From assembly GCF_010726245.1 (NCBI RefSeq), contig NZ_AP022561.1, positions 4,278,001-4,342,000 of the forward strand: DNA of 64,000 nucleotides, read 5' to 3'. Source of the DNA: Mycolicibacterium aichiense. Its GTDB lineage: Bacteria; Actinomycetota; Actinomycetes; Mycobacteriales; Mycobacteriaceae. The position numbers were made by a program, and so were the translations under genes. The notes below the pieces were generated by a model, which worked only from the letters and a program-made list of their open reading frames with translations, ran no database searches and had not been told where the DNA came from. Shown one piece after another: positions 1 through 64,000 of this stretch; position 1 is the stretch's first letter; each line of letters starts with the position of its first letter.

Positions 1-149
1 AACCTGCTGGCGAAGGCCAGGATCTCGTCGCGGTCGACCCGCACGGTGCCCAGGTTCATCCAGTCTCCCACGCGCAGATCCTCGGCGTGCCATGGCGCGA
101 GGTCGATCCGGGCGGCAAGGTCTCGCCCCTTCCCGGTGATAGCAGCCAT
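1..149 (-). CDS. MaoC-family acyl dehydratase, N-terminal fragment
   Basis: The 49 visible codons begin at an ATG (147-149, minus strand) and run off the left edge. The segment with WMNLGTVRVDRDEILAFASR resembles the start of MaoC/hot-dog enoyl-CoA hydratases, where an N-terminal strand leads to the E-I-x-x-F-A-x-x-[FY]-D-P-x-P-F-H region; the catalytic Asp/His lie outside the window. It sits 6 bases downstream of the aldehyde dehydrogenase stop on the same strand, so it is probably the last visible gene of the TetR-CoA transferase-dehydrogenase operon and hydrates an enoyl-CoA intermediate. The family call rests on a short stretch. Confidence 0.55.
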   Translation of the reverse strand, partial: MAAITGKGRDLAARIDLAPWHAEDLRVGDWMNLGTVRVDRDEILAFASR

Positions 150-155
150 CGGACC

Positions 156-1622
156 CTAACCCGCGATCTGGTCGGCGCAGTACATCGATTTGGTGATCCG
201 GTAGGCGTCCAGACCTTCCGGGCCGAGCTCACGGCCTAGACCGCTCGATTTGACACCACCGAACGGCGACTGGATATCCAGCTGATAGTGATTGACTCCC
301 ACCGAGCCGGTGTGCATCGCCCGGGCCACGTCCAGCGCTCGCCCGGTGTCGCGCGACCATACCGTGCCGGCCAGGCCGAACTCGGTGTCGTTCGCCATCC
401 TGATTGCCTCGGCCTCATCGTCATAGCCGATGACGGCAATCACCGGGCCGAAGATCTCTTCCTGAGCGATTCGATCACGGTTGTCGACATCGGCGAACAC
501 GGTGGGAGCGACGTACCATCCGCGCGGCCGGTCCACCGGCACCGAGCCACCCGCGACGAGCCGGGCCCCTGAGCCACGGCCGATCTCGATGTACTCGAGA
601 ACCCTGTCCCGCTGCCGAGCACTGACCAGCGGGCCGACGTCGGTCGTCTCGTCGAGCGGGTCGCCGACCTTGAGGCTGGTAGCCAAGTCGGCTATGGCGG
701 TGACGAATTCGCCGTAGCGCGAGTTCGGGACCAAAATGCGCGAACTGAGATGACATGTTTGGCCGTTGTTGACGAATGACGCCGTCCGCAAGCCGGCCAC
801 CGTCGCCGCCAGATCGGCGTCGTCGAGGATCACCGCTGCGGACTTGCCGCCGAGCTCCAACGTGACGGGCTTGATCAGTCGACCGCACTCGGCGCCGATG
901 ATCCGGCCGGCGTTGGTGGATCCGGTGAACGCCACCTTGTCGATCCCGGGATGGCTCACCAGATGGGCGCCTGCTTCGCTGTCCCCGGGCACGACGCTGA
1001 GTACCCCCGGCGGAAGACCCGCCTCCACGGCCGCGTCGGCGAATACCAGCGCATCCAGTGCGGTCTCCGGGGCAGCCTTGAGTACTACACGGCAGCCGGC
1101 GGCCAGAGCCGGCGCGATCTTCATAATCGCCAGTGCCTGTGGATAATTCCAGGGCGTGATGGCCCCCACTACGCCGACCGGCTCGCGCCGCACCACGGTG
1201 TGCCCAACCAGAGCTGGACGGGTTTCCTCAGGCTCCCACGCCTTGATCAACTTCGCGTAGTAGCCGACCAGCGCGGCCGGGAAGATTCCGTTCACCGCAC
1301 GGGACAAGGTGATCGGCATACCGTTTTCGCGGCAGACCATCCGTGCGGTGTCCTCACCGCGGGACCGCAGCGCCGAGGCGTACCGCTTGAGGACCTCGGC
1401 ACGCTCGGCAGGTGCGGCGGACGCCCAGCGCAACGCGGGATCCTCGTGCGCCGCGGCCACAGCGTCGTCGATCTCGGATGTCGTGGCGTTCGGGCCGTCA
1501 GCGAAAACCTCGCCGGTGGCCGCATCGATGACCGGAATGGTCTGTGCGGCTTCGCGGTAGGTGCCACCGACGAATATGCGGGCGGTGTCGGTTTCGGCCG
1601 GCACTTGGCTGGACACAGTCAT
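156..1622 (-). CDS. NAD(P)-dependent aldehyde dehydrogenase
   Basis: A 488-residue protein of normal family length. The catalytic pair is visible: Glu256 in LELGGKSA and the nucleophile Cys290 in NNGQTC, with the usual spacing of 34. PWNYP and FTGST mark the cofactor fold and SPFGGVKSSGLGRE the C-terminal end. It should oxidise an aldehyde to an acid. The frame stays open upstream, but the ATG at 1622 overlaps the stop of the upstream CoA-transferase gene by 4 bases (ATGA) and directly precedes the first family-like residues, so this start is chosen. It lies in an operon with a CoA-transferase and a MaoC hydratase, suggesting catabolism of an aldehyde- or alcohol-bearing substrate through CoA thioesters. 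The substrate is unknown. Confidence 0.93.
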   Translation of the reverse strand: MTVSSQVPAETDTARIFVGGTYREAAQTIPVIDAATGEVFADGPNATTSEIDDAVAAAHEDPALRWASAAPAERAEVLKRYASALRSRGEDTARMVCRENGMPITLSRAVNGIFPAALVGYYAKLIKAWEPEETRPALVGHTVVRREPVGVVGAITPWNYPQALAIMKIAPALAAGCRVVLKAAPETALDALVFADAAVEAGLPPGVLSVVPGDSEAGAHLVSHPGIDKVAFTGSTNAGRIIGAECGRLIKPVTLELGGKSAAVILDDADLAATVAGLRTASFVNNGQTCHLSSRILVPNSRYGEFVTAIADLATSLKVGDPLDETTDVGPLVSARQRDRVLEYIEIGRGSGARLVAGGSVPVDRPRGWYVAPTVFADVDNRDRIAQEEIFGPVIAVIGYDDEAEAIRMANDTEFGLAGTVWSRDTGRALDVARAMHTGSVGVNHYQLDIQSPFGGVKSSGLGRELGPEGLDAYRITKSMYCADQIAG

Positions 1623-4042
1623 GCCAGTGATTCCTCCGCAATCGATGCTGGTGCGGGCGGTGCGTACAGGACACCGGCGGCGATGAGGCGTTCGACCGCC
1701 GCATCGTCCATCTGCAGGTGCCGGCGACACACGTCGACGGTGTTCTCACCGAGCAGCGGTGCCGGGCGTAGTTCAGCCGGCGGAATGCGCCGATACTGCG
1801 CAGGGCCTGTCTCGGTCGGCAGCCGCACGTCGAACAACGGATGCGTCATCTCCGCGTACAAGCCGCGGGACCGCACCTGCGGCTCATCAATGATGTCACT
1901 GCCTCGCAGCATGGGGGCGGCCGCGACACCGGTCTGCTGCAGCGTCTCGGCGAGAGTATGAGCATCGTGCCGCCGAGTGAAACGCTGGAGAGCGCTGTGT
2001 AATTCGGCGCGGTGTTCCCAGCGGTCAGACGCGGAGCCGAATCGTGGATCGGTGTCGAGTCCGGCGGCCTCGAGTGCCTTCACAACAGCGTTCCAGTCAT
2101 GGTCGGAACCGACCGTCACGACACACCATTCGTCGTCCCCAGCACACGGGTAGACGCCGTGCAGGGTCAGATCCTCGGTCACCGCAGTGCCGCGGGCGCG
2201 CGCCCACGACGTCGTGTACAGCGCATCCAACTGACTGACCGCCGTTTCGGCCTGGGAAATGTGGATTTGTGCCCCGACACCGGTCCGGCGGCGTCGAATG
2301 AGCGCGGCCAGCGTGGCAATCGCCGCCAGTCGCGCCACGAGGTGATCGGGGAACACCGTGACGGCGTCGGAGAACGGATAGGGCGAGTCCGGGCGCGGCG
2401 GATCCTCGGTGGCCCACAGCTGGGTGATGCCCGTGGCGGCCCGCACCAGCGGACCGTAGCCGAGTCGGGAGCTCCAGGGGCCGTTGTCACCGAAGGCACT
2501 GCTTTCGGTCAATACCAGTCGCGGGTTGATCTCCTGTAACTGAGAGAATGAAAAACCGAGTGCGCAAAGGGTTCCCGGTTTGAAGTTGGCGAACACCGCA
2601 TCTGCGCGGACAACCAGTCGGCTGAACAACTCCGCACCGCCGTCGGCGCGTAGGTCCAGTCCCAGCGCCATCTGGTTGCGGTGCGTCCAGGCGAACGACT
2701 CACTCATGATCTGGCCCGGACGCGCCTGCCGCAGCCCGTCGGGGTAGGACGGACTCTCGATCTTGATCACCTCGGCACCCATGTCGGCGAACAGTCTGCC
2801 CAGCTCTCCCCCGGCGACGATGACCCCCAGATCCAGGATTGTCACGCCCTCGAGCGGGCGCGCCGTGGCCTCCGCAGCGGCCACGGTCACGGGCCGCTCA
2901 GGCCACACCGGCTCCGAACTACCGGCCCGGCCCGCCAACCACCTCACACCGGCCCGTACACCGTCGACCACCACGCAGCCGTCGGGCACCGTCACGATCG
3001 ACTCATCGGTGATGGCGGCATCGGTCCACGCCGACACGGCGTTGAAATGCGCGCACTCCATCACCTCTGCTGGAGTCAGAATGGCCGCGACCGGCACGCC
3101 CCGCGCAGCACCCTCGGCGACGAGCTGTTCGCCGGAGTGACGCGCGAACAGTCTGGCGATCAAAGTGCGGATCTTGTCGAAATCGGCTGCGCGGGCACTG
3201 ATGCTGTCGTATTTCACGTCTTGGAACTCGGCGGGCTCGCCCAGCCACGCTCGCATGGCGCGCCACTGTCGAGGTGCCAAGATACAGATGCGCACCCAGC
3301 CGTCCCTACTGGCGAAGATCGGGTACGAGTCCTGGTTCTTCGGCCGACCGCGCCGCGCGGTGCTGAGCCCGCGTGCCGCGGCAGCCTGCCCCTGCGCGCC
3401 GAATGGTGGATCGAGGGCCTGCAACACGGCGTCATAGCGAGCAAAGTCGACATACTCACCGCGCCCGGTTCGCAACCTGTGGAAGTAGGCGACCAGCACC
3501 GCCCACGCCGCCTGCGCCGCGGCCGTGGATGAGGCAATCCCCGCCGGTGGCAGCACCGGCGGGCCATCCGGTGCACCCGAACGGCACAACACCGACGACA
3601 TCGCCACCAGCACAGCATCATTGGCACGCCAGTGCGACCGGGGCCCCTGCGTGCCGAAGTCGGTCACCAACATTGCGACCAGATGCTCGTAACGATGTGC
3701 CAGATCCGCGACGGGTACGCCGAATGCGCTGGCCTGTCCTGGATTTCCACTGTCGACGATAATGTCGGCACCGCTCACCAAAGCCAGGAATTGTTCGCGG
3801 TCGCCGTCGTCGGAGGCGTCCAGGATGACGCTGCGCTTGTTGGCGTTGTGCAACGCGAAGGCGACGCTCTGGCTGTCGATCAGCGGTGGTAGGCGCCGTT
3901 CCCCGCACCCGCCCGCAGGCTCGACCCTCACGACCTCAGCGCCCAGATCGGCCAGCAGTCGGGTCACCTGGGCCACCTCACCGGTCGTGGTGTCCACGAT
4001 CCGCAGGCCGGCCAGCGGCGCATCTGTCGAGGCCCAGGTCAC
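1619..4042 (-). CDS. Tandem-domain CaiB/BaiF family III CoA-transferase
   Basis: An 807-residue protein made of two class III CoA-transferase modules, residues about 8-375 (beginning LAGLRIVD) and about 395-780 (beginning LEGVTILDLG). Each carries the DLGAEVV/DMGAEVI nucleotide-fold signature. Family members normally have about 400 residues and dimerise as interlocked rings, so a covalent double-length form is plausible. In the first module Asp142 (RAND) lies where the family has its acyl-anchoring Asp; the second has Gly530 in GYGPL at that place. The GTG start at 4042 is preceded by GAGAGGAG with 8 bases of spacing; an in-frame ATG further upstream lacks a good site. The likely role is moving CoA between a carboxylic acid and an acyl-CoA in the catabolic operon. 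Confidence 0.85.
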   Translation of the reverse strand: MTWASTDAPLAGLRIVDTTTGEVAQVTRLLADLGAEVVRVEPAGGCGERRLPPLIDSQSVAFALHNANKRSVILDASDDGDREQFLALVSGADIIVDSGNPGQASAFGVPVADLAHRYEHLVAMLVTDFGTQGPRSHWRANDAVLVAMSSVLCRSGAPDGPPVLPPAGIASSTAAAQAAWAVLVAYFHRLRTGRGEYVDFARYDAVLQALDPPFGAQGQAAAARGLSTARRGRPKNQDSYPIFASRDGWVRICILAPRQWRAMRAWLGEPAEFQDVKYDSISARAADFDKIRTLIARLFARHSGEQLVAEGAARGVPVAAILTPAEVMECAHFNAVSAWTDAAITDESIVTVPDGCVVVDGVRAGVRWLAGRAGSSEPVWPERPVTVAAAEATARPLEGVTILDLGVIVAGGELGRLFADMGAEVIKIESPSYPDGLRQARPGQIMSESFAWTHRNQMALGLDLRADGGAELFSRLVVRADAVFANFKPGTLCALGFSFSQLQEINPRLVLTESSAFGDNGPWSSRLGYGPLVRAATGITQLWATEDPPRPDSPYPFSDAVTVFPDHLVARLAAIATLAALIRRRRTGVGAQIHISQAETAVSQLDALYTTSWARARGTAVTEDLTLHGVYPCAGDDEWCVVTVGSDHDWNAVVKALEAAGLDTDPRFGSASDRWEHRAELHSALQRFTRRHDAHTLAETLQQTGVAAAPMLRGSDIIDEPQVRSRGLYAEMTHPLFDVRLPTETGPAQYRRIPPAELRPAPLLGENTVDVCRRHLQMDDAAVERLIAAGVLYAPPAPASIAEESLA

Positions 4043-4229
4043 TGTTTCCACTCCTCTCAGCCACCGCATCGGCGTAATGCATGGCCGCCTGGACTCGTCT
4101 CGGTCGGCGATCGCGTGCCTGCCGCGCAAAGGGCGCCACACGGTGGGCGGCGCGGCGCGCGATCACAGTATGCAGGCGCACGCGCCGCCGTCAATACCTC
4201 ATGTCGTTAGGTTTAATCGAGAGCTGTCG

Positions 4230-4859
4230 TCAGCTCGATCCCACCATCTGTGTCACTCCGAGTAGGAATGCGCGTACCTTGCCCTCGAACATCGCGTCGG
4301 CGCTCAGATCACAGGCCTTGAGCGCACTGGCCAAAGCAGAGCCCGGTTCGACAGCGCAGCTGTGAAAGCTGTTATCCGCAGCTATTGCAGGATTGAGATC
4401 TTCGCAGAGAACGGCCCCGATCAGCAGCGTCTCCATGCCGTCAAGGATGCGGATATGCAGCGCCACCGGCACTTCGGACCACTTCAAGAACGCGGCCGCG
4501 GCCTCGTACCCGCCCGGCAGGAGATCGCGAGGGCGGTAGCGCAACAACAGCGGCGCGGTGTTGGTATGCGACATGAACGACCGCCGGAAGTTCATCGCCA
4601 GCGCGACGAAGAAGTCCGGCCAGTCGGGGCCGGGTACGACCTCCGATGTCGCGACAGCGGTGCCTGCGACATACCGCACCACCGCAAGCAGCACGTCGTC
4701 CCGGTCGCGGAAATGGTGATACAGCGACGGCACCCGGATACCGAATTCATCGGCCAGCCGCGGCATGGTGAAGGCGTCGAGCCCTTCGGCCCCGATGATC
4801 TCGACCGCCGCGAGCACCGCAGCGGAGCGGCTCACCAGGGGCTTATCGGGTCGGGCCAT
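4230..4859 (-). CDS. TetR-family transcriptional regulator
   Basis: A 209-residue protein with the TetR helix-turn-helix in the first 50 residues (VEIIGAEGLDAFTMPRLADE, then GIRVPSLYHHFRDRDDVL) followed by a diverged ligand domain. The ATG at 4859 has GGAG 6 bases upstream; a GTG at 4871 in the same frame is the alternative. The gene lies upstream of and co-directional with the CoA-transferase/aldehyde dehydrogenase operon, with a 187-base gap, and divergent from the thiolase-like gene. It therefore probably represses one or both. GTTAGG occurs in both flanking gaps (near 4206 and 4969), but I could not define a convincing operator. Confidence 0.85.
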   Translation of the reverse strand: MARPDKPLVSRSAAVLAAVEIIGAEGLDAFTMPRLADEFGIRVPSLYHHFRDRDDVLLAVVRYVAGTAVATSEVVPGPDWPDFFVALAMNFRRSFMSHTNTAPLLLRYRPRDLLPGGYEAAAAFLKWSEVPVALHIRILDGMETLLIGAVLCEDLNPAIAADNSFHSCAVEPGSALASALKACDLSADAMFEGKVRAFLLGVTQMVGSS

Positions 4860-5115
4860 CAGGGACTCCACCCGGTTCGGGGATCGACCAGAGTTGTTGC
4901 GATTGCCCGCTCATGCGTTCCTCGACTCACCGGTCATGTCGGACCGCCTTGGCATCTTATCTATCGATGTTAGGCCATAACCAGCACTCGTGCTGCGCTT
5001 TTGCGACCTTGCGTTAGCTAGCCGGCGGAGAACAAGGCGGGGACGGCGGTAGTGCGGCCGTGCTCCGATGGCTGCCGATCGGGCGGAGCTCTCGCCGGCG
5101 ATCCAACACTTTACC

Positions 5116-5121
5116 TATAAT
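5116..5121 (+). promoter_or_regulatory. -10 hexamer TATAAT of the thiolase-like gene
   Basis: A perfect TATAAT lies 15 bases before the ATG at 5137. Transcription would start near 5128, leaving a leader of about 9 bases with no Shine-Dalgarno sequence. No clear -35 hexamer is visible, which fits an activated or repressor-controlled promoter in this 265-base divergent gap shared with the TetR gene. Confidence 0.5.
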
Positions 5122-5136
5122 GATTAGACTCCGGAC

Positions 5137-6612
5137 ATGTCTCTCAACCCCCGCACGCCGGTACTCGTCGGTTATGGCCAGGTCAACCAGCGCCAGGAGA
5201 GTGCAGCCACCGAACCGGTGGACCTGATGGAGCAGGCGGCGCGGGTTTCTGCGGCTCCGCGAGTGCTCGAGGCCGTCGATGCGGTTCGGATCGTCAATCT
5301 GTTGTCGTGGCGGTATCGGGATGCGGGTTTGTTGTTGGCCCAGCGCATCGGCGCCCCTGACGCGGCGACCCGCTACACCAGTATTGGTGGCAACGTTCCG
5401 CAGTCGTTGGTCAACCAGGCGTGCCTGGACATTCAGCAGGGCCGTAACGAGGTGGTGTTGATCGCTGGTGGCGAGACTTGGCGCAGCCGCACCCGGATGC
5501 GGGCCCGGGGTGAGAAGTGGGTCGGAACCAAACAGGACGAGTCGGTGCCGCTGCCCACCGGGGCCGACGAGGAGTTCGCGTTGGCTGGCCCCGCGGAGAC
5601 CCGGATCGGACTCGACCGCCCGGCGTACGTGTATCCGATGTTCGAGCAAGCGTTGCGTCTGGCGTCCGGGGAATCCGCCGACGCGCATCGGCAGCGCATC
5701 GGGGCGTTGTGGGCGCAGTTCAGCGAAGCGGCCCAGGACAATCCGCACGCCTGGACCCGTACGGCGGTGCCGGCCGAGCAGATCTGGCGGCAGGGTCCGT
5801 CCAACCGGATGATCAGCTGGCCCTACACAAAGTTGATGAACTCCAACAACATGGTCGATCAAGGTGCCGCTCTGATTTTGACCTCGGTGGCCAAGGCGCA
5901 GCATTTGCGAATTCCGCGGGAGCGGTGGGTGTTCCCGTATGCGGGCACCGACGCGCACGACACATATCTGATCGGGCAGCGGGCGAGTTTCAGTGGATCC
6001 CCGGGTATCCGGATCGGCGGTGAGCGGGTGTTGGAATTGGCTCAGCGCGGCATCGATGACATCGATCTGATCGATATCTATTCTTGTTTCCCCAGCGCGG
6101 TTCAGGTCGGAGCCAACGAGTTGGGCCTGCCGACCGATGATCCGCGCCGACCACTGACCGTCACCGGGGGCCTCACCTTTGCCGGTGGACCGTGGAACAA
6201 CTACGTGTCGCATTCCATCGCAACGATGGCCGAACGACTCACCGGCGCGCCCGGCTCGGTCGGGTTGATCACCGCCAATGGCGGGTATCTGACCAAACAC
6301 AGTTTCGGGATCTACGGAACCGAGCCGCCCACCGATGAATTCCGCTGGGAGGACGTGCAATCAGCTGTTGACGCCGAGCCCACCGTGTTCGCCGAAGACG
6401 CGTGGGCCGGCACCGGCACAGTGGAGACCTGGACCACCCCATTCACACGTGAGGACACCGCCGAAAAAGCCTTCCTTGCTGTGCGCACCCCGATCGGCAG
6501 TCGCGCACTGGCCGTCATCACCGATCCGTCTCAGGCGGCAGCCACCGTCACCGAGGACATCGCCGGCGCCACGGTGGCCGTCGACGCGGAGGGCATCGCC
6601 ACCCTGGAATAA
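5137..6612 (+). CDS. Thiolase-fold acetyl-CoA acetyltransferase-like protein
   Basis: A 491-residue protein beginning MSLNPRTPVLVGYGQVNQR, the opening typical of the mycobacterial acetyl-CoA acetyltransferase / lipid-carrier group (Rv1867-like, by recollection). Thiolase-fold elements are the GGNVPQS segment near residue 90, DIYSCFP near 312 and the C-terminal ITANGGYLTKHSFGIYG. The canonical nucleophile motif with Cys is not seen in the GGNVPQS segment, so a classical thiolase mechanism is doubtful; a lipid-transfer or decarboxylase-like role is possible. It is divergent from the TetR gene and probably belongs to the same catabolic block. Confidence 0.8.
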   Translation: MSLNPRTPVLVGYGQVNQRQESAATEPVDLMEQAARVSAAPRVLEAVDAVRIVNLLSWRYRDAGLLLAQRIGAPDAATRYTSIGGNVPQSLVNQACLDIQQGRNEVVLIAGGETWRSRTRMRARGEKWVGTKQDESVPLPTGADEEFALAGPAETRIGLDRPAYVYPMFEQALRLASGESADAHRQRIGALWAQFSEAAQDNPHAWTRTAVPAEQIWRQGPSNRMISWPYTKLMNSNNMVDQGAALILTSVAKAQHLRIPRERWVFPYAGTDAHDTYLIGQRASFSGSPGIRIGGERVLELAQRGIDDIDLIDIYSCFPSAVQVGANELGLPTDDPRRPLTVTGGLTFAGGPWNNYVSHSIATMAERLTGAPGSVGLITANGGYLTKHSFGIYGTEPPTDEFRWEDVQSAVDAEPTVFAEDAWAGTGTVETWTTPFTREDTAEKAFLAVRTPIGSRALAVITDPSQAAATVTEDIAGATVAVDAEGIATLE

Positions 6613-6695
6613 GCGGAGAGAAGGGGTTATTGAGAGCGCACTGAGAGCGTGGATTTCGCAGATTCTTCGCTCTGGATGCGGCCTCAACGCAAGGA

Positions 6696-7835
6696 CTAGG
6701 TGCGCACCCGGGTGAACCGGTGCAGCAGCCACGCCACCGGGATCGTCACGATCAGCGTGACCACGAACAGCGCGGGCGCGGAACCGGTATAGACCGGCCA
6801 GCGCAGCACCTCGACCATCGCGATCTCCATCACCACCAGATGGACCAGGAAGATCTCGTAGGAGATCTCGCCGAGCCAGACCATCGGCCGGGTGGCCAGC
6901 GCCCGCGCGTACCAGCCGCGGTTCCCCAGTGCCAGCGGCGCGACGATCAATGTCGCGATCACGGCGTAGAACACGGTCTTCACCAACGCCTGGGCGATGC
7001 CGGTCGGCGATGTGGTCGGCTCGCCGGCGATCGGGGTGGAGACGATCAGAAAGCAGACGACGGCCAGGGCCACCGCAATGAACCCGAACACCCGAACTCC
7101 GATGGCCTGCAACACCGTCAGCAGCATGCCGCCGATGAACCAGGCCAGATAACCGGGCAGCCACAGCCGCGCGCCGCTGGGCAGAAAGTCAGTCGTGTGC
7201 ACCAGCACCATCCACGCCGGACTCATCAGCGCGAGCACCGCCAGCCCGGTCAGCAACAGACCGGGACGCCAGCGCCGCCGGCACAGCACGACAAGCAGCA
7301 ACCAGGCCAAGAACGGCAGCGCGACGTAGAACGCGACCTCGACCGCCAGGCTCCACATCTGCGTAAGTCCTTGGTGCAGATAGCCGTTGAACATGTAGTT
7401 GTCGGTGTAGATCTGGGTCAGGGTGAGGTTGCGCAACAGGCCGATCCAGGTGTGGCCGGGATTCGGTCCGGCGGACCGGAAGTGGTAGATCAGGTAGGCC
7501 GCCAGCACGGTGATCACGTAGGCCGGCATGATGCGCCGCACCCGATGCCAGGCATACCGGCGTACCGACGGTGCCGCCTGCCCGGCCGCGGCGGCGCGCA
7601 CCCACGGGCCGAATAACAGGTAGCCGGACAACACGAAGAAAATCGGCACGCCGATCTCCAGCCGCGAATACACCAGACCCACAAACCCGTGCGTGTACTT
7701 GCCGGTCGTGTAGGCAGCGTGCGTACCCAGCACCAGCAGCGCCGCGACGGCGCGGACACCGGTCAGCGAGGCGACCCGGTCGACACCCGAAACTGCTTCC
7801 AGTCCGCCTTGGTCGACCTGACCGGACGCGGTCAT
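6696..7835 (-). CDS. Acyltransferase 3 family integral membrane protein
   Basis: A 379-residue protein with about ten predicted membrane segments. The acyltransferase 3 signature is present: ASLTGVRAVAALLVLGTHAAY in the first helix, with the conserved R and H, and GVPIFFVLSGYLLFGP in the next. Such enzymes O-acylate cell-surface glycans or lipids at the membrane. Its ATG overlaps the deaD stop by 4 bases, so the two genes are translationally coupled. The deaD/acyltransferase pairing matches Rv1253-Rv1254. The acceptor substrate cannot be read from sequence. Confidence 0.88.
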   Translation of the reverse strand: MTASGQVDQGGLEAVSGVDRVASLTGVRAVAALLVLGTHAAYTTGKYTHGFVGLVYSRLEIGVPIFFVLSGYLLFGPWVRAAAAGQAAPSVRRYAWHRVRRIMPAYVITVLAAYLIYHFRSAGPNPGHTWIGLLRNLTLTQIYTDNYMFNGYLHQGLTQMWSLAVEVAFYVALPFLAWLLLVVLCRRRWRPGLLLTGLAVLALMSPAWMVLVHTTDFLPSGARLWLPGYLAWFIGGMLLTVLQAIGVRVFGFIAVALAVVCFLIVSTPIAGEPTTSPTGIAQALVKTVFYAVIATLIVAPLALGNRGWYARALATRPMVWLGEISYEIFLVHLVVMEIAMVEVLRWPVYTGSAPALFVVTLIVTIPVAWLLHRFTRVRT

Positions 7836-9538
7836 CGGCTCGTGCGCCGGGGCTTCCCGCCGGAGGGACGCGAGTCGGGACGCGTGTCGTATCGTGGGCT
7901 GCCGCGATCCGGCTTCAGATCGATCAGCACACCGGAAATCCGGGTCTTCTCAAGCGCTTTCAGCGTTTCCTTGGACAGCTTGGCAGGCAGCTCGACCAGT
8001 GAGAAGTTTTCCTTGATCGTGATGTGCCCGAAATCGCTTCTGTGCAAGCCGCCTTCGTTGGCCAGCGCCCCGACGATCGACCCCGGACCGACCTTCTGCT
8101 TCTTGCCGACCGCGATGCGATACGTCGCCAGATCGTCGCGGGTCTTGCGTGGCGCACGGTCGCGTTCCGGGCGATCCGGCCGGTCAGGCCGTTCGCGGCG
8201 CTTGTCCGGCGGCGGCTCGGTCATCAGGAACTCTTCGCCGTTGCGGCTCTGCAGCGCCAGCGCGGCAGCGATATCGGTCAACGGCACGTCGTTGTCGCGC
8301 TCGTAGTCCTCGATCAGTCTGCGGAACATCTCGAACCCCGGCGCATTGAGCGCGTCGGTGATCGAGTCGCGGAACTTCTCCACCCGCTGGGCGTTGACGT
8401 CTTCGACCGACGGTAGCTGGCCCTCGACCAGCTTCTGCCGGGTGACCCGCTCGATCGAGTTCAGCAGGTGGCGTTCCCGCGGGGTGACGAACAACAGCGC
8501 GGTGCCCGAGCGGCCGGCCCGGCCGGTGCGCCCGATGCGGTGCACGTAGGACTCCGGGTCGTGCGGAATGTCGAAATTCACCACATGCGAGATGCGCTCG
8601 ACGTCCAATCCGCGGGCGGCCACATCGGTGGCGACCAGGATGTCGATCGTGCCGTCCTTCAGCTGGCTGATCGTGCGCTCGCGCACGGCCTGCGGGATGT
8701 CGCCGTTGATGGCCGCCGCGGCGAACCCGCGGGCGCGCAGCTTCTCGGCAACCTCTTCGGTGGCCTGCTTGGTGCGGACGAACACGATCATCGCGTCGCC
8801 CTGCTCGACCTCGAGCAGCCGGGTCAGCGCGTCCATCTTGCGTGGATACGAGACCTGGAAATAGCGCTGGGTGATGTTCTCGGCGGTCTGGGTCTTCGAC
8901 TTGACCGTGACCTCAACCGGGTCGTGCAGATATTTGGTGGTGATCTTCTTGATGCCCGGCGGCATGGTCGCCGAGAACAGCGCGACCTGCTTGTACTCCG
9001 GGGTGTCGGCCAGGATGCGCTCGACGTCTTCGGCGAACCCCATCTGCAGCATCTCGTCGGCCTCGTCGAGCACCAGGTAGTCCAGGTGCGACAGGTCCAG
9101 GCTGCCCTTCTCCAGGTGGTCGATGACGCGTCCCGGGGTGCCGACGACGATCTGTGCACCGCGCTTGAGTCCGGCCAGCTGCGGCACATACGAGGAGCCG
9201 CCGTAGATCGGCAGCACGTTGACCTTGAGATGGGCACCGTAGCGGCTGAACGCCTCGGCCACCTGCAGGGCCAATTCACGTGTGGGCGCCAGCACGAGCG
9301 CTTGAGTGGTGCGGCTGGCGGGGTCGATCTTGGACAGAATCGGGATCGCGAATGCCGCAGTTTTACCGGTGCCGGTCTGCGCCAGGCCGACGACGTCGGA
9401 GCCGGCCAGCAACGCCGGAATGGTGGCGGCCTGGATCGCGGAGGGGGTTTCGTAGCCGACATCGGAGACGGCCTGCAGCACCGCGGGGTGGATCTGCAGG
9501 TCGGCGAAGGTCTGGGGGGCGTCGTCCGGGGTTGTCAT
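7832..9538 (-). CDS. deaD: DEAD-box ATP-dependent RNA helicase
   Basis: A 568-residue helicase with all core motifs: AQTGTGKT (residues 53-60), PTRELA, TPGR, DEAD (158-161), SAT, and HRIGRTGRAGR. A charged linker rich in RPDRPDRPERD leads to a C-terminal DbpA-type RNA-binding domain (GKKQKVGPGSIVGALANEGG, about residues 470-540), which places it with DeaD/CsdA. These proteins remodel structured RNA in ribosome assembly and mRNA decay, especially in the cold. It is divergent from lprE, and the acyltransferase gene follows with a 4-base overlap. Confidence 0.95.
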   Translation of the reverse strand: MTTPDDAPQTFADLQIHPAVLQAVSDVGYETPSAIQAATIPALLAGSDVVGLAQTGTGKTAAFAIPILSKIDPASRTTQALVLAPTRELALQVAEAFSRYGAHLKVNVLPIYGGSSYVPQLAGLKRGAQIVVGTPGRVIDHLEKGSLDLSHLDYLVLDEADEMLQMGFAEDVERILADTPEYKQVALFSATMPPGIKKITTKYLHDPVEVTVKSKTQTAENITQRYFQVSYPRKMDALTRLLEVEQGDAMIVFVRTKQATEEVAEKLRARGFAAAAINGDIPQAVRERTISQLKDGTIDILVATDVAARGLDVERISHVVNFDIPHDPESYVHRIGRTGRAGRSGTALLFVTPRERHLLNSIERVTRQKLVEGQLPSVEDVNAQRVEKFRDSITDALNAPGFEMFRRLIEDYERDNDVPLTDIAAALALQSRNGEEFLMTEPPPDKRRERPDRPDRPERDRAPRKTRDDLATYRIAVGKKQKVGPGSIVGALANEGGLHRSDFGHITIKENFSLVELPAKLSKETLKALEKTRISGVLIDLKPDRGSPRYDTRPDSRPSGGKPRRTSR

Positions 9539-9596
9539 CGGATCTGCAGTCTACTGCCGCAGCGTGCCGTAACCCGCTTCTGCTCCGAAAGGCCGG

Positions 9597-9602
9597 TACC
9601 GT
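9597..9602 (+). promoter_or_regulatory. Leaderless -10 (TACCGT) of lprE
   Basis: A TANNNT hexamer lies 8 bases before the GTG at 9611, the spacing at which transcription starts on the first base of the start codon. Confidence 0.45.
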
Positions 9603-9610
9603 CGGCCGGT

Positions 9611-10153
9611 GTGTGGGTTCGGCTAATGGCGGCGGCGGTCGTGGTGGGGACAGCGCTCGCCGGCTGTAGCTCCGGTGACTCGACGGTGGCCAAGACTCCG
9701 CAGCCGACGACGAGCGCGGTGACCACCACCGAAGCGCCCCCGCCGCCACCACCGCCGACGACGACCACAACGCCGCCGCCGGACCCATGCGCCGTCAATC
9801 TGGCGGCGCCGGCCATCGCGCAGACCGTTTCCGAACTCCCCCGCGACCCGAACAGCAACCAGGGCTGGTACCCGGTCCCGATCGCCGGCAACTACAACGA
9901 GTGTGCGCAACTGTCGGCCATCATCATCAAGGCCAACACCAACGCCGCCAATCCCAACACCCGGGCGGTGATGTTCCATCTCGGTAAGTTCATCCCGACC
10001 GGGGTGCCCGACACCTACGGCTTCAACGGCGTCGACACCACGCAGAGCACCGGCGACACCGTCGCGCTGTCCTACGTCAACGGCTTGGGCATGCAGAGCG
10101 TGGTGAAATTCCGCTGGAACGGCAACGGCGTGGAGCTCATCGGCAACGGCTGA
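9611..10153 (+). CDS. lprE: LppP/LprE-family lipoprotein
   Basis: A 180-residue protein with a short signal peptide and lipobox LAGC (Cys near residue 19), so it should be lipidated and anchored on the outer face of the membrane. A Thr/Pro linker (PPPPPPPTTTTTPPPD) leads to a domain with Cys residues in DPCAVN and NYNECAQ that could form a disulfide. This arrangement and the position next to deaD match lprE (Rv1252c). The GTG at 9611 is chosen because a -10 hexamer sits exactly where a leaderless start needs it; ATG at 9626 would shorten the signal peptide too far. The function is not established from sequence. Confidence 0.8.
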   Translation: MWVRLMAAAVVVGTALAGCSSGDSTVAKTPQPTTSAVTTTEAPPPPPPPTTTTTPPPDPCAVNLAAPAIAQTVSELPRDPNSNQGWYPVPIAGNYNECAQLSAIIIKANTNAANPNTRAVMFHLGKFIPTGVPDTYGFNGVDTTQSTGDTVALSYVNGLGMQSVVKFRWNGNGVELIGNG

Positions 10154-10171
10154 GCAGTCGGTGCGCTCCCA

Positions 10172-10564
10172 CTAGGCGACGGTCAGCACGCCCTGCATGT
10201 TGGCGTGGTACTTGCAGTGAAACGGATAGGTGCCCGGCGTCGTCGGGGCGGTCAGAGTCTCCCTGCCGCCGCCACCTGAGATCCGGACATCGAACTCGTT
10301 GTTCGCGTCCGCAGTGACGGTGTGGTTCTCCGAGTCGTTGTTGACGATCGTCAACTGCTGGCCCGGTTTGACTGACGGCGGCACCGTGTAGCTCATGTTC
10401 GAGATGACGATGTCACCCCCGGACGCGGGGGCGGCACTCGTCACGACGGGGAGGGGCGTCAGCGGAGCAGCGGATTGAGACGACGACTGGGTGTCGCCGC
10501 CACACCCGCTCAAGAACGCAGCGGCAAGCAACGATGACGACATCAGTATCGCTGTGCGCCTCAT
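10172..10564 (-). CDS. Cupredoxin-domain lipoprotein (plastocyanin/azurin type)
   Basis: A 130-residue secreted lipoprotein. The signal peptide ends in the lipobox LSGCGG, a Ser/Ala/Pro linker follows, then a single cupredoxin domain (residues about 45-130). Type 1 copper ligands are visible: His in SENHTV and Cys, His and Met in PFHCKYHANMQG. It probably carries electrons or binds copper at the outer membrane face. ATG at 10564 is preceded by AAAGGGAAG. It is convergent with lprE (18 bases between stops) and divergent from the nuclease-helicase gene. Confidence 0.88.
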   Translation of the reverse strand: MRRTAILMSSSLLAAAFLSGCGGDTQSSSQSAAPLTPLPVVTSAAPASGGDIVISNMSYTVPPSVKPGQQLTIVNNDSENHTVTADANNEFDVRISGGGGRETLTAPTTPGTYPFHCKYHANMQGVLTVA

Positions 10565-10709
10565 GATCTTCCCTTTCACCGGGATAGTTCCGGCGGGCCG
10601 CCAACGGCACAATCCGCGAACGGCCGCACGAATACACGGTACGAGTCCCCGCGCAGCAGAGTTCCGAAACGCTCATAGTCGCCCACGGCCGGCCGTCGGT
10701 CGCCCCGCC

Positions 10710-10715
10710 TACAGT
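10710..10715 (+). promoter_or_regulatory. Leaderless -10 (TACAGT) of the nuclease-helicase gene
   Basis: TACAGT ends 6 bases before the GTG at 10722; no Shine-Dalgarno sequence is present, consistent with a leaderless mRNA. Confidence 0.45.
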
Positions 10716-10721
10716 GAGTCT

Positions 10722-13700
10722 GTGTTCGTCGCCGACGACCGGGTCGTCTACAGCGCCTCCGACCTCGCCGCCGCCGCGCGATGCGAGTACGCCTTGCTGC
10801 GCGCCTTCGACGCCAAGCTCGGCCGCGGCCCCGCGGTGTCGGTCGAAGACGAGCTGCTGGCCCGAACCGCCGAGCTCGGTGACCAGCACGAGCAGCGTCA
10901 TCTCGACGAGCTGCGCTCACTGTCCGACGTCGCCGTCATCGGCAGGCCGTCCTACTCCGTCGCCGGCCTGACCGCCGCGGCCGAGGCCACCCTGAGCGCG
11001 GTCGGGCGGCGCGCACCCGTCATCTACCAGGCCGCCATGTTCGACGGCCGGTTCGCCGGATTCGCCGACTTCCTGGTGCTCGACGGTGATCGCTACCGGT
11101 TGCGCGACACCAAACTCGCCCGGTCGGTGAAGGTCGAGGCACTCCTGCAGCTGGCCGCGTACGCCGAGACACTCGCGGCAGCCGGCGTGCAAGTCCACGA
11201 TGAGGTGGAGCTGGTCCTGGGCAACGGGTCGACGACGTCCTATCGCGTCGCCGAACTGCTGCCGGTCTACCGTTCCCGTCGCGCCGAGTTGCAGGGGCTG
11301 CTGGATCGCCACCTGGCCGGCGATGCCGCGGTCAGCTGGTCCGACGAGACCGTGCGGGCGTGCATGCGCTGCCCGGAATGCGACACGCAGGTGCGCGAGT
11401 CCGATGACCTGCTGCTGGTCGCGGGAATCCGGGTCAGCCAGCGCGCGCGCCTGCTCGAGGCGGGCATCACCACGCTGCACCAGCTGGCCGAGCACACCGG
11501 CCCGGTGCCGGAGATGCCGGCCCGGATGGTCGACACGCTGAAACGCCAAGCCCGCCTGCAGATCGCCCCGCGGGTGGGTGGCAAACCGCCGTACGAGGTC
11601 GCCGACCCGCAGCCGCTGATGCTGCTGCCGGATCCGGACAAGGGTGACCTGTTCTTCGATTTCGAGGGCGACCCGTTGTGGACGGCCGACGGCACCGACT
11701 GGGGTTTGGAGTACATGTTCGGTGTGCTCGGTGCGGGCGGGGACTTCCGGCCGCTGTGGGCCCACAACCGGCGCGAAGAGCGCAAGGCGCTCAAGGCTTT
11801 TCTGGACATGGTGCGCAAGCGCCGCAAGCGGCACCCGAAAATGCACATCTACCACTACGCGGCCTACGAGCGGACAGCGTTGTTGCGGCTGGCCGGTCGC
11901 TATGGCGAGGGCGAGAACGAAGTCGACGACCTGTTGCGCAACGGTGTGCTGGTGGACTTGTATCCCCTGGTGCGCAAGAGCATTCGGGTCGGTACCGAGA
12001 ACTACAGCCTGAAGTCGCTCGAGCCGCTGTACATGGGAGCCGAGCTGAGGGGCGGCGACGTCACCACCGCGACCGACTCGATCACCGAATATGCGCGCTA
12101 CTGCGAACTGCTCGCCGACGGCCGGGCCGACGAGGCCGCGACGGTACTCAAGCAGATCGAGGACTACAACCTCTACGACTGCCGATCCACCCGGGTATTG
12201 CGGGACTGGTTGCTGCAGCGCGCCTTTGAGGCCGGGGTGCCCCCGCTGGGCGCACAGCCGGTCGCCGACGGCGGGCAGGTCGACGTCGACGATGACCTGT
12301 CGCGCGCACTGGGCGCGTTCGCCGGCGACGATGTCACCGCGCGCAGTCCCGAGCAGCGGGCGGTGGCGATGATCGCCGCAGCCCGCGGGTATCACCGCCG
12401 CGAGGATAAACCCTTCTGGTGGGGCCATTTCGACCGGTTGAACAGTCCCGTAGACGAGTGGTCCGACACCCCGGGAGTTTTCCTCGCCGAGAACGTAACC
12501 GTCGACACCGACTGGAACGTACCACCACGCGCCCGCAAACAGCAGCGACGACTGGTGTTGACCGGCTCGATCGCGGCCGGCGAGCTCGACCGCGACATGT
12601 ACGCGATGTACCAGCCGCCCACCCCGGCAGGCCTGTCCGACGACCCGGAGCGGCGCGCGTACTCCTCGGTCACCGTGCTCGGGTGCGACGACCCGGCCGC
12701 GCCGACCGAGGTACTGGTGATGGAACGAGAACCGAAGAGCGGCGGGGTATTCGATGCCGTTCCGTTCGCGCTGACGCCCGGTCCCCCGTTTCCGACGAAG
12801 GCGCTGCGCGAGTCGATCGACGCGGCCGCAGTCCAGATCGCCGCCGGACTTCCCGCCCTACCGCAGTCAGCGGTGGTCGACATCCTGCTGCGACGGCCAC
12901 CCCGAACCGGTGGGCCGCTGCCTCGAACGCAGGACTGCGTCGCGAACATCACCGCCGCTCTGCTGGCGCTGGATTCGTCGTATGTAGCGGTGCACGGACC
13001 GCCCGGCACCGGCAAGACGCACACCGCAGCCCGGGTCATCGCCGTCCTGGTCAACGAACATCGCTGGCGCATCGGCGTCGTCGCGCAGTCACATGCCGTG
13101 GTGGAGAACCTGTTTCGCGACATCATCGGCGCCGGCGTCGACCCGGCCGTGGTGGCCAAGAAGCCCAGCGGGACGGGCCCCTGGACAGATATCGACGAAA
13201 AGACCTATCCCGCGTTCATCGGCGGCAACGACGGCTGCGTGATCGGCGGCACGGCATGGGATTTCGCGAACTCGTCGCGGGTGCCCCCGGCCAGCCTGGA
13301 CCTGCTGGTCATCGAGGAGGCCGGCCAGTTCTGCCTTGCCAACACCATCGCCGTCGCACACGCCGCGAGCAACCTGCTGCTGCTGGGGGACCCGCAGCAA
13401 CTCCCGCAGGTCAGCCAGGGCACCCACCCTGAGCCGGTGGACGCCTCGGCGCTCGGCTGGCTCGTCGACGGGCAGCACACGCTGCCCGAGGAACTCGGCT
13501 ACTTTCTGGACCGCTCCTACCGAATGCATCCGGCGGTATGTGCGGCGGTGTCGCGGCTGTCCTACGACAACCGGCTGCACTCGGTCGAGGAGCGCACCGC
13601 GGCACGCCACCTCGACGGTGTCGAGCCCGGGGTGCAGGTACTGACCGTCGACCACGACGGCAACTCGACGGACAGCCGTGAAGAGGCCGAGACGATCGTT

Positions 13701-14111
13701 GCCGCGATCGAGGCGATGCTGGGGTCGGCCTGGACCGACGAGGACGGCACCCGGCCGCTGGCCGCCGCCGACGTGCTGATCGTGACCCCGTACAACGCGC
13801 AGGTGGTGCTGCTGCGGCGGTTGCTCGACGCGGCCGGGCTCTCGGACGTGCAGGCCGGCACGGTGGACAAGTTCCAGGGCCGACAGGCCCCGGTGGTGTT
13901 CGTGTCGCTGGTGGCCTCCTCGATCGCCGAGGTACCGCGCGGAATCTCCTTCCTGCTCAACCGCAATCGGCTCAACGTCGCGGTCAGCCGGGCTAAATAT
14001 GCGGCGATGATCGTGCGTTCGGCACTGCTGACCGACTATCTGCCCTCCACGCCGGCGGGGTTGGTGGAGTTGGGAGCATTCCTGGCCATGTGTGGTAAAC
14101 CCACGGCATGA
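10722..14111 (+). CDS. TM0106-family RecB-like nuclease fused to a UPF1-like helicase
   Basis: An 1129-residue multidomain protein. Residues about 1-230 form a PD-(D/E)XK nuclease domain with Asp129-x-Lys131 in LRDTKLA and the QLAAYAE helix. A Cys pair (CMRCPEC) follows near residue 214. Residues about 300-500 contain FFDFEGDP, HYAAYERTAL and YNLYDCRSTRVL, the pattern of an RNase H-like exonuclease domain. The C-terminal half is a superfamily 1 helicase: Walker A GPPGTGKT (759-766), IEEAGQF, GDPQQLP, VDKFQGRQ and RNRLNVAVSRAK. It should bind and process nucleic acid, probably in DNA repair. It corresponds in position to Rv1251c. The downstream flavoprotein gene overlaps its stop by 4 bases. 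Confidence 0.88.
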   Translation: MFVADDRVVYSASDLAAAARCEYALLRAFDAKLGRGPAVSVEDELLARTAELGDQHEQRHLDELRSLSDVAVIGRPSYSVAGLTAAAEATLSAVGRRAPVIYQAAMFDGRFAGFADFLVLDGDRYRLRDTKLARSVKVEALLQLAAYAETLAAAGVQVHDEVELVLGNGSTTSYRVAELLPVYRSRRAELQGLLDRHLAGDAAVSWSDETVRACMRCPECDTQVRESDDLLLVAGIRVSQRARLLEAGITTLHQLAEHTGPVPEMPARMVDTLKRQARLQIAPRVGGKPPYEVADPQPLMLLPDPDKGDLFFDFEGDPLWTADGTDWGLEYMFGVLGAGGDFRPLWAHNRREERKALKAFLDMVRKRRKRHPKMHIYHYAAYERTALLRLAGRYGEGENEVDDLLRNGVLVDLYPLVRKSIRVGTENYSLKSLEPLYMGAELRGGDVTTATDSITEYARYCELLADGRADEAATVLKQIEDYNLYDCRSTRVLRDWLLQRAFEAGVPPLGAQPVADGGQVDVDDDLSRALGAFAGDDVTARSPEQRAVAMIAAARGYHRREDKPFWWGHFDRLNSPVDEWSDTPGVFLAENVTVDTDWNVPPRARKQQRRLVLTGSIAAGELDRDMYAMYQPPTPAGLSDDPERRAYSSVTVLGCDDPAAPTEVLVMEREPKSGGVFDAVPFALTPGPPFPTKALRESIDAAAVQIAAGLPALPQSAVVDILLRRPPRTGGPLPRTQDCVANITAALLALDSSYVAVHGPPGTGKTHTAARVIAVLVNEHRWRIGVVAQSHAVVENLFRDIIGAGVDPAVVAKKPSGTGPWTDIDEKTYPAFIGGNDGCVIGGTAWDFANSSRVPPASLDLLVIEEAGQFCLANTIAVAHAASNLLLLGDPQQLPQVSQGTHPEPVDASALGWLVDGQHTLPEELGYFLDRSYRMHPAVCAAVSRLSYDNRLHSVEERTAARHLDGVEPGVQVLTVDHDGNSTDSREEAETIVAAIEAMLGSAWTDEDGTRPLAAADVLIVTPYNAQVVLLRRLLDAAGLSDVQAGTVDKFQGRQAPVVFVSLVASSIAEVPRGISFLLNRNRLNVAVSRAKYAAMIVRSALLTDYLPSTPAGLVELGAFLAMCGKPTA

Positions 14112-15460
14112 GTTCTTCGCTGGCCGAACGGCTCCGGGGCATCGTGGGTGAGGCACACGTCCTCACCGACGCCGATGTCCTGGATGGCCGCAGCGTCGAT
14201 TACACCGGGCGGTACCGCGGCACGGCCAGCGCGCTGGTGCGGCCCGGCTCGACCGATGAGGTCGCCGCGGTGCTGCGGGAGTGTCGCGAGGCCGGGGTGT
14301 GCGTGACGGTCCAGGGCGGGCGTACGTCGCTGGTGGCAGGAACAGTTCCTGAGCACGACGACGTGTTGCTGTCCACTGAACGGCTCACGCAGATCGGTGC
14401 TGTCGATGTCGTCGAGCGGCGGATCCGCGTCGGGGCGGGTGTGACCGCGGCGGCCGTCCAGCGCGCGGCCGCTGCGGCCGGGCTGCTGTTCGGTGTCGAC
14501 CTCGCGGCACGGGATTCCGCCACAGTCGGCGGGATGGCGTCGACCAACGCCGGCGGCCTGCGTACCGTCCGCTACGGCAATATGGGCGAACAGGTGCTCG
14601 GTCTGGACATCGCGCTGCCCGACGGATCGGTGGTACACCGGCACAGCCAGGTGCGGGCCGACAACACCGGCTACGACCTGGCCTCACTGTTCATCGGCGC
14701 CGAGGGCACTCTGGGCGTCGTCACCGGTTTGGACCTTCGGCTGCACCCGGCGCCCAGGCATCGGGTGACGGCGGTGTGCGGATTCCATGACCTGCACGCC
14801 CTGGTGAGCGCGGGGCGCGCGCTGCGTGACACCGAATCGATTGCGGCCCTTGAGCTCATCGACGCGCGGGCGGCCGCGCTGGCCGCCGAGCATTTCGACG
14901 TGCCGGTGCCCACCGACGGAGCGTGGCTGCTGCTGATCGAGCTGGCCGGTGAGACCGATCTGACCGAGCGCCTGGCCGATGCACTGGCGGATGCCGAGCT
15001 GGCCGGTGAGCCGGCCGTCGGCGTCGACAGCACCGCCCAGCAGCGGCTCTGGCAGGTCCGGGAGTCCACCGCCGAGGTGGTCGGGCTGTTCGGGCCACCG
15101 CTGAAATTCGATGTCTCCCTGCCACTGTCGGCGATCCCGTCGTTCGCCGCGGACTCCACCGGTCTGGTCGCCGAGCACGCACCCGAGGCGGTCCCGGTTC
15201 TGTTCGGCCACGTCGGTGAGGGCAATCTGCACCTGAACGTCCTGCGCTGCGGTGCCGAACAGGAAGCGCACCTGTACGCCGCGATGATGAATCTGATTGC
15301 CGCCCATGGCGGGAACGTCAGCTCGGAGCACGGCGTGGGCAGCCGCAAGCGTGCATACCTGTCGATGGCGCGCACTGAGCAGGACATCGCCGCGATGCGC
15401 ACGATCAAGGCGGCCTTCGACCCGACGGGCTACCTGAATCCGGCAGTGCTGTTCGACTAG
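14108..15460 (+). CDS. FAD-linked oxidase, GlcD/D-lactate dehydrogenase-like
   Basis: A 450-residue flavoprotein with an N-terminal PCMH-type FAD-binding domain (VTVQGGRTSLVAGTVP near residue 60, then GGMASTNAGGLRTVRYG) and a C-terminal GlcD-type domain with the conserved HVGEGNLHLNVL and SSEHGVGSRKRAYL. Such enzymes oxidise D-2-hydroxy acids. Its ATG overlaps the nuclease-helicase stop by 4 bases, so they are co-transcribed, although no functional link is obvious. A role beside the neighbouring lactonase/aldolase cluster is possible but unproven. Confidence 0.88.
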   Translation: MSSSLAERLRGIVGEAHVLTDADVLDGRSVDYTGRYRGTASALVRPGSTDEVAAVLRECREAGVCVTVQGGRTSLVAGTVPEHDDVLLSTERLTQIGAVDVVERRIRVGAGVTAAAVQRAAAAAGLLFGVDLAARDSATVGGMASTNAGGLRTVRYGNMGEQVLGLDIALPDGSVVHRHSQVRADNTGYDLASLFIGAEGTLGVVTGLDLRLHPAPRHRVTAVCGFHDLHALVSAGRALRDTESIAALELIDARAAALAAEHFDVPVPTDGAWLLLIELAGETDLTERLADALADAELAGEPAVGVDSTAQQRLWQVRESTAEVVGLFGPPLKFDVSLPLSAIPSFAADSTGLVAEHAPEAVPVLFGHVGEGNLHLNVLRCGAEQEAHLYAAMMNLIAAHGGNVSSEHGVGSRKRAYLSMARTEQDIAAMRTIKAAFDPTGYLNPAVLFD

Positions 15461-15609
15461 GTGCGGCTTGCGCCCCCGCCTCGGAGCGACAAAGTCCGTG
15501 AATGGGAGTCATCGACCGGCCCGGCGCACCGAGATCGACACCACCGTGACCCCCACTCGAACTTTCCCGCGCTACCGTCGATCTCGCCGCCGGGCTCACG
15601 CCGACCGAA

Positions 15610-16416
15610 CTACCGAGGCCGCACCAACACCGACTGCGCAATGACGCCGAGGGCCCCGTCGTCGTCGAACAGGGTGCCGACCGTCGTCCCCACCCCATCC
15701 GGGCCGTACATCGTCTCGGCGCGGATACCCGTCCACTCACCGACCGGGACCCGGTGCAGATGCACCACCAGATCGGTATTGAGGAACGTGTACTTCCTGA
15801 TGTCGATCTTCGAGCCGATGCCATTGGCGCAGTCGGCGACCGCGAACAACCGCTCCAGCGGGGTGATCTCCTCGCCTGCCACCAGATCGACCTGCGGCCG
15901 CAGCCACGATTCGCCCGGACCGGGTGCCAGGGGGTCGGTCAGCCACAGCCACTGGAGGCTGTGCACGTAATTGCGGTCGAAGTTGTCGGCAAGGTTGCGA
16001 TTGACCCCCGTCGAGCGCGGTGACAGCGGAGCGACCGGCGCCGACAGCAGCGCTTCGGTGTCCAGCGTCAGCATCCGCCATCCGCTGGCACTGGCGACCG
16101 GGCGGGGCTGCCCGTCCGGGCCCGTACCGAGCATCTGGGCGGACACCAATTCGATTTGTTTGCCGCGTCGTTCGACGGACGCGGTCATCCACAGATCACC
16201 GTCCGCCGGAACCGGGCCCAGCAGATCCACGACCACCCGGCTGAGCCGGGTGTCGTCTCGACGCTGACAACCCTGCAGGGCACGGACCAACAGAGCCGAC
16301 ACCGGGCCGCCGTGCTGAATGTGCGACGTCCACGTGCTGCGAACCAAGTCGGTGGCCCGGAACTTCTCCCCGCGGGGATCGTCCGGGTCGACGAGTTCGT
16401 AGTAGCTGTCGGTCAT
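15610..16416 (-). CDS. TesB-like acyl-CoA thioesterase family protein
   Basis: A 268-residue protein with a double hot-dog layout. The N-terminal half has STWTSHIQHGGPVSALLVRAL and the C-terminal half has DRNYVHSLQWLW and TFLNTDLVVHLHR, typical of actinobacterial thioesterase-family proteins related to TesB. The ATG at 16416 is preceded by GAGAGGTGACC and follows the SMP-30 stop by 2 bases, so the two are co-translated. It would hydrolyse an acyl-CoA released by the adjacent catabolic cluster. The assignment is by fold-like pattern. Confidence 0.75.
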   Translation of the reverse strand: MTDSYYELVDPDDPRGEKFRATDLVRSTWTSHIQHGGPVSALLVRALQGCQRRDDTRLSRVVVDLLGPVPADGDLWMTASVERRGKQIELVSAQMLGTGPDGQPRPVASASGWRMLTLDTEALLSAPVAPLSPRSTGVNRNLADNFDRNYVHSLQWLWLTDPLAPGPGESWLRPQVDLVAGEEITPLERLFAVADCANGIGSKIDIRKYTFLNTDLVVHLHRVPVGEWTGIRAETMYGPDGVGTTVGTLFDDDGALGVIAQSVLVRPR

Positions 16417-16418
16417 GG

Positions 16419-17267
16419 TCACCTCTCGATTGACGGAAAGCCCGCGCCGGGGATGTCGACCCTGACCATCTCGACGCACGATCCCCGGGTGCCGACGAGC
16501 CGCTGTGGATACGCATCGGGGGCCGACACCAAGAAAAGGGTGCGCCGGTCCGGGCCGCCGAGCATGCAGGCGATCGCCGCGCGGTCACCGATGTCGATGC
16601 GGTCGGTGACCTCACCCCCGGCCACCACCCGCTCGAACTGATGCGCCAGGGTCATCGACGTCCACACCCCGCCGTCCTCGTCCAGGGCGATTCCGTCCGG
16701 CGGACCGTCGAGCCCGTCGGCGAAGACCCGACGCCCGGACAGAGACCCGTCGGCGCCGATCTCGTAGGCGGTCAGCCGCCGCCCGATCGATTCGGCGACG
16801 ATCAGCGTGCCGCCGTCCGGCGTGATCGCCATCCCGTTGGGGAAATCGAGATCACCGGCCACCACGGTCGCCGCATTGTCGAGATCGAGCCGGGCGATGA
16901 TGCCCCCCTCGCGGGCTTGCGAACCGATAAAGGCCCGGCCCTGCGGGTCGACCACCATGTCGCCGAGGCCGGCGGGTGCGATCCCGGACAGGTCGGCGAT
17001 CTCGGTGACGACTTCCCCGTCATAGCCCAGCACCAGCCGGCGTTCGGTGGACACGATCAACAACGTGCCGTCGGGACGAAACCCCAGACCGGCCGGTGCG
17101 TGCCCGGGCAGCCCCACCGTGGTCACCGACCCGTCGATGCTGATCGTGTGCACGGCCTCGCCAAGCATGTCCGAGATCCACAGCAGGCCTTCAAACCAGC
17201 GGGGGCCTTCACCGAAGCAGAATCCGCTGGCAAGCTGAGCGCGAGACAAGGAGCCGAGAACGGTCAT
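16419..17267 (-). CDS. SMP-30/gluconolactonase-family lactonase
   Basis: A 282-residue six-bladed beta-propeller of the SMP-30/Gre/LRE family. The family metal ligand Glu is in FGEGPRW at about residue 19, with LGDMVVDPQGRAFIG near 101, FPNGMAITPDG near 137 and a PPDGIALDEDGGVW segment near 190. These are metal-dependent lactonases. It is divergent from the zinc dehydrogenase/BVMO operon across an 86-base gap that contains a duplicated promoter motif. A lactonase next to a Baeyer-Villiger monooxygenase fits opening of a lactone made from a cyclic ketone. Confidence 0.88.
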   Translation of the reverse strand: MTVLGSLSRAQLASGFCFGEGPRWFEGLLWISDMLGEAVHTISIDGSVTTVGLPGHAPAGLGFRPDGTLLIVSTERRLVLGYDGEVVTEIADLSGIAPAGLGDMVVDPQGRAFIGSQAREGGIIARLDLDNAATVVAGDLDFPNGMAITPDGGTLIVAESIGRRLTAYEIGADGSLSGRRVFADGLDGPPDGIALDEDGGVWTSMTLAHQFERVVAGGEVTDRIDIGDRAAIACMLGGPDRRTLFLVSAPDAYPQRLVGTRGSCVEMVRVDIPGAGFPSIER

Positions 17268-17272
17268 GCCCT

Positions 17273-17304
17273 ACCTTTACAAAACATCGCACAAATGTCA
17301 CGCT
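17273..17304 (+). promoter_or_regulatory. Repeated promoter motif, copy 1
   Basis: ACCTTTACA, 14 unrelated bases, then TGTCACGCT. Read on the plus strand it is TTTACA (-35), a 17-base spacer ending in an extended -10 TGT, and CACGCT (-10). It would start transcription near 17311, 43 bases before the dehydrogenase operon. The two 9-mers recur at the same spacing at 22191-22222. The imperfect ACA-N-TGT symmetry could alternatively be an operator serving both divergent operons. Confidence 0.5.
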
Positions 17305-17353
17305 CCGTACGTGGCACTGTCAACGACCCACGCGTTACCGGAGGCCTGAGCCT

Positions 17354-18325
17354 GTGTGGTGTTATCGGCTTGTCGCGCCGTACACGTTCGAACGGGTCAC
17401 GGTGCTCGACCCGTCGCACGACCGGCTGCGCGACGGACAGGTGCTGCTCAAGTTCCTGGCCGCCGGCATCTGCGGCAGCGACATCCCCGGTTTCAAGGGC
17501 GTGCAGGGCCGCCTGCCCGGCGACACCGGGGCACTCGCCGCCGAGCTGGCGGGCTTCCCGGTCCACGAGATCGTCGGCGAGGTCCTGGCCAGTAACCACC
17601 CCGAGCACCAGCCCGGTGACCGCGTCGTCGGCTGGGCGTCCGGATTCGACGGCCTGATGGAATTCGTGATCTCCGACGGCAACGGACTGGCTCCCTACGA
17701 CCCGTCGCTGAGCCCGGCCCACGCGGTGGGTCTGCAGCCGCTGGCCTGCATTCTGTATGCGCTCGAACAACTTCCACGGCTGGACGGCAAACGGGTGGCC
17801 GTGATCGGCCAGGGATCGATCGGGTTGTTGTTCTCCTTTGCGGCCAAATCCGCCGGCGCAGCACACGTCATCGGGGTCGACCCCATCTACCGTGACGACG
17901 TCGGCGCGACGTTCGGTGTGGACACCGTGGTTCGGTCCACCAGCGACCGTTGGGTGGCGCACCTGGCACCGCACGACAAACCCGACATCGTCATCGAAGC
18001 CGTCGGGCACCAGGTCGCCACCCTCAACAACGCGGTCGAAGCGGCCGGATTCGGCGGCACCGTGTTCTATTTCGGTGTGCCCGACGACGACAGCTATCCG
18101 ATCAGCATGCGCACCATGTTGCGCAACAATCTCACGCTGAAATCCGGTGTGACACTGGACCGCCGGCGAGTGCTCGACGCCGCGGACGCGTTCGCCCGCA
18201 AGCATCCCGACCTGTTGGGCAACTACGTCACGCACACCTTCGACGTCGCCGACGTGCAGGAGGCTTTCGAGTTCGCCTGCCGCCCGACCCCGGGACGGGT
18301 CAAGATCTCGATCGTGGCCTCATGA
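17354..18325 (+). CDS. Medium-chain zinc-type alcohol dehydrogenase
   Basis: A 323-residue MDR-superfamily oxidoreductase. Cys40 in GICGSD and His71-Glu72 in FPVHEIVGEV match the catalytic zinc ligands; the Rossmann motif is VAVIGQGSIGLL. The lobe that normally carries the four-Cys structural zinc is missing: VVGWASGFDGLMEF follows directly, and this explains the short length against the usual 340-380. It starts with GTG and is the first gene of an operon in which the next four starts are tightly coupled. It probably oxidises an alcohol produced in the pathway. Confidence 0.87.
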   Translation: MWCYRLVAPYTFERVTVLDPSHDRLRDGQVLLKFLAAGICGSDIPGFKGVQGRLPGDTGALAAELAGFPVHEIVGEVLASNHPEHQPGDRVVGWASGFDGLMEFVISDGNGLAPYDPSLSPAHAVGLQPLACILYALEQLPRLDGKRVAVIGQGSIGLLFSFAAKSAGAAHVIGVDPIYRDDVGATFGVDTVVRSTSDRWVAHLAPHDKPDIVIEAVGHQVATLNNAVEAAGFGGTVFYFGVPDDDSYPISMRTMLRNNLTLKSGVTLDRRRVLDAADAFARKHPDLLGNYVTHTFDVADVQEAFEFACRPTPGRVKISIVAS

Positions 18326-19077
18326 CCGCCAGCAGACTGCAGCAGGCGCTCGCCGACAAACCGCAGGTATGGGGTGGCTGGATCACCGGTCCCACCTTTC
18401 TCGGCCCCGACGAATTCGCCCACGCCGGTTACGACTACGTCGGTTTCGACATCCAGCACGGCTACCTCGACGACGCCGAGGTTGCGCAGATCCTGCGCCG
18501 TATGGAGCACGTCCCGATCGCCACCGCGGTCCGGGTGCCCTCGACGGCGGCCGCACCGATCGGGCGTGTGCTCGACGCCGGCGCCGACGCGATCATCGTC
18601 GCGATGGTCGACCGTCCCGAACAGGCCGCCGAAGCGGTGGCGGCAACCCGCTACGCGCCCATCGGCATCCGAAGCTTCGGTCCCCTCCGGGCCAGCCTGG
18701 GTATCGACCCCGTTGCGTTGGCTGATCGGGTGAGCGTGTTCGCGATGATCGAGACCGCAGCCGGCCTGGACGCGGTCGACGAGATCTGCGCGGTCCCCGG
18801 TCTTGCCGGCGTCTACGTCGGACCGGCGGACCTCGCAATCTCCCTCGGCCACGAGGTGGTCAAGGCGACCAGCCGGCCGAAGGTGAGGGATGCGATCGTC
18901 CGCGTACACCAGGCCGCAGCGGCGGCGGGCATCGTGGCCGGCATCCACGCCGGTGATGGGAACACAGGAAAGGAACTGGCCGCGTTGGGCTTTCAGCTGA
19001 TCACCTTGGCCCCGGAGTCGCAGGCTTTGCGCCGCGGGGCAATTGCGCATCTCGCCGAAGCGAAAGGACGCGCATGA
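18322..19077 (+). CDS. HpcH/HpaI-family aldolase
   Basis: A 251-residue class II pyruvate aldolase-type protein. Family signatures are the AGYDYVGFDIQHG segment, where the His lies in the usual FVWIDMEHG position, RVPSTAAAPIGRVLDAGADAI and MIETAAGLDAVDEI, whose Glu is the usual metal ligand, followed by GVYVGPADLAISLG. It should cleave or form a carbon bond in a 2-keto-hydroxy acid. The ATG overlaps the dehydrogenase stop by 4 bases and its own stop overlaps the SDR start by 4. Confidence 0.9.
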   Translation: MTASRLQQALADKPQVWGGWITGPTFLGPDEFAHAGYDYVGFDIQHGYLDDAEVAQILRRMEHVPIATAVRVPSTAAAPIGRVLDAGADAIIVAMVDRPEQAAEAVAATRYAPIGIRSFGPLRASLGIDPVALADRVSVFAMIETAAGLDAVDEICAVPGLAGVYVGPADLAISLGHEVVKATSRPKVRDAIVRVHQAAAAAGIVAGIHAGDGNTGKELAALGFQLITLAPESQALRRGAIAHLAEAKGRA

Positions 19078-19802
19078 CAGCCAAGGTCGCACTTGTCACC
19101 GGAGCCGCGCGCGGTCAGGGTGCGGCGCTGGTCAGACGGTTGCGGGCCGACGGGTTCGAAGTGGGCGCCGCCGACCGGCTGATCGACGATCTACGCAAGC
19201 AGGTCGAGGAGCTCGACGACCCGGGGGTGATCGCCGTCGAGTTGGACGTCACCTCCGAGGAGCTGTGGGCGTCCGCGGTGGCCGAGGTGGTCAAGCGCTT
19301 CGGTGGCCTGAGCACGCTGGTCAACAATGCCGGCGTGCTGCACCGGGCGCCGCTGTCCGAGGAGACCGCGGAAGGGTTCGAAAGCAGTTGGCGATTCAAC
19401 ACGTTGGGACCATTCCTCGGTATCAGGGCGTCACTTCCCCATCTCCGCGCGGCCGAGGGTGCGGCAATCGTCAACACCTGCAGTACCGGCGCGATCCGGC
19501 CGTTCCCGTTCCACGCGGCGTACGGATCGTCGAAATGGGCGTTGCGTGGCCTGACCCAGATCGCGGCGGCCGAGCTCGCCGGTGACGGCATCCGGGTCAA
19601 TGCGGTGTTCCCCGGGCCGATCGACACCCCGATGCTCGATGACACGGCGCGGCAGCGGCTGATCGAACGGTCCTACAGCGGCCGCCTCGGCCAGCCGATG
19701 GAAGTCGCGGATGCGGTGGCGTTCCTGGTGTCCGAGCACGCGTCGTTCATCACCGGAGCAGAGCTCGTCGTCGACGGTGGCCAGTGCCTGCGGATCGGGT
19801 GA
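19074..19802 (+). CDS. Short-chain dehydrogenase/reductase
   Basis: A 242-residue classical SDR. The cofactor motif is TGAARGQG near residue 10, NNAGVL lies near 85, the catalytic Ser is in NTCSTGAI, Tyr and Lys are in YGSSK, and FPGPIDTPM follows. The GARGQG cofactor segment is common in mycobacterial SDRs of steroid and terpenoid pathways. It lies inside the coupled BVMO operon (ATGA at its start, GTGA at its end) and should interconvert an alcohol and a ketone, possibly providing the substrate of the BVMO. Confidence 0.92.
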   Translation: MTAKVALVTGAARGQGAALVRRLRADGFEVGAADRLIDDLRKQVEELDDPGVIAVELDVTSEELWASAVAEVVKRFGGLSTLVNNAGVLHRAPLSEETAEGFESSWRFNTLGPFLGIRASLPHLRAAEGAAIVNTCSTGAIRPFPFHAAYGSSKWALRGLTQIAAAELAGDGIRVNAVFPGPIDTPMLDDTARQRLIERSYSGRLGQPMEVADAVAFLVSEHASFITGAELVVDGGQCLRIG

Positions 19803-21262
19803 CCGCGCTGTCGGTCGGTATCATCGGCGCCGGCCCCGGCGGTCTGGCGCTCGGAATCTTTCTGTCCAAGGCCGGGTTCCGGGACTTCACCATCTTCGAC
19901 CGTGAAGACGGCGTCGGTGGCACATGGCGCATCAACACCTATCCGGGCCTGGCGTGCGATGTGAAGTCGCACTTGTACTCGTACTCGTTCGACCTGAACT
20001 CACAGTGGAGCCGAATGTGGCCCGGACAGCCCGAACTGCTGCAGTACTTCGAACGCTCCACCGACCGCCACGGCCTGCGGCCGCACTTGAGACTGAACAC
20101 CGAAATAACCTCGGCACAGTGGAATTCGGGTACCAACACCTGGACGCTGACCGATTCGGACGGCGCCCAGCACACCTTCGACATCGTGGTCTCGGCGGTG
20201 GGGATGTTCACCCGGCCACTGATGCCCGAGCTGCGCGAGCAGGAACCGTTCACCGGGACGCTGATGCACACCGCGCGCTGGGACCATTCGGTGGACCTCA
20301 CCGGGGCCCGGGTTGCCGTGCTGGGCACCGGGTCCACTGCGTCGCAACTTCTTCCGGAGGTGGCCAAGGTCGCCGACAAGGTGTACTCGGTGCAACGCTC
20401 CCCCACCTGGATCCTGCCCAAGCCGGACCGGCCGTACAGCGACCGGGAGCGTTGGGTCTTCCGGTGGGTTCCGTTCGCCAAGAAGCTCTACCGGACCCGG
20501 CTGTGGCTACGCAGTGAACGCAACATCTCGGTGATCGAGAACGGCAGCGACAAAACGCAAGAATTCAAAGACATTTCGCTGCGGTACCTGGAAGCATCGG
20601 TTGCCGACCCCGACCTGCGGGCCAAGCTCACCCCGGACCATCCGCTTGGCTGCAAACGGTTGGTGTTCGCTGCCGACTACCTGTCGACGCTGACCCAACC
20701 GCACGTCGAGGTGGTGTCCAGCCCGGCCCGCTCACTGCGGGCACGCGCACTGGTCACCGCGGACGGCTCCGAACTGGACGTCGATGTGGTGCTGTGCGCC
20801 ACCGGGTATGCCGCCACCGACTACCTGGGCCAGATCGAGGTCCGCGGGGAGGACGGCCGATCGCTGCACGATACCTGGCGCGACGGCGCCTTCGCCTATC
20901 TGGGCATGACGGTTCCGGGCTTCCCGAACTTCTTCATGCTGTACGGGCCGAACACCAACGTCGGCTCCAACAGCGTGATCTTTGTGCTCGAGGCCCAGGC
21001 CCGCTACGTCGTGCGGGCCCTGAAACATCTGCGCCGCAACAGAAGAAACTATGTCGCGGTGCGGACCGACACCATGTCGGCCTTCTTGACCGACGTCGAC
21101 CGCTGGATGGAAGGCACCGTGTGGATCACGCGGTGCAGCAACTACTTCCGAGCACCCAACGGCCGGGTGGTCACACAGTGGCCGCGCAGCGCAGGCGCGT
21201 TCTGGGCCATGACCCGCCGGTTTCGCCCGCGCGACTACACGTTCACCCCGCCGGCTGTCTAG
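19799..21262 (+). CDS. Baeyer-Villiger type flavin monooxygenase
   Basis: A 487-residue protein with two dinucleotide-binding motifs, GIIGAGPGG near residue 7 for FAD and VLGTGSTA near 177 for NADPH. The diagnostic Baeyer-Villiger fingerprint FxGxxxHxxxW[PD] is present in full as FTGTLMHTARWD (residues 151-162). It should convert a ketone to an ester or lactone using NADPH and oxygen. The GTG start at 19799 overlaps the SDR stop by 4 bases. The flanking esterase and lactonase genes are the expected next steps. Confidence 0.93.
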   Translation: MTALSVGIIGAGPGGLALGIFLSKAGFRDFTIFDREDGVGGTWRINTYPGLACDVKSHLYSYSFDLNSQWSRMWPGQPELLQYFERSTDRHGLRPHLRLNTEITSAQWNSGTNTWTLTDSDGAQHTFDIVVSAVGMFTRPLMPELREQEPFTGTLMHTARWDHSVDLTGARVAVLGTGSTASQLLPEVAKVADKVYSVQRSPTWILPKPDRPYSDRERWVFRWVPFAKKLYRTRLWLRSERNISVIENGSDKTQEFKDISLRYLEASVADPDLRAKLTPDHPLGCKRLVFAADYLSTLTQPHVEVVSSPARSLRARALVTADGSELDVDVVLCATGYAATDYLGQIEVRGEDGRSLHDTWRDGAFAYLGMTVPGFPNFFMLYGPNTNVGSNSVIFVLEAQARYVVRALKHLRRNRRNYVAVRTDTMSAFLTDVDRWMEGTVWITRCSNYFRAPNGRVVTQWPRSAGAFWAMTRRFRPRDYTFTPPAV

Positions 21263-21264
21263 CC

Positions 21265-22188
21265 ATGGAACCGGACCCCGAGCTTCTCCGCCGGCTGGAT
21301 CCCGCCCTGCATGCGTTCGCCGCCGCACGCACTGATCTGTCACTGAACACCCTTGCCGCCGTGCGGATCTCGCTCGACGTCCGGCGCGCCGATGCTGTCG
21401 CACAGATCGACACTGCCGGGGTCGACATCGTCGACGGCCATGCCGCAGGCGTTCCGGTGCGCATCTACCGCGGCGCCACATCTCCGTCGCCCGCGGTGAT
21501 CTACTGCCACGCCGGAGCATTGATGCTCGGCAATCTCGATACCGATCACCGGCAGTGCGTCGAACTGGCCCGCCGCGGCGAATGCACCGTGGTGTCCGTC
21601 GACTACCGGCTGGCACCCGAGCACCCCTTCCCCGCCGCGCTGGACGACGCGATGACGGTGTTGCAGCGGAGCTGGACGGCCGGGCCGGACCTTGGGCTCG
21701 ACCGCGATCGCCTTGTGCTCGCCGGTAACAGTGCGGGCGCGGCGCTGGCCGCGGGTCTGGCGCAGCGGGCCGCCGCCGGCCAGGCTCCGCCGATCGTCGG
21801 CGTGCTGCTACACCAGCCGGTGCTCGATGACCGCCCCACGGCATCGAAGGCGGAGTTCGACTCGACGCCCGGGTTCGACGGTGCCGCGGCCGAGGCGATG
21901 TGGCGGCACTACCTCGGCGAGACCCTTCCGAGCGCCGCCGCGGTGCCCGCGCGCAGCCACCAAATGATCGGGGCGGCAAGCACCTTGATCACCTGCTCGG
22001 AGTTGGATCCGCTGCGTGATGAGGCGCTGGACTACGCGGGCCGGTTGATGAGTTTCGGTGTCCGCACCGACCTGCACGTCTTCGGCGGTACCTGTCACGG
22101 TTTTGACTCGCTGTCCCCGGACTGGGAGGTCAGCCAGACGTTGCTGGTGATGCAGGCCGAGGCGCTGCGACGATTCTTCGGCCGATGA
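21265..22188 (+). CDS. Alpha/beta hydrolase, HSL-type esterase
   Basis: A 307-residue hydrolase of the hormone-sensitive lipase group. The nucleophile is Ser156 in GNSAG, the acid is in SELDPLRDE, and the His is in GTCHGF. DYRLAPEHPFP is the usual HSL segment. The oxyanion motif, normally HGGG, reads His82-Ala-Gly-Ala (CHAGALMLG), a departure that may alter substrate range. The gene starts 2 bases after the BVMO stop and probably hydrolyses the ester that the BVMO produces. Confidence 0.9.
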   Translation: MEPDPELLRRLDPALHAFAAARTDLSLNTLAAVRISLDVRRADAVAQIDTAGVDIVDGHAAGVPVRIYRGATSPSPAVIYCHAGALMLGNLDTDHRQCVELARRGECTVVSVDYRLAPEHPFPAALDDAMTVLQRSWTAGPDLGLDRDRLVLAGNSAGAALAAGLAQRAAAGQAPPIVGVLLHQPVLDDRPTASKAEFDSTPGFDGAAAEAMWRHYLGETLPSAAAVPARSHQMIGAASTLITCSELDPLRDEALDYAGRLMSFGVRTDLHVFGGTCHGFDSLSPDWEVSQTLLVMQAEALRRFFGR

Positions 22189-22190
22189 TG

Positions 22191-22222
22191 ACCTTTACAG
22201 ATTACCTACGAAGTGTCACGCT
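22191..22222 (+). promoter_or_regulatory. Repeated promoter motif, copy 2
   Basis: ACCTTTACA-N14-TGTCACGCT, identical in both 9-mers and in spacing to copy 1 at 17273-17304. The -10 CACGCT (22217-22222) ends 7 bases before an in-frame GTG at 22230, the exact leaderless spacing seen at other genes in the window. It overlaps the end of the esterase operon. Confidence 0.5.
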
Positions 22223-22229
22223 GTGTGGC

Positions 22230-22793
22230 GTGCATGAACTCGACCGGCGAGACCGGCAGCACGAGGTGGCCAGGTCGCGCCAGCGGACACCCAGGCTGGC
22301 CCGTTACCAACTCGATGTCGTCGGCGCCCACGTCGCCGACGTCGTCGACTCGGCCGGCGGCTGGCTGTTCGATCGGGTGATGGCCGGCTGGGATGTGCGG
22401 GTCGCGGTCGCCCACGCCGGAGACCTCGACGCTCTGCGCATCCTCGGCGTGCAGCCCACCGCGCTGCGCGTGATGTTCGACGGGTCGGACCTTCCCACCG
22501 CGCTCGCGCTGGCCGGGGCGGTGTGCGGAGAGGACGATCGGGTCCGCGACGCACTGGCCGCATCGGTCCGCTCGGCACGCACCGAGGTCACCGTCTGGGG
22601 CGATGTCTGGCTGCCCAGCGTGGGTCGCCGAGGAGCCGAGGTCTGCCACCAACTGAGCGCTGCGGCAAGGGTGTTCAAGGCGCAGGCGGCGGTCGCGGCC
22701 GGGCTGGACTCGACAGTCGGCCCCGTCGAAGCGTTCCGCAGTTACGGCCAGGGTGTTCGCACCGAGTACCAGGATCTGATGCCCGTCAGCTAG
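22230..22793 (+). CDS. Conserved-looking protein of unknown function
   Basis: I do not recognise this 187-residue protein. It is rich in Ala, Val, Asp and Arg, has no signal peptide or membrane segment, and has an Arg-rich N-terminus followed by an alternating alpha/beta pattern. The frame is also open from ATG 22185, which overlaps the esterase stop by 4 bases. I prefer GTG 22230 because codons before it (TTT, ACA, CTA, CGA, AGT, TGT) are atypical and a repeated promoter motif occupies that stretch. Being controlled by the same motif as the BVMO operon suggests a role in, or regulation of, that pathway. Its stop overlaps the convergent SDR stop within CTAG. Confidence 0.6.
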   Translation: MHELDRRDRQHEVARSRQRTPRLARYQLDVVGAHVADVVDSAGGWLFDRVMAGWDVRVAVAHAGDLDALRILGVQPTALRVMFDGSDLPTALALAGAVCGEDDRVRDALAASVRSARTEVTVWGDVWLPSVGRRGAEVCHQLSAAARVFKAQAAVAAGLDSTVGPVEAFRSYGQGVRTEYQDLMPVS

Positions 22794-23620
22794 CGGTCGA
22801 CGAAGATGTCGATGATCGGGCTGTCGCCCCCGCCGTAGCGGGACAGGTCCTCGACACCGGCGGCACGCAGTACGTCGGAGTCGATCAGGCAACCGCCGTT
22901 GACCTTCGCGGCGGGCGAGGTGATGATCTCGACCGCCGCGTCGGCCATGATCTCAGGACTGCGCGAGGATGCCAGCGCCTCCTCGAAGTCCGCCGAGTTG
23001 GCCACCGCCGAGGTCGCGATATAGGTCTCCGGCCACAGGCAGGTGAATCCGATTCCGGTGTCGGCGTATTCGGCTGCCCAGCCCAGCGACAGCAGTGTCA
23101 TCCCATACTTGGACAGGGTGTAGGCCGGGTGTGCGCCGAGCCAGTGCGGGTTGAGGTTCAGCGGCGGGGCGATGGTGATGACGTGGCCGTTGGGCGATCT
23201 GCGCAGATGCGGCAGGCACGCCTTGGTCAACAGGAATGTGCCGCGAATGTTGATCTGCTGCATCAGATCGAACTTCTTGGCCGACAGCGTTTCGGTGGGG
23301 TCGGTGGCGATGGCGCTGGCGTTGTTCACGCAGATGTCGACCCCGCCGAACTCGGTCACCGCGGCGTCGACAGCGCGTGCGACGTCCTCTTCGCTGCGCA
23401 CGTCACCGACGACGGCGACCGCCTTGCCGCCGGCAGCCTCGATGTCGGCGGCCGCGGTGTAGACCGTGCCCGGCAGCTTCGGGTGCGGCTCAGCGGTTTT
23501 GGCCAGCAGCACGACGTTGGCGCCGAGCCGTGCCGCGCCGAGCGCGATGGCCAGACCGATACCCCGGCTACCGCCCGACACGACCAGCGTGCGGTCGGTG
23601 AGCGAACCCTTCGCGGCCAT
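22790..23620 (-). CDS. Short-chain dehydrogenase/reductase (SDR)
   Basis: A 276-residue SDR with the cofactor motif GGSRGIG, NNAS (in place of NNAG) near residue 90 and YTLSKYGM carrying the catalytic Tyr and Lys. The Ser position reads TIAPPLNLN, so the usual catalytic Ser is not evident. The long segment after the second strand (EPHPKLPGTVYTAAADI) and NGGCLIDSDVLRAAG are typical of the HSDL2-like group. Start choice: GAGGAGA lies just before two adjacent ATGs; 23620 gives the better spacing (23623 is the alternative). A dyad covers its promoter region. Confidence 0.85.
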   Translation of the reverse strand: MAAKGSLTDRTLVVSGGSRGIGLAIALGAARLGANVVLLAKTAEPHPKLPGTVYTAAADIEAAGGKAVAVVGDVRSEEDVARAVDAAVTEFGGVDICVNNASAIATDPTETLSAKKFDLMQQINIRGTFLLTKACLPHLRRSPNGHVITIAPPLNLNPHWLGAHPAYTLSKYGMTLLSLGWAAEYADTGIGFTCLWPETYIATSAVANSADFEEALASSRSPEIMADAAVEIITSPAAKVNGGCLIDSDVLRAAGVEDLSRYGGGDSPIIDIFVDR

Positions 23621-23630
23621 CATTCTCCTC

Positions 23631-23657
23631 GCTGAAAACTGCATTCTCTTTTTCAGC
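23631..23657 (-). promoter_or_regulatory. Dyad (candidate operator) upstream of the SDR gene
   Basis: Perfect 8-base arms GCTGAAAA and TTTTCAGC are separated by 11 bases. On the minus strand a TATGCT -10 (23659-23664) would start transcription near 23652, so the dyad spans roughly -5 to +22 and could bind a repressor. As RNA it could also form a 5' hairpin next to the Shine-Dalgarno sequence. Confidence 0.45.
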
Positions 23658-23705
23658 GAGCATAGTACTCAATCGAGAAGAACGTGCGGAAGGGTGAGCC
23701 TTCGG

Positions 23706-25550
23706 TCAGTCACCCGGGCGTGAGTGACGGCCATGGCTCTGGACCTCGGCGGGCTCGTCGCGGTAGTGCCGAGCCGGCCGAGACTCGCCCGGATCGCTGA
23801 GACGGTGCCGTGATCGGTCACCATTTACAGGGAAACCGTTGTGCGGCAAGCCGACCGGTTCCGCACCCAGCTCGGGCCGCGCGACTGGCGGGTGCCATCT
23901 GATCACCTCGGTCTCGTCGTCGCGCTCGTCACGCACCGGCGGCGCGACCGGCTCCCGATCCACCACGTACTCCAGGTAGTAGTCGTCGTCATAGCCGTCG
24001 TCGTAGACCGGGATCTCGTCGGTGACCTCGTCGCCGTCCCGGACCGGGCGCGGGGAACCGAACCCGCCGACCACGAACAACGCGGCCACGATGCCGAACA
24101 GCGCCCCGAACGCCGGCAGCAGCATCGACTGCGACAAGGCGGCGGCGAACGGTTCCCGCAAGAACGACGGAAGCGCAAGCACCGCCAGGTCGCTCGGAGC
24201 GGCATCAGCCGGTGCGGCCGGCATCTCGGCGCTGATCCGGGACGCCATGAACGCGGCCATCCCGGCGCTACCCAGCACCGAGCCCACCTGGCGGGTCGCG
24301 TTGTACACGCCCGACCCGGCACCGGCCAGGTGCGCGGGCAGGTTGCGGGTGGCGGTCGCAGCCAGCGGCGCCCAGATGAACGCCATCCCGACCCCCATCG
24401 CGGTCAGCGCCAGCACCAGCCGCCAGATCGGCGTCGTCGGCGTCATGTCGATCGACAGCCACGTCAACGCGATCGCCAGCACCGAGAAACCGAAACCGAG
24501 GATCGGACGTGGGTGAACCCGATCGGTCAACTGGCCCACGAACGGGGCGAGCACACCACTGGACACCGCCATCGGCGCGATCAGCAGCGCCGAGCGCGTC
24601 GGCGACAGCCCGCACACCACCTGTGCGTAGAACATCACCGGCAGCATCATCGCGGTGACGACAAAACCGATCACGGCCACGCCGATGTTGGACAGGCTGA
24701 AGTCGCGGTCGGCGAACATCTGCAGCGGGATCAGCGGCTCGTTGCGGTTGATCGACTGCCAGTACACGAACGCGGTGAAGAAGCCGATGCCGGCGACGAT
24801 CACGGCCCAGATCCACGCTGCCCAGTGATGAGCCTGGCCTTCCTGCAGGCCGAACACCACCAGGAACATCCCGATCCCGGACAGCGCCACCCCGACGATG
24901 TCGAACCGGTGTTTGCGGGTGGGCAACGCCGGGATCAGCCAGACCGCCAACCCCAGACCGATCACACCGACAGGCACGTTGACGAAGAAGATCCACTCCC
25001 AGCCCAGCCGGCCGACGAGCACGCCGCCGGCGAGCGGGCCGACCAGTGTGGCCACCCCGGCCGTCGCGCCCCACAGGCTCATCGCGACGCCGCGTCGCCC
25101 GGGCGGGAAGATCCGGGTGATCGTCGACAGGGTCTGGGGCGTCAGCAGCGCCGCGCCGAGCCCCTGCACCACGCGGGCGGCGATCAGCGTGTCGATGGAG
25201 CCGGCCAGACCGCACCACAACGACGACACCGTGAAGATCGCCAACCCGACGATGTAGAGGTTCTTGGGTCCGAAGCGGTCGCCGAGGCGGCCGGCCAACA
25301 GCAATGGCACGGCGTAGGCCAGCAGGTACGCACTGGTCACCCAGATCACGGTGTCGTAGTCGGTGATCTGGAGCCCGTCCATGATGCTGGGATTCGCGAC
25401 GGCGACGATCGTCGAATCGACCAGGATCATGAAGAAGCCGACCAGCATGGCCCACAGGGCGGGCCACGGGTTGGCCGGCACGTCGGGCGCCGCGACCGGA
25501 TCGGGGTCCAAGTCCACGTCCGGCGCCGGGCCGGCCATGTTCCTGGTCAT
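23706..25550 (-). CDS. DHA2-family (14-TM) MFS drug exporter
   Basis: A 614-residue protein with about 14 membrane helices. MFS motifs are seen in [13 protein letters not shown] (loop 2-3) and LDSTIV-like [14 protein letters not shown] in TM1, which identify the EmrB/QacA group. The family should expel lipophilic drugs by proton antiport. The last 110 residues are hydrophilic and strongly acidic, with a [12 protein letters not shown] stretch, and are presumably cytoplasmic; this tail is longer than in most relatives. ATG at 25550 has GAGG upstream. Position between the Rv1251c-like and Rv1249c-like genes matches Rv1250. Confidence 0.9.
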
Positions 25551-25709
25551 ATCCACTACCTCGTTTCGGCTACTGCGATGGTGTCGGCGCGCGCCCCCGC
25601 CAAACCCCCGCCGGACGATTGGTGGGCCCCCGCGCCTCAAGCCGTCACGCCGCCGGATCGAGCCTATCGACCCGTCGAGCCAGACCTGAGAGCGAGTCCA
25701 CGGCCGGAA

Positions 25710-26975
25710 TCATCGTTGCGGTGTCTGACTCGGTGCGGCGTCGTCGGTGCCCCCGACGAACAGCAGCGCCACCAACGCGATCGCCACACCGGCGGTCATC
25801 ACCACCGAGAGGGCGACCTCGTCGTTGCCCATCAAGCCGACGACCGGCGCGATGACCGCGCCGACACTGAACTGCGCGGCACCCAGCAGGGCGGCGGCGG
25901 TTCCGGACGCTTCATGGTGGCGCGACAGCGCGACCGCGGGAGCGTTCGGGATGACGAAGCCCATCATCGCCAGGACAGCCCACACCGGAATCAGGAAGCC
26001 GTAGATACCGCCGGTGTGGGTCACCGACAGTGCGACGAACACCGCGCCAACCCCGGTCGCCACGGTAAGCGCGATCATCAGGATGCGTTGCGGGGACAAC
26101 CGGCGCAGCAGAATGACATTGAGCTGGGTGGCGACGACGAACGCGATCGCCCCCGCCCCGAACACCAACGCGAACGTCTGCTGATCCAGACCGTGGCGGC
26201 CCTGCAGGACGAAGGCCGCGCCGGCGATATAGGCGAACAGCCCGGCCATCCCGAGCGCGCCGACGATCACCAGGATGACGAACTTCAGATCGCGCAGCAG
26301 ACTCCCGTAGGTCGCCGCGATCGAGCGGACCCGCAGCGGTCGGCGGCTGCCCACCGGGAGGGTCTCCGGCAGCGCGAGCGCCGCAACCAACAGCAGCGCG
26401 CCCGCCAGAACGATCAACACCGCGAACACCCAGTGCCACGACGCCTTGAGCAGTACCGCCGCCCCCAATGACGGCGCGACGATCGGCGCCACCCCGAGGA
26501 TCAGCATCAGCCGTGACATCACGGTTGCGGCGGCGCTGTCGTCGAACAGGTCACCGACGACGGCGACCGCGACGACCATCGCGGCGGCCGCGCCCATCCC
26601 CTGCAGGCCCCGGGCCAGGCTCAACACCGCGATATCGGGTGCGAACAAACACAGCAGCGACGCCAGCATGTGCAACGCGATCCCGGCCATCAGCGGGCGT
26701 CGCCGCCCCAGCGAATCCGACAGCGGACCGACGATCAGCTGCCCGAGAGCCAGCCCGGCCAGCGTTCCGGTCAGCGTCAGCTGCGCCACCGAAGACGACA
26801 CCCCGAGCTCGTCGGCGATCCGCGGAAGCGCAGGCAGGTACATGTCGATGGTCAGCGGTCCCAGCGCCACCAGCGCGCCCAGCACCACGATCATTCGCAG
26901 CCGGCTCGGAACCGCAACGTCCGCGCTCAGCGGCTGCGGGTTGCGGGTGGCAGTCACAGTTCGCGATGTTGCCAT
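25710..26975 (-). CDS. Bcr/CflA-family (12-TM) MFS drug exporter
   Basis: A 421-residue transporter with about 12 helices. TIDMYLPALPRIADELGVS in the first helix and loop and GPLSDSLGRRRPLMAG in loop 2-3 identify the Bcr/CflA subfamily of drug exporters. ATG at 26975 with GGGTGGGC upstream is chosen over the longer open frame. It lies on the same strand as the DHA2 exporter, 159 bases upstream of it; nothing else was recognised in the gap. Two drug exporters of different families side by side suggest a detoxification locus. Confidence 0.9.
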   Translation of the reverse strand: MATSRTVTATRNPQPLSADVAVPSRLRMIVVLGALVALGPLTIDMYLPALPRIADELGVSSSVAQLTLTGTLAGLALGQLIVGPLSDSLGRRRPLMAGIALHMLASLLCLFAPDIAVLSLARGLQGMGAAAAMVVAVAVVGDLFDDSAAATVMSRLMLILGVAPIVAPSLGAAVLLKASWHWVFAVLIVLAGALLLVAALALPETLPVGSRRPLRVRSIAATYGSLLRDLKFVILVIVGALGMAGLFAYIAGAAFVLQGRHGLDQQTFALVFGAGAIAFVVATQLNVILLRRLSPQRILMIALTVATGVGAVFVALSVTHTGGIYGFLIPVWAVLAMMGFVIPNAPAVALSRHHEASGTAAALLGAAQFSVGAVIAPVVGLMGNDEVALSVVMTAGVAIALVALLFVGGTDDAAPSQTPQR

Positions 26976-27113
26976 GCCCACCCACAGCACGCGCAGCCGA
27001 TTATTTGTTCCTCCTGCGGCTATCCGACCCACGGTGACCGGGATCACCGCGAGGCACCTTTACCTGGTGGTCGTTCGTTAGCCTGGTGTTACGCCTATCA
27101 GGAAGGCACACCC

Positions 27114-27854
27114 ATGAAGCTCCGTCGCGAGCAATTGCCGGCCAAGGTCGAGGACGACGCGACCATGACTGCGCGGGTGCTCTCCCAGATCCTGGAGCGC
27201 AGCACTCGCGCCCAGGCCCCGGCGGTCCGCGCCTACGTCGCGCGACTGCGCCGATCCAATCCCGAAGCGACCCCGGCCGAGATCGTCACCAAGCTCGAGA
27301 AGCGCTATCTGGCCGCGGTGATGGCCAGCGGTGCCGCCGTCGGGTCGGCGGCGGCGTTCCCCGGCATCGGCACACTGGCGGCGTTGTCGGCGGTCGCCGG
27401 CGAGACGCTGGTTTTCCTGGAGGCCACCACGGTGTTCGTCCTGGCTGTCGCCGATGTCCACGGCATCCCGCTCGAGCAGCGCGAGCGTCGCCGCGCGCTG
27501 GTGCTGGCGGTGCTCGTCGGTGAAGAGAGCAGGGGCGCGATAGCCGACCTGATCGGCCCGAGCCGCACCAGCGGAGCGTGGCTTGCCGAGGGTGCGGACA
27601 TGCTGCCGTTGCCGGCGCTGGCCCAGTTGAACACCCGACTGATGCGCTACTTCGTCAAGCGGTTCACGCTCAAGCGCTCGGCGATGGCGTTCGGCAAGAT
27701 GCTTCCCGTCGGCATCGGTGCCGCGGTGGGTGGCGGTGGCAACCGAATGATGGGCAAAAAGATAGTGAACAATGCCCGCGCGGCGTTTGGGCCCGCGCCC
27801 AGCCGGTGGCCGGTGAGCCTGCACCTGCTGCCAGCGATCGAGCCGGGCGGATAA
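27114..27854 (+). CDS. Conserved membrane-associated protein, Rv1249c-like
   Basis: A 246-residue protein with an N-terminal helical, charged region and two hydrophobic stretches, [30 protein letters not shown] near residue 66 and a Gly-rich [20 protein letters not shown] near 200. It has no catalytic motif I can name. The ATG at 27114 has AGGAAGG 7 bases upstream. Its place directly before kgd is conserved in mycobacteria (Rv1249c), and it is divergent from the MFS gene, but a role in 2-oxoglutarate metabolism is unsupported. Confidence 0.75.
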
Positions 27855-28033
27855 CCGTTCGCCGACCTCCGACGACCGGTTGTCGCACCAGCTTCGGGCA
27901 TGGAGCTGACGTGCTTCGGGAACAACGGAGAAGCGATAGCCTTTTAGACGGCGGCCAGGTGTCGTGGCGCAAGAGTGGGGCAAACCGTCGAGCACGGCTT
28001 GCCGGGACGAAGGAATTGAGGCGAGGAACTGCC

Positions 28034-31774
<3,741 letters not shown>

Positions 31775-31853
31775 GCCTCAGCCTCTTGCGGTCAATGTAG
31801 CCGCCGGCCAGGACGCCATGACGAATCGATGACGTCGGTCTGAAATCCGCACA

Positions 31854-31870
31854 TTTGAAGCGAGTATGGA
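31854..31870 (+). promoter_or_regulatory. TTTG-N7-TATG motif before the two-component operon
   Basis: TTTG (31854-31857), seven bases, TATG (31865-31868), then GA. It shares CACATTTG with the copy at 34525. Half-sites 11 bases apart fit tandem binding of an OmpR/PhoB-type regulator. It lies 41 bases before the regulator's ATG, closer than at the small genes, and no -10 occurs at +33, so autorepression or a different geometry is likely here. Confidence 0.45.
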
Positions 31871-31911
31871 TTTCATGACAATTCATCATGTGTTTGGCCA
31901 CCATTGATGGC

Positions 31912-32697
31912 ATGGCTACGTCGGTAAATTCTCAGGCGCCCGGATCTCGTCCACGCCGGCAGGCCGTGCTCGGTCAATTGCCGCGGATCACCCGCGCGGA
32001 TGGAACGCCGATCCGCGTGCTGCTGGTCGACGACGAGCCGGCGCTGACCAATCTCGTGCAGATGGCTCTCAACTATGAGGGCTGGGACATCGAGGTGGCG
32101 CACAACGGTGAACAGGCCGCCCAGAAGTTCCGCGACGTCGAACCTGATTTGCTGGTCCTGGACATCATGCTGCCCGACACCGATGGCTTGCAGATCCTGA
32201 AGCAGATCCGCGAGAACGACCGGTATACCCCGACGCTGTTCCTCACCGCCAGGGACTCGGTGATGGATCGCGTCCAAGGACTGACCGCGGGAGCCGACGA
32301 CTATCTGACCAAGCCGTTCAGCTTGGAAGAACTCGTCGCACGGTTGCGGGGCCTGCTGCGAAGGGCCAACGCGATGACCGACCCCAGCGAGGAAACCCTC
32401 AAAGTGGGTGACCTGGTTCTCTCAGGCCCTAGCAGGGAGGTAACCCGGGGCGGTGAGCGAATCACGTTGACCTCGACCGAGTTCGAGTTGTTGCGCTACA
32501 TGATGCGCAACGCCCGGCGCGCCGTCACCCGCGCGGAGATTCTGGACCGGGTGTGGAACTACAACTTCGGCGGTCGCTCGAGCATCGTCGACCTCTACAT
32601 CTCCTATCTGCGCCGCAAGATCGACGACGGACGGAAGCCGATGATTCAGACCGTGCGCGGGGTCGGCTACATGTTGCGCCCGCCCGAGGAGCAATGA
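31912..32697 (+). CDS. OmpR/PhoB-family response regulator, TrcR-like
   Basis: A 261-residue regulator. The receiver domain (residues about 33-150) has the acidic pair Asp40-Asp41, phospho-acceptor Asp84 in LVLDIMLPD and Lys134 in LTKPF. The C-terminal winged helix has STEFELLRYMMRNARRAVTR and the terminal VRGVGYMLR. The N-terminal extension with RRQAVLGQLPRITRADGTP resembles TrcR by recollection. ATG 31912 is chosen because SVNSQAPGSR-type starts are usual in this group; ATG 31888 is in frame. It overlaps the kinase gene by 4 bases. The same motif precedes this gene and three downstream small genes, so it may regulate both. Confidence 0.92.
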   Translation: MATSVNSQAPGSRPRRQAVLGQLPRITRADGTPIRVLLVDDEPALTNLVQMALNYEGWDIEVAHNGEQAAQKFRDVEPDLLVLDIMLPDTDGLQILKQIRENDRYTPTLFLTARDSVMDRVQGLTAGADDYLTKPFSLEELVARLRGLLRRANAMTDPSEETLKVGDLVLSGPSREVTRGGERITLTSTEFELLRYMMRNARRAVTRAEILDRVWNYNFGGRSSIVDLYISYLRRKIDDGRKPMIQTVRGVGYMLRPPEEQ

Positions 32698-34205
32698 CCG
32701 CTTCGAAACGGTGGTGGAGGCGTCGCTCCCTGCGACGCCAGCTCGCCATCGGAGTGTCCTCCATCGTCAGCGTCGCCTTGATCGTGGTCGGCACGGTGGC
32801 GGTGATCAGTCTGCGCGACGAGGCGATTCGCCTCAGCGACACCCAGGTGGCGAATTCTCTTGCGGCGTTCTCCTATGCCTATGCCAAGTGGGACGCCCAG
32901 CGCACCATCGCCCCCGACGCGACCGGCATGCCGATGGGACGCGCGAGCGCCTTCCAAAACCAGGCGCCGGGCACAGCGATCGCGGTGGTTCGTGACGGCG
33001 CCGTGGTCTACTCCAATGTGTTTGCCGACGGCGCACAACTACCGGCGCCGGCCGATGCCCAGCGCGCCATGGAAGCCGTGAATTGGGCTGACAGCGGGCC
33101 GCGTACCGTCCAACTCGGTGAACTCGGTCCGTATCGGGCGGACAGCCGGGACGTCGGTGCCGGAGAGCGGCTGGTGGCAGCCGTTTCCTTGCGACCGGCC
33201 GAGAAGACGGTGGCGCACGAGACGCTCATCGTCGTCATTCTTGTCGTGCTGGCGCTGTTGGCCACCGGAATCGGCACGGTGTGGACGGTCAGTCACGCGC
33301 TCAAGCCTCTGCGACGCATCGCCGCGGTTGCCGGCGAGGTAGCGACGCTGCGGCTGGATGGAACAGAGACTCGCATCACTGCGCGTGTCGATGAATCCGA
33401 CACCGACCCGGAATCCGATGTCGGAGTCGTCGGACACGCCTTGAACAGGCTGCTCATCAACGTCGACTCCGCACTCGCAGACCTGGCTGCCTCCGACCGG
33501 CGTATGCGGCAGTTCCTGGCTGATGCCAGCCACGAGTTGCGGACCCCGCTGGCCTCGATCCTCGGTTATGCGGAGCTGACCCGGCAGGACAGCGCGACGC
33601 TGCCGGAGACCACGGAGTACGCCCTGGCGCGCATCGAGGCCGAGTCCCGCCGGATGTCCGTACTGGTCGCCGACCTGCTACTGCTGTCTCGCCTCGAGGA
33701 ACGAAATGATCTCGATATCGAGGACGTCGAGTTGTGTGACCTGGTGGCCGATGCGGTGAACGACGCCGCGGTGAGTGCGCCCGATCATCACTTCCACCTC
33801 GAGCTCCCCGATCACCAGGTACGGATCCGCGGCGACAGAGCACGCCTACACCAGGTACTGGCCAACCTGCTGGCCAACGCCCGCATCCATACTCCGGCCG
33901 GCGTCAATGTCACGGCGGCGGTCGGCATCGCACCCGGTGACCCGGCCACGGTGAAGATGGTCGTCAGTGACGACGGGCCCGGCATTCCCCCCGAGGTCAT
34001 ACCCAATCTCTTCGATCGATTCGTCCGCGCCGACAAAGCTCGCGCACGTGAGTCTGGTTCCAGCGGTTTGGGTTTGGCGATCGTGCGCTCCATCGTTCAG
34101 GCCCACGGGGGAACCGTGGAGGTGGAGTCAAAACCGGGGAACACCCGATTCACAGTTTCGATACCTCTGCACTCACCGAGTCCTCAAGATTTGAACTTCC
34201 TATGA
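32694..34205 (+). CDS. Membrane sensor histidine kinase, TrcS-like
   Basis: A 503-residue kinase. TM1 is at about residues 18-40, the extracytoplasmic sensor at about 41-176, TM2 at about 177-203, and a HAMP region follows. The dimerisation domain carries the phospho-acceptor His280 in DASHELRTPLASI. The ATP-binding domain has NLLANARIHTP (N box), DDGPGIPP (G1) and SSGLGLAIV (G2). It pairs with the upstream regulator (ATGA overlap). The sensor domain has no recognised ligand fold. The stop codon lies within a TTTG-N7-TATGAG motif that starts the next transcription unit. Confidence 0.93.
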   Translation: MTASKRWWRRRSLRRQLAIGVSSIVSVALIVVGTVAVISLRDEAIRLSDTQVANSLAAFSYAYAKWDAQRTIAPDATGMPMGRASAFQNQAPGTAIAVVRDGAVVYSNVFADGAQLPAPADAQRAMEAVNWADSGPRTVQLGELGPYRADSRDVGAGERLVAAVSLRPAEKTVAHETLIVVILVVLALLATGIGTVWTVSHALKPLRRIAAVAGEVATLRLDGTETRITARVDESDTDPESDVGVVGHALNRLLINVDSALADLAASDRRMRQFLADASHELRTPLASILGYAELTRQDSATLPETTEYALARIEAESRRMSVLVADLLLLSRLEERNDLDIEDVELCDLVADAVNDAAVSAPDHHFHLELPDHQVRIRGDRARLHQVLANLLANARIHTPAGVNVTAAVGIAPGDPATVKMVVSDDGPGIPPEVIPNLFDRFVRADKARARESGSSGLGLAIVRSIVQAHGGTVEVESKPGNTRFTVSIPLHSPSPQDLNFL

Positions 34206-34239
34206 GCTGGATGGCAGGTTGGCCAGCCGTTTCCAGAAT
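34190..34239 (+). promoter_or_regulatory. Motif copy A: TTTG-N7-TATGAG with -10 CAGAAT
   Basis: TTTG at 34190-34193, TATGAG at 34201-34206 overlapping the kinase TGA, and CAGAAT at 34234-34239, exactly 33 bases after the TATG, as in copies B and C. GTGGGACG follows 45 bases after the TATG, as in copy B. The weaker hexamer (C in place of T) fits decay of the associated pseudogene. Confidence 0.45.
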
Positions 34240-34350
34240 CGAGATGTGGGACGGCAAGGCGGAAACCGCTCGCGGACAGGCTGTCAGCCGATGCGCTGGC
34301 CGCGTAGATCCCACCCGGCCTTCGGGACGACGTGAGGGATTGCCCTGATT

Positions 34351-34500
34351 ATGACGTTGTCCCATCTGAGCTTTCTGATCGCCGGCTCCACCGCCGCCGC
34401 GATTACGGCCGGGCCGTAGGCATCGGCCGATCCTGGTAAGCCGGTCTCGATCAACTGAATCCAATGGTCGCCCGACCTCCTCATATCGTCGCCTGAAGGC
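34351..34500 (+). pseudogene. Decayed paralogue of the small secreted Cys protein
   Basis: From ATG 34351 the frame reads a signal-peptide-like MTLSHLSFLIAGSTAAAI followed by TAGP and then TAG (34417-34419) exactly where the mature protein should begin. It aligns with the signal peptide of the gene at 34684 (LSPFIIAGAAAAAIAAAP), and the DNA segment GCCGCCGCGATT is identical. After a second stop (TGA, 34456-34458) IQWSP recalls MQWGF of the intact protein. The Cys-containing middle is gone. The distance of about 145 bases from its own motif copy matches the intact neighbour. Confidence 0.5.
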
Positions 34501-34524
34501 TTCAGACCGCAAGCGCTTCTCACA

Positions 34525-34574
34525 TTTGTTTCCGCTATGAGTTGAATGAGCAAGCGGCCGAAACCTTCTAGGCT
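34525..34574 (+). promoter_or_regulatory. Motif copy B: TTTG-N7-TATGAG with -10 TAGGCT
   Basis: TTTG at 34525-34528, TATGAG at 34536-34541, -10 TAGGCT at 34569-34574, 33 bases after the TATG. This places the half-sites near -56 and -45, the usual position for an OmpR-type activator. No -35 hexamer at standard spacing is seen. It serves the gene at 34684. Confidence 0.5.
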
Positions 34575-34683
34575 AGAGGCGTGGGACGACGAGCGGAATC
34601 GACTACAGAACAACGGAGTTCGTTGACGCAGCCCGCCGCTCGAATTCAGCCCAGAACGAGTACAACCGATGAAAGGAATCGAG

Positions 34684-34929
34684 ATGACCACTACCTTGCG
34701 CCGCCTGAGCCCGTTCATCATCGCCGGGGCCGCTGCCGCCGCGATTGCGGCCGCACCAGCCGCTCAGGCGTCTACCAGTGGTTCACCAGAGTGTCGTGAG
34801 TCCACCGGAACGTCGGTGTGCCAGAAGCAGGGGCACGCTTCGATCGTGACGACTCCACGCGACTCTGGAATGCAGTGGGGGTTCGGCAGCCAAGCCGGTC
34901 CCCTCGCCCCGATCTGGGCGCTCGGATAG
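34684..34929 (+). CDS. Small secreted Cys-pair protein, WALG family member 1
   Basis: An 81-residue exported protein. Residues 1-29 form a signal peptide ending AAQAS, leaving a mature peptide of about 52 residues. It has two Cys eight residues apart (C-x8-C), then QKQGHASI and a C-terminal IWALG. Its neighbour at 35167 has the same layout: MTT start, C-x8-C, CQ-x-QGHASI, an FG segment and WALG end, so the two are paralogues. ATG 34684 is preceded by AAAGGAATCGAG, matched by AAAGGAACCACCG in the paralogue; ATG 34669 is in frame but its site is worse. I know no function. A disulfide-bonded secreted peptide is inferred. Confidence 0.7.
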   Translation: MTTTLRRLSPFIIAGAAAAAIAAAPAAQASTSGSPECRESTGTSVCQKQGHASIVTTPRDSGMQWGFGSQAGPLAPIWALG

Positions 34930-35024
34930 CAGCCCTGCGCTAGATCGACCAAGGCCGCGGCGGATCCTCCTTCTGGAGGCTTCCCCGTGGCCTTTCGGCG
35001 TTCAGATCCGTTGCAGCACAGAAG

Positions 35025-35074
35025 TTTGCGTTCGATATGAGTCACGTGAAACGGCGCGCACACCGGCTTAACCT
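35025..35074 (+). promoter_or_regulatory. Motif copy C: TTTG-N7-TATGAG with -10 TAACCT
   Basis: TTTG at 35025-35028, TATGAG at 35036-35041, -10 TAACCT at 35069-35074, again exactly 33 bases after the TATG. It serves the gene at 35167. The seven spacer bases and most flanking sequence differ from copies A and B, so the shared positions appear selected. Confidence 0.5.
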
Positions 35075-35166
35075 GGATGCATAGCGAAGTTCACTGTCAA
35101 ACAGACTGTGCGACAGCGACTTCCGAATGCATGGCCTGTCTAAGGCCTCGCGGAAAGGAACCACCG

Positions 35167-35415
35167 ATGACCACCAGACTCCAGGGCGCTATCGCGCCGC
35201 TCATTCTCGCGGGCGTCACCGCGGCGACCGTGGCTTTGGCACCAGTCGCCGGGGCGGCATCGAATACGGCGACATGCCGCGACAATGGCGGCGCATCACT
35301 CTGCCAGAGGCAGGGCCACGCGTCCATCAAAGTCGACAAGCCGTCCCGGGCGCCGCAGCCCTTCGGGTTCAACATCGGTTTCGGACCGATCGACCCAATG
35401 TGGGCCTTGGGTTGA
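35167..35415 (+). CDS. Small secreted Cys-pair protein, WALG family member 2
   Basis: An 82-residue exported protein paralogous to the gene at 34684. The signal peptide (about residues 1-31, ending VAGAAS) is followed by C-RDNGGASL-C, QRQGHASI, a Pro-rich stretch with PFGFNIGFG and the terminal MWALG. Conservation is concentrated in the Cys pair, QGHASI and the last residues, suggesting these carry the function. It has its own motif and -10, so each paralogue is a separate transcription unit. Function unknown. Confidence 0.7.
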   Translation: MTTRLQGAIAPLILAGVTAATVALAPVAGAASNTATCRDNGGASLCQRQGHASIKVDKPSRAPQPFGFNIGFGPIDPMWALG

Positions 35416-35742
35416 TCCGGCACACGGATCAGCGAGGTTGGCTCCCACTCGGCGGGGACCTCGAACTCGCGGGTGAGAGCTTCGCGATCGAATACCCGGA
35501 ACTGGTGGCCAATGGCGCTGCTCGAAATGTCAGCCGGCGCCCTCAGGTATCTACCCGAAGTGCTCGACTTGGTCGCCAGCGGACCAATCGATCCTCTGGC
35601 GGTCCCCCCCACGGCGGTCAGCGGGGATCACAACGTTGGCTCCAGCCGGCGATCACGTTGGTGGTGACCCGCTGACGTGGCCTACGAGGACGACGCACAC
35701 CGGCGCCCGCCATCACCTGTCCGGCGGCCAGCGGCAGCCGCT
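35416..35742 (-). other. Intergenic region with a possible gene remnant
   Basis: No intact gene is supported here. On the minus strand around 35430-35520 the translation EFEVPAEWEPTSLIRV recalls the LxLPxxWEP segment near the C-terminus of nitroreductases, with no other part of that fold, so a decayed fragment is possible. No terminator or RNA gene was seen. Confidence 0.2.
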
Positions 35743-36117
35743 TCAGAAGCCGAAGTTGTTCAGCAAGTCCAGCGGGATCGGCGAGTTGCCATTCGCCAGA
35801 TCCTGCATGGCGCGGGGGCAGAAGTAGGACACAGCCAGGCCCGTGAACATGGTGGCCGCGCCCAGCGGACGGCCCATCCGGTCAGCGACGGTGGAGGCGA
35901 TGTCGGCGGTGTTCTGGCTGCGGTCCGCCAGCAGCGGGCAGATCGACTGCCCCATCTCGACGGCCTGCGCGGGGTCCATCCCGGTGATCCCGGCATTGCC
36001 CAACGCAGCCAAAAAGTCGTCGGTGGTGGTGTCCGCCTGCGCGGGCGCCGCCAGCGCGACGGCGCCGGCGATCAGTCCGGCAACCGCCCCGACGCTGGCC
36101 ATACGGCGAAATGTCAT
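35743..36117 (-). CDS. DUF732-family secreted protein
   Basis: A 124-residue exported protein. A signal peptide ends APAQA near residue 29; the mature part has DDFLAALGNAGITG, GQSICPLL and YFCPRAM, the layout of the mycobacterial DUF732 family, in which the two Cys form a disulfide in a small helical domain. The family is common among secreted mycobacterial proteins and its role is unknown. It faces the small secreted Cys proteins across a 327-base gap, but its promoter lacks a full TTTG-N7-TATG motif. Confidence 0.85.
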   Translation of the reverse strand: MTFRRMASVGAVAGLIAGAVALAAPAQADTTTDDFLAALGNAGITGMDPAQAVEMGQSICPLLADRSQNTADIASTVADRMGRPLGAATMFTGLAVSYFCPRAMQDLANGNSPIPLDLLNNFGF

Positions 36118-36220
36118 GCTCTAAGCATCGCGGTCGACCATCCCGCTGTTACCGGCGGGGTGCTGAACCGATACCCTAGGTCCCATTAAACATGCGTCAA
36201 ACAACTCGGAGGAGTCGTTC

Positions 36221-37051
36221 ATGCAGGGGTTCGCCGGAAAGGTAGCGGTGGTGACCGGAGCCGGGTCAGGCATCGGTCAGGCACTGGCGATCGAATTGGG
36301 CCGGTCGGGTGCCAAGCTGGCCATCAGCGATATCGACACCGAGGGTCTGGCGATCACCGAAGAGCGCCTCAAGGCGATCGGTGTGGACGTCAAGGCCGAC
36401 CGGCTGAACGTCACCGAGCGGGAGGCCTTCCAGGCCTACGCCGACGGCGTCAAGGCGCACTTCGGCAAGGTCAACCAGATCTACAACAACGCAGGCATCG
36501 CGTTCTCCGGTGACGTCGAGATCAGCCAGTTCAAGGACATCGAGCGGATCATGGACGTCGACTTCTGGGGCGTCGTCAACGGCACCAAGGTCTTCCTGCC
36601 CTACCTCATCGAGTCCGGCGACGGCCACATCGTCAACGTCTCCAGCCTGTTCGGCATCTTCTCGGTTCCCGGCCAGGCCGCCTACAACGCGGCCAAGTTC
36701 GCGGTGCGCGGCTTCACCGAGGCGCTGCGCCAGGAGATGATCCTGGCCAAGCACCCGGTCAAGGTGACCACGGTGCACCCCGGCGGGATCAAGACCGCGA
36801 TCGCGCGCAATTCGACTGTGGCCGAGGGGCTTGATCAAGCGGCGATGGCCAGTGCCTTCGACAAGAAGCTGGCCAGGACGACGCCGGAGCGTGCGGCTCA
36901 GATCATTCTCGACGCCGTCCGCAAGAACAAGGCGCGGGTGCTGGTGGGCGCCGACGCCAAGATCCTCGACGTGATCGTGCGCATCACCGGTTCGGGCTAC
37001 CAGCAGCTGTTCTCCACCGTGCTGCCCAAGCTCGCTCCCCCGATGCGCTGA
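36221..37051 (+). CDS. Short-chain dehydrogenase/reductase, Rv1245c-like
   Basis: A 276-residue SDR with TGAGSGIG (cofactor), YNNAGIA, catalytic Ser in VSSLFG, and Tyr-Lys in YNAAKFAVRG, followed by HPGGIKT. The C-terminus (GYQQLFSTVLPKLAPPMR) is typical of the mycobacterial group that acts on lipid-like substrates. A strong Shine-Dalgarno, CGGAGGAG, lies 6 bases before the ATG. Length and relative position match Rv1245c. Substrate unknown. Confidence 0.93.
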   Translation: MQGFAGKVAVVTGAGSGIGQALAIELGRSGAKLAISDIDTEGLAITEERLKAIGVDVKADRLNVTEREAFQAYADGVKAHFGKVNQIYNNAGIAFSGDVEISQFKDIERIMDVDFWGVVNGTKVFLPYLIESGDGHIVNVSSLFGIFSVPGQAAYNAAKFAVRGFTEALRQEMILAKHPVKVTTVHPGGIKTAIARNSTVAEGLDQAAMASAFDKKLARTTPERAAQIILDAVRKNKARVLVGADAKILDVIVRITGSGYQQLFSTVLPKLAPPMR

Positions 37052-37056
37052 TCTTC

Positions 37057-37896
37057 TCAGCGCCCCAACGGGTGCGCGGACAGCCATTCCTCGGCGACCG
37101 ACCGCGGATCGCGCCCTTGCGCGACGTGTTGGCGCATGTCGACCAGCGAGCCGGTGTCGAGTACGCCCGCGAGTTCATTGATCGCGCGGACCTGTGCGTC
37201 GTCGAGTTCGTTGCGACGGTAGAGCGGCACGATGTTCTCGGCCATCACCAGTTCCGGTTTGCGGTCGGCCAGGACGACCACATCACTCGGCACGCCGGTG
37301 TCGGCGGTCCCCGTCCATGCGGCCGTCATGTCGCCTGCCCGCAGCGCAGCGAACATCGTTGCCGCATCTGGAAATTCGCGCGGGGCAGGCAGTGTGCAAC
37401 TACCGACCACAGTCGGCAACCCACGGACGTGCGCGGCCGCTCCGAGGCGCAGCCCGGCGCAATGGCTCACCAGTGCGGTCAGATCGCGGCTGCCCCACGC
37501 CGACGCGGTCGCATCGGTGACCGCCAGCGCGGGCTTGTCGTCGGCGGCGGTGGTGTAGTCACCGGCACCCACCCCCTCCGGCAGCACCCCCAGCAGAGCG
37601 CGGTACACCTGCGAATCCGAGCGGGCCGTGATGCCAGGCGCGAACTTGTGCAGCAGTCGTCCGGTGAACCCCGGCACCACACTGACCGCTCCGGAATCCA
37701 GTGCCTGCAACGGATCGTCGACGATCTCCACGTGCGCACCTGTCCCATAGGAGCGCAGAGCGGCGGCGTACAGATTGGCCAGCAGGGTGTATTCCGGGTC
37801 GGCTGTGGCACCCACGGCCATCGACGGTCCCGGCGCCGGCGACCCGCAGGCGACCGCCGCCAGGACCAGAAGTCCGAGCATCAGCCGGCGAAACAT
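37057..37896 (-). CDS. OpuAC-type substrate-binding lipoprotein (betaine/choline-like)
   Basis: A 279-residue protein with a signal peptide MFRRLMLGLLVLAAVAC ending in a Cys, so it is a probable lipoprotein, although the lipobox is weak. The mature part resembles OpuAC/ProX binding proteins of quaternary-amine ABC importers (DPEYTLLANLYAAAL, VSVVPGFTGRLLHKF, LVMAENIVPLYRRNEL). No permease or ATPase gene lies nearby, so it is an orphan here. ATG 37896 has GAGG 7 bases upstream. It follows the malic enzyme gene by 22 bases on the same strand and ends 5 bases from the convergent SDR stop. Confidence 0.75.
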   Translation of the reverse strand: MFRRLMLGLLVLAAVACGSPAPGPSMAVGATADPEYTLLANLYAAALRSYGTGAHVEIVDDPLQALDSGAVSVVPGFTGRLLHKFAPGITARSDSQVYRALLGVLPEGVGAGDYTTAADDKPALAVTDATASAWGSRDLTALVSHCAGLRLGAAAHVRGLPTVVGSCTLPAPREFPDAATMFAALRAGDMTAAWTGTADTGVPSDVVVLADRKPELVMAENIVPLYRRNELDDAQVRAINELAGVLDTGSLVDMRQHVAQGRDPRSVAEEWLSAHPLGR

Positions 37897-37918
37897 CGTC
37901 GGCCTCAGCACGTTTCGC

Positions 37919-39088
<1,170 letters not shown>

Positions 39089-39094
39089 GGCGTC

Positions 39095-39100
39095 AGGGTA
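39095..39100 (-). promoter_or_regulatory. Leaderless -10 (TACCCT) of the malic enzyme gene
   Basis: On the minus strand TACCCT ends 6 bases before the GTG at 39088, with no Shine-Dalgarno sequence. Confidence 0.4.
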
Positions 39101-39168
39101 CTCGCCCCTAAAAGCTCACCGACCAGGGTCTCCCTGGCGTGAACTACGCCGACAACACTACTGGCGCG

Positions 39169-39200
39169 TAACATTTCCGCGGGGCCCGTCAGGGCCCCGC
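39169..39200 (+). promoter_or_regulatory. corA promoter -10 and 5'-terminal hairpin
   Basis: TAACAT (39169-39174) is a -10 that would start transcription near 39181. A perfect 9-base-pair stem (GCGGGGCCC, loop GTCA, GGGCCCCGC; 39179-39200) then lies at the extreme 5' end of the corA mRNA, 25 bases before the ATG and before the Shine-Dalgarno AAGGGGAGG. It may stabilise the mRNA or attenuate initiation. Confidence 0.45.
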
Positions 39201-39225
39201 CTGCCGCTCAAGGGGAGGTCGGGTC

Positions 39226-40329
39226 ATGCCGTCGTTTCGTCCACGCCCACAGGCTCTGCTGGGAGTGACCCGTACCCGATCCGCCCCCGTCGACGTCAAA
39301 CGCATTCACGTGCCAGTCGCTCGGGCCATGGTCGACTGCGCGGTCTACGTCGAGGGTGACCGGCTTGCCGGCAAGTTCACCCACGCCGCCGCGCTGGAAC
39401 GGGTTCGCGAGCTCGAGGCCGGCGGGCAGAAGGCGTTCGTCTGGATCGGCCTGCACGAACCCGACGAACATCAGATGCAGGCGGTCGCCGAGGTGTTCGG
39501 CCTGCACCCGCTGGCCGTCGAGGATGCGGTGCACGCCCACCAGCGCCCCAAGGTCGAACGCTACGACGACACCCTGTTCCTGGTCCTCAAGACGGTGACG
39601 TACGTGCCGCACGAGTCGGTCGCGCTGGCCCGTGAAATCGTCGAAACCGGCGAGATCATGGTGTTCGTCGGCCCCGACTTCGTCGTGACGGTGCGCCACG
39701 GCGACCACACCGGACTGGCCGGGCTTCGCAAACACCTGGAAGAAGAACGCCAGCACCTGGCACTGGGCCCGTATGCGGTCATGCACGCGATCGCCGACCA
39801 CGTCGTGGACACCTACCGCGACGTCAGCGAACTGATGGAATGCGATATCGACGCCATCGAGTCGGAGACATTCTCGCCGCTGAAGAAGACCGACATCGAG
39901 CCGATCTATCTGCTCAAGCGGGAAGTCGTCGAATTGCGAAGGGCGGTCTCACCTCTCACCGTCGCACTCGGCCGATTCAATCCCGACTTCAAGGACCTGA
40001 TGTCCAAAGAGGTGCTGCGCTATATGCGCGACGTCCTGGACCACGCGGCACAGGCGGCCGACCGGATCGAGTCCTATGACGAGATGCTGTCGTCGCTGGT
40101 GCAGGCCGCGCTGGCGAAGGTGGGCATGCAGCAGAACGTCGACATGCGCAAGATCTCGGCGTGGGTCGCGATCGCCGCGGTGCCGACGATGATCGCGGGC
40201 ATCTACGGCATGAACTTCGAGCACATGCCGGAACTGTCATGGACCTGGGGTTACCCGGCGGTGCTCGCCCTCATGGCGACGGTCTGCGGGTTCCTCTACC
40301 TGAACTTCCGGCGCAACAACTGGCTGTGA
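39226..40329 (+). CDS. corA: CorA-type magnesium/cobalt transporter
   Basis: A 367-residue protein with a large cytoplasmic N-terminal domain and two C-terminal membrane helices. The selectivity signature Gly-Met-Asn is in YGMNFEHMPEL (residues 328-330) at the end of TM1. The long helix before it (about 230-310) is the stalk. It forms a pentameric Mg2+ channel. The GGGGAGG site lies 6-7 bases before the ATG. It is divergent from the malic enzyme gene, and its promoter includes a strong 5' hairpin. Confidence 0.95.
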   Translation: MPSFRPRPQALLGVTRTRSAPVDVKRIHVPVARAMVDCAVYVEGDRLAGKFTHAAALERVRELEAGGQKAFVWIGLHEPDEHQMQAVAEVFGLHPLAVEDAVHAHQRPKVERYDDTLFLVLKTVTYVPHESVALAREIVETGEIMVFVGPDFVVTVRHGDHTGLAGLRKHLEEERQHLALGPYAVMHAIADHVVDTYRDVSELMECDIDAIESETFSPLKKTDIEPIYLLKREVVELRRAVSPLTVALGRFNPDFKDLMSKEVLRYMRDVLDHAAQAADRIESYDEMLSSLVQAALAKVGMQQNVDMRKISAWVAIAAVPTMIAGIYGMNFEHMPELSWTWGYPAVLALMATVCGFLYLNFRRNNWL

Positions 40330-40333
40330 GGCT

Positions 40334-40930
40334 CTAACCCGGTTGCGCCGCACGCCGGTTCGGGTCCAGCACGTCGACTCCGTCGTCGAGCCAGGCCTGG
40401 CGCATCGCGTCGGCACCCTTGAGCCGTACCCACGCCGCCTCGGTCTGCGTCACCGGGATCGCCGCCAGGAAGCGCACCGGGTCGCGGGGCGCCTCCAGCG
40501 GCAGGTCGGGAAGAGCCGAATCACCCAGCAGCACAGCGGTGAACGCGGCACCGTCCCAGAGCGGCGCGGACAGGTCGATCAGCGCGTCGGCGACCAGCAC
40601 CACCCCCTCGACGGCCGGCGTCGCCGCCACGACGGCCAGGCTGCGGGCCAGACCCGGGGGTGCGGTGGTGGCGCGCAGGGTGAGGACGACCTCGGCGCGC
40701 GGGCCGTGCAACGGGTCGGCGATGCCGGCCGTCGGTTCGGTCATCGGGTGCAGCGAACAGCCCAGCGTCACATAGTGAGCCACCCCGCTGGCGTCCGGCC
40801 CGAAGCGCAACACCTCGATGCGCTCCAGCCCGAGGAACGTGACGCTCGCCGAATCCGGCTCGGCGTCGAGTCCGGCGTCGGCGAAGTGGCCGCGTAGGTG
40901 AGCGCGGACCGAATCCAGGGGCTCGCTCAC
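40334..40930 (-). CDS. Suppressor-of-fused domain protein
   Basis: A 198-residue soluble protein. GVAHYVTLGCSLHPM, PRAEVVLTLRA and LPLEAPRDPVRFLAAIPVTQTEAAWV match the pattern of bacterial suppressor-of-fused (SUFU-like) domain proteins, whose role in bacteria is unknown, though some act as immunity-type proteins. GTG 40930 directly follows the sugC stop (TAAGTG), so it is translated as the last gene of the lpqY-sugABC operon. It ends 5 bases from the convergent corA stop. No toxin gene is adjacent. Confidence 0.7.
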   Translation of the reverse strand: MSEPLDSVRAHLRGHFADAGLDAEPDSASVTFLGLERIEVLRFGPDASGVAHYVTLGCSLHPMTEPTAGIADPLHGPRAEVVLTLRATTAPPGLARSLAVVAATPAVEGVVLVADALIDLSAPLWDGAAFTAVLLGDSALPDLPLEAPRDPVRFLAAIPVTQTEAAWVRLKGADAMRQAWLDDGVDVLDPNRRAAQPG

Positions 40931-42103
40931 TTAACCTGCGGGTGCAATGGTGAGGTTCACTCCGCTGTCGGCGTCGAAGATGTGCAGCTTGGCGGTGTCG
41001 AACGCCAACTCGATCGACTGCCCGATCGCCGCCTTCGAATCTGCGGAAAGCCTTGCCACGAAATCGTTCCCACCGGCACCGGACTCGGCGGCCAGCTCGG
41101 CCAGCTGGGCCGCCTTCGCGCTGTCGCCGCCGGTCGTGAAATACACGTACTTGTCGGCGCCCAGCGACTCGACCAGATCCACCGTCACCTCGAAGGTCGT
41201 GGCCTGGATGCGTTCGTAGGCGTCGAGCAGTGCCGCGTCCTCGAAGTGCTCGGGCCGGATGCCGACGATGACGTTGGCGGCCTTGGGATGTTGAGCCAGA
41301 ACGTTCTGCACATCCTGGCTCAGCGTCACCTCGCCGAACGGCAACCGCAGGCTCATACCGTCGAGCGTCGCCGGGAAGAAGTTCATCGCCGGCGAGCCGA
41401 TGAATCCGGCCACGAACAGGTTCGCCGGCCGCTCGTAGAGCTCGCCCGGCGTGCCGATCTGCTGTGCCTCTCCGCCGCGTAGCACCACGACCCGGTCACC
41501 GAGTGTCATCGCCTCGGTCTGGTCGTGTGTGACATAGACGGTGGTGGTGCCCAGCCGGTTCTGCAGCCTGGCGATCTCACCGCGCATCTGCACACGCAGC
41601 TTGGCGTCGAGGTTGCTCAGCGGCTCGTCCATCAGGAACGCCTTGGGCTGGCGGACGATCGCCCTGCCCATAGCGACCCGCTGGCGCTGGCCTCCGGACA
41701 GCTGCGAGGGTTTGCGATCCAGAAGTTCGGTCAGGTCAAGGATTTTCGCCGTCTCTTCGACCTTCTTGGCGATGTCGGCCTTGTTCAGCTTGGCCAGCGT
41801 CAACGGGAACGCGATGTTCTGCCGGACGGTCATGTGTGGGTAGAGGGCGTAGGACTGGAAGACCATCGCGATGTCACGTTCGCGGGGCGCCTTCTCGTTG
41901 ACCCGGTCACCGCCGATCCTCAGCTCCCCGGCGCTGATATCTTCCAGGCCGGCAATCATGTTCAGGGTGGTGGACTTACCGCAGCCGGACGGCCCGACCA
42001 GGATGACGAACTCGCCGTCGGCGATCGTCAGGCTCAGATCCTTCACGGCGACAGCGCCGTCCGGATAGTTCTTGCTGACATGATCCAGGACTATCTCGGC
42101 CAT
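40931..42103 (-). CDS. sugC: Trehalose ABC importer, ATP-binding subunit
   Basis: A 390-residue MalK/UgpC-type ATPase: Walker A GPSGCGKST (37-45), Q-loop FQSYALYPHM, signature LSGGQRQR, Walker B FLMDEPLSNLD and the switch His in YVTHD. The C-terminal third is the OB-fold regulatory domain (VIVGIRPEHF). It powers uptake of trehalose released from cell-wall mycolyl-trehalose recycling, with SugA, SugB and LpqY. ATG 42103 with GAGG 6 bases upstream; it begins 11 bases after the sugB stop. Confidence 0.95.
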   Translation of the reverse strand: MAEIVLDHVSKNYPDGAVAVKDLSLTIADGEFVILVGPSGCGKSTTLNMIAGLEDISAGELRIGGDRVNEKAPRERDIAMVFQSYALYPHMTVRQNIAFPLTLAKLNKADIAKKVEETAKILDLTELLDRKPSQLSGGQRQRVAMGRAIVRQPKAFLMDEPLSNLDAKLRVQMRGEIARLQNRLGTTTVYVTHDQTEAMTLGDRVVVLRGGEAQQIGTPGELYERPANLFVAGFIGSPAMNFFPATLDGMSLRLPFGEVTLSQDVQNVLAQHPKAANVIVGIRPEHFEDAALLDAYERIQATTFEVTVDLVESLGADKYVYFTTGGDSAKAAQLAELAAESGAGGNDFVARLSADSKAAIGQSIELAFDTAKLHIFDADSGVNLTIAPAG

Positions 42104-42114
42104 CGAAAACCTCG

Positions 42115-42951
42115 CTACCCCTTCACCGCGCCGGAGGTCAGCCCGGCGACGATCCGTCGTTGGAAGATCAGAACGAACACGATGATCGGAACCGTGATCA
42201 CCATCGCACCTGCCGCGATCGACCCGGTCGGCTCCTCGAATTGCGAGCTGCCGGTGAAGTTCGCGATGGCCACCGGCGCGGTGATCGCGGCGTCGGTAGC
42301 GGTCAGCGACAGCGCCAGCAGCAGGTCGTTCCACGCGAAGATGAACACCAGGATCGCCGCGGTCACGATGCCCGGCGCGGCCAGGGGCGCGATCACCCGG
42401 CGGAATGCCTGAGCCGGTGTTGCGCCGTCCATCTTGGCCGCCTTCTCGAGGTCCCAGGGGATCTCCCGGAAGAACGCCGACAGCGTGTAGATCGCCAGCG
42501 GCAGCGCGAACGTGATGTAGGGAATGATCAAGCCGGGCCACGTATCGAACAGGCCGAGCCGGCGTTCGATGTTGAACAGCGGTGTCACCAAAGAGATCTG
42601 GGGGAACATCGCGATCAGCAACGCGGCGCCGATCAGCGCCTTCTTACCGGTGAACTCCAGCCGAGCGACCGCGTAGGCCGCCATACCCCCGATCACCACC
42701 GCAATCACCGTCGTGATCAGCCCGATGCCGATCGAGTTGATCAACGCGGAACTGAACGCGTCGCCGCTGAAGATGCCCTTGTAGTTGTCGAAGGTGATCT
42801 CGGACGGAATGAGCTTGCCGTCCTTGACCGTTGACGTGGGCTTGAGCGACAGGCTCAGGATCCACAACACCGGGAAGAGTGCGTAGATCACCACGATCGC
42901 ATCGATCACGACCCAGCTCACCGCTCGCCGGGCTCCCACGCGCTCAGACAT
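42115..42951 (-). CDS. sugB: Trehalose ABC importer, permease subunit
   Basis: A 278-residue MalG-type permease with six predicted helices. The EAA loop that docks the ATPase reads [27 protein letters not shown]. The C-terminus ends on GLTSGAVKG, as usual in this family. It forms the channel with SugA. Its start lies 2 bases past the sugA stop. Confidence 0.95.
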
Positions 42952-42953
42952 GG

Positions 42954-45445
<2,492 letters not shown>

Positions 45446-45961
45446 TCAGATCTTCAAGCGCGCCAGCATGTCCCGCGCCTTCTCGGCGCTCTGCGGATCG
45501 CACAACACGTCGTAGCGGCCAGCCACCAGTTGCATGGTGGAGCTGAAATCCCTTGTCCCACGCGCCATCGCGTACGGGACGGCCGAGGTGATCAATCCGA
45601 AGATCACGCCGGCGACCACGCCGGTGATCAGTGACGCCCACGGGTTGGGGCTGAAGAATCCCAACACCAGGCCGATGAAGATCCCCAGCCAGGCGCCGGT
45701 GATCACGCCACCGCCCAGCACTTTGGGCCATGACAGCCGGCCGGTGACGCGCTCGACCTGCATCAGGTCGACGCCGACGATGGTCACCTGTTCGACCGGG
45801 AACTGCTCGTCGGAGAGGTAATCGACGGCCTTCTGGGCCTCGGCATAGGTGGGGTACGAGCCGATCGGCCACCCCTTGGGCGGGGTGGGCAGGCCGACCG
45901 GCCCGCGGCGTGGCGCGGCTGCGGCGCCGCCGGGGTTCTGACCCTGGAAAGGGCTGGTCAT
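45446..45961 (-). CDS. General stress protein 17M-like membrane protein, Rv1234-like
   Basis: A 171-residue protein. The N-terminal part (SYPTYAEAQKAVDYLSDEQFPVEQVTIVGVDL) is the GS17M-like domain; two membrane helices follow (GGGVITGAWLGIFIGLVLGFF and ITGVVAGVIFGLITS), then a small domain (LVAGRYDVLCDPQSAEKARDML). Its position one gene upstream of lpqY, 186 bases away on the same strand, matches Rv1234. It may have a structural or stress role. The gap to lpqY holds no gene that I can see. Confidence 0.82.
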   Translation of the reverse strand: MTSPFQGQNPGGAAAAPRRGPVGLPTPPKGWPIGSYPTYAEAQKAVDYLSDEQFPVEQVTIVGVDLMQVERVTGRLSWPKVLGGGVITGAWLGIFIGLVLGFFSPNPWASLITGVVAGVIFGLITSAVPYAMARGTRDFSSTMQLVAGRYDVLCDPQSAEKARDMLARLKI

Positions 45962-46112
45962 AACTGCTCATTCTCCTGTCGTGCGCGGCATTTGTCGCGT
46001 CGTGTCGCACCCGCTTCACGCGGGTGAGATTCCTCATCAACCCTGATCAACGTGGTAGCGCGGGCGTTGGTGCCCCAACAGCCAGCCAGCCCCGCGCCAC
46101 CTGCACATACGC

Positions 46113-46118
46113 TAGGTT
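46113..46118 (+). promoter_or_regulatory. Leaderless -10 (TAGGTT) of the first DUF4190 gene
   Basis: TAGGTT ends 7 bases before the ATG at 46126. Confidence 0.45.
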
Positions 46119-46125
46119 GAACAGC

Positions 46126-46755
46126 ATGACAGCTTCCGGCGGCGACTCCGGCGAAAAGCCGCAGAACGCGGGCGAACAGGGCCCGTCCGAGGGCACGCAC
46201 GAAGCCCCGCCCATCGAACAGAACCCGGCGTCACCCGGCTACGAGACCGCCCCGTCGGGCTACGAGTCCGCCCCGCCGGCCTATCCCGGCTACGACGCTC
46301 CGGGGGCCTACCCGCCGCCGCCGGGGTACAGCGCGCCTGGCTATCCGCCCCCACCGCCGGGTTACGGCCCGCAGCCGGGCTACCCGCCGCCGTCCCCGGG
46401 CGCCTACGGGGCACCTGGCTACGCCGAACAACCGTCGGCCTATCCGCCTCCGCAGCCCGGCGCCTACCCGCCCCCGCCGCCGCCGCAGTACGGCGCCGCG
46501 CCGTATCCGGGCGGCTACGGCTACCCGGCCCCCGAGCAGGGCACCAACACCCTGGCGATCTCGTCACTGGTGGCGTCGGTCATCGGATTGCTGTGCGGGA
46601 TCGGCTCGATCGTCGGGATCGTCTGCGGCATCATCGCGCTCAACCAGATCAAGCGAACCCGTCAGGGCGGCTACGGTCTGGCCATCGCCGGCATCGTCGT
46701 GGGCGTCGCAACCCTGATCATCAGCATGATCTGGGCGATCTACGCCTGGCGCTGA
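46126..46755 (+). CDS. DUF4190 membrane protein with Pro/Tyr-rich N-terminus
   Basis: A 209-residue protein. Residues about 30-140 are a low-complexity series of PGY, YPPP and GAY units, predicted disordered and cytoplasmic. The last 70 residues hold the DUF4190 domain: two membrane helices (LAISSLVASVIGLLCGIGSIVGIVCGI and LAIAGIVVGVATLIISMIW) joined by ALNQIKRTRQGGYG. Its place matches Rv1233c. The unusual Pro/Tyr tail could be a protein-interaction platform. Followed after 4 bases by a paralogue. Confidence 0.82.
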   Translation: MTASGGDSGEKPQNAGEQGPSEGTHEAPPIEQNPASPGYETAPSGYESAPPAYPGYDAPGAYPPPPGYSAPGYPPPPPGYGPQPGYPPPSPGAYGAPGYAEQPSAYPPPQPGAYPPPPPPQYGAAPYPGGYGYPAPEQGTNTLAISSLVASVIGLLCGIGSIVGIVCGIIALNQIKRTRQGGYGLAIAGIVVGVATLIISMIWAIYAWR

Positions 46756-46759
46756 CCCG

Positions 46760-47224
46760 ATGACCTATCCCCCGCACCCGGAGGGCACACCGCCGCCGGC
46801 TGATCCGTACGCGCCGGTGGACTATCCATCGAACTTCCCCACGATGCCACCACCGGTGTATCCGGCGCCCTACCCGCCGCCCACGGCGTACCCGGGGTAC
46901 CCGTACCCGCCCCCCGCCTACCCCGGTTATGGCGATCCCTACGACCCGTACCGGCCGACCAAACCGCCCGGCACCAACGGAAAAGCCATCGCGGCGTTGG
47001 TGACCTCGCTGGCCGGTCTGCTGCTCTGCGGGCTGCCCTCGATCGCAGGCATCATTCTCGGGATCGTCGCAATGCGGGAAACCAAGCGCACCGGGCAGGA
47101 CGGCTTCGGGCTCGCGGTCGCCGGCGTGGCCATCGGCGCGGTGATCATCGCCCTGATCGTGCTCTACATCGCGTTCGTGGTCATCCTCGCCGCCAGTACC
47201 ACGACCTCACCCAGCAGCTATTAG
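46760..47224 (+). CDS. Second DUF4190 membrane protein with Pro/Tyr-rich N-terminus
   Basis: A 154-residue shorter paralogue of the preceding gene: a Pro/Tyr-rich N-terminus of about 70 residues (YPAPYPPPTAYPGYPYPPP) and a DUF4190 pair of helices joined by VAMRETKRTGQDGFG. The two linker sequences are alike (Q/E-x-K-R-T-x-x-x-G-[FY]-G), showing a tandem duplication. It is co-transcribed with the first copy. Its TAG stop overlaps the TAA of the convergent lyase gene. Confidence 0.82.
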   Translation: MTYPPHPEGTPPPADPYAPVDYPSNFPTMPPPVYPAPYPPPTAYPGYPYPPPAYPGYGDPYDPYRPTKPPGTNGKAIAALVTSLAGLLLCGLPSIAGIILGIVAMRETKRTGQDGFGLAVAGVAIGAVIIALIVLYIAFVVILAASTTTSPSSY

Positions 47225-48189
47225 CTCGGCGGGGTGAATCGCTCACCCTGACGTTGCATCCCGGCCGCCCGGCCCTTGCCGACGACCACCAGCGCCATCT
47301 TGCGGCTGGCTTCGTCGATCATCTCGTCACCGAGCATCACCGCGCCGCGGGCTCCGCCCGCCGTCGACGTGTGCCAGTCGTAGGCCTCGAGAATGAGTTC
47401 GGCGCGGTCGTATTCGGCTTGGGCAGGAGAGAAGATCTCGTTGCCCGCGTCGATCTGGTCGGGATGAAGCACCCACTTGCCGTCGTAGCCCAGCGCCGCC
47501 GAACGCCCGGCCACCCGCCGGAACGCCGCCACGTCACGCACCTTCAGATACGGCCCGTCGATCGCGGCGATGCCGTGCGCGCGGGCGGCAACGAGGATCG
47601 TCATCAACACGTGGTGATACGCGTCGCCGACGTCGTAACCCTCCGGCTGCTCGCCCACCACCAGGGTTCGCATGTTCAGGCTGGCCATCAGATCCGCCGG
47701 GCCGAGCACCAACGCCTGCACCCGCGGCGCCGCGGCGATCGCGTGGATGTTGGCCAGTCCCTTGGCATCTTCGATCTGGGCATCGACACCGATCCCCCCG
47801 ACGGGCAGACCGTGGGTCAGCTCGAGCTGGGTCAGCAACAGGTCGAGGGCGTGGACGTGGCTGGCGTCGGTCACCTTGGGCAGCACGATGACGTCGAGGT
47901 GACCGTCGCGGGCCGAAGCGACCTCGGACACCACGTCGATCACGTCGGAGTACGTCCACGGCGTTGTCCAGTCGTTGACCCGCACTCCCCGCAGCTGACC
48001 CGCCCAGCCCGGACTCGCCAACGCCGCGCCGACCTGTTTGCGGGCCTGCGCCTTGGCATCTGGCGCGACCGCGTCCTCGAGGTCCAGGAACACCTCGTCG
48101 GCAGGCAATGCCTTGGCCTTCTCGATCATCTTGAGACTGCTGCCAGGAACCGACAGGCAGGTTCGGCGGGGTCGATAGGCGTTCTCCAC
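47221..48189 (-). CDS. CitE-like lyase (HpcH/HpaI aldolase/citrate lyase family)
   Basis: A 322-residue CoA-ester lyase-type protein. RRTCLSVPGSS at the N-terminus, DEVFLDLEDAVAPD, LDVIVLPKV, GVDAQIEDAKGLANI and LGYDGKWVLHPDQID match the citE/malyl-CoA lyase group; the Glu and Asp that bind Mg2+ are in these segments. It probably cleaves or hydrolyses a 3-hydroxyacyl-CoA such as malyl-CoA. GTG 48189 with AGGAG 7 bases upstream is preferred; the frame is open far upstream, but that part is antisense to the divergent gene. Confidence 0.88.
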   Translation of the reverse strand: MENAYRPRRTCLSVPGSSLKMIEKAKALPADEVFLDLEDAVAPDAKAQARKQVGAALASPGWAGQLRGVRVNDWTTPWTYSDVIDVVSEVASARDGHLDVIVLPKVTDASHVHALDLLLTQLELTHGLPVGGIGVDAQIEDAKGLANIHAIAAAPRVQALVLGPADLMASLNMRTLVVGEQPEGYDVGDAYHHVLMTILVAARAHGIAAIDGPYLKVRDVAAFRRVAGRSAALGYDGKWVLHPDQIDAGNEIFSPAQAEYDRAELILEAYDWHTSTAGGARGAVMLGDEMIDEASRKMALVVVGKGRAAGMQRQGERFTPPS

Positions 48190-48200
48190 CCCTACACTCC

Positions 48201-48206
48201 TACCCT
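48201..48206 (+). promoter_or_regulatory. Leaderless -10 (TACCCT) of the MgtE-N/CBS gene
   Basis: TACCCT ends 7 bases before the ATG at 48214; only 24 bases separate this ATG from the divergent lyase start. Confidence 0.45.
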
Positions 48207-48213
48207 TTGACTC

Positions 48214-49521
48214 ATGGCGTCGGTGAACAGGGTGTACGCGGCGCGGCTGGCGGGACTGGCCGTGCTTGGTCCGGATGGCGAATCCCTCGGCCGCGTTCGC
48301 GACGTCGTGATCAGTATGAGCATCGTCCGCCAGCAACCGCGCGTCCTGGGCCTGGTGGTCGAAATGCTCACTCGCCGAAGAATTTTCGTTCCGATCTTGC
48401 GAGTCACCGCGATCGAGCCGAACGCCGTCACCCTCACCACCGGCAATGTGTCGTTGCGCCGCTTCGCGCAGCGGCCCGGTGAGGTCCTGGTGCTCGGCCA
48501 GGTCCTCGACAGCCGGGTGCGGGTCAACGACCCCGAGCTGCCGCAGATGTCGGGTGTCGACGTCATCGTCGTCGACCTGGGTATCGAGCAGTCCCGCGTC
48601 CGGGACTGGGTGGTCACCCGGGTCGCGGTGCGCAGCCATCGCAGGCTGGGCCGGCGTTCGACGATCCAGGTGGTGGACTGGCACAACGTGGCCGGCCTGA
48701 CCCCGTCGGCGCTGTCGATGCCCGGCCAGGGCGTGGCCCAGCTGCTGCACCAGTTCGAAGGCCAGCGCCCGATCGAGGTGGCCGACGCGATCCGTGATCT
48801 GCCCGCCAAGCGCCGCACCGAGCTGATCAACGCGCTCGACGACGAGCGAGTGGCCGACATCCTCCAGGAGCTGCCCGAGGACGACCAGACCGTCCTGCTG
48901 CTGCAGCTCGACACCGAACGAGCGGCCGACGTCCTGGAGGCGATGGACCCCGACGACGCCGCCGACCTTCTCGGTGTGCTGAACCCGACCGAGGCCGAGG
49001 TGCTGCTGCGCCGGATGGACCCGGAGGACTCCGAGCCGGTGCGACGCCTGCTGAGTCACTCACCCGACACCGCGGGCGGTCTGATGACCTCCGACCCGGT
49101 GGTGCTCGCGCCCGACACCACGGTCGCCGAAGCGCTGGCCCGGGTGCGCGATCCCGACCTGACGCCGGCGCTGGCGTCGCTGGTGTTCGTGGTGCGGCCC
49201 CCGACGGCCACACCCACCGGCCGCTACCTGGGTTGTGTGCACCTGCAGGCGTTGCTGCGTGAACCGCCCGCCAACCTGGTCAGCGGAATCGTGGACACCG
49301 ACCTGCCCAGCTGCACCCCGAACACGTCGCTGGCCGGGGTGACGCGGTACTTCGCCGCCTATAACCTGGTCTGCGGTCCAGTGGTCGATGAGGAGAACCA
49401 CCTGCTCGGCGCGGTGACGGTCGACGACGTGCTCGACCATCTGCTGCCCGACGACTGGCGGGAAAGCTACGAGGATCCGCAACTGTCCGAGCGGGCGGCC
49501 AGCGCAGAGGGGACGACGTGA
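48214..49521 (+). CDS. PRC-barrel, MgtE N-terminal and CBS domain protein, no membrane part
   Basis: A 435-residue protein matching Rv1232c. Residues about 5-150 contain two PRC-barrel-like segments (GESLGRVRDVVI; VRDWVVTRVAV), about 190-285 the MgtE intracellular helical repeat (RRTELINALDDERVADILQELPEDDQ, AADVLEAMDPDDAADLL), and about 290-420 paired CBS domains (GGLMTSDPVVLAPD; LGAVTVDDVLDHL). The MgtE channel helices are absent, so it is not a transporter. It may sense Mg2+ or nucleotides. The next gene overlaps by 4 bases. Confidence 0.85.
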   Translation: MASVNRVYAARLAGLAVLGPDGESLGRVRDVVISMSIVRQQPRVLGLVVEMLTRRRIFVPILRVTAIEPNAVTLTTGNVSLRRFAQRPGEVLVLGQVLDSRVRVNDPELPQMSGVDVIVVDLGIEQSRVRDWVVTRVAVRSHRRLGRRSTIQVVDWHNVAGLTPSALSMPGQGVAQLLHQFEGQRPIEVADAIRDLPAKRRTELINALDDERVADILQELPEDDQTVLLLQLDTERAADVLEAMDPDDAADLLGVLNPTEAEVLLRRMDPEDSEPVRRLLSHSPDTAGGLMTSDPVVLAPDTTVAEALARVRDPDLTPALASLVFVVRPPTATPTGRYLGCVHLQALLREPPANLVSGIVDTDLPSCTPNTSLAGVTRYFAAYNLVCGPVVDEENHLLGAVTVDDVLDHLLPDDWRESYEDPQLSERAASAEGTT

Positions 49522-50072
49522 GCGAGCTGTCCGCGCGCCAGCGCCTCGACACTCCGCGCTCGTCGCGTCGGCTGTCGTTCAACGTCGATCCGGAGGCGAT
49601 CGGCCGGTTCAGTGAATCGATCGCCCGTTTCCTGGGCACCGGGCGCTATCTCGCCTGGCAGACGATCCTGGTCGTCGTCTGGATCGCACTGAACCTGTTC
49701 GCGGTGCGCTGGCGGTGGGACCCCTACCCGTTCATCCTGCTCAACCTGGCGTTCTCCACCCAGGCCGCCTATGCCGCGCCGCTGATCCTGCTGGCGCAGA
49801 ACCGGCAGGAAAACCGCGACCGGGTGTCGCTGGAGGAAGATCGCCGACGCGCTGAGCAGACCAAAGCCGATACCGAGTTCTTGGCCCGCGAGCTCGCATC
49901 GCTGCGGTTGGCGGTCGGTGAGGTCGCCACCCGCGACTACCTTCGCCGCGAACTCGAAGAGATTCGCGAATTGCTGGAATCGCTGCAGGCCGACAACGGC
50001 GGCAAGGTCAAAAAGGACAAAGCCAAGAAGGCCCGGTCGGCCGTCGAGCCCCTTGGCGACGAGGTGAGTTAG
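49518..50072 (+). CDS. DUF1003 membrane protein
   Basis: A 184-residue protein of the DUF1003 family (Rv1231c-like). It has FSESIARFLGTGRYLAWQTILVVVWIALN and DPYPFILLNLAFSTQAAYAAPLILLAQNRQ, giving two membrane helices, followed by a long charged coiled-coil (residues about 95-155) and a Lys-rich tail. GTG 49518 overlaps the stop of the MgtE-N/CBS gene, implying that the two work together, perhaps with the CBS protein bound to this membrane anchor. Confidence 0.85.
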   Translation: MSELSARQRLDTPRSSRRLSFNVDPEAIGRFSESIARFLGTGRYLAWQTILVVVWIALNLFAVRWRWDPYPFILLNLAFSTQAAYAAPLILLAQNRQENRDRVSLEEDRRRAEQTKADTEFLARELASLRLAVGEVATRDYLRRELEEIRELLESLQADNGGKVKKDKAKKARSAVEPLGDEVS

Positions 50073-50162
50073 TGACAAAGGTGACCATTGGATACCACTG
50101 AGGTCACGAAGATATGTATGGTGACTTGGTTCACACAGGCGGCATGATCTGAGGACGGACGA

Positions 50163-51362
50163 GTGGGCATAGGAAACCGCGTCAGCCGGATGGTGCGGAA
50201 GCCTGCGTTCGGAATTGCTGTGCTCACCCCGGTCGTGCTTGCCGGAGCCGTGAGCGCAGCGCCCGACCTGCCGCATGCGCCGGTGGTCGGCAAGGAAGTC
50301 ATGCCGCTGGCTGCGGTGTCACCGCAAATCGACACCTCGGGTGTCACCGTCGTCGCTCTGACCAAGCAGCCCACCAACTTTCACTTCGCGGCGGCCACCC
50401 CGTCGGCTCCGCCGCCGGCGATGGTGGTCAGCTCGATCGGGTCGCTGCGTATCCCGTCGGTTCCGCTGGCGGCCTACCGCAATGCCGAACAGAAGATGTC
50501 CGTGGCCGCGCCCGGCTGCGGGCTGAGCTGGAACCTGCTGGCCGGCATCGGCCGTATCGAGTCGATGCACGCCAACGGCGGTGCCACCGATGCCCGGGGC
50601 ACCGCGATCAACCCGATCTACGGCCCGACGCTGGACGGCACCCTGTCGGGCAACGAGGTCATCGTGCAGACGGTCCAGGCCGGCCGCCCGGTGTATGCGC
50701 GGGCGATGGGCCCCATGCAGTTCCTGCCCGGCACCTGGTCGCGCTATGCCGCCGACGGCGACGGCGACGGCAAGGCCGACCCGCAGAACGTCTACGACGC
50801 GGCGCTGGCCGCGGCCCGCTACCTGTGCAGCGGTGGGCTGAATCTGCGTAATCAGTCGCAGGTGCTGACCGCGATCCTGCGCTACAACAACTCGATGGCA
50901 TATGCCCAGAACGTGCTGGGCTGGGCCGCCGCCTACGCCACCGGCGTCGAGCCGATCAACCTGCCGCCGATCGTCGGGCCGGCACCCGCTCTCGGGGACG
51001 CCCACCTGGAGAACCCGGAGGGCCTGGGCCCGGGACTGCCGCTCAATGCCATCGGGCTGCCGCCCACCGATCCGCTGGCGCAGCTCAGCATCAACAACAC
51101 CGAGACCGCGGGATCGCTGGCGCTCGGCCCGCTGCCCGGCCCCGCCAGTGAGCTGCCGGCGCTGCCGTGCCAGGTGATCTGCCTCGGTTCGCAGGCTCCC
51201 CCGCCGGTTGCCGCCCAGCCTCAGGCCATGCCGGAAGCGCCGCCGCCGTGGCAGCCGCCGTGGCTGTTGCCGCCCCCGCCGCCCGCTCCAGAGCCCGTTG
51301 CCGAGGTGCCGGTGGCGCCGCTGCCTGCGGTGCACGGCGCGCTGCCGGGTCCGGCCAGCTAG
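50163..51362 (+). CDS. MltB-type lytic transglycosylase, Rv1230c-like
   Basis: A 399-residue exported protein. An N-terminal hydrophobic segment (FGIAVLTPVVLAGAVSAAP) is followed by a spacer and a transglycosylase domain at residues about 100-270, with the catalytic Glu133 in GIGRIESMH and MGPMQFLPGTWSRYAADGDGDG. The C-terminal 100 residues are Pro-rich. It should cut peptidoglycan glycan strands. GTG start with GAGGA upstream. The 90-base gap before it holds no other gene. Confidence 0.87.
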   Translation: MGIGNRVSRMVRKPAFGIAVLTPVVLAGAVSAAPDLPHAPVVGKEVMPLAAVSPQIDTSGVTVVALTKQPTNFHFAAATPSAPPPAMVVSSIGSLRIPSVPLAAYRNAEQKMSVAAPGCGLSWNLLAGIGRIESMHANGGATDARGTAINPIYGPTLDGTLSGNEVIVQTVQAGRPVYARAMGPMQFLPGTWSRYAADGDGDGKADPQNVYDAALAAARYLCSGGLNLRNQSQVLTAILRYNNSMAYAQNVLGWAAAYATGVEPINLPPIVGPAPALGDAHLENPEGLGPGLPLNAIGLPPTDPLAQLSINNTETAGSLALGPLPGPASELPALPCQVICLGSQAPPPVAAQPQAMPEAPPPWQPPWLLPPPPPAPEPVAEVPVAPLPAVHGALPGPAS

Positions 51363-51415
51363 CCACCCGCACCGGGCGGTCCGAGTTCGCACAGCGAGCG
51401 GACAGCCAGTGGCGA

Positions 51416-51421
51416 TACCGT
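51416..51421 (+). promoter_or_regulatory. Leaderless -10 (TACCGT) of the VC0807-like gene
   Basis: TACCGT ends 8 bases before the GTG at 51430. Confidence 0.4.
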
Positions 51422-51429
51422 AACGCGTT

Positions 51430-52071
51430 GTGAGTCAACGCCACCCGGCGCAACGGCGCTCGATGCGCCCCGTGCTCCAGACTGTCGGGGCTGACGTCGC
51501 ACCGCCGCTTGTCGCCTACTACGGGCTGCGCGCAGCGGGGGTGTCCGAATACATCGCCCTGCTGTCGGCCACGGTGTTGTCCGGCCTGCGCGTGATCTAC
51601 GGCGTGGTCAGAGCTCGGCGACTGGACCCGTTCGCCGTCTACCTGCTGCTGACCTTCGGGCTCAGCCTGGCCGTCGCCCTGTCCACGACCGACCCCAAGC
51701 TGGTGCTGGTCGGCAACACCGTCGTCAACGCGATCGGCGGACTGATCTTCCTGGGCAGCTGCGTGATCGGCACCCCGCTGACGCAGGTCGTCAGTGACCG
51801 ATTCAGCAACGCCGACGACCAGCCGGAGGAGGTTGACGCCGACCGTCGTCGTCGCATTCACATCCGGCTCTCCGCGATGTGGGGTCTCGGTCTATTGCTC
51901 GAGGTCGCGATCCGGCTGATCGTCATCGGCAGGTTCTCCGTCGACACCGCCAACGGCGTCAACTCGGTGATCACCATCGTCGTCATCGGCGTTCTGGTGC
52001 TGGCGACCGTCGCCGTCGGGCGTCGCGTCGGTACTCAGGCCGTTTCCGCTGACGGGGGTCGCACAACCTAG
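51430..52071 (+). CDS. VC0807-type integral membrane protein
   Basis: A 213-residue protein with about five to six membrane helices. PPLVAYYGLRAAGVSEYIALLSATVLSGLRVIYGVVRARRLDPFAVYLLL is the characteristic start of the VC0807/DUF3159-like group, whose function is unknown. GTG start, leaderless. Its TAG stop (52069-52071) forms the first half of the mrp -10 hexamer. Confidence 0.78.
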   Translation: MSQRHPAQRRSMRPVLQTVGADVAPPLVAYYGLRAAGVSEYIALLSATVLSGLRVIYGVVRARRLDPFAVYLLLTFGLSLAVALSTTDPKLVLVGNTVVNAIGGLIFLGSCVIGTPLTQVVSDRFSNADDQPEEVDADRRRRIHIRLSAMWGLGLLLEVAIRLIVIGRFSVDTANGVNSVITIVVIGVLVLATVAVGRRVGTQAVSADGGRTT

Positions 52072-52074
52072 ACT
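52069..52074 (+). promoter_or_regulatory. Leaderless -10 (TAGACT) of mrp
   Basis: TAGACT ends 8 bases before the mrp ATG and begins with the stop codon of the upstream gene. Confidence 0.45.
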
Positions 52075-52082
52075 CGGCCCTG

Positions 52083-53225
52083 ATGTCCGAAAAGAGCGAA
52101 CTTCAGACCCAGGTGCGCCTTGCGCTGGGCAAAGTGATCGATCCCGAGCTGCGCAAGCCGATCACCGAGCTCAACATGGTCAAGAGCATCTCGGTCGCCG
52201 ACGACGGCGCCGTCCACGTCGAGGTCTACCTCACCACGTCCGCGTGCCCGAAGAAGACCGAGATCACCGACAAGGTGACCCGGGCCGTCGCCGATGTGCC
52301 GGGCACCGCCGCGGTGACCGTCACGCTCGATGTGATGAACGACGAGCAGCGCACCGAACTGCGCAAGCAGCTGCGCGGCGACGCGCCCGAGCCGGTGATC
52401 CCGTTCGCCCAGCCCGGGTCGCTGACCCGGGTGTACGCCGTCGCCTCCGGCAAGGGCGGGGTCGGCAAGTCGAGCGTGACGGTCAACCTGGCCGCAGCGC
52501 TGGCGGCTCGGGGCTTGTCGGTCGGCGTGCTCGATGCCGACATCTACGGCCACTCGGTGCCGCGCATGATGGGCACCGACGACCGCCCCACCCAGGTCGA
52601 GTCGATGATCCTGCCGCCGGTCGCCCACGACGTGAAGGTCATCTCGATCGCCCAGTTCACCCAGGGCAACGCCCCGGTGGTGTGGCGGGGACCGATGCTG
52701 CACCGGGCGCTGCAACAGTTCCTTGCCGACGTGTACTGGGGCGATCTCGACGTGTTGCTGCTCGACCTGCCGCCTGGGACCGGCGATGTGGCGATCTCGG
52801 TGGCCCAACTGGTTCCGGGCGCCGAGATCCTGGTGGTGACCACACCGCAGCTCGCCGCCGCCGAGGTGGCCGAACGCGCCGGGGCGATCGCGCTGCAGAC
52901 CCGCCAGCGCATCGTCGGCGTGGTGGAGAACATGTCGGGGCTGCTGATGCCGGACGGCACCACGATGCAGATCTTCGGTGAAGGCGGCGGACGCCAGGTG
53001 GCCGAGAGTCTCACCCGTTCCGTCGGCGCTGATGTGCCGCTACTCGGCCAGGTGCCGCTTGACCCCGCGTTGGTGGCGGCCGGCGATTCCGGTGTCCCGC
53101 TTGTTCTTTCAGCGCCCGATTCGGCGGCAGGCAAGGAACTGCGCGGCATCGCCGACAAGCTGGCAGCACGACGGCGCGGGCTGGCCGGCATGTCGCTGGG
53201 CCTGGACACCACCCGCCACCTCTAG
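52083..53225 (+). CDS. mrp: Mrp/NBP35-type P-loop ATPase, Fe-S carrier
   Basis: A 380-residue protein. Residues 5-85 form a MIP18/DUF59 domain (GKVIDPELRKPITELNMV). The ParA-like ATPase has the deviant Walker A GKGGVGKS (123-130), VLDADIYGHSVPRMMG and LLDLPPGTGDVAISVAQ. It binds and transfers Fe-S clusters and corresponds to Rv1229c. The CxxC that many Mrp proteins carry near the C-terminus is not present. ENMSGLLMPDGTTMQIFGEGGG replaces it, as is usual in actinobacterial Mrp. Confidence 0.94.
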   Translation: MSEKSELQTQVRLALGKVIDPELRKPITELNMVKSISVADDGAVHVEVYLTTSACPKKTEITDKVTRAVADVPGTAAVTVTLDVMNDEQRTELRKQLRGDAPEPVIPFAQPGSLTRVYAVASGKGGVGKSSVTVNLAAALAARGLSVGVLDADIYGHSVPRMMGTDDRPTQVESMILPPVAHDVKVISIAQFTQGNAPVVWRGPMLHRALQQFLADVYWGDLDVLLLDLPPGTGDVAISVAQLVPGAEILVVTTPQLAAAEVAERAGAIALQTRQRIVGVVENMSGLLMPDGTTMQIFGEGGGRQVAESLTRSVGADVPLLGQVPLDPALVAAGDSGVPLVLSAPDSAAGKELRGIADKLAARRRGLAGMSLGLDTTRHL

Positions 53226-53301
53226 GCCACGGCTATTGAGTGAGAGCCCACGTTCGAGAAGTCGGCTGGATCTGGAGCGCTGACGCTCACTCGATGACGG
53301 T

Positions 53302-53706
53302 CTAGGTCGCGTCGGCGTCGAACGGTGCCGGCGTGCCGGGCGGCAACGGCTCGGGTTTGGGCACGACCGCCTGCGGAGGCGGCGCACTGTGCGGCTTCAC
53401 TGTGTCCGGCGCCTGGAAGGCCTCGCCGATCCACGAATCGTCGCCGTCGAGAAGATGTTTGGTGAGCGCAGCACGCGGCGTCATACCGCGCAGCTTCTGC
53501 AGCTCGCTCAGCGGCTGGCGCAGATCCTCGAACTCGGGTCCGAGGTCGTCACGCAGCTGACTGGTGGCGCCGCTGATGTAGTCGCGGGCCTGCCGCAACG
53601 AATTCGATGTCCACCGGATGGCGCCCGGCAGCCGCTCGGGGCCGAGCACCACCAGCCCGATGACCAGCAGCACGAGCATTTCGCCCCAGCCGACGTTCGC
53701 GAACAT
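53302..53706 (-). CDS. tatB: Sec-independent protein translocase subunit TatB
   Basis: A 134-residue protein: one N-terminal membrane helix ([18 protein letters not shown]), the short hinge, an amphipathic helix ([26 protein letters not shown]) and a Pro-rich tail. It forms the substrate-receiving part of the Tat translocon. It lies 4 bases after htrA in the order sigE-rseA-htrA-tatB of mycobacteria, so it is probably induced with the envelope stress genes. It converges on mrp across 76 bases with a weak GAGTGAG/CTCACTC inverted repeat. Confidence 0.93.
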
Positions 53707-53710
53707 CGGG

Positions 53711-55219
<1,509 letters not shown>

Positions 55220-55289
55220 CTATCCAAGCGCTCAGCCGCGAGCGCGCGCTGTGGGACCGGGCATGACGCTGCCCGATTTCACATCCACC

Positions 55290-55724
55290 CTACCGGCGCT
55301 TACGCCGGTCGCGGTCTGTGCGTTCAGCTAACTGATCGGCGAGTCCGGGCTGGATGTCGCCGCCGGGGCGCGTCCGGCCGTCCGGGGCACCCGGATCATC
55401 CGGCGCCGCCTGCGGGATCTGCGACAACAGACCCAATAAGCTGCTCGGCATACTGATCGGAAGGGAATCCCGCAACGCGGTGCGGGCCTGACTCTGGCCC
55501 TCCACCTCGGCCGCGCACTCCGGGCACAGCGACAGATGGTGCGCCGCCCGTAGATATGACTTCATCCGTAGCTCGCCGTCGACATACGCGGCGATCGCCT
55601 CGATGGACAGGTGCTCGGTCGAGCCGAATTGGCGGGGCGCGCCGATGGGCGCGTCGCTCTGGGAGGCGAACTGCGAGGGCAACCAGGAGAATGCTCGACG
55701 GAACATGTGTCCACGGTCGACCAT
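55290..55724 (-). CDS. rseA: SigE anti-sigma factor
   Basis: A 144-residue zinc-associated anti-sigma factor. The ZAS motif is His63-x3-Cys67-x2-Cys70 (HHLSLCPEC), preceded by the sigma-binding helices (FGSTEHLSIEAIAAYVDGELRM). The start FRRAFSWLPSQFASQSDAP matches mycobacterial RseA. No transmembrane helix is present, so it is cytoplasmic, as in M. tuberculosis. ATG 55724 is 7 bases after GAGAGGAG; GTG 55727 is adjacent. It lies 144 bases downstream of sigE. Confidence 0.93.
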   Translation of the reverse strand: MVDRGHMFRRAFSWLPSQFASQSDAPIGAPRQFGSTEHLSIEAIAAYVDGELRMKSYLRAAHHLSLCPECAAEVEGQSQARTALRDSLPISMPSSLLGLLSQIPQAAPDDPGAPDGRTRPGGDIQPGLADQLAERTDRDRRKRR

Positions 55725-55868
55725 CACTGCGCTCCTCTCGGGGTTCGCGTCGGCCGCGCCAGCACACGTGGCTTACTCGCTGGTGCTGCGCGCCGCTAGA
55801 TCGAATGTAGCGCGCGAAACCCTCGGTGACATGACATGCCGGCCACAGTTTGGCCGCTGCCCGTCGGT

Positions 55869-56642
55869 CTACGCCGATTCGGCGGTGAAGTCAGCCAATC
55901 CCCGCTGGCCGGAATGGGCCGCCAGGTAATCGCGGAGCGCCTGCCGGCCGCGGTGGATGCGGCTGCGCACGGTACCCAGCTTGACGCCGAGCGTCGCACC
56001 GATCTCCTCGTAGGACAGACCCTCGATGTCACACAGGACGACGGCGGCACGGAACTCCGGCGCCAACGAATCCAGGGCGGCCTGCAAATCCGCACCCAGT
56101 CGCGAGTCGTGGTAGATCTGCTCGGGGTTCGGCTCGTCGGCGGGGACCCGGTCGTAATCCTCGGGCAGCGCCTCCATACGGATGCGGCCGCGACGGCGGA
56201 CCATGTCGAGGAACAGGTTGGTGGTGATGCGGTGCAGCCAGCCTTCGAACGTGCCGGGCTGGTAGTTCTGCACAGAACGGAACACCCTGATGAAGGTCTC
56301 CTGGGTGAGGTCCTCGGCGTCCTGCTGATTGCCCGACAGGCGATAAGCCAGCCGGTACACCCGGTCGGCGTGCTGCCGCACCAGCTCATCCCAGGACGGC
56401 ATGGCCGTCCGGTCGCCGGTGGCATCGAATACCGCGGTGCCCTGCAGTTCCTCGGACGGTTCAACCCACTCGGCTTCCCCCAGCTGTTCGGGGTGCGACA
56501 TGTGCGCCGGAGCCATCAATGTGGTGGTCGTCGGATCCTCCTGGTTGACCTGCGTTGACGGCGGGGTGCCGTCGACCGCATCAAGCCTGACAACGCGACC
56601 GTTGTCGGGCATATTCCCCGACCAGCGGGGGCTCTGTTCCAT
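55869..56642 (-). CDS. sigE: ECF sigma factor SigE
   Basis: A 257-residue ECF sigma factor, the same length as the long M. tuberculosis form. Sigma region 2 has [37 protein letters not shown] and [15 protein letters not shown]; region 4 has LPEDYDRVP and [26 protein letters not shown]. It directs the envelope and surface stress response and is held by RseA. The N-terminal 75 residues before region 2 are poorly conserved and contain in-frame Met codons ([14 protein letters not shown]), so shorter forms are possible. A candidate internal SigH/SigE-type promoter lies at 56592-56617. Confidence 0.95.
56592..56617 (-). promoter_or_regulatory. Candidate ECF (SigH/SigE-type) promoter inside sigE
   Basis: On the minus strand GGAAT (56617-56613), 18 bases, then GTT (56594-56592), close to the GGAA-N18-GTT consensus. 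It would start transcription about 25 codons into the long sigE frame and yield a shorter SigE. From memory, M. tuberculosis sigE has a SigH-dependent promoter giving a shorter product. Confidence 0.4.
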
Positions 56643-56850
56643 GCCCGCTACCGTTCCCCAAACCTGTGTGGGGGCGATTTGAGCTAACTAAGGTTTGACT
56701 AAGAAATACTTTCGTTATCGATTCGTGTCCAGCTCTTTCACTGCTGGACGGCGCGTCATCCTTGACGTTCCCGCGCGACCCCTCGGACCGGCGGGTTCGG
56801 CACTCATCCGGCGCCGGGCGCGCCTGCCCACCCGCCGATCCAACTGCGCC

Positions 56851-56856
56851 TACGCT
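56851..56856 (+). promoter_or_regulatory. Leaderless -10 (TACGCT) of the O-methyltransferase gene
   Basis: TACGCT ends 7 bases before the ATG at 56864, in the divergent gap shared with sigE. Confidence 0.45.
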
Positions 56857-56863
56857 GCTGAGA

Positions 56864-57529
56864 ATGGCCACTAACGAGGACCAAACCGGCCAGCCGGAGG
56901 CCAGCCGCGCCGACCGGATGCTCGCCCATGCGGAGGGTTCGATCTCCGAGGACGCCATTGTCGCGGCCGCCCGGGAGCGAGCTGTCGATGCCGGCGCCGG
57001 AGCGGTGACACCGGCAGTCGGAGCGCTGCTCAGCGTACTGGCCCGGCTGTCCGGCGGCAAAGCAGTTGTCGAGGTGGGCACCGGCGCCGGTGTGAGCGGG
57101 CTGTGGCTGCTGTCCGGGATGCGCGACGACGGCGTGCTGACCACCATCGACATCGAGCCCGAGCATCAGCGCATCGCCAAGCAGGCATTCACCGAGGCCG
57201 GTATCGGCCCGTCGCGCACCCGGCTGATCGCCGGCCGAGCCCAGGAAGTCCTCACCCGGCTGGCCGACGAGTCATATGACCTGGTGTTTCTCGACGCTGC
57301 ACCGTCCGATCAGGCCGACTTCATCGTCGAGGGAATCCGCCTGCTGCGCCCGGGCGGCGCGATCGTCGTCCATCGCGCCGCGCTCGGCGGCCGCGCCGGT
57401 GACCCCGCGGCCAACGATGCGGAGGTCGCTGCCGTGCGCGAGGCGGCCCGGCTGATCGCCGAGGACGAGCGCCTCACCCCGGTGCTGATTCCGCTGGGCG
57501 ACGGAATCCTGGTCGCCGCCCGCGACTGA
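56864..57529 (+). CDS. SAM-dependent O-methyltransferase
   Basis: A 221-residue methyltransferase of the catechol/caffeoyl-CoA O-methyltransferase group, equivalent to Rv1220c. The SAM motif is [18 protein letters not shown], followed by [21 protein letters not shown] with the metal-ligand Asp, and [15 protein letters not shown]. It is divergent from sigE, an arrangement conserved in mycobacteria. The acceptor is unknown. The upstream open frame is ignored because the leaderless -10 fixes the ATG. Confidence 0.93.
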
Positions 57530-58011
57530 TCCGACAGAGCGGGTGATCCGGTGATCACCGCAGCCGGCGGACCTTTTCCCGTCATTTTCGCGCCCGAAGT
57601 TTGCTGATATTCAACGAGCGTGCAGATTGCGTGACACCCACTCTTGCCGTCATGCGCGAGGAAATGCTGCCACCAGCAGAAATATGCCATTTTCAGAACA
57701 GCCAGAGACCCGCCGTCGGCGTGCACCGGGGCAAATTCTCAGCTGGTAAATCGTTGCTATGAGTCCACTTACTGCAATTTCAGCAAACTCTCCAAAAGTG
57801 CACTTATCCGCGCCTTCGACTCAATAGGATTTCCAACCGTGAGGCCATCGTGATTGAGAGCGACTCTGATCGAGAGGAGTCATCGCATACGCGTTTGCCT
57901 TACTGTTTTCGTGGGCATCCTCACGCCAAAGTCGGTGCGAGGCAGAAATATTGCGGGAATATGTCCGGCCGTTAACGGCTGACATCGCACGGTGTTTCTG
58001 GGGGGGGGAAT
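57530..58011 (+). other. AT-richer intergenic region with palindromes
   Basis: I find no convincing gene in 482 bases. Contents: GGTGATCACC (57550-57559) partly repeated just before; a visibly lower-GC stretch from about 57600 to 57960; ATATT-GCGGG-AATAT (57948-57962); the 12-base palindrome GCCGTTAACGGC (57968-57979); and nine G directly before the next ATG. The palindromes lie 33-64 bases upstream of that ATG and may be regulatory. Confidence 0.4.
58000..58008 (+). repeat. Run of nine G overlapping the ribosome-binding site
   Basis: Nine consecutive G lie 3 bases before ATG 58012 and form the only possible Shine-Dalgarno sequence. Such tracts are prone to slippage, so the length may vary among cells or assemblies. 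Confidence 0.7.
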
Positions 58012-58437
58012 ATGGATCCACGGATTAGTCCCGTGATGGTGGCTACATTGTTCGTGCCTTTCGCGCTCCTCGGAATTGCCGCGGTGGTTTTCGATCTCTC
58101 GCAAAGTCGCCGTAACCGCCGCGACGGCGTCTTGGCCACGTGGAGCGACCTACGCATCACGCAGAGTTTGCTCATCGTGGGCCACGGCCGAAACGCGGCG
58201 CGAATGCCGTTGGCCGGCCTGGCGACCACCGTCACCGAGACCGGCTCGTCCGCCGATCCGACCAGCCATCTCGTCCGGGTCGTGATCAAAGACATCGCCG
58301 GCGAATCGCTCTGCCGCGAGCAGCCGTACTCCTACGGGTCGGTGGGCGCCGCCCGAACCTTCGAGATCCTGCTCAACCGGGCCGCCCGGCCTACGCAGGT
58401 GGCTATCCAGCCGGTCGCCTTGCGCACCGCCGCCTGA
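58012..58437 (+). CDS. Small single-pass membrane protein of unknown function
   Basis: A 141-residue protein. One N-terminal membrane helix (VMVATLFVPFALLGIAAVVF) is followed by a basic stretch (SRRNRRDG) and a soluble, beta-rich domain containing LRITQSLLIVGHGRNAARMPLAGLATTVTE, presumably cytoplasmic by the positive-inside rule. I do not recognise the family. The PLAGL-TTV pattern hints at the short PH-like or DUF domains of actinobacterial membrane proteins. Its start is governed by the G9 tract. Confidence 0.65.
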   Translation: MDPRISPVMVATLFVPFALLGIAAVVFDLSQSRRNRRDGVLATWSDLRITQSLLIVGHGRNAARMPLAGLATTVTETGSSADPTSHLVRVVIKDIAGESLCREQPYSYGSVGAARTFEILLNRAARPTQVAIQPVALRTAA

Positions 58438-58489
58438 GGCGTCGGCGACCGCCCCACCACGAAATCCTCGATCCGACGGCGGTAGGTGC

Positions 58490-58536
58490 TTGACCGACGA
58501 TTGAACAAGTGTTTAGCATACTAAACATGCGTTCAA
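58490..58536 (+). promoter_or_regulatory. raaS promoter and autoregulatory operator
   Basis: -35 TTGACC (58490-58495), 18 bases, -10 TAGCAT (58514-58519), 7 bases, ATG 58527 (leaderless). Over it lies a 36-base dyad: outer arms TTGAAC (58501-58506) and GTTCAA (58531-58536), inner arms TGTTTAG (58510-58516) and CTAAACA (58521-58527), all perfect and centred on CATA. Bound TetR would block the -10 and start codon. Confidence 0.7.
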
Positions 58537-59204
58537 CGGACCTGACGACGGTGGCCCGGATCCGCGATGCCGCCATCGAGTTGTTCGGCGCGCGCGGGTT
58601 CGACGTCGGGGTGCGGGCGATCGCCGAGGCGGCCGGGGTGAGCCCGGGGCTCGTCATCCACCACTTCGGATCGAAGGACGGATTACGCCAAGCGTGCGAC
58701 GACTACATCGCCGAAGAGGTCCGCAGCGAGAAATCCGAAACGATCCGTTCCACCGACCCGGCCACCTGGCTCGCCGCGGCGGCCGAGATCGAATCGTTCG
58801 CGCCGATGATGGCCTACCTGGTGCGCAGCATGCAGACCGGCGGCGAGCTGGCAAGAAACCTCTGGCGCACCATGTTCGCGAATGTCGAGGGCTACCTGGA
58901 CGAGGGTGTCCGCGCCGGCACGATCAGGCCGAGCCGTGACCCGGCCGCACGAGCGAAGTACCTCGGCATGGCGGGCGGTGGCGCCTTCCTGCTCTACCTC
59001 CAATTGCATGACAACCCAACGGATTTGCGGGCCGTTCTGCACGACTACGCCAACGAGATGATGTTGCCCGCCCTCGAGCTCTATACCGAGGGCCTGCTCA
59101 CCGATTCGACGATGTTCGACAGCTTCGCCGCACACGGCGAAATTGTGACCCACACCGAGGGAGAACAACATGACGACGGCATCGGCACCGACAGCGCGGA
59201 CTGA
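58527..59204 (+). CDS. raaS: TetR-family repressor of the ABC exporter, RaaS-like
   Basis: A 225-residue TetR regulator. The helix-turn-helix is in [44 protein letters not shown] (residues about 9-52); the ligand domain has [22 protein letters not shown]. The arrangement TetR-ABC ATPase-permease-methyltransferase equals Rv1219c-Rv1216c, and Rv1219c is known as RaaS, which controls that efflux system. Leaderless ATG 58527 inside its operator. It overlaps the ATPase gene by 35 bases. Confidence 0.85.
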
Positions 59205-60093
59205 CACCGCGGCGGTCGAAATCCACGGTCTGGTCAAGACTTTCGGTCGGACCCGGGCCCTGGACGGCATGGATCTGACCGTCCGCGCCGGTTCGGTCGC
59301 GGGCTTCCTGGGGCCCAATGGCGCGGGTAAGTCCACCACCATCCGCATCCTTCTGGGGCTGCTGCGCGCCGACGGCGGCCATGTGCGCCTGCTGGGTGGT
59401 GACCCGTGGCACGACGCTGTGGCTCTGCACCGGCGCATCGCCTACGTGCCCGGGGATGTGACGCTCTGGCCGAACCTGACCGGCGGTCAGGTGATCGACT
59501 TCCTATGCGGGCTGCGCGGCGGTGCCGATCCCCGCCGCCGGGACTGGCTGATTCAGCGCTTCGAACTCGACCCGAACAAGAAGTCCCGTACGTACTCGAA
59601 GGGCAACCGCCAGAAGGTGGCGCTGGTGGCGGCCTTCGCCACCGACGCCGACATCTACATCCTCGACGAGCCGACATCGGGCCTCGACCCGTTGATGGAG
59701 AACGTCTTTCAGGAATGCGTCCGCGAGGTCGCGGGTCGCGGTGCGGCGGTCCTTCTCTCCAGCCACGTCCTGGCCGAGGTCGAAAAGGTCTGTGACACAG
59801 TCACCATCATCCGCGCCGGACGTACGGTGCAATCCGGGCCACTGGCCCAGCTCCAGCACCTGATGCGGACTACCGTGACGGCACGCACCCACCGCGATCC
59901 CACCGTGGTGACCCGATGGCCGGGCCTGCACGACGTCGACATCGTCGACGGTCGGGTGCGATTCACCGTCGGCCGCGACGCGTTGGACGCGACGATGGTG
60001 CATCTCACCCAGCTCGGGATCGCGGACCTGACGGTCACGCCGGCCTCCCTGGAAGACCTGTTCCTGCGCGAATACCGGACGCCGGCGCCATGA
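59170..60093 (+). CDS. ABC exporter ATP-binding protein, Rv1218c-like
   Basis: A 307-residue ATPase with Walker [10 protein letters not shown] (48-56), Walker [14 protein letters not shown] and switch His in LSSHVL. The signature motif is degenerate, YSKGNRQK in place of LSGGQ, as in some DrrA-type drug exporters. The C-terminal extension ([16 protein letters not shown]) is DrrA-like. With the following permease it should expel hydrophobic drugs. GAGGGAG lies upstream of its ATG inside the raaS coding region. Confidence 0.92.
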
Positions 60094-61685
60094 TCGCAAC
60101 CGCAACCGCCCCCGCCCCGTCCCGGCTGACCGGGACCGGAACGCTCGTCCGCTTCGCCCTGCGCCGCGATCGGATCCGGCTGACGGCGTGGATCTCGGCG
60201 CTGACGCTGATGATGGTCTACGCCCCCAATGGGATCAAACTCGCGTATCCCGACGAGGCGCAGCGCCAGGCGCGCGTGAACCTGCTCAAGACTCCGGCCG
60301 GAATCATGTTGGGCGGGCCGATGTTCGGCGGTAACGAAACCGACCTCGGCGTCATGATGGCCAACGAGCTGACCCTGACGTTGATGGTGGCGGCATCGAT
60401 CCTGTCGATACTGACCGTCATCCGCCACACCCGCGCCGAAGAGGAAAGCGGTGCCGCCGAACTGGTGCTCTCCTCGATCGTCGGCCGCCACGCCCGCACC
60501 GCCGCCGCCCTGATCCTGGTCGTGTTGGTGAACGCCGTGCTGTCGGTGACGATGACGATCGCCATGGCCGCCAGCGGTTTCGCGGTGGTCGACACCGCGG
60601 CAATGTGCGTGGGAATCACTGCCGTCGCAACTGTTTTCGGTGCTGTCGCGGCGCTCAGTGCGCAGCTGTGGCGGCAGGCCAGAACGGCCAGCGGAGCCGC
60701 GCTCGCGACACTGGCCGCGGCCGTGCTGGTGCGGGGGGCGGGCGACGTGATCGACAACTCCGGCAGCGCGCTGAGCTGGTTCTCCCCCATCGCCTGGGCA
60801 CAGCAGATGCGCCCCTTCGTCGCGCTGCGCTGGTGGCCACTCGCGCTGCTGGCCGCGCTGGCCGTCGTCCTGGCCGCAGCGACCGTCGCGCTGGAGAGCC
60901 GCCGCCAGTACGACGACGGCCTCCTGGCGTCCTCCGGCGAACACTCCCGTGCGCGCCCGGTCGGTGGGGTCTTCGGACTACAGTTGGTCATTCATCGCGG
61001 CCTGACCGTGGGCTGGGCGGTCGGCCTGCTCATCGCGGGGGCGGCGTTCGGTTCGATGACCAAGTCGCTGCTGGACGCGGCCAAGGGCAATGAACTTCTG
61101 GCCCGGGTGCTTTCAGCGCAGGGCACCGACGGCGTGTACACCACCATGACGCAGTTCCTGGCCGCGGCGACCACCGCGTATGTGGTTACGGTGGTGGTGC
61201 GGCTACACCGCGACGACGAGTCCGGGATCGGCGAAGCCGTGCTTGCTGGTTCGGTGTCGCGCTGGGCATGGTTGTTGTCGGCGGTCGGCGCGGCACTGAC
61301 CGGCGCGGCCGTGCTGCTGGCCTGCGCGGGCCTGGGCAACGGCATCGGCGCCGGCCTGACGTTGGGTGAGCCCACCACGATCCTGCGGTTGACGTTGGCT
61401 GCGCTGGCCTTCCTGCCTGCGATGGCGGTGATGGCCGGCATCGCCGCCCTCGGCGTCGCGCTGCGTCATCCCGGCATCGGCTGGCTGGCAGTCACATTCG
61501 TGGTCCTCGCGTTGTATCTCGGTGCGCTGCTGCGGTTGCCGCGGTGGCTGATCGAGGCCTCACCGGTCGGTCGTACCACCGCACCGTCATCGGTTTCCGT
61601 TGCGGCACTGGGCGTGATGGTGATGATCGCCGTCGCCGTCACGGTGATCGCCGGAGCGGTCTATCGCCGCCGCGACGTCATCTAG
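60090..61685 (+). CDS. ABC exporter permease, Rv1217c-like
   Basis: A 531-residue membrane protein with about 12 helices arranged as two homologous halves ([50 protein letters not shown]), the type found in two-component tetronasin/drug ABC exporters. Each half contains an ATPase-facing RxExxSG-like loop ([29 protein letters not shown]). ATG overlaps the ATPase stop by 4 bases. Function inferred from the conserved Rv1217c-Rv1219c arrangement. Confidence 0.92.
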
Positions 61686-61692
61686 GAGAACC

Positions 61693-62367
61693 ATGGGACC
61701 GTCACTTCGAATCGCGATCTCGGCCATCGGCGGTATCGCGGCCTTCGCTGTGCTGCTGTTCGTCCCGGCGGGAACCCTGAGCTATTGGCAGGGCTGGGCG
61801 TTCCTGGCGGTGTTCAGCATCGCGAGCTTGATCCCGACGCTGTACCTGGGCCGGAAGTATCCCGACGCCTTCGAGCGGCGCACCCATGCCGGTGTCAGGG
61901 CGGAGACCCGGCCGGTCCAAAAGGTCGTGATCGCCGGGACGTTCCTGGTCTTCGCCGCGATGCTGGTGGTGCCGGCCCTGGACTACCGCTTCGGTTGGTC
62001 GACCGTACCTGCGTGGTTGTCGGTGGTCGGCGATGTGCTGGTGGCAACCGGTCTGAGCCTGGCGATGTGGGTGGTGGTCCAGAACCACTACGCCTCGGCC
62101 AACATCATCGTCGAGGAGGGCCAGCCGCTGGTGAGCACCGGGCTGTACGGCTTTGTGCGGCACCCGATGTACTTCGGCAATGTGATCCTGATGATCGGGA
62201 TCGCACTGGCGCTCGGCTCGTACTGGGCTCTGCTGCTGGTCGTCGTCGGGCTGCTGTTGATGGCGGCGCGGATCATCGACGAGGAGAAGATGCTCACCGA
62301 GGAACTGGACGGCTATCGGGAGTACACGCAGAAGGTGCGTTACCGCCTGGTGCCGCTGATCTGGTGA
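61693..62367 (+). CDS. Isoprenylcysteine methyltransferase-like membrane protein, Rv1216c-like
   Basis: A 224-residue membrane protein with about five helices. The C-terminal LVSTGLYGFVRHPMYFGN, RIIDEEKMLTEELDGYREY and VRYRLVPLIW form the signature of the ICMT/phospholipid methyltransferase family, which methylates at the membrane with SAM. AGGAG lies 4 bases before its ATG, 7 bases after the permease stop, so it belongs to the raaS operon. The substrate is unknown; it may modify a lipid or a compound handled by the exporter. Confidence 0.87.
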   Translation: MGPSLRIAISAIGGIAAFAVLLFVPAGTLSYWQGWAFLAVFSIASLIPTLYLGRKYPDAFERRTHAGVRAETRPVQKVVIAGTFLVFAAMLVVPALDYRFGWSTVPAWLSVVGDVLVATGLSLAMWVVVQNHYASANIIVEEGQPLVSTGLYGFVRHPMYFGNVILMIGIALALGSYWALLLVVVGLLLMAARIIDEEKMLTEELDGYREYTQKVRYRLVPLIW

Positions 62368-62371
62368 GCAC

Positions 62372-62400
62372 TTGACCTAACTTGCATGACCATTTAAGTT
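62372..62400 (+). promoter_or_regulatory. SigA-type promoter of the NTF2-like gene
   Basis: TTGACC (62372-62377), a 17-base spacer and TAAGTT (62395-62400). Transcription from near 62407 gives a 30-base leader with AGGA 8 bases before the TTG at 62437. Confidence 0.5.
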
Positions 62401-62436
62401 GACGAGTGCCCGTGCCCGCGTAGGATAGGAAACTCG

Positions 62437-62826
62437 TTGAATCCGAACATCACTCGCCTCATGCAGGAGAACCTCCTGGCGGTGTTCAACGAGCGCGATG
62501 GACAACAACGTCTCGAGGTCGTTCGACGCAACTACGCACCGGACGTGCGGTGGTCGGATGCCGAGGAGACCGTCGTCGGTCAGGATCGCCTGCACGAGAA
62601 GGCTCAAGCACTGCTCGACGGGCCGCTCGCCGGCCTGAATTTCGTCCAGTCCGGACCCGTGCGCCAGACCGCGAACATGGGGTTTCTCGCGTTCGACGTC
62701 TTTGCCCCCGGTTCAGCCGGGACCGAGCCGTTGATCTCCGGTTTCGACGTCGCGATCGTGGAGAACGAGCGCATCGCCCAGTTGTTCACGGTGGTGACGA
62801 AGGAGCCCGGCGCTTCGCCCGCTTAG
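62437..62826 (+). CDS. NTF2-like/SnoaL-type small protein
   Basis: A 129-residue protein. The helical start (LMQENLLAVFNERDGQQRLEVVRRNYAPDVRWSD) and the beta pattern to VAIVENERIAQLFTVV match the NTF2-like cone fold used for isomerases, hydratases and ligand-binding proteins; the active-site residues are not certain. TTG 62437 follows AGGA; the next ATG (62461) would remove the first helix. Its 3' end overlaps the convergent TetR gene by 41 bases. Confidence 0.75.
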   Translation: MNPNITRLMQENLLAVFNERDGQQRLEVVRRNYAPDVRWSDAEETVVGQDRLHEKAQALLDGPLAGLNFVQSGPVRQTANMGFLAFDVFAPGSAGTEPLISGFDVAIVENERIAQLFTVVTKEPGASPA

Positions 62827-63358
62827 GCCAGGCACGCAGCGCGAGATCCGCGGCGGCCCGCAATTGCTTGCGGCTGGCGCCATCCCGGGCCTTGGCCGAC
62901 AAACCTCGCAGGACGGTGTCGATGTAGTCGGTGAGCGCCTCGACGTCCACCTCGCCGTCGAGGTCGCCCGCGCGCTGAGCCTGGCGTAACCGGTCGGCGA
63001 TCGCGGCGCGGCCAACTCCCCTGCGTTGCCGCAACAGTGGGTCGGCGATGACGAAGCAGCCGCGCGGATGGCCGGGCCGGGTGTAGAGCTCCACCGCCCG
63101 GTCCAGCATCATCTCGAAGGCCGCGCGGGCGGTGGCCGCTTCCAGCGCGGGTGGCACCACGGCGGTCAGTTCGTACAGGTCGACGGCCGCGTCGTAGAGA
63201 GCCTGCTTGTCCCCGAACGCGGCGTAGAGGCTGGGGGCCGAAATGCCCATGGCCCCGGTCAGATCGTTGACCGAGGTGGCCTCGAATCCATGCTCCCAGA
63301 ACAGGTGCATGGCCCGACGCAACGCTTCCGCGCGGTCGAACTTCGGGGGCCGAGCCAT
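62786..63358 (-). CDS. TetR-family regulator, AcrR-like
   Basis: A 190-residue regulator. HTH: RRAMHLFWEHGFEATSVNDLTGAMGISAPSLYAAFGDKQALYDAAV (residues about 13-58). The C-terminal PRGCFVIADPL and QRRGVGRAAIADRL fit the TetR_C group that often controls adjacent reductase genes. ATG 63358 is chosen because the family start MARPPKFD lies there. It is divergent from the reductase gene at 63450; TAAC-N7-GTTA (about 63413-63427) in the gap is a weak operator candidate. Confidence 0.87.
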   Translation of the reverse strand: MARPPKFDRAEALRRAMHLFWEHGFEATSVNDLTGAMGISAPSLYAAFGDKQALYDAAVDLYELTAVVPPALEAATARAAFEMMLDRAVELYTRPGHPRGCFVIADPLLRQRRGVGRAAIADRLRQAQRAGDLDGEVDVEALTDYIDTVLRGLSAKARDGASRKQLRAAADLALRAWPKRAKRRAPSSPP

Positions 63359-63449
63359 GGCGTCGATCCTAAGCGTCACCCCGTCATGGATTCTGCTAAC
63401 GTCGCGATCAATAACTTTAATGGTTACTACAAAACTGTGAGGCGCTGAC

Positions 63450-64000
63450 ATGACCTATGCCATCATCGGCTCGGGCAACATCGGATCGGCGGTCGCGGGC
63501 CACTTCGCGCGGATCGGCCTCGACGTCGCGGTGGCCGCCTCGCGAGGACCGGCGGGAGTTGCGCCGCTCGCCGAGCGGCTGGGCTCGCACATCGTGCCCA
63601 CCGACGTCTCCGATGCGCTGCTCGCCGACGTCGTCGTCCTGGCCGTCCCGTTCGACGCTGTCGAGGGTCTGGTCGGCCAGGTAACCGACTGGAATGGGCG
63701 CATCATCGTCGATGCCACCAATGCCATTGACTACAGCACCTTTTCGCCGGCCGACCTGGGCGGCCGCGCCTCCTCGGACCTCGTGGAACAGTGGTCGGCC
63801 AATGCCCGGGTGGTCAAGGCGTTCGGCCATACCTGGGCCAAGGTGCTCGCCCACGACCCCGGTGACGGTCACGGCGGACGCCGCGTGCTGTTCGTGTCCG
63901 GCAATGACGCGGCCGCCAACGCCGACGTGGCCGCACTCATCGAGCAGTTCGGATTCGAAGCGATCGATCTCGGGCGCAACGACCAGGGCGGTCTGCTGCA
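63450..64000 (+). CDS. NAD(P)-binding reductase, F420-dependent NADP reductase-like, partial
   Basis: The 183 visible residues form a Rossmann fold with GSGNIG near residue 7 and VVVLAVPFDAV, as in NADPH-dependent F420 reductase-type proteins (NPD/F420_oxidored domain); VDATNAIDY and VKAFGHTWAKVL follow. The right edge of the window cuts the gene. GAGG lies 9 bases before the ATG. It is divergent from the TetR gene and is its likely target. Whether it uses F420 cannot be decided here. Confidence 0.8.
   Translation, partial: MTYAIIGSGNIGSAVAGHFARIGLDVAVAASRGPAGVAPLAERLGSHIVPTDVSDALLADVVVLAVPFDAVEGLVGQVTDWNGRIIVDATNAIDYSTFSPADLGGRASSDLVEQWSANARVVKAFGHTWAKVLAHDPGDGHGGRRVLFVSGNDAAANADVAALIEQFGFEAIDLGRNDQGGLL

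What the first reader, a model, noticed from the sequence alone, without database searches (positions are those of the whole stretch)
31854..35415. Two-component system with a local regulon of duplicated small secreted Cys proteins
TTTG-N7-TATG occurs four times on the same strand in 3.2 kb: before the response regulator (31854), overlapping the kinase stop (34190), and before each of two small secreted proteins (34525, 35025). The last three read TATGAG. In those three a -10-like hexamer lies exactly 33 bases after the TATG. This puts two half-sites 11 bases apart near -56 and -45, the expected geometry of an OmpR/PhoB-type activator (established for the family). The targets are 81-82 residue exported proteins with C-x8-C, QGHASI and WALG. 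I infer a self-contained signalling unit that controls a secreted peptide family. I do not know it as a described system.
Basis: partly seen in the sequence, partly recalled or inferred. Interest (0 to 1): 0.8.

Follow-up and report, generated by a model that had tools for sequence, protein, structure and literature searches.

The report
Mycobacterial sensor controlling small secreted proteins
A mycobacterial sensor-switch pair of the TrcRS type sits next to small secreted proteins of unknown role, and one DNA box is repeated in front of the switch gene, the secreted proteins and, beside related copies of the pair, a likely bicarbonate transporter, which points to a conserved regulon that can be tested at the bench.

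Summary
TTTG-N7-TATG occurs four times in 3.2 kb of the window (0.24 expected in 64 kb) and 12 times in the genome. The pair is a TrcRS-type system, one of two copies in this genome.

In 59 trcRS regions (window included) a box with at most one mismatch lies upstream of 42 of 43 C-x8-C/QGHASI genes, 46 of 58 trcR genes and 42 of 44 divergent SulP transporter genes; letter-shuffled controls average 1.9, 2.6 and 4.3. In another clade an unrelated secreted protein holds the slot behind trcS, again with the box (21 of 21). A refined 25-base pattern has four exact matches in the whole genome, all before small secreted proteins.

Binding and expression are not shown. A CO2/bicarbonate signal is inferred from SulP and from published CO2 induction of TrcRS in M. 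tuberculosis. What the secreted proteins do is unknown.

The parts
31854..31868 (+). Putative TrcR box 1, trcR promoter: TTTG-N7-TATG; -35-like ATGACA at 31875-31880; -10-like CACCAT at 31899-31904
   Evidence: a box with at most 1 mismatch at trcR in 46 of 58 regions
31912..32697 (+). trcR-type response regulator, OmpR/PhoB class (261 aa from ATG 31912, which lies 7 bases after the -10-like hexamer, so a leaderless mRNA is likely)
   Evidence: Pfam Response_reg and Trans_reg_C; relatives named TrcR by a source
32694..34205 (+). trcS-type sensor histidine kinase (503 aa; start overlaps the trcR stop)
   Evidence: Pfam HisKA and HATPase_c; relatives named TrcS by a source; model mean pLDDT 86
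34190..34204 (+). Box 2, overlapping the kinase stop; -10-like CAGAAT at 34234-34239; fronts the decayed copy
34351..34419 (+). Relic of a third small secreted protein gene (22 signal-peptide-like codons, then TAG)
   Evidence: E 0.007, one TAG in the match
34525..34539 (+). Box 3; ATGA at 34546-34549; -10-like TAGGCT at 34569-34574
34684..34929 (+). Small secreted protein 1 (81 aa, C-x8-C, QGHASI, WALG)
   Evidence: no Pfam or NCBIfam family above cut-off
35025..35039 (+). Box 4; GTGA at 35046-35049; -10-like TAACCT at 35069-35074
35167..35415 (+). Small secreted protein 2 (82 aa, C-x8-C, QGHASI, WALG)
   Evidence: no Pfam or NCBIfam family

Best explanation
The locus is one of two TrcRS-type two-component systems of this genome and travels with its own targets. 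Phosphorylated TrcR is proposed to bind a box of two half-sites 11 bases apart, A-T[T/A]TG-N7-TATGA, as a head-to-tail dimer. The box ends 6 bases upstream of a -35-like [A/G]TGA(C), and a -10-like hexamer follows 29-30 bases after TATG, which is an activator (PhoB/OmpR) geometry. TrcR would switch on itself, the flanking small secreted Cys-pair proteins, an unlinked secreted Gly-rich gene and, beside the second trcRS locus or elsewhere in relatives, a SulP transporter gene (fused to a beta-carbonic anhydrase in this genome). The signal is probably tied to CO2/bicarbonate. Supported by sequence and conservation: box, geometry, gene linkage, family identities. Inferred: TrcR as the binder, activation, the CO2 signal. 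Unknown: the job of the secreted proteins; a role in the cell envelope, possibly acting back on TrcS, is my guess.
For:: box with at most 1 mismatch upstream of 42 of 43 small genes (27 exact), 46 of 58 trcR (10 exact), 42 of 44 divergent SulP genes (20 exact); letter-shuffled windows average 1.9, 2.6 and 4.3, permuted-letter decoys 2.1, 3.9 and 3.4. NANNNT at 29 bases after TATG in 40 of 43 small-gene promoter rows (one gene counted twice) and 41 of 58 trcR rows; TGA at offset 7 in 36 of 43 and 47 of 58. TWTG-N7-TATGA-N5-RTGA has 4 exact matches in the genome, all before small secreted proteins; with one mismatch it adds both trcR, the box of the relic and one unexplained site, against 2 for the reversed pattern; 45 exact matches in 40 genomes, 0 for the reversed pattern; 30 lie in trcRS regions (from which the pattern was read, so not independent), 15 outside; of 13 of these 15 read, 11 precede a small secreted protein; an unrelated secreted family behind trcS carries the box in 21 of 21 (18 exact for TWTG). 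SulP genes of at least 65% identity in TrcS-bearing genomes: 20 of 23 exact in the usual place, 20 of the 23 being away from trcS or on other contigs; the winged-helix parts of the two TrcR copies differ at 8 of 72 positions. (passages of PMC11895460): trcR is 13-fold up in 5% against 0.5% CO2 at pH 7.0 in M. tuberculosis.
Against: No binding or expression data. Regions were picked by similarity to the window kinase and are related: 59 regulators fall into 18 clusters at 90% identity and only 4 at 85%. 12 of 58 trcR upstream stretches lack a box within one mismatch, some of the 46 may be chance, and at trcR exact matches also occur at spacers 6 (9), 12 (1) and 13 (4). The bare box has as many reversed-control matches as real ones in the genome. 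16 of 40 TrcS-bearing genomes have no exact match of the refined pattern. desA3, a published TrcR/CO2 target: no exact box upstream of any of 30 desaturase genes read in 7 genomes (which of them is desA3 was not settled). Eight distant small-protein relatives (L012-L016, L018, L019, L023) show no box (their distance from trcRS was not checked). A SulP box persists in G309, a genome without a TrcS match.
Confidence: 0.77

Rival explanations
1. The box is bound by another regulator (for example PhoP or MprA, or a sigma factor with an extended promoter), and trcRS is merely one of its targets.
For: The box precedes trcR itself, so trcRS could be a downstream target; the nearest solved relative of TrcR is PhoP, and other OmpR-class regulators also use 11-base half-site spacing (recalled). 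A box is kept at SulP in G309, which has no TrcS match at E 1e-30. SulP paralogues of about 60% identity carry a site one mismatch from the box with or without TrcS (12 of 12 loci).
Against: Genes with the box cluster around trcRS in many lineages, and the window unit sits at another place than its nearest relatives with its small genes in tow. Of 5 SulP loci of 64-70% identity in TrcS-lacking genomes, 3 have no such box (G314, G344; G363 only a one-mismatch site in another setting) and one has decayed (G365). The PhoP box is recalled to read TCACAGC-N4-TCACAGC, which is different.
Confidence: 0.13
2. TrcR binds the box but represses or only tunes these genes.
For: TrcR is reported to repress Rv1057 in M. 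tuberculosis (passage of PMC11895460). The box lies close to the -35 element.
Against: The box lies upstream of -35, not over the -10 or the start, at a fixed distance, as expected of an activator.
Confidence: 0.07
3. The repeated box is only a leftover of duplicated promoters (shared ancestry of tandem copies), without function.
For: The two window genes and the relic are paralogues.
Against: The same box stands before unrelated genes: trcR, SulP, an unrelated secreted family and a Gly-rich secreted family, while the seven bases between the half-sites vary.
Confidence: 0.03

Closest known systems
TrcRS (Rv1033c/Rv1032c) of Mycobacterium tuberculosis
   Different: In the one relevant paper (passages) Rv1057 is the only defined regulon member, with desA3, ppe32, Rv0458 and Rv3230c as ChIP-seq targets that follow CO2; no secreted peptide family, SulP link or such box was found in the papers searched; the window copy lies beside kgd, not kdp
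PhoP of M. tuberculosis and PhoB of E. coli (OmpR/PhoB family activators)
   Same: Closest solved relative is PhoP; two half-sites 11 bases apart next to -35
   Different: Half-site letters differ (letters of the known boxes recalled, not tested)
SulP-carbonic anhydrase fusion, CanC/Rv3273 type
   Same: The gene beside the second trcRS copy has Sulfate_transp and Pro_CA domains over cut-off, and a STAS match below cut-off
   Different: Not in the window; a SulP gene is divergent from trcR in 44 of 59 regions and lies elsewhere in other genomes

Membership tests
TrcRS two-component system | OmpR/PhoB-class regulator with receiver and winged-helix domains, followed by a HisKA/HATPase kinase | tested here: met
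TrcRS two-component system | Closest named homologues are TrcR and TrcS | tested here: met
   source-given names TrcR and TrcS among the listed hits; most hits have no such name, and names are annotations
TrcRS two-component system | Binding of TrcR to its own promoter | not testable with these tools
   a box is present in sequence only
TrcRS two-component system | Position beside kdp genes, as in part of the genus (not a defining trait) | tested here: not met
   the window copy lies between a kgd-like gene (by eye) and a DUF732 and a short-chain dehydrogenase gene; other clades also lack kdp there (by eye)
OmpR/PhoB-type activator promoter | Two half-sites 11 bases apart just upstream of -35 at fixed distance from -10 | tested here: met
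   27 of 28 exact matches at small genes have spacer 7; -10-like hexamer at 29 bases after TATG in 40 of 43 rows
OmpR/PhoB-type activator promoter | Protein binding and activation | not testable with these tools
   needs footprint and reporter
Known small secreted protein family | Match to a curated Pfam or NCBIfam model over cut-off | tested here: not met
   window proteins: best DUF7155 at E 0.069, 13.8 bits against a cut-off of 27; relative L003: none

The most novel reading that the evidence does not exclude
Mycobacterial TrcRS is a CO2/bicarbonate-sensing system whose main, fast-evolving outputs are small secreted Cys-pair proteins that act back on the outer domain of TrcS (a feedback or autocrine loop) alongside a SulP bicarbonate transporter. 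Unrelated small secreted families filling the same slot behind trcS in different clades would then be exchangeable ligands or modulators.
Probability: 0.2. Interest if true: 0.85.

Novelty: new variant of a known kind. Interest (0 to 1): 0.64.

Why it matters
Little is known of what TrcRS senses and controls (so the passages of PMC11895460). A box that can be read from sequence and a conserved set of candidate targets (itself, SulP transporters, small secreted proteins) make its regulon and its suggested CO2 signal testable in harmless laboratory mycobacteria. It also gives a first handle on several unannotated families of small secreted proteins.

Tried and rejected
Small-protein relatives in phages and viral contigs: none. 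AlphaFold of small protein 1: mean pLDDT 51, no use. Fold search with the TrcS model: rows are filled by the kinase core (residues 265-495); the sensor domain (about 70-165, alpha/beta) stays unidentified and was not folded alone. Solved structures with the small-protein profile: best E 0.058. Box at fatty acid desaturase genes, because desA3 is a published TrcR/CO2 target: 0 exact in 30 loci read (33 matches listed), up to 1500 bases upstream of the match. SulP paralogues of about 60% identity: a TTTGA-N6-[A/C/G]ATGA site, one mismatch from the box, in 12 of 12 loci, two of them in TrcS-lacking genomes; by the one-mismatch rule used elsewhere these would count, but I do not take them for TrcR boxes. 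The bare-box matches elsewhere in the genome were only looked at by eye (the output was cut); outside the two trcRS loci only the site at 1,424,931 fits the refined pattern exactly. An exact SulP hit at -408 in G533 (L258) was judged chance and not counted. One search counted one small gene (L153) twice; one search counts 43 distinct genes, but its -10 table still holds that gene twice (43 rows, with L143 left out for two mismatches). The permuted-letter decoys reach at most 15, 26 and 25 (one mismatch) and 2, 9 and 3 (exact); the mean is 0.21 and the maximum 18, probably because some permutations equal or nearly equal the box.
Full report
OBSERVATION. The box TTTG-N7-TATG is found exactly four times in the window, all on the + strand at the stated places (0.24 expected, 0 of 100 shuffles reach four). 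The hexamers CAGAAT, TAGGCT and TAACCT lie exactly 33 bases after the start of TATG at 34190, 34525 and 35025. In the whole genome the bare box occurs 12 times, as often as its reversed form, so it is the cluster and the context, not the eight letters, that are unusual. The two targets are 81 and 82 aa with C-x8-C, QGHASI and WALG and match no curated family above cut-off. That they are exported is judged by eye from the signal-peptide-like start.

The box overlapping the kinase stop has a target: 34351-34419 reads as the signal-peptide part of a further copy and then stops at TAG (E 0.007, alignment score 45 against at most 27 in 200 shuffled controls). So the array was trcR-trcS followed by three box-driven small genes, one now decayed.

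WHAT THE TWO-COMPONENT PAIR IS. The regulator is of the OmpR/PhoB class; relatives that a source names TrcR are about 75-80% identical, and kinase relatives are named TrcS. Its nearest solved relative is PhoP. The genome holds a second trcRS pair about 690 kb away. A tree of 33 kinases places the window copy with its 97% relative in G565 and next to those of G556, G541 and G447 (support 99/96), apart from the genome's own other copy. The unit was therefore not copied recently from the resident locus; it is an old duplicate or an acquired module. It has small genes beside it but no SulP gene.

GENUS-WIDE TEST. A search of 396 genomes of the genus found TrcS matches (E 1e-30) in 281 and small-protein matches (E 1e-8) in 159. 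Of the 25 best small-protein rows (E below 1e-21), 22 lie on the same contig and within about 5 kb of a listed TrcS match; two are on another contig of a fragmented genome and one has no listed TrcS position. I fetched 60 regions, 40 by rank of the TrcS match and 20 picked further down the list; with the window, 59 regions hold a regulator. A box with at most one mismatch stands upstream of 42 of 43 small genes (27 exact), 46 of 58 trcR genes (10 exact; one region was cut too short to test) and 42 of 44 divergent SulP genes (20 exact). Letter-shuffled windows give on average 1.9, 2.6 and 4.3 at one mismatch and at most 0.2 exact; permuted-letter decoys average 2.1, 3.9 and 3.4. At the small genes exact matches occur at spacer 7 (27) and once at spacer 5; at SulP only at spacer 7 (20); at trcR also at spacers 6 (9), 12 (1) and 13 (4), so the trcR count is the weakest of the three. 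The aligned small-gene promoters read A-T[T/A]TG-N7-TATGA-N5-[G/A]TGAC, then T-A-N3-T at 29 bases after TATG (40 of 43 rows). The 59 regulators form 18 clusters at 90% identity and 4 at 85%, so the number of independent cases is well below 59. C-x8-C is kept in 41 of 43 small proteins.

SECOND SECRETED FAMILY IN THE SAME SLOT. In 21 regions the gene just behind trcS is an unrelated secreted protein of about 100 aa. All 21 carry the box with at most one mismatch of TWTG-N7-TATG and 18 are exact; in 20 of the 21 printed strings TA-N2-CT lies at exactly 29 bases after TATG, and in the last region (L147) a neighbouring exact box seen has it. Pfam gives this protein only a sub-threshold PepSY_2 match.

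WHOLE-GENOME SPECIFICITY. The refined pattern TWTG-N7-TATGA-N5-RTGA has four exact matches in this genome: the two window genes, the small gene of the second locus, and a leaderless secreted Gly-rich gene at 1,424,931. With one mismatch it adds both trcR promoters, the box of the relic and one unexplained site; the reversed pattern gives two in all. In 40 further genomes (all with a TrcS match) there are 45 exact matches in 24 genomes and none for the reversed pattern. Thirty of the 45 lie in the fetched trcRS regions, from which the pattern had been read, and so are not independent. Fifteen lie outside; 13 were read: 7 precede the same Gly-rich secreted family, 4 precede other small secreted proteins, and 2 gave no such gene by my filter. 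Several of these sites are orthologous.

SULP LINK AND CO2. The SulP-carbonic anhydrase gene beside the second trcRS copy has Sulfate_transp and Pro_CA domains over cut-off and a box in the TATG form. In a first set of 12 genomes, 8 have SulP matches (10 loci): five have an exact box, one the TATG form, four have none, two of these four in genomes without a TrcS match. In a second set of 40 genomes (20 with, 20 without a TrcS match; 25 have SulP, 40 loci), 23 SulP genes of at least 65% identity lie in TrcS-bearing genomes: 20 have an exact box in the usual place, 2 have one mismatch, 1 is doubtful; 3 of the 23 lie beside trcS, the others far off or on other contigs. In TrcS-lacking genomes five comparable loci (64-70% identity) show one exact, one decayed and three without (one of these has a one-mismatch site in another setting). 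The remaining 12 loci (about 60% identity) carry a different site, see below. Passages of PMC11895460 report that trcR rises 13-fold and trcS fourfold in 5% against 0.5% CO2 at pH 7.0 in M. tuberculosis, and that CanC (Rv3273) is a carbonic anhydrase there. The CO2 signal is therefore a reasonable inference, not a result of this work.

AGAINST. No binding or expression is measured. The reported TrcR/CO2 target desA3: no exact box in 30 desaturase loci of 7 genomes. Eight distant small-protein relatives have no box. The SulP class of about 60% identity carries a conserved site one mismatch from the box with or without TrcS (12 of 12 loci), which shows that the one-mismatch rule is lenient. Sixteen of 40 TrcS-bearing genomes have no exact match of the refined pattern. 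The negative SulP set is small.

LITERATURE. Searches for TrcR, TrcS, TrcRS, Rv1033c, AT-rich, SulP with carbonic anhydrase, and small secreted protein with response regulator listed no paper that, by title, abstract start or the passages read, gives a TrcR box of this form or a secreted-peptide regulon. I read passages of five papers (PMC11895460, PMC4757040, PMC10312376, PMC4117774, PMC4301838) and otherwise only listings. The primary TrcR papers of 2002, 2006 and 2011 are not held, and supplementary motif tables could not be read, so a published ChIP-seq motif for TrcR may exist.

VERDICT. The signalling pair is known; the box, its geometry and the secreted-protein regulon appear undescribed in what I could search.

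Noticed in passing
G000:C1:3612500-3629500 (L112): Second trcRS locus of the same genome, next to hrcA/dnaJ-like genes (by eye), with a divergent SulP-carbonic anhydrase gene and a box-bearing small secreted gene just behind that.
   Followed up: yes
G000:C1:1424931-1424955 (-) (L181): Unlinked exact refined box before a leaderless Gly-rich secreted protein with SYTGGSTSN repeats; the same gene and box recur in 7 of 13 outside sites read in other genomes.
   Followed up: partly
21 regions among L121-L152, behind trcS: Unrelated secreted family of about 100 aa with YTTVYVDL near its end, weak PepSY_2 resemblance, also under the box.
   Followed up: partly
L249-L253, L262-L268: SulP paralogues of about 60% identity share an upstream TTTGA-N6-[A/C/G]ATGA site, also in two genomes without a TrcS match; regulator unknown.
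   Followed up: no
window 35743-36117 (-): Secreted-looking DUF732 protein gene next to the small genes, on the opposite strand.
   Followed up: no
window 27578-31774 (+): Large ORF read by eye as the 2-oxoglutarate decarboxylase/dehydrogenase (kgd) gene, directly upstream of the trcR promoter; it would be a CO2-releasing enzyme, perhaps coincidence.
   Followed up: no
G000:C1:557429-557453 (-): One-mismatch match of the refined pattern with no known target.
   Followed up: no
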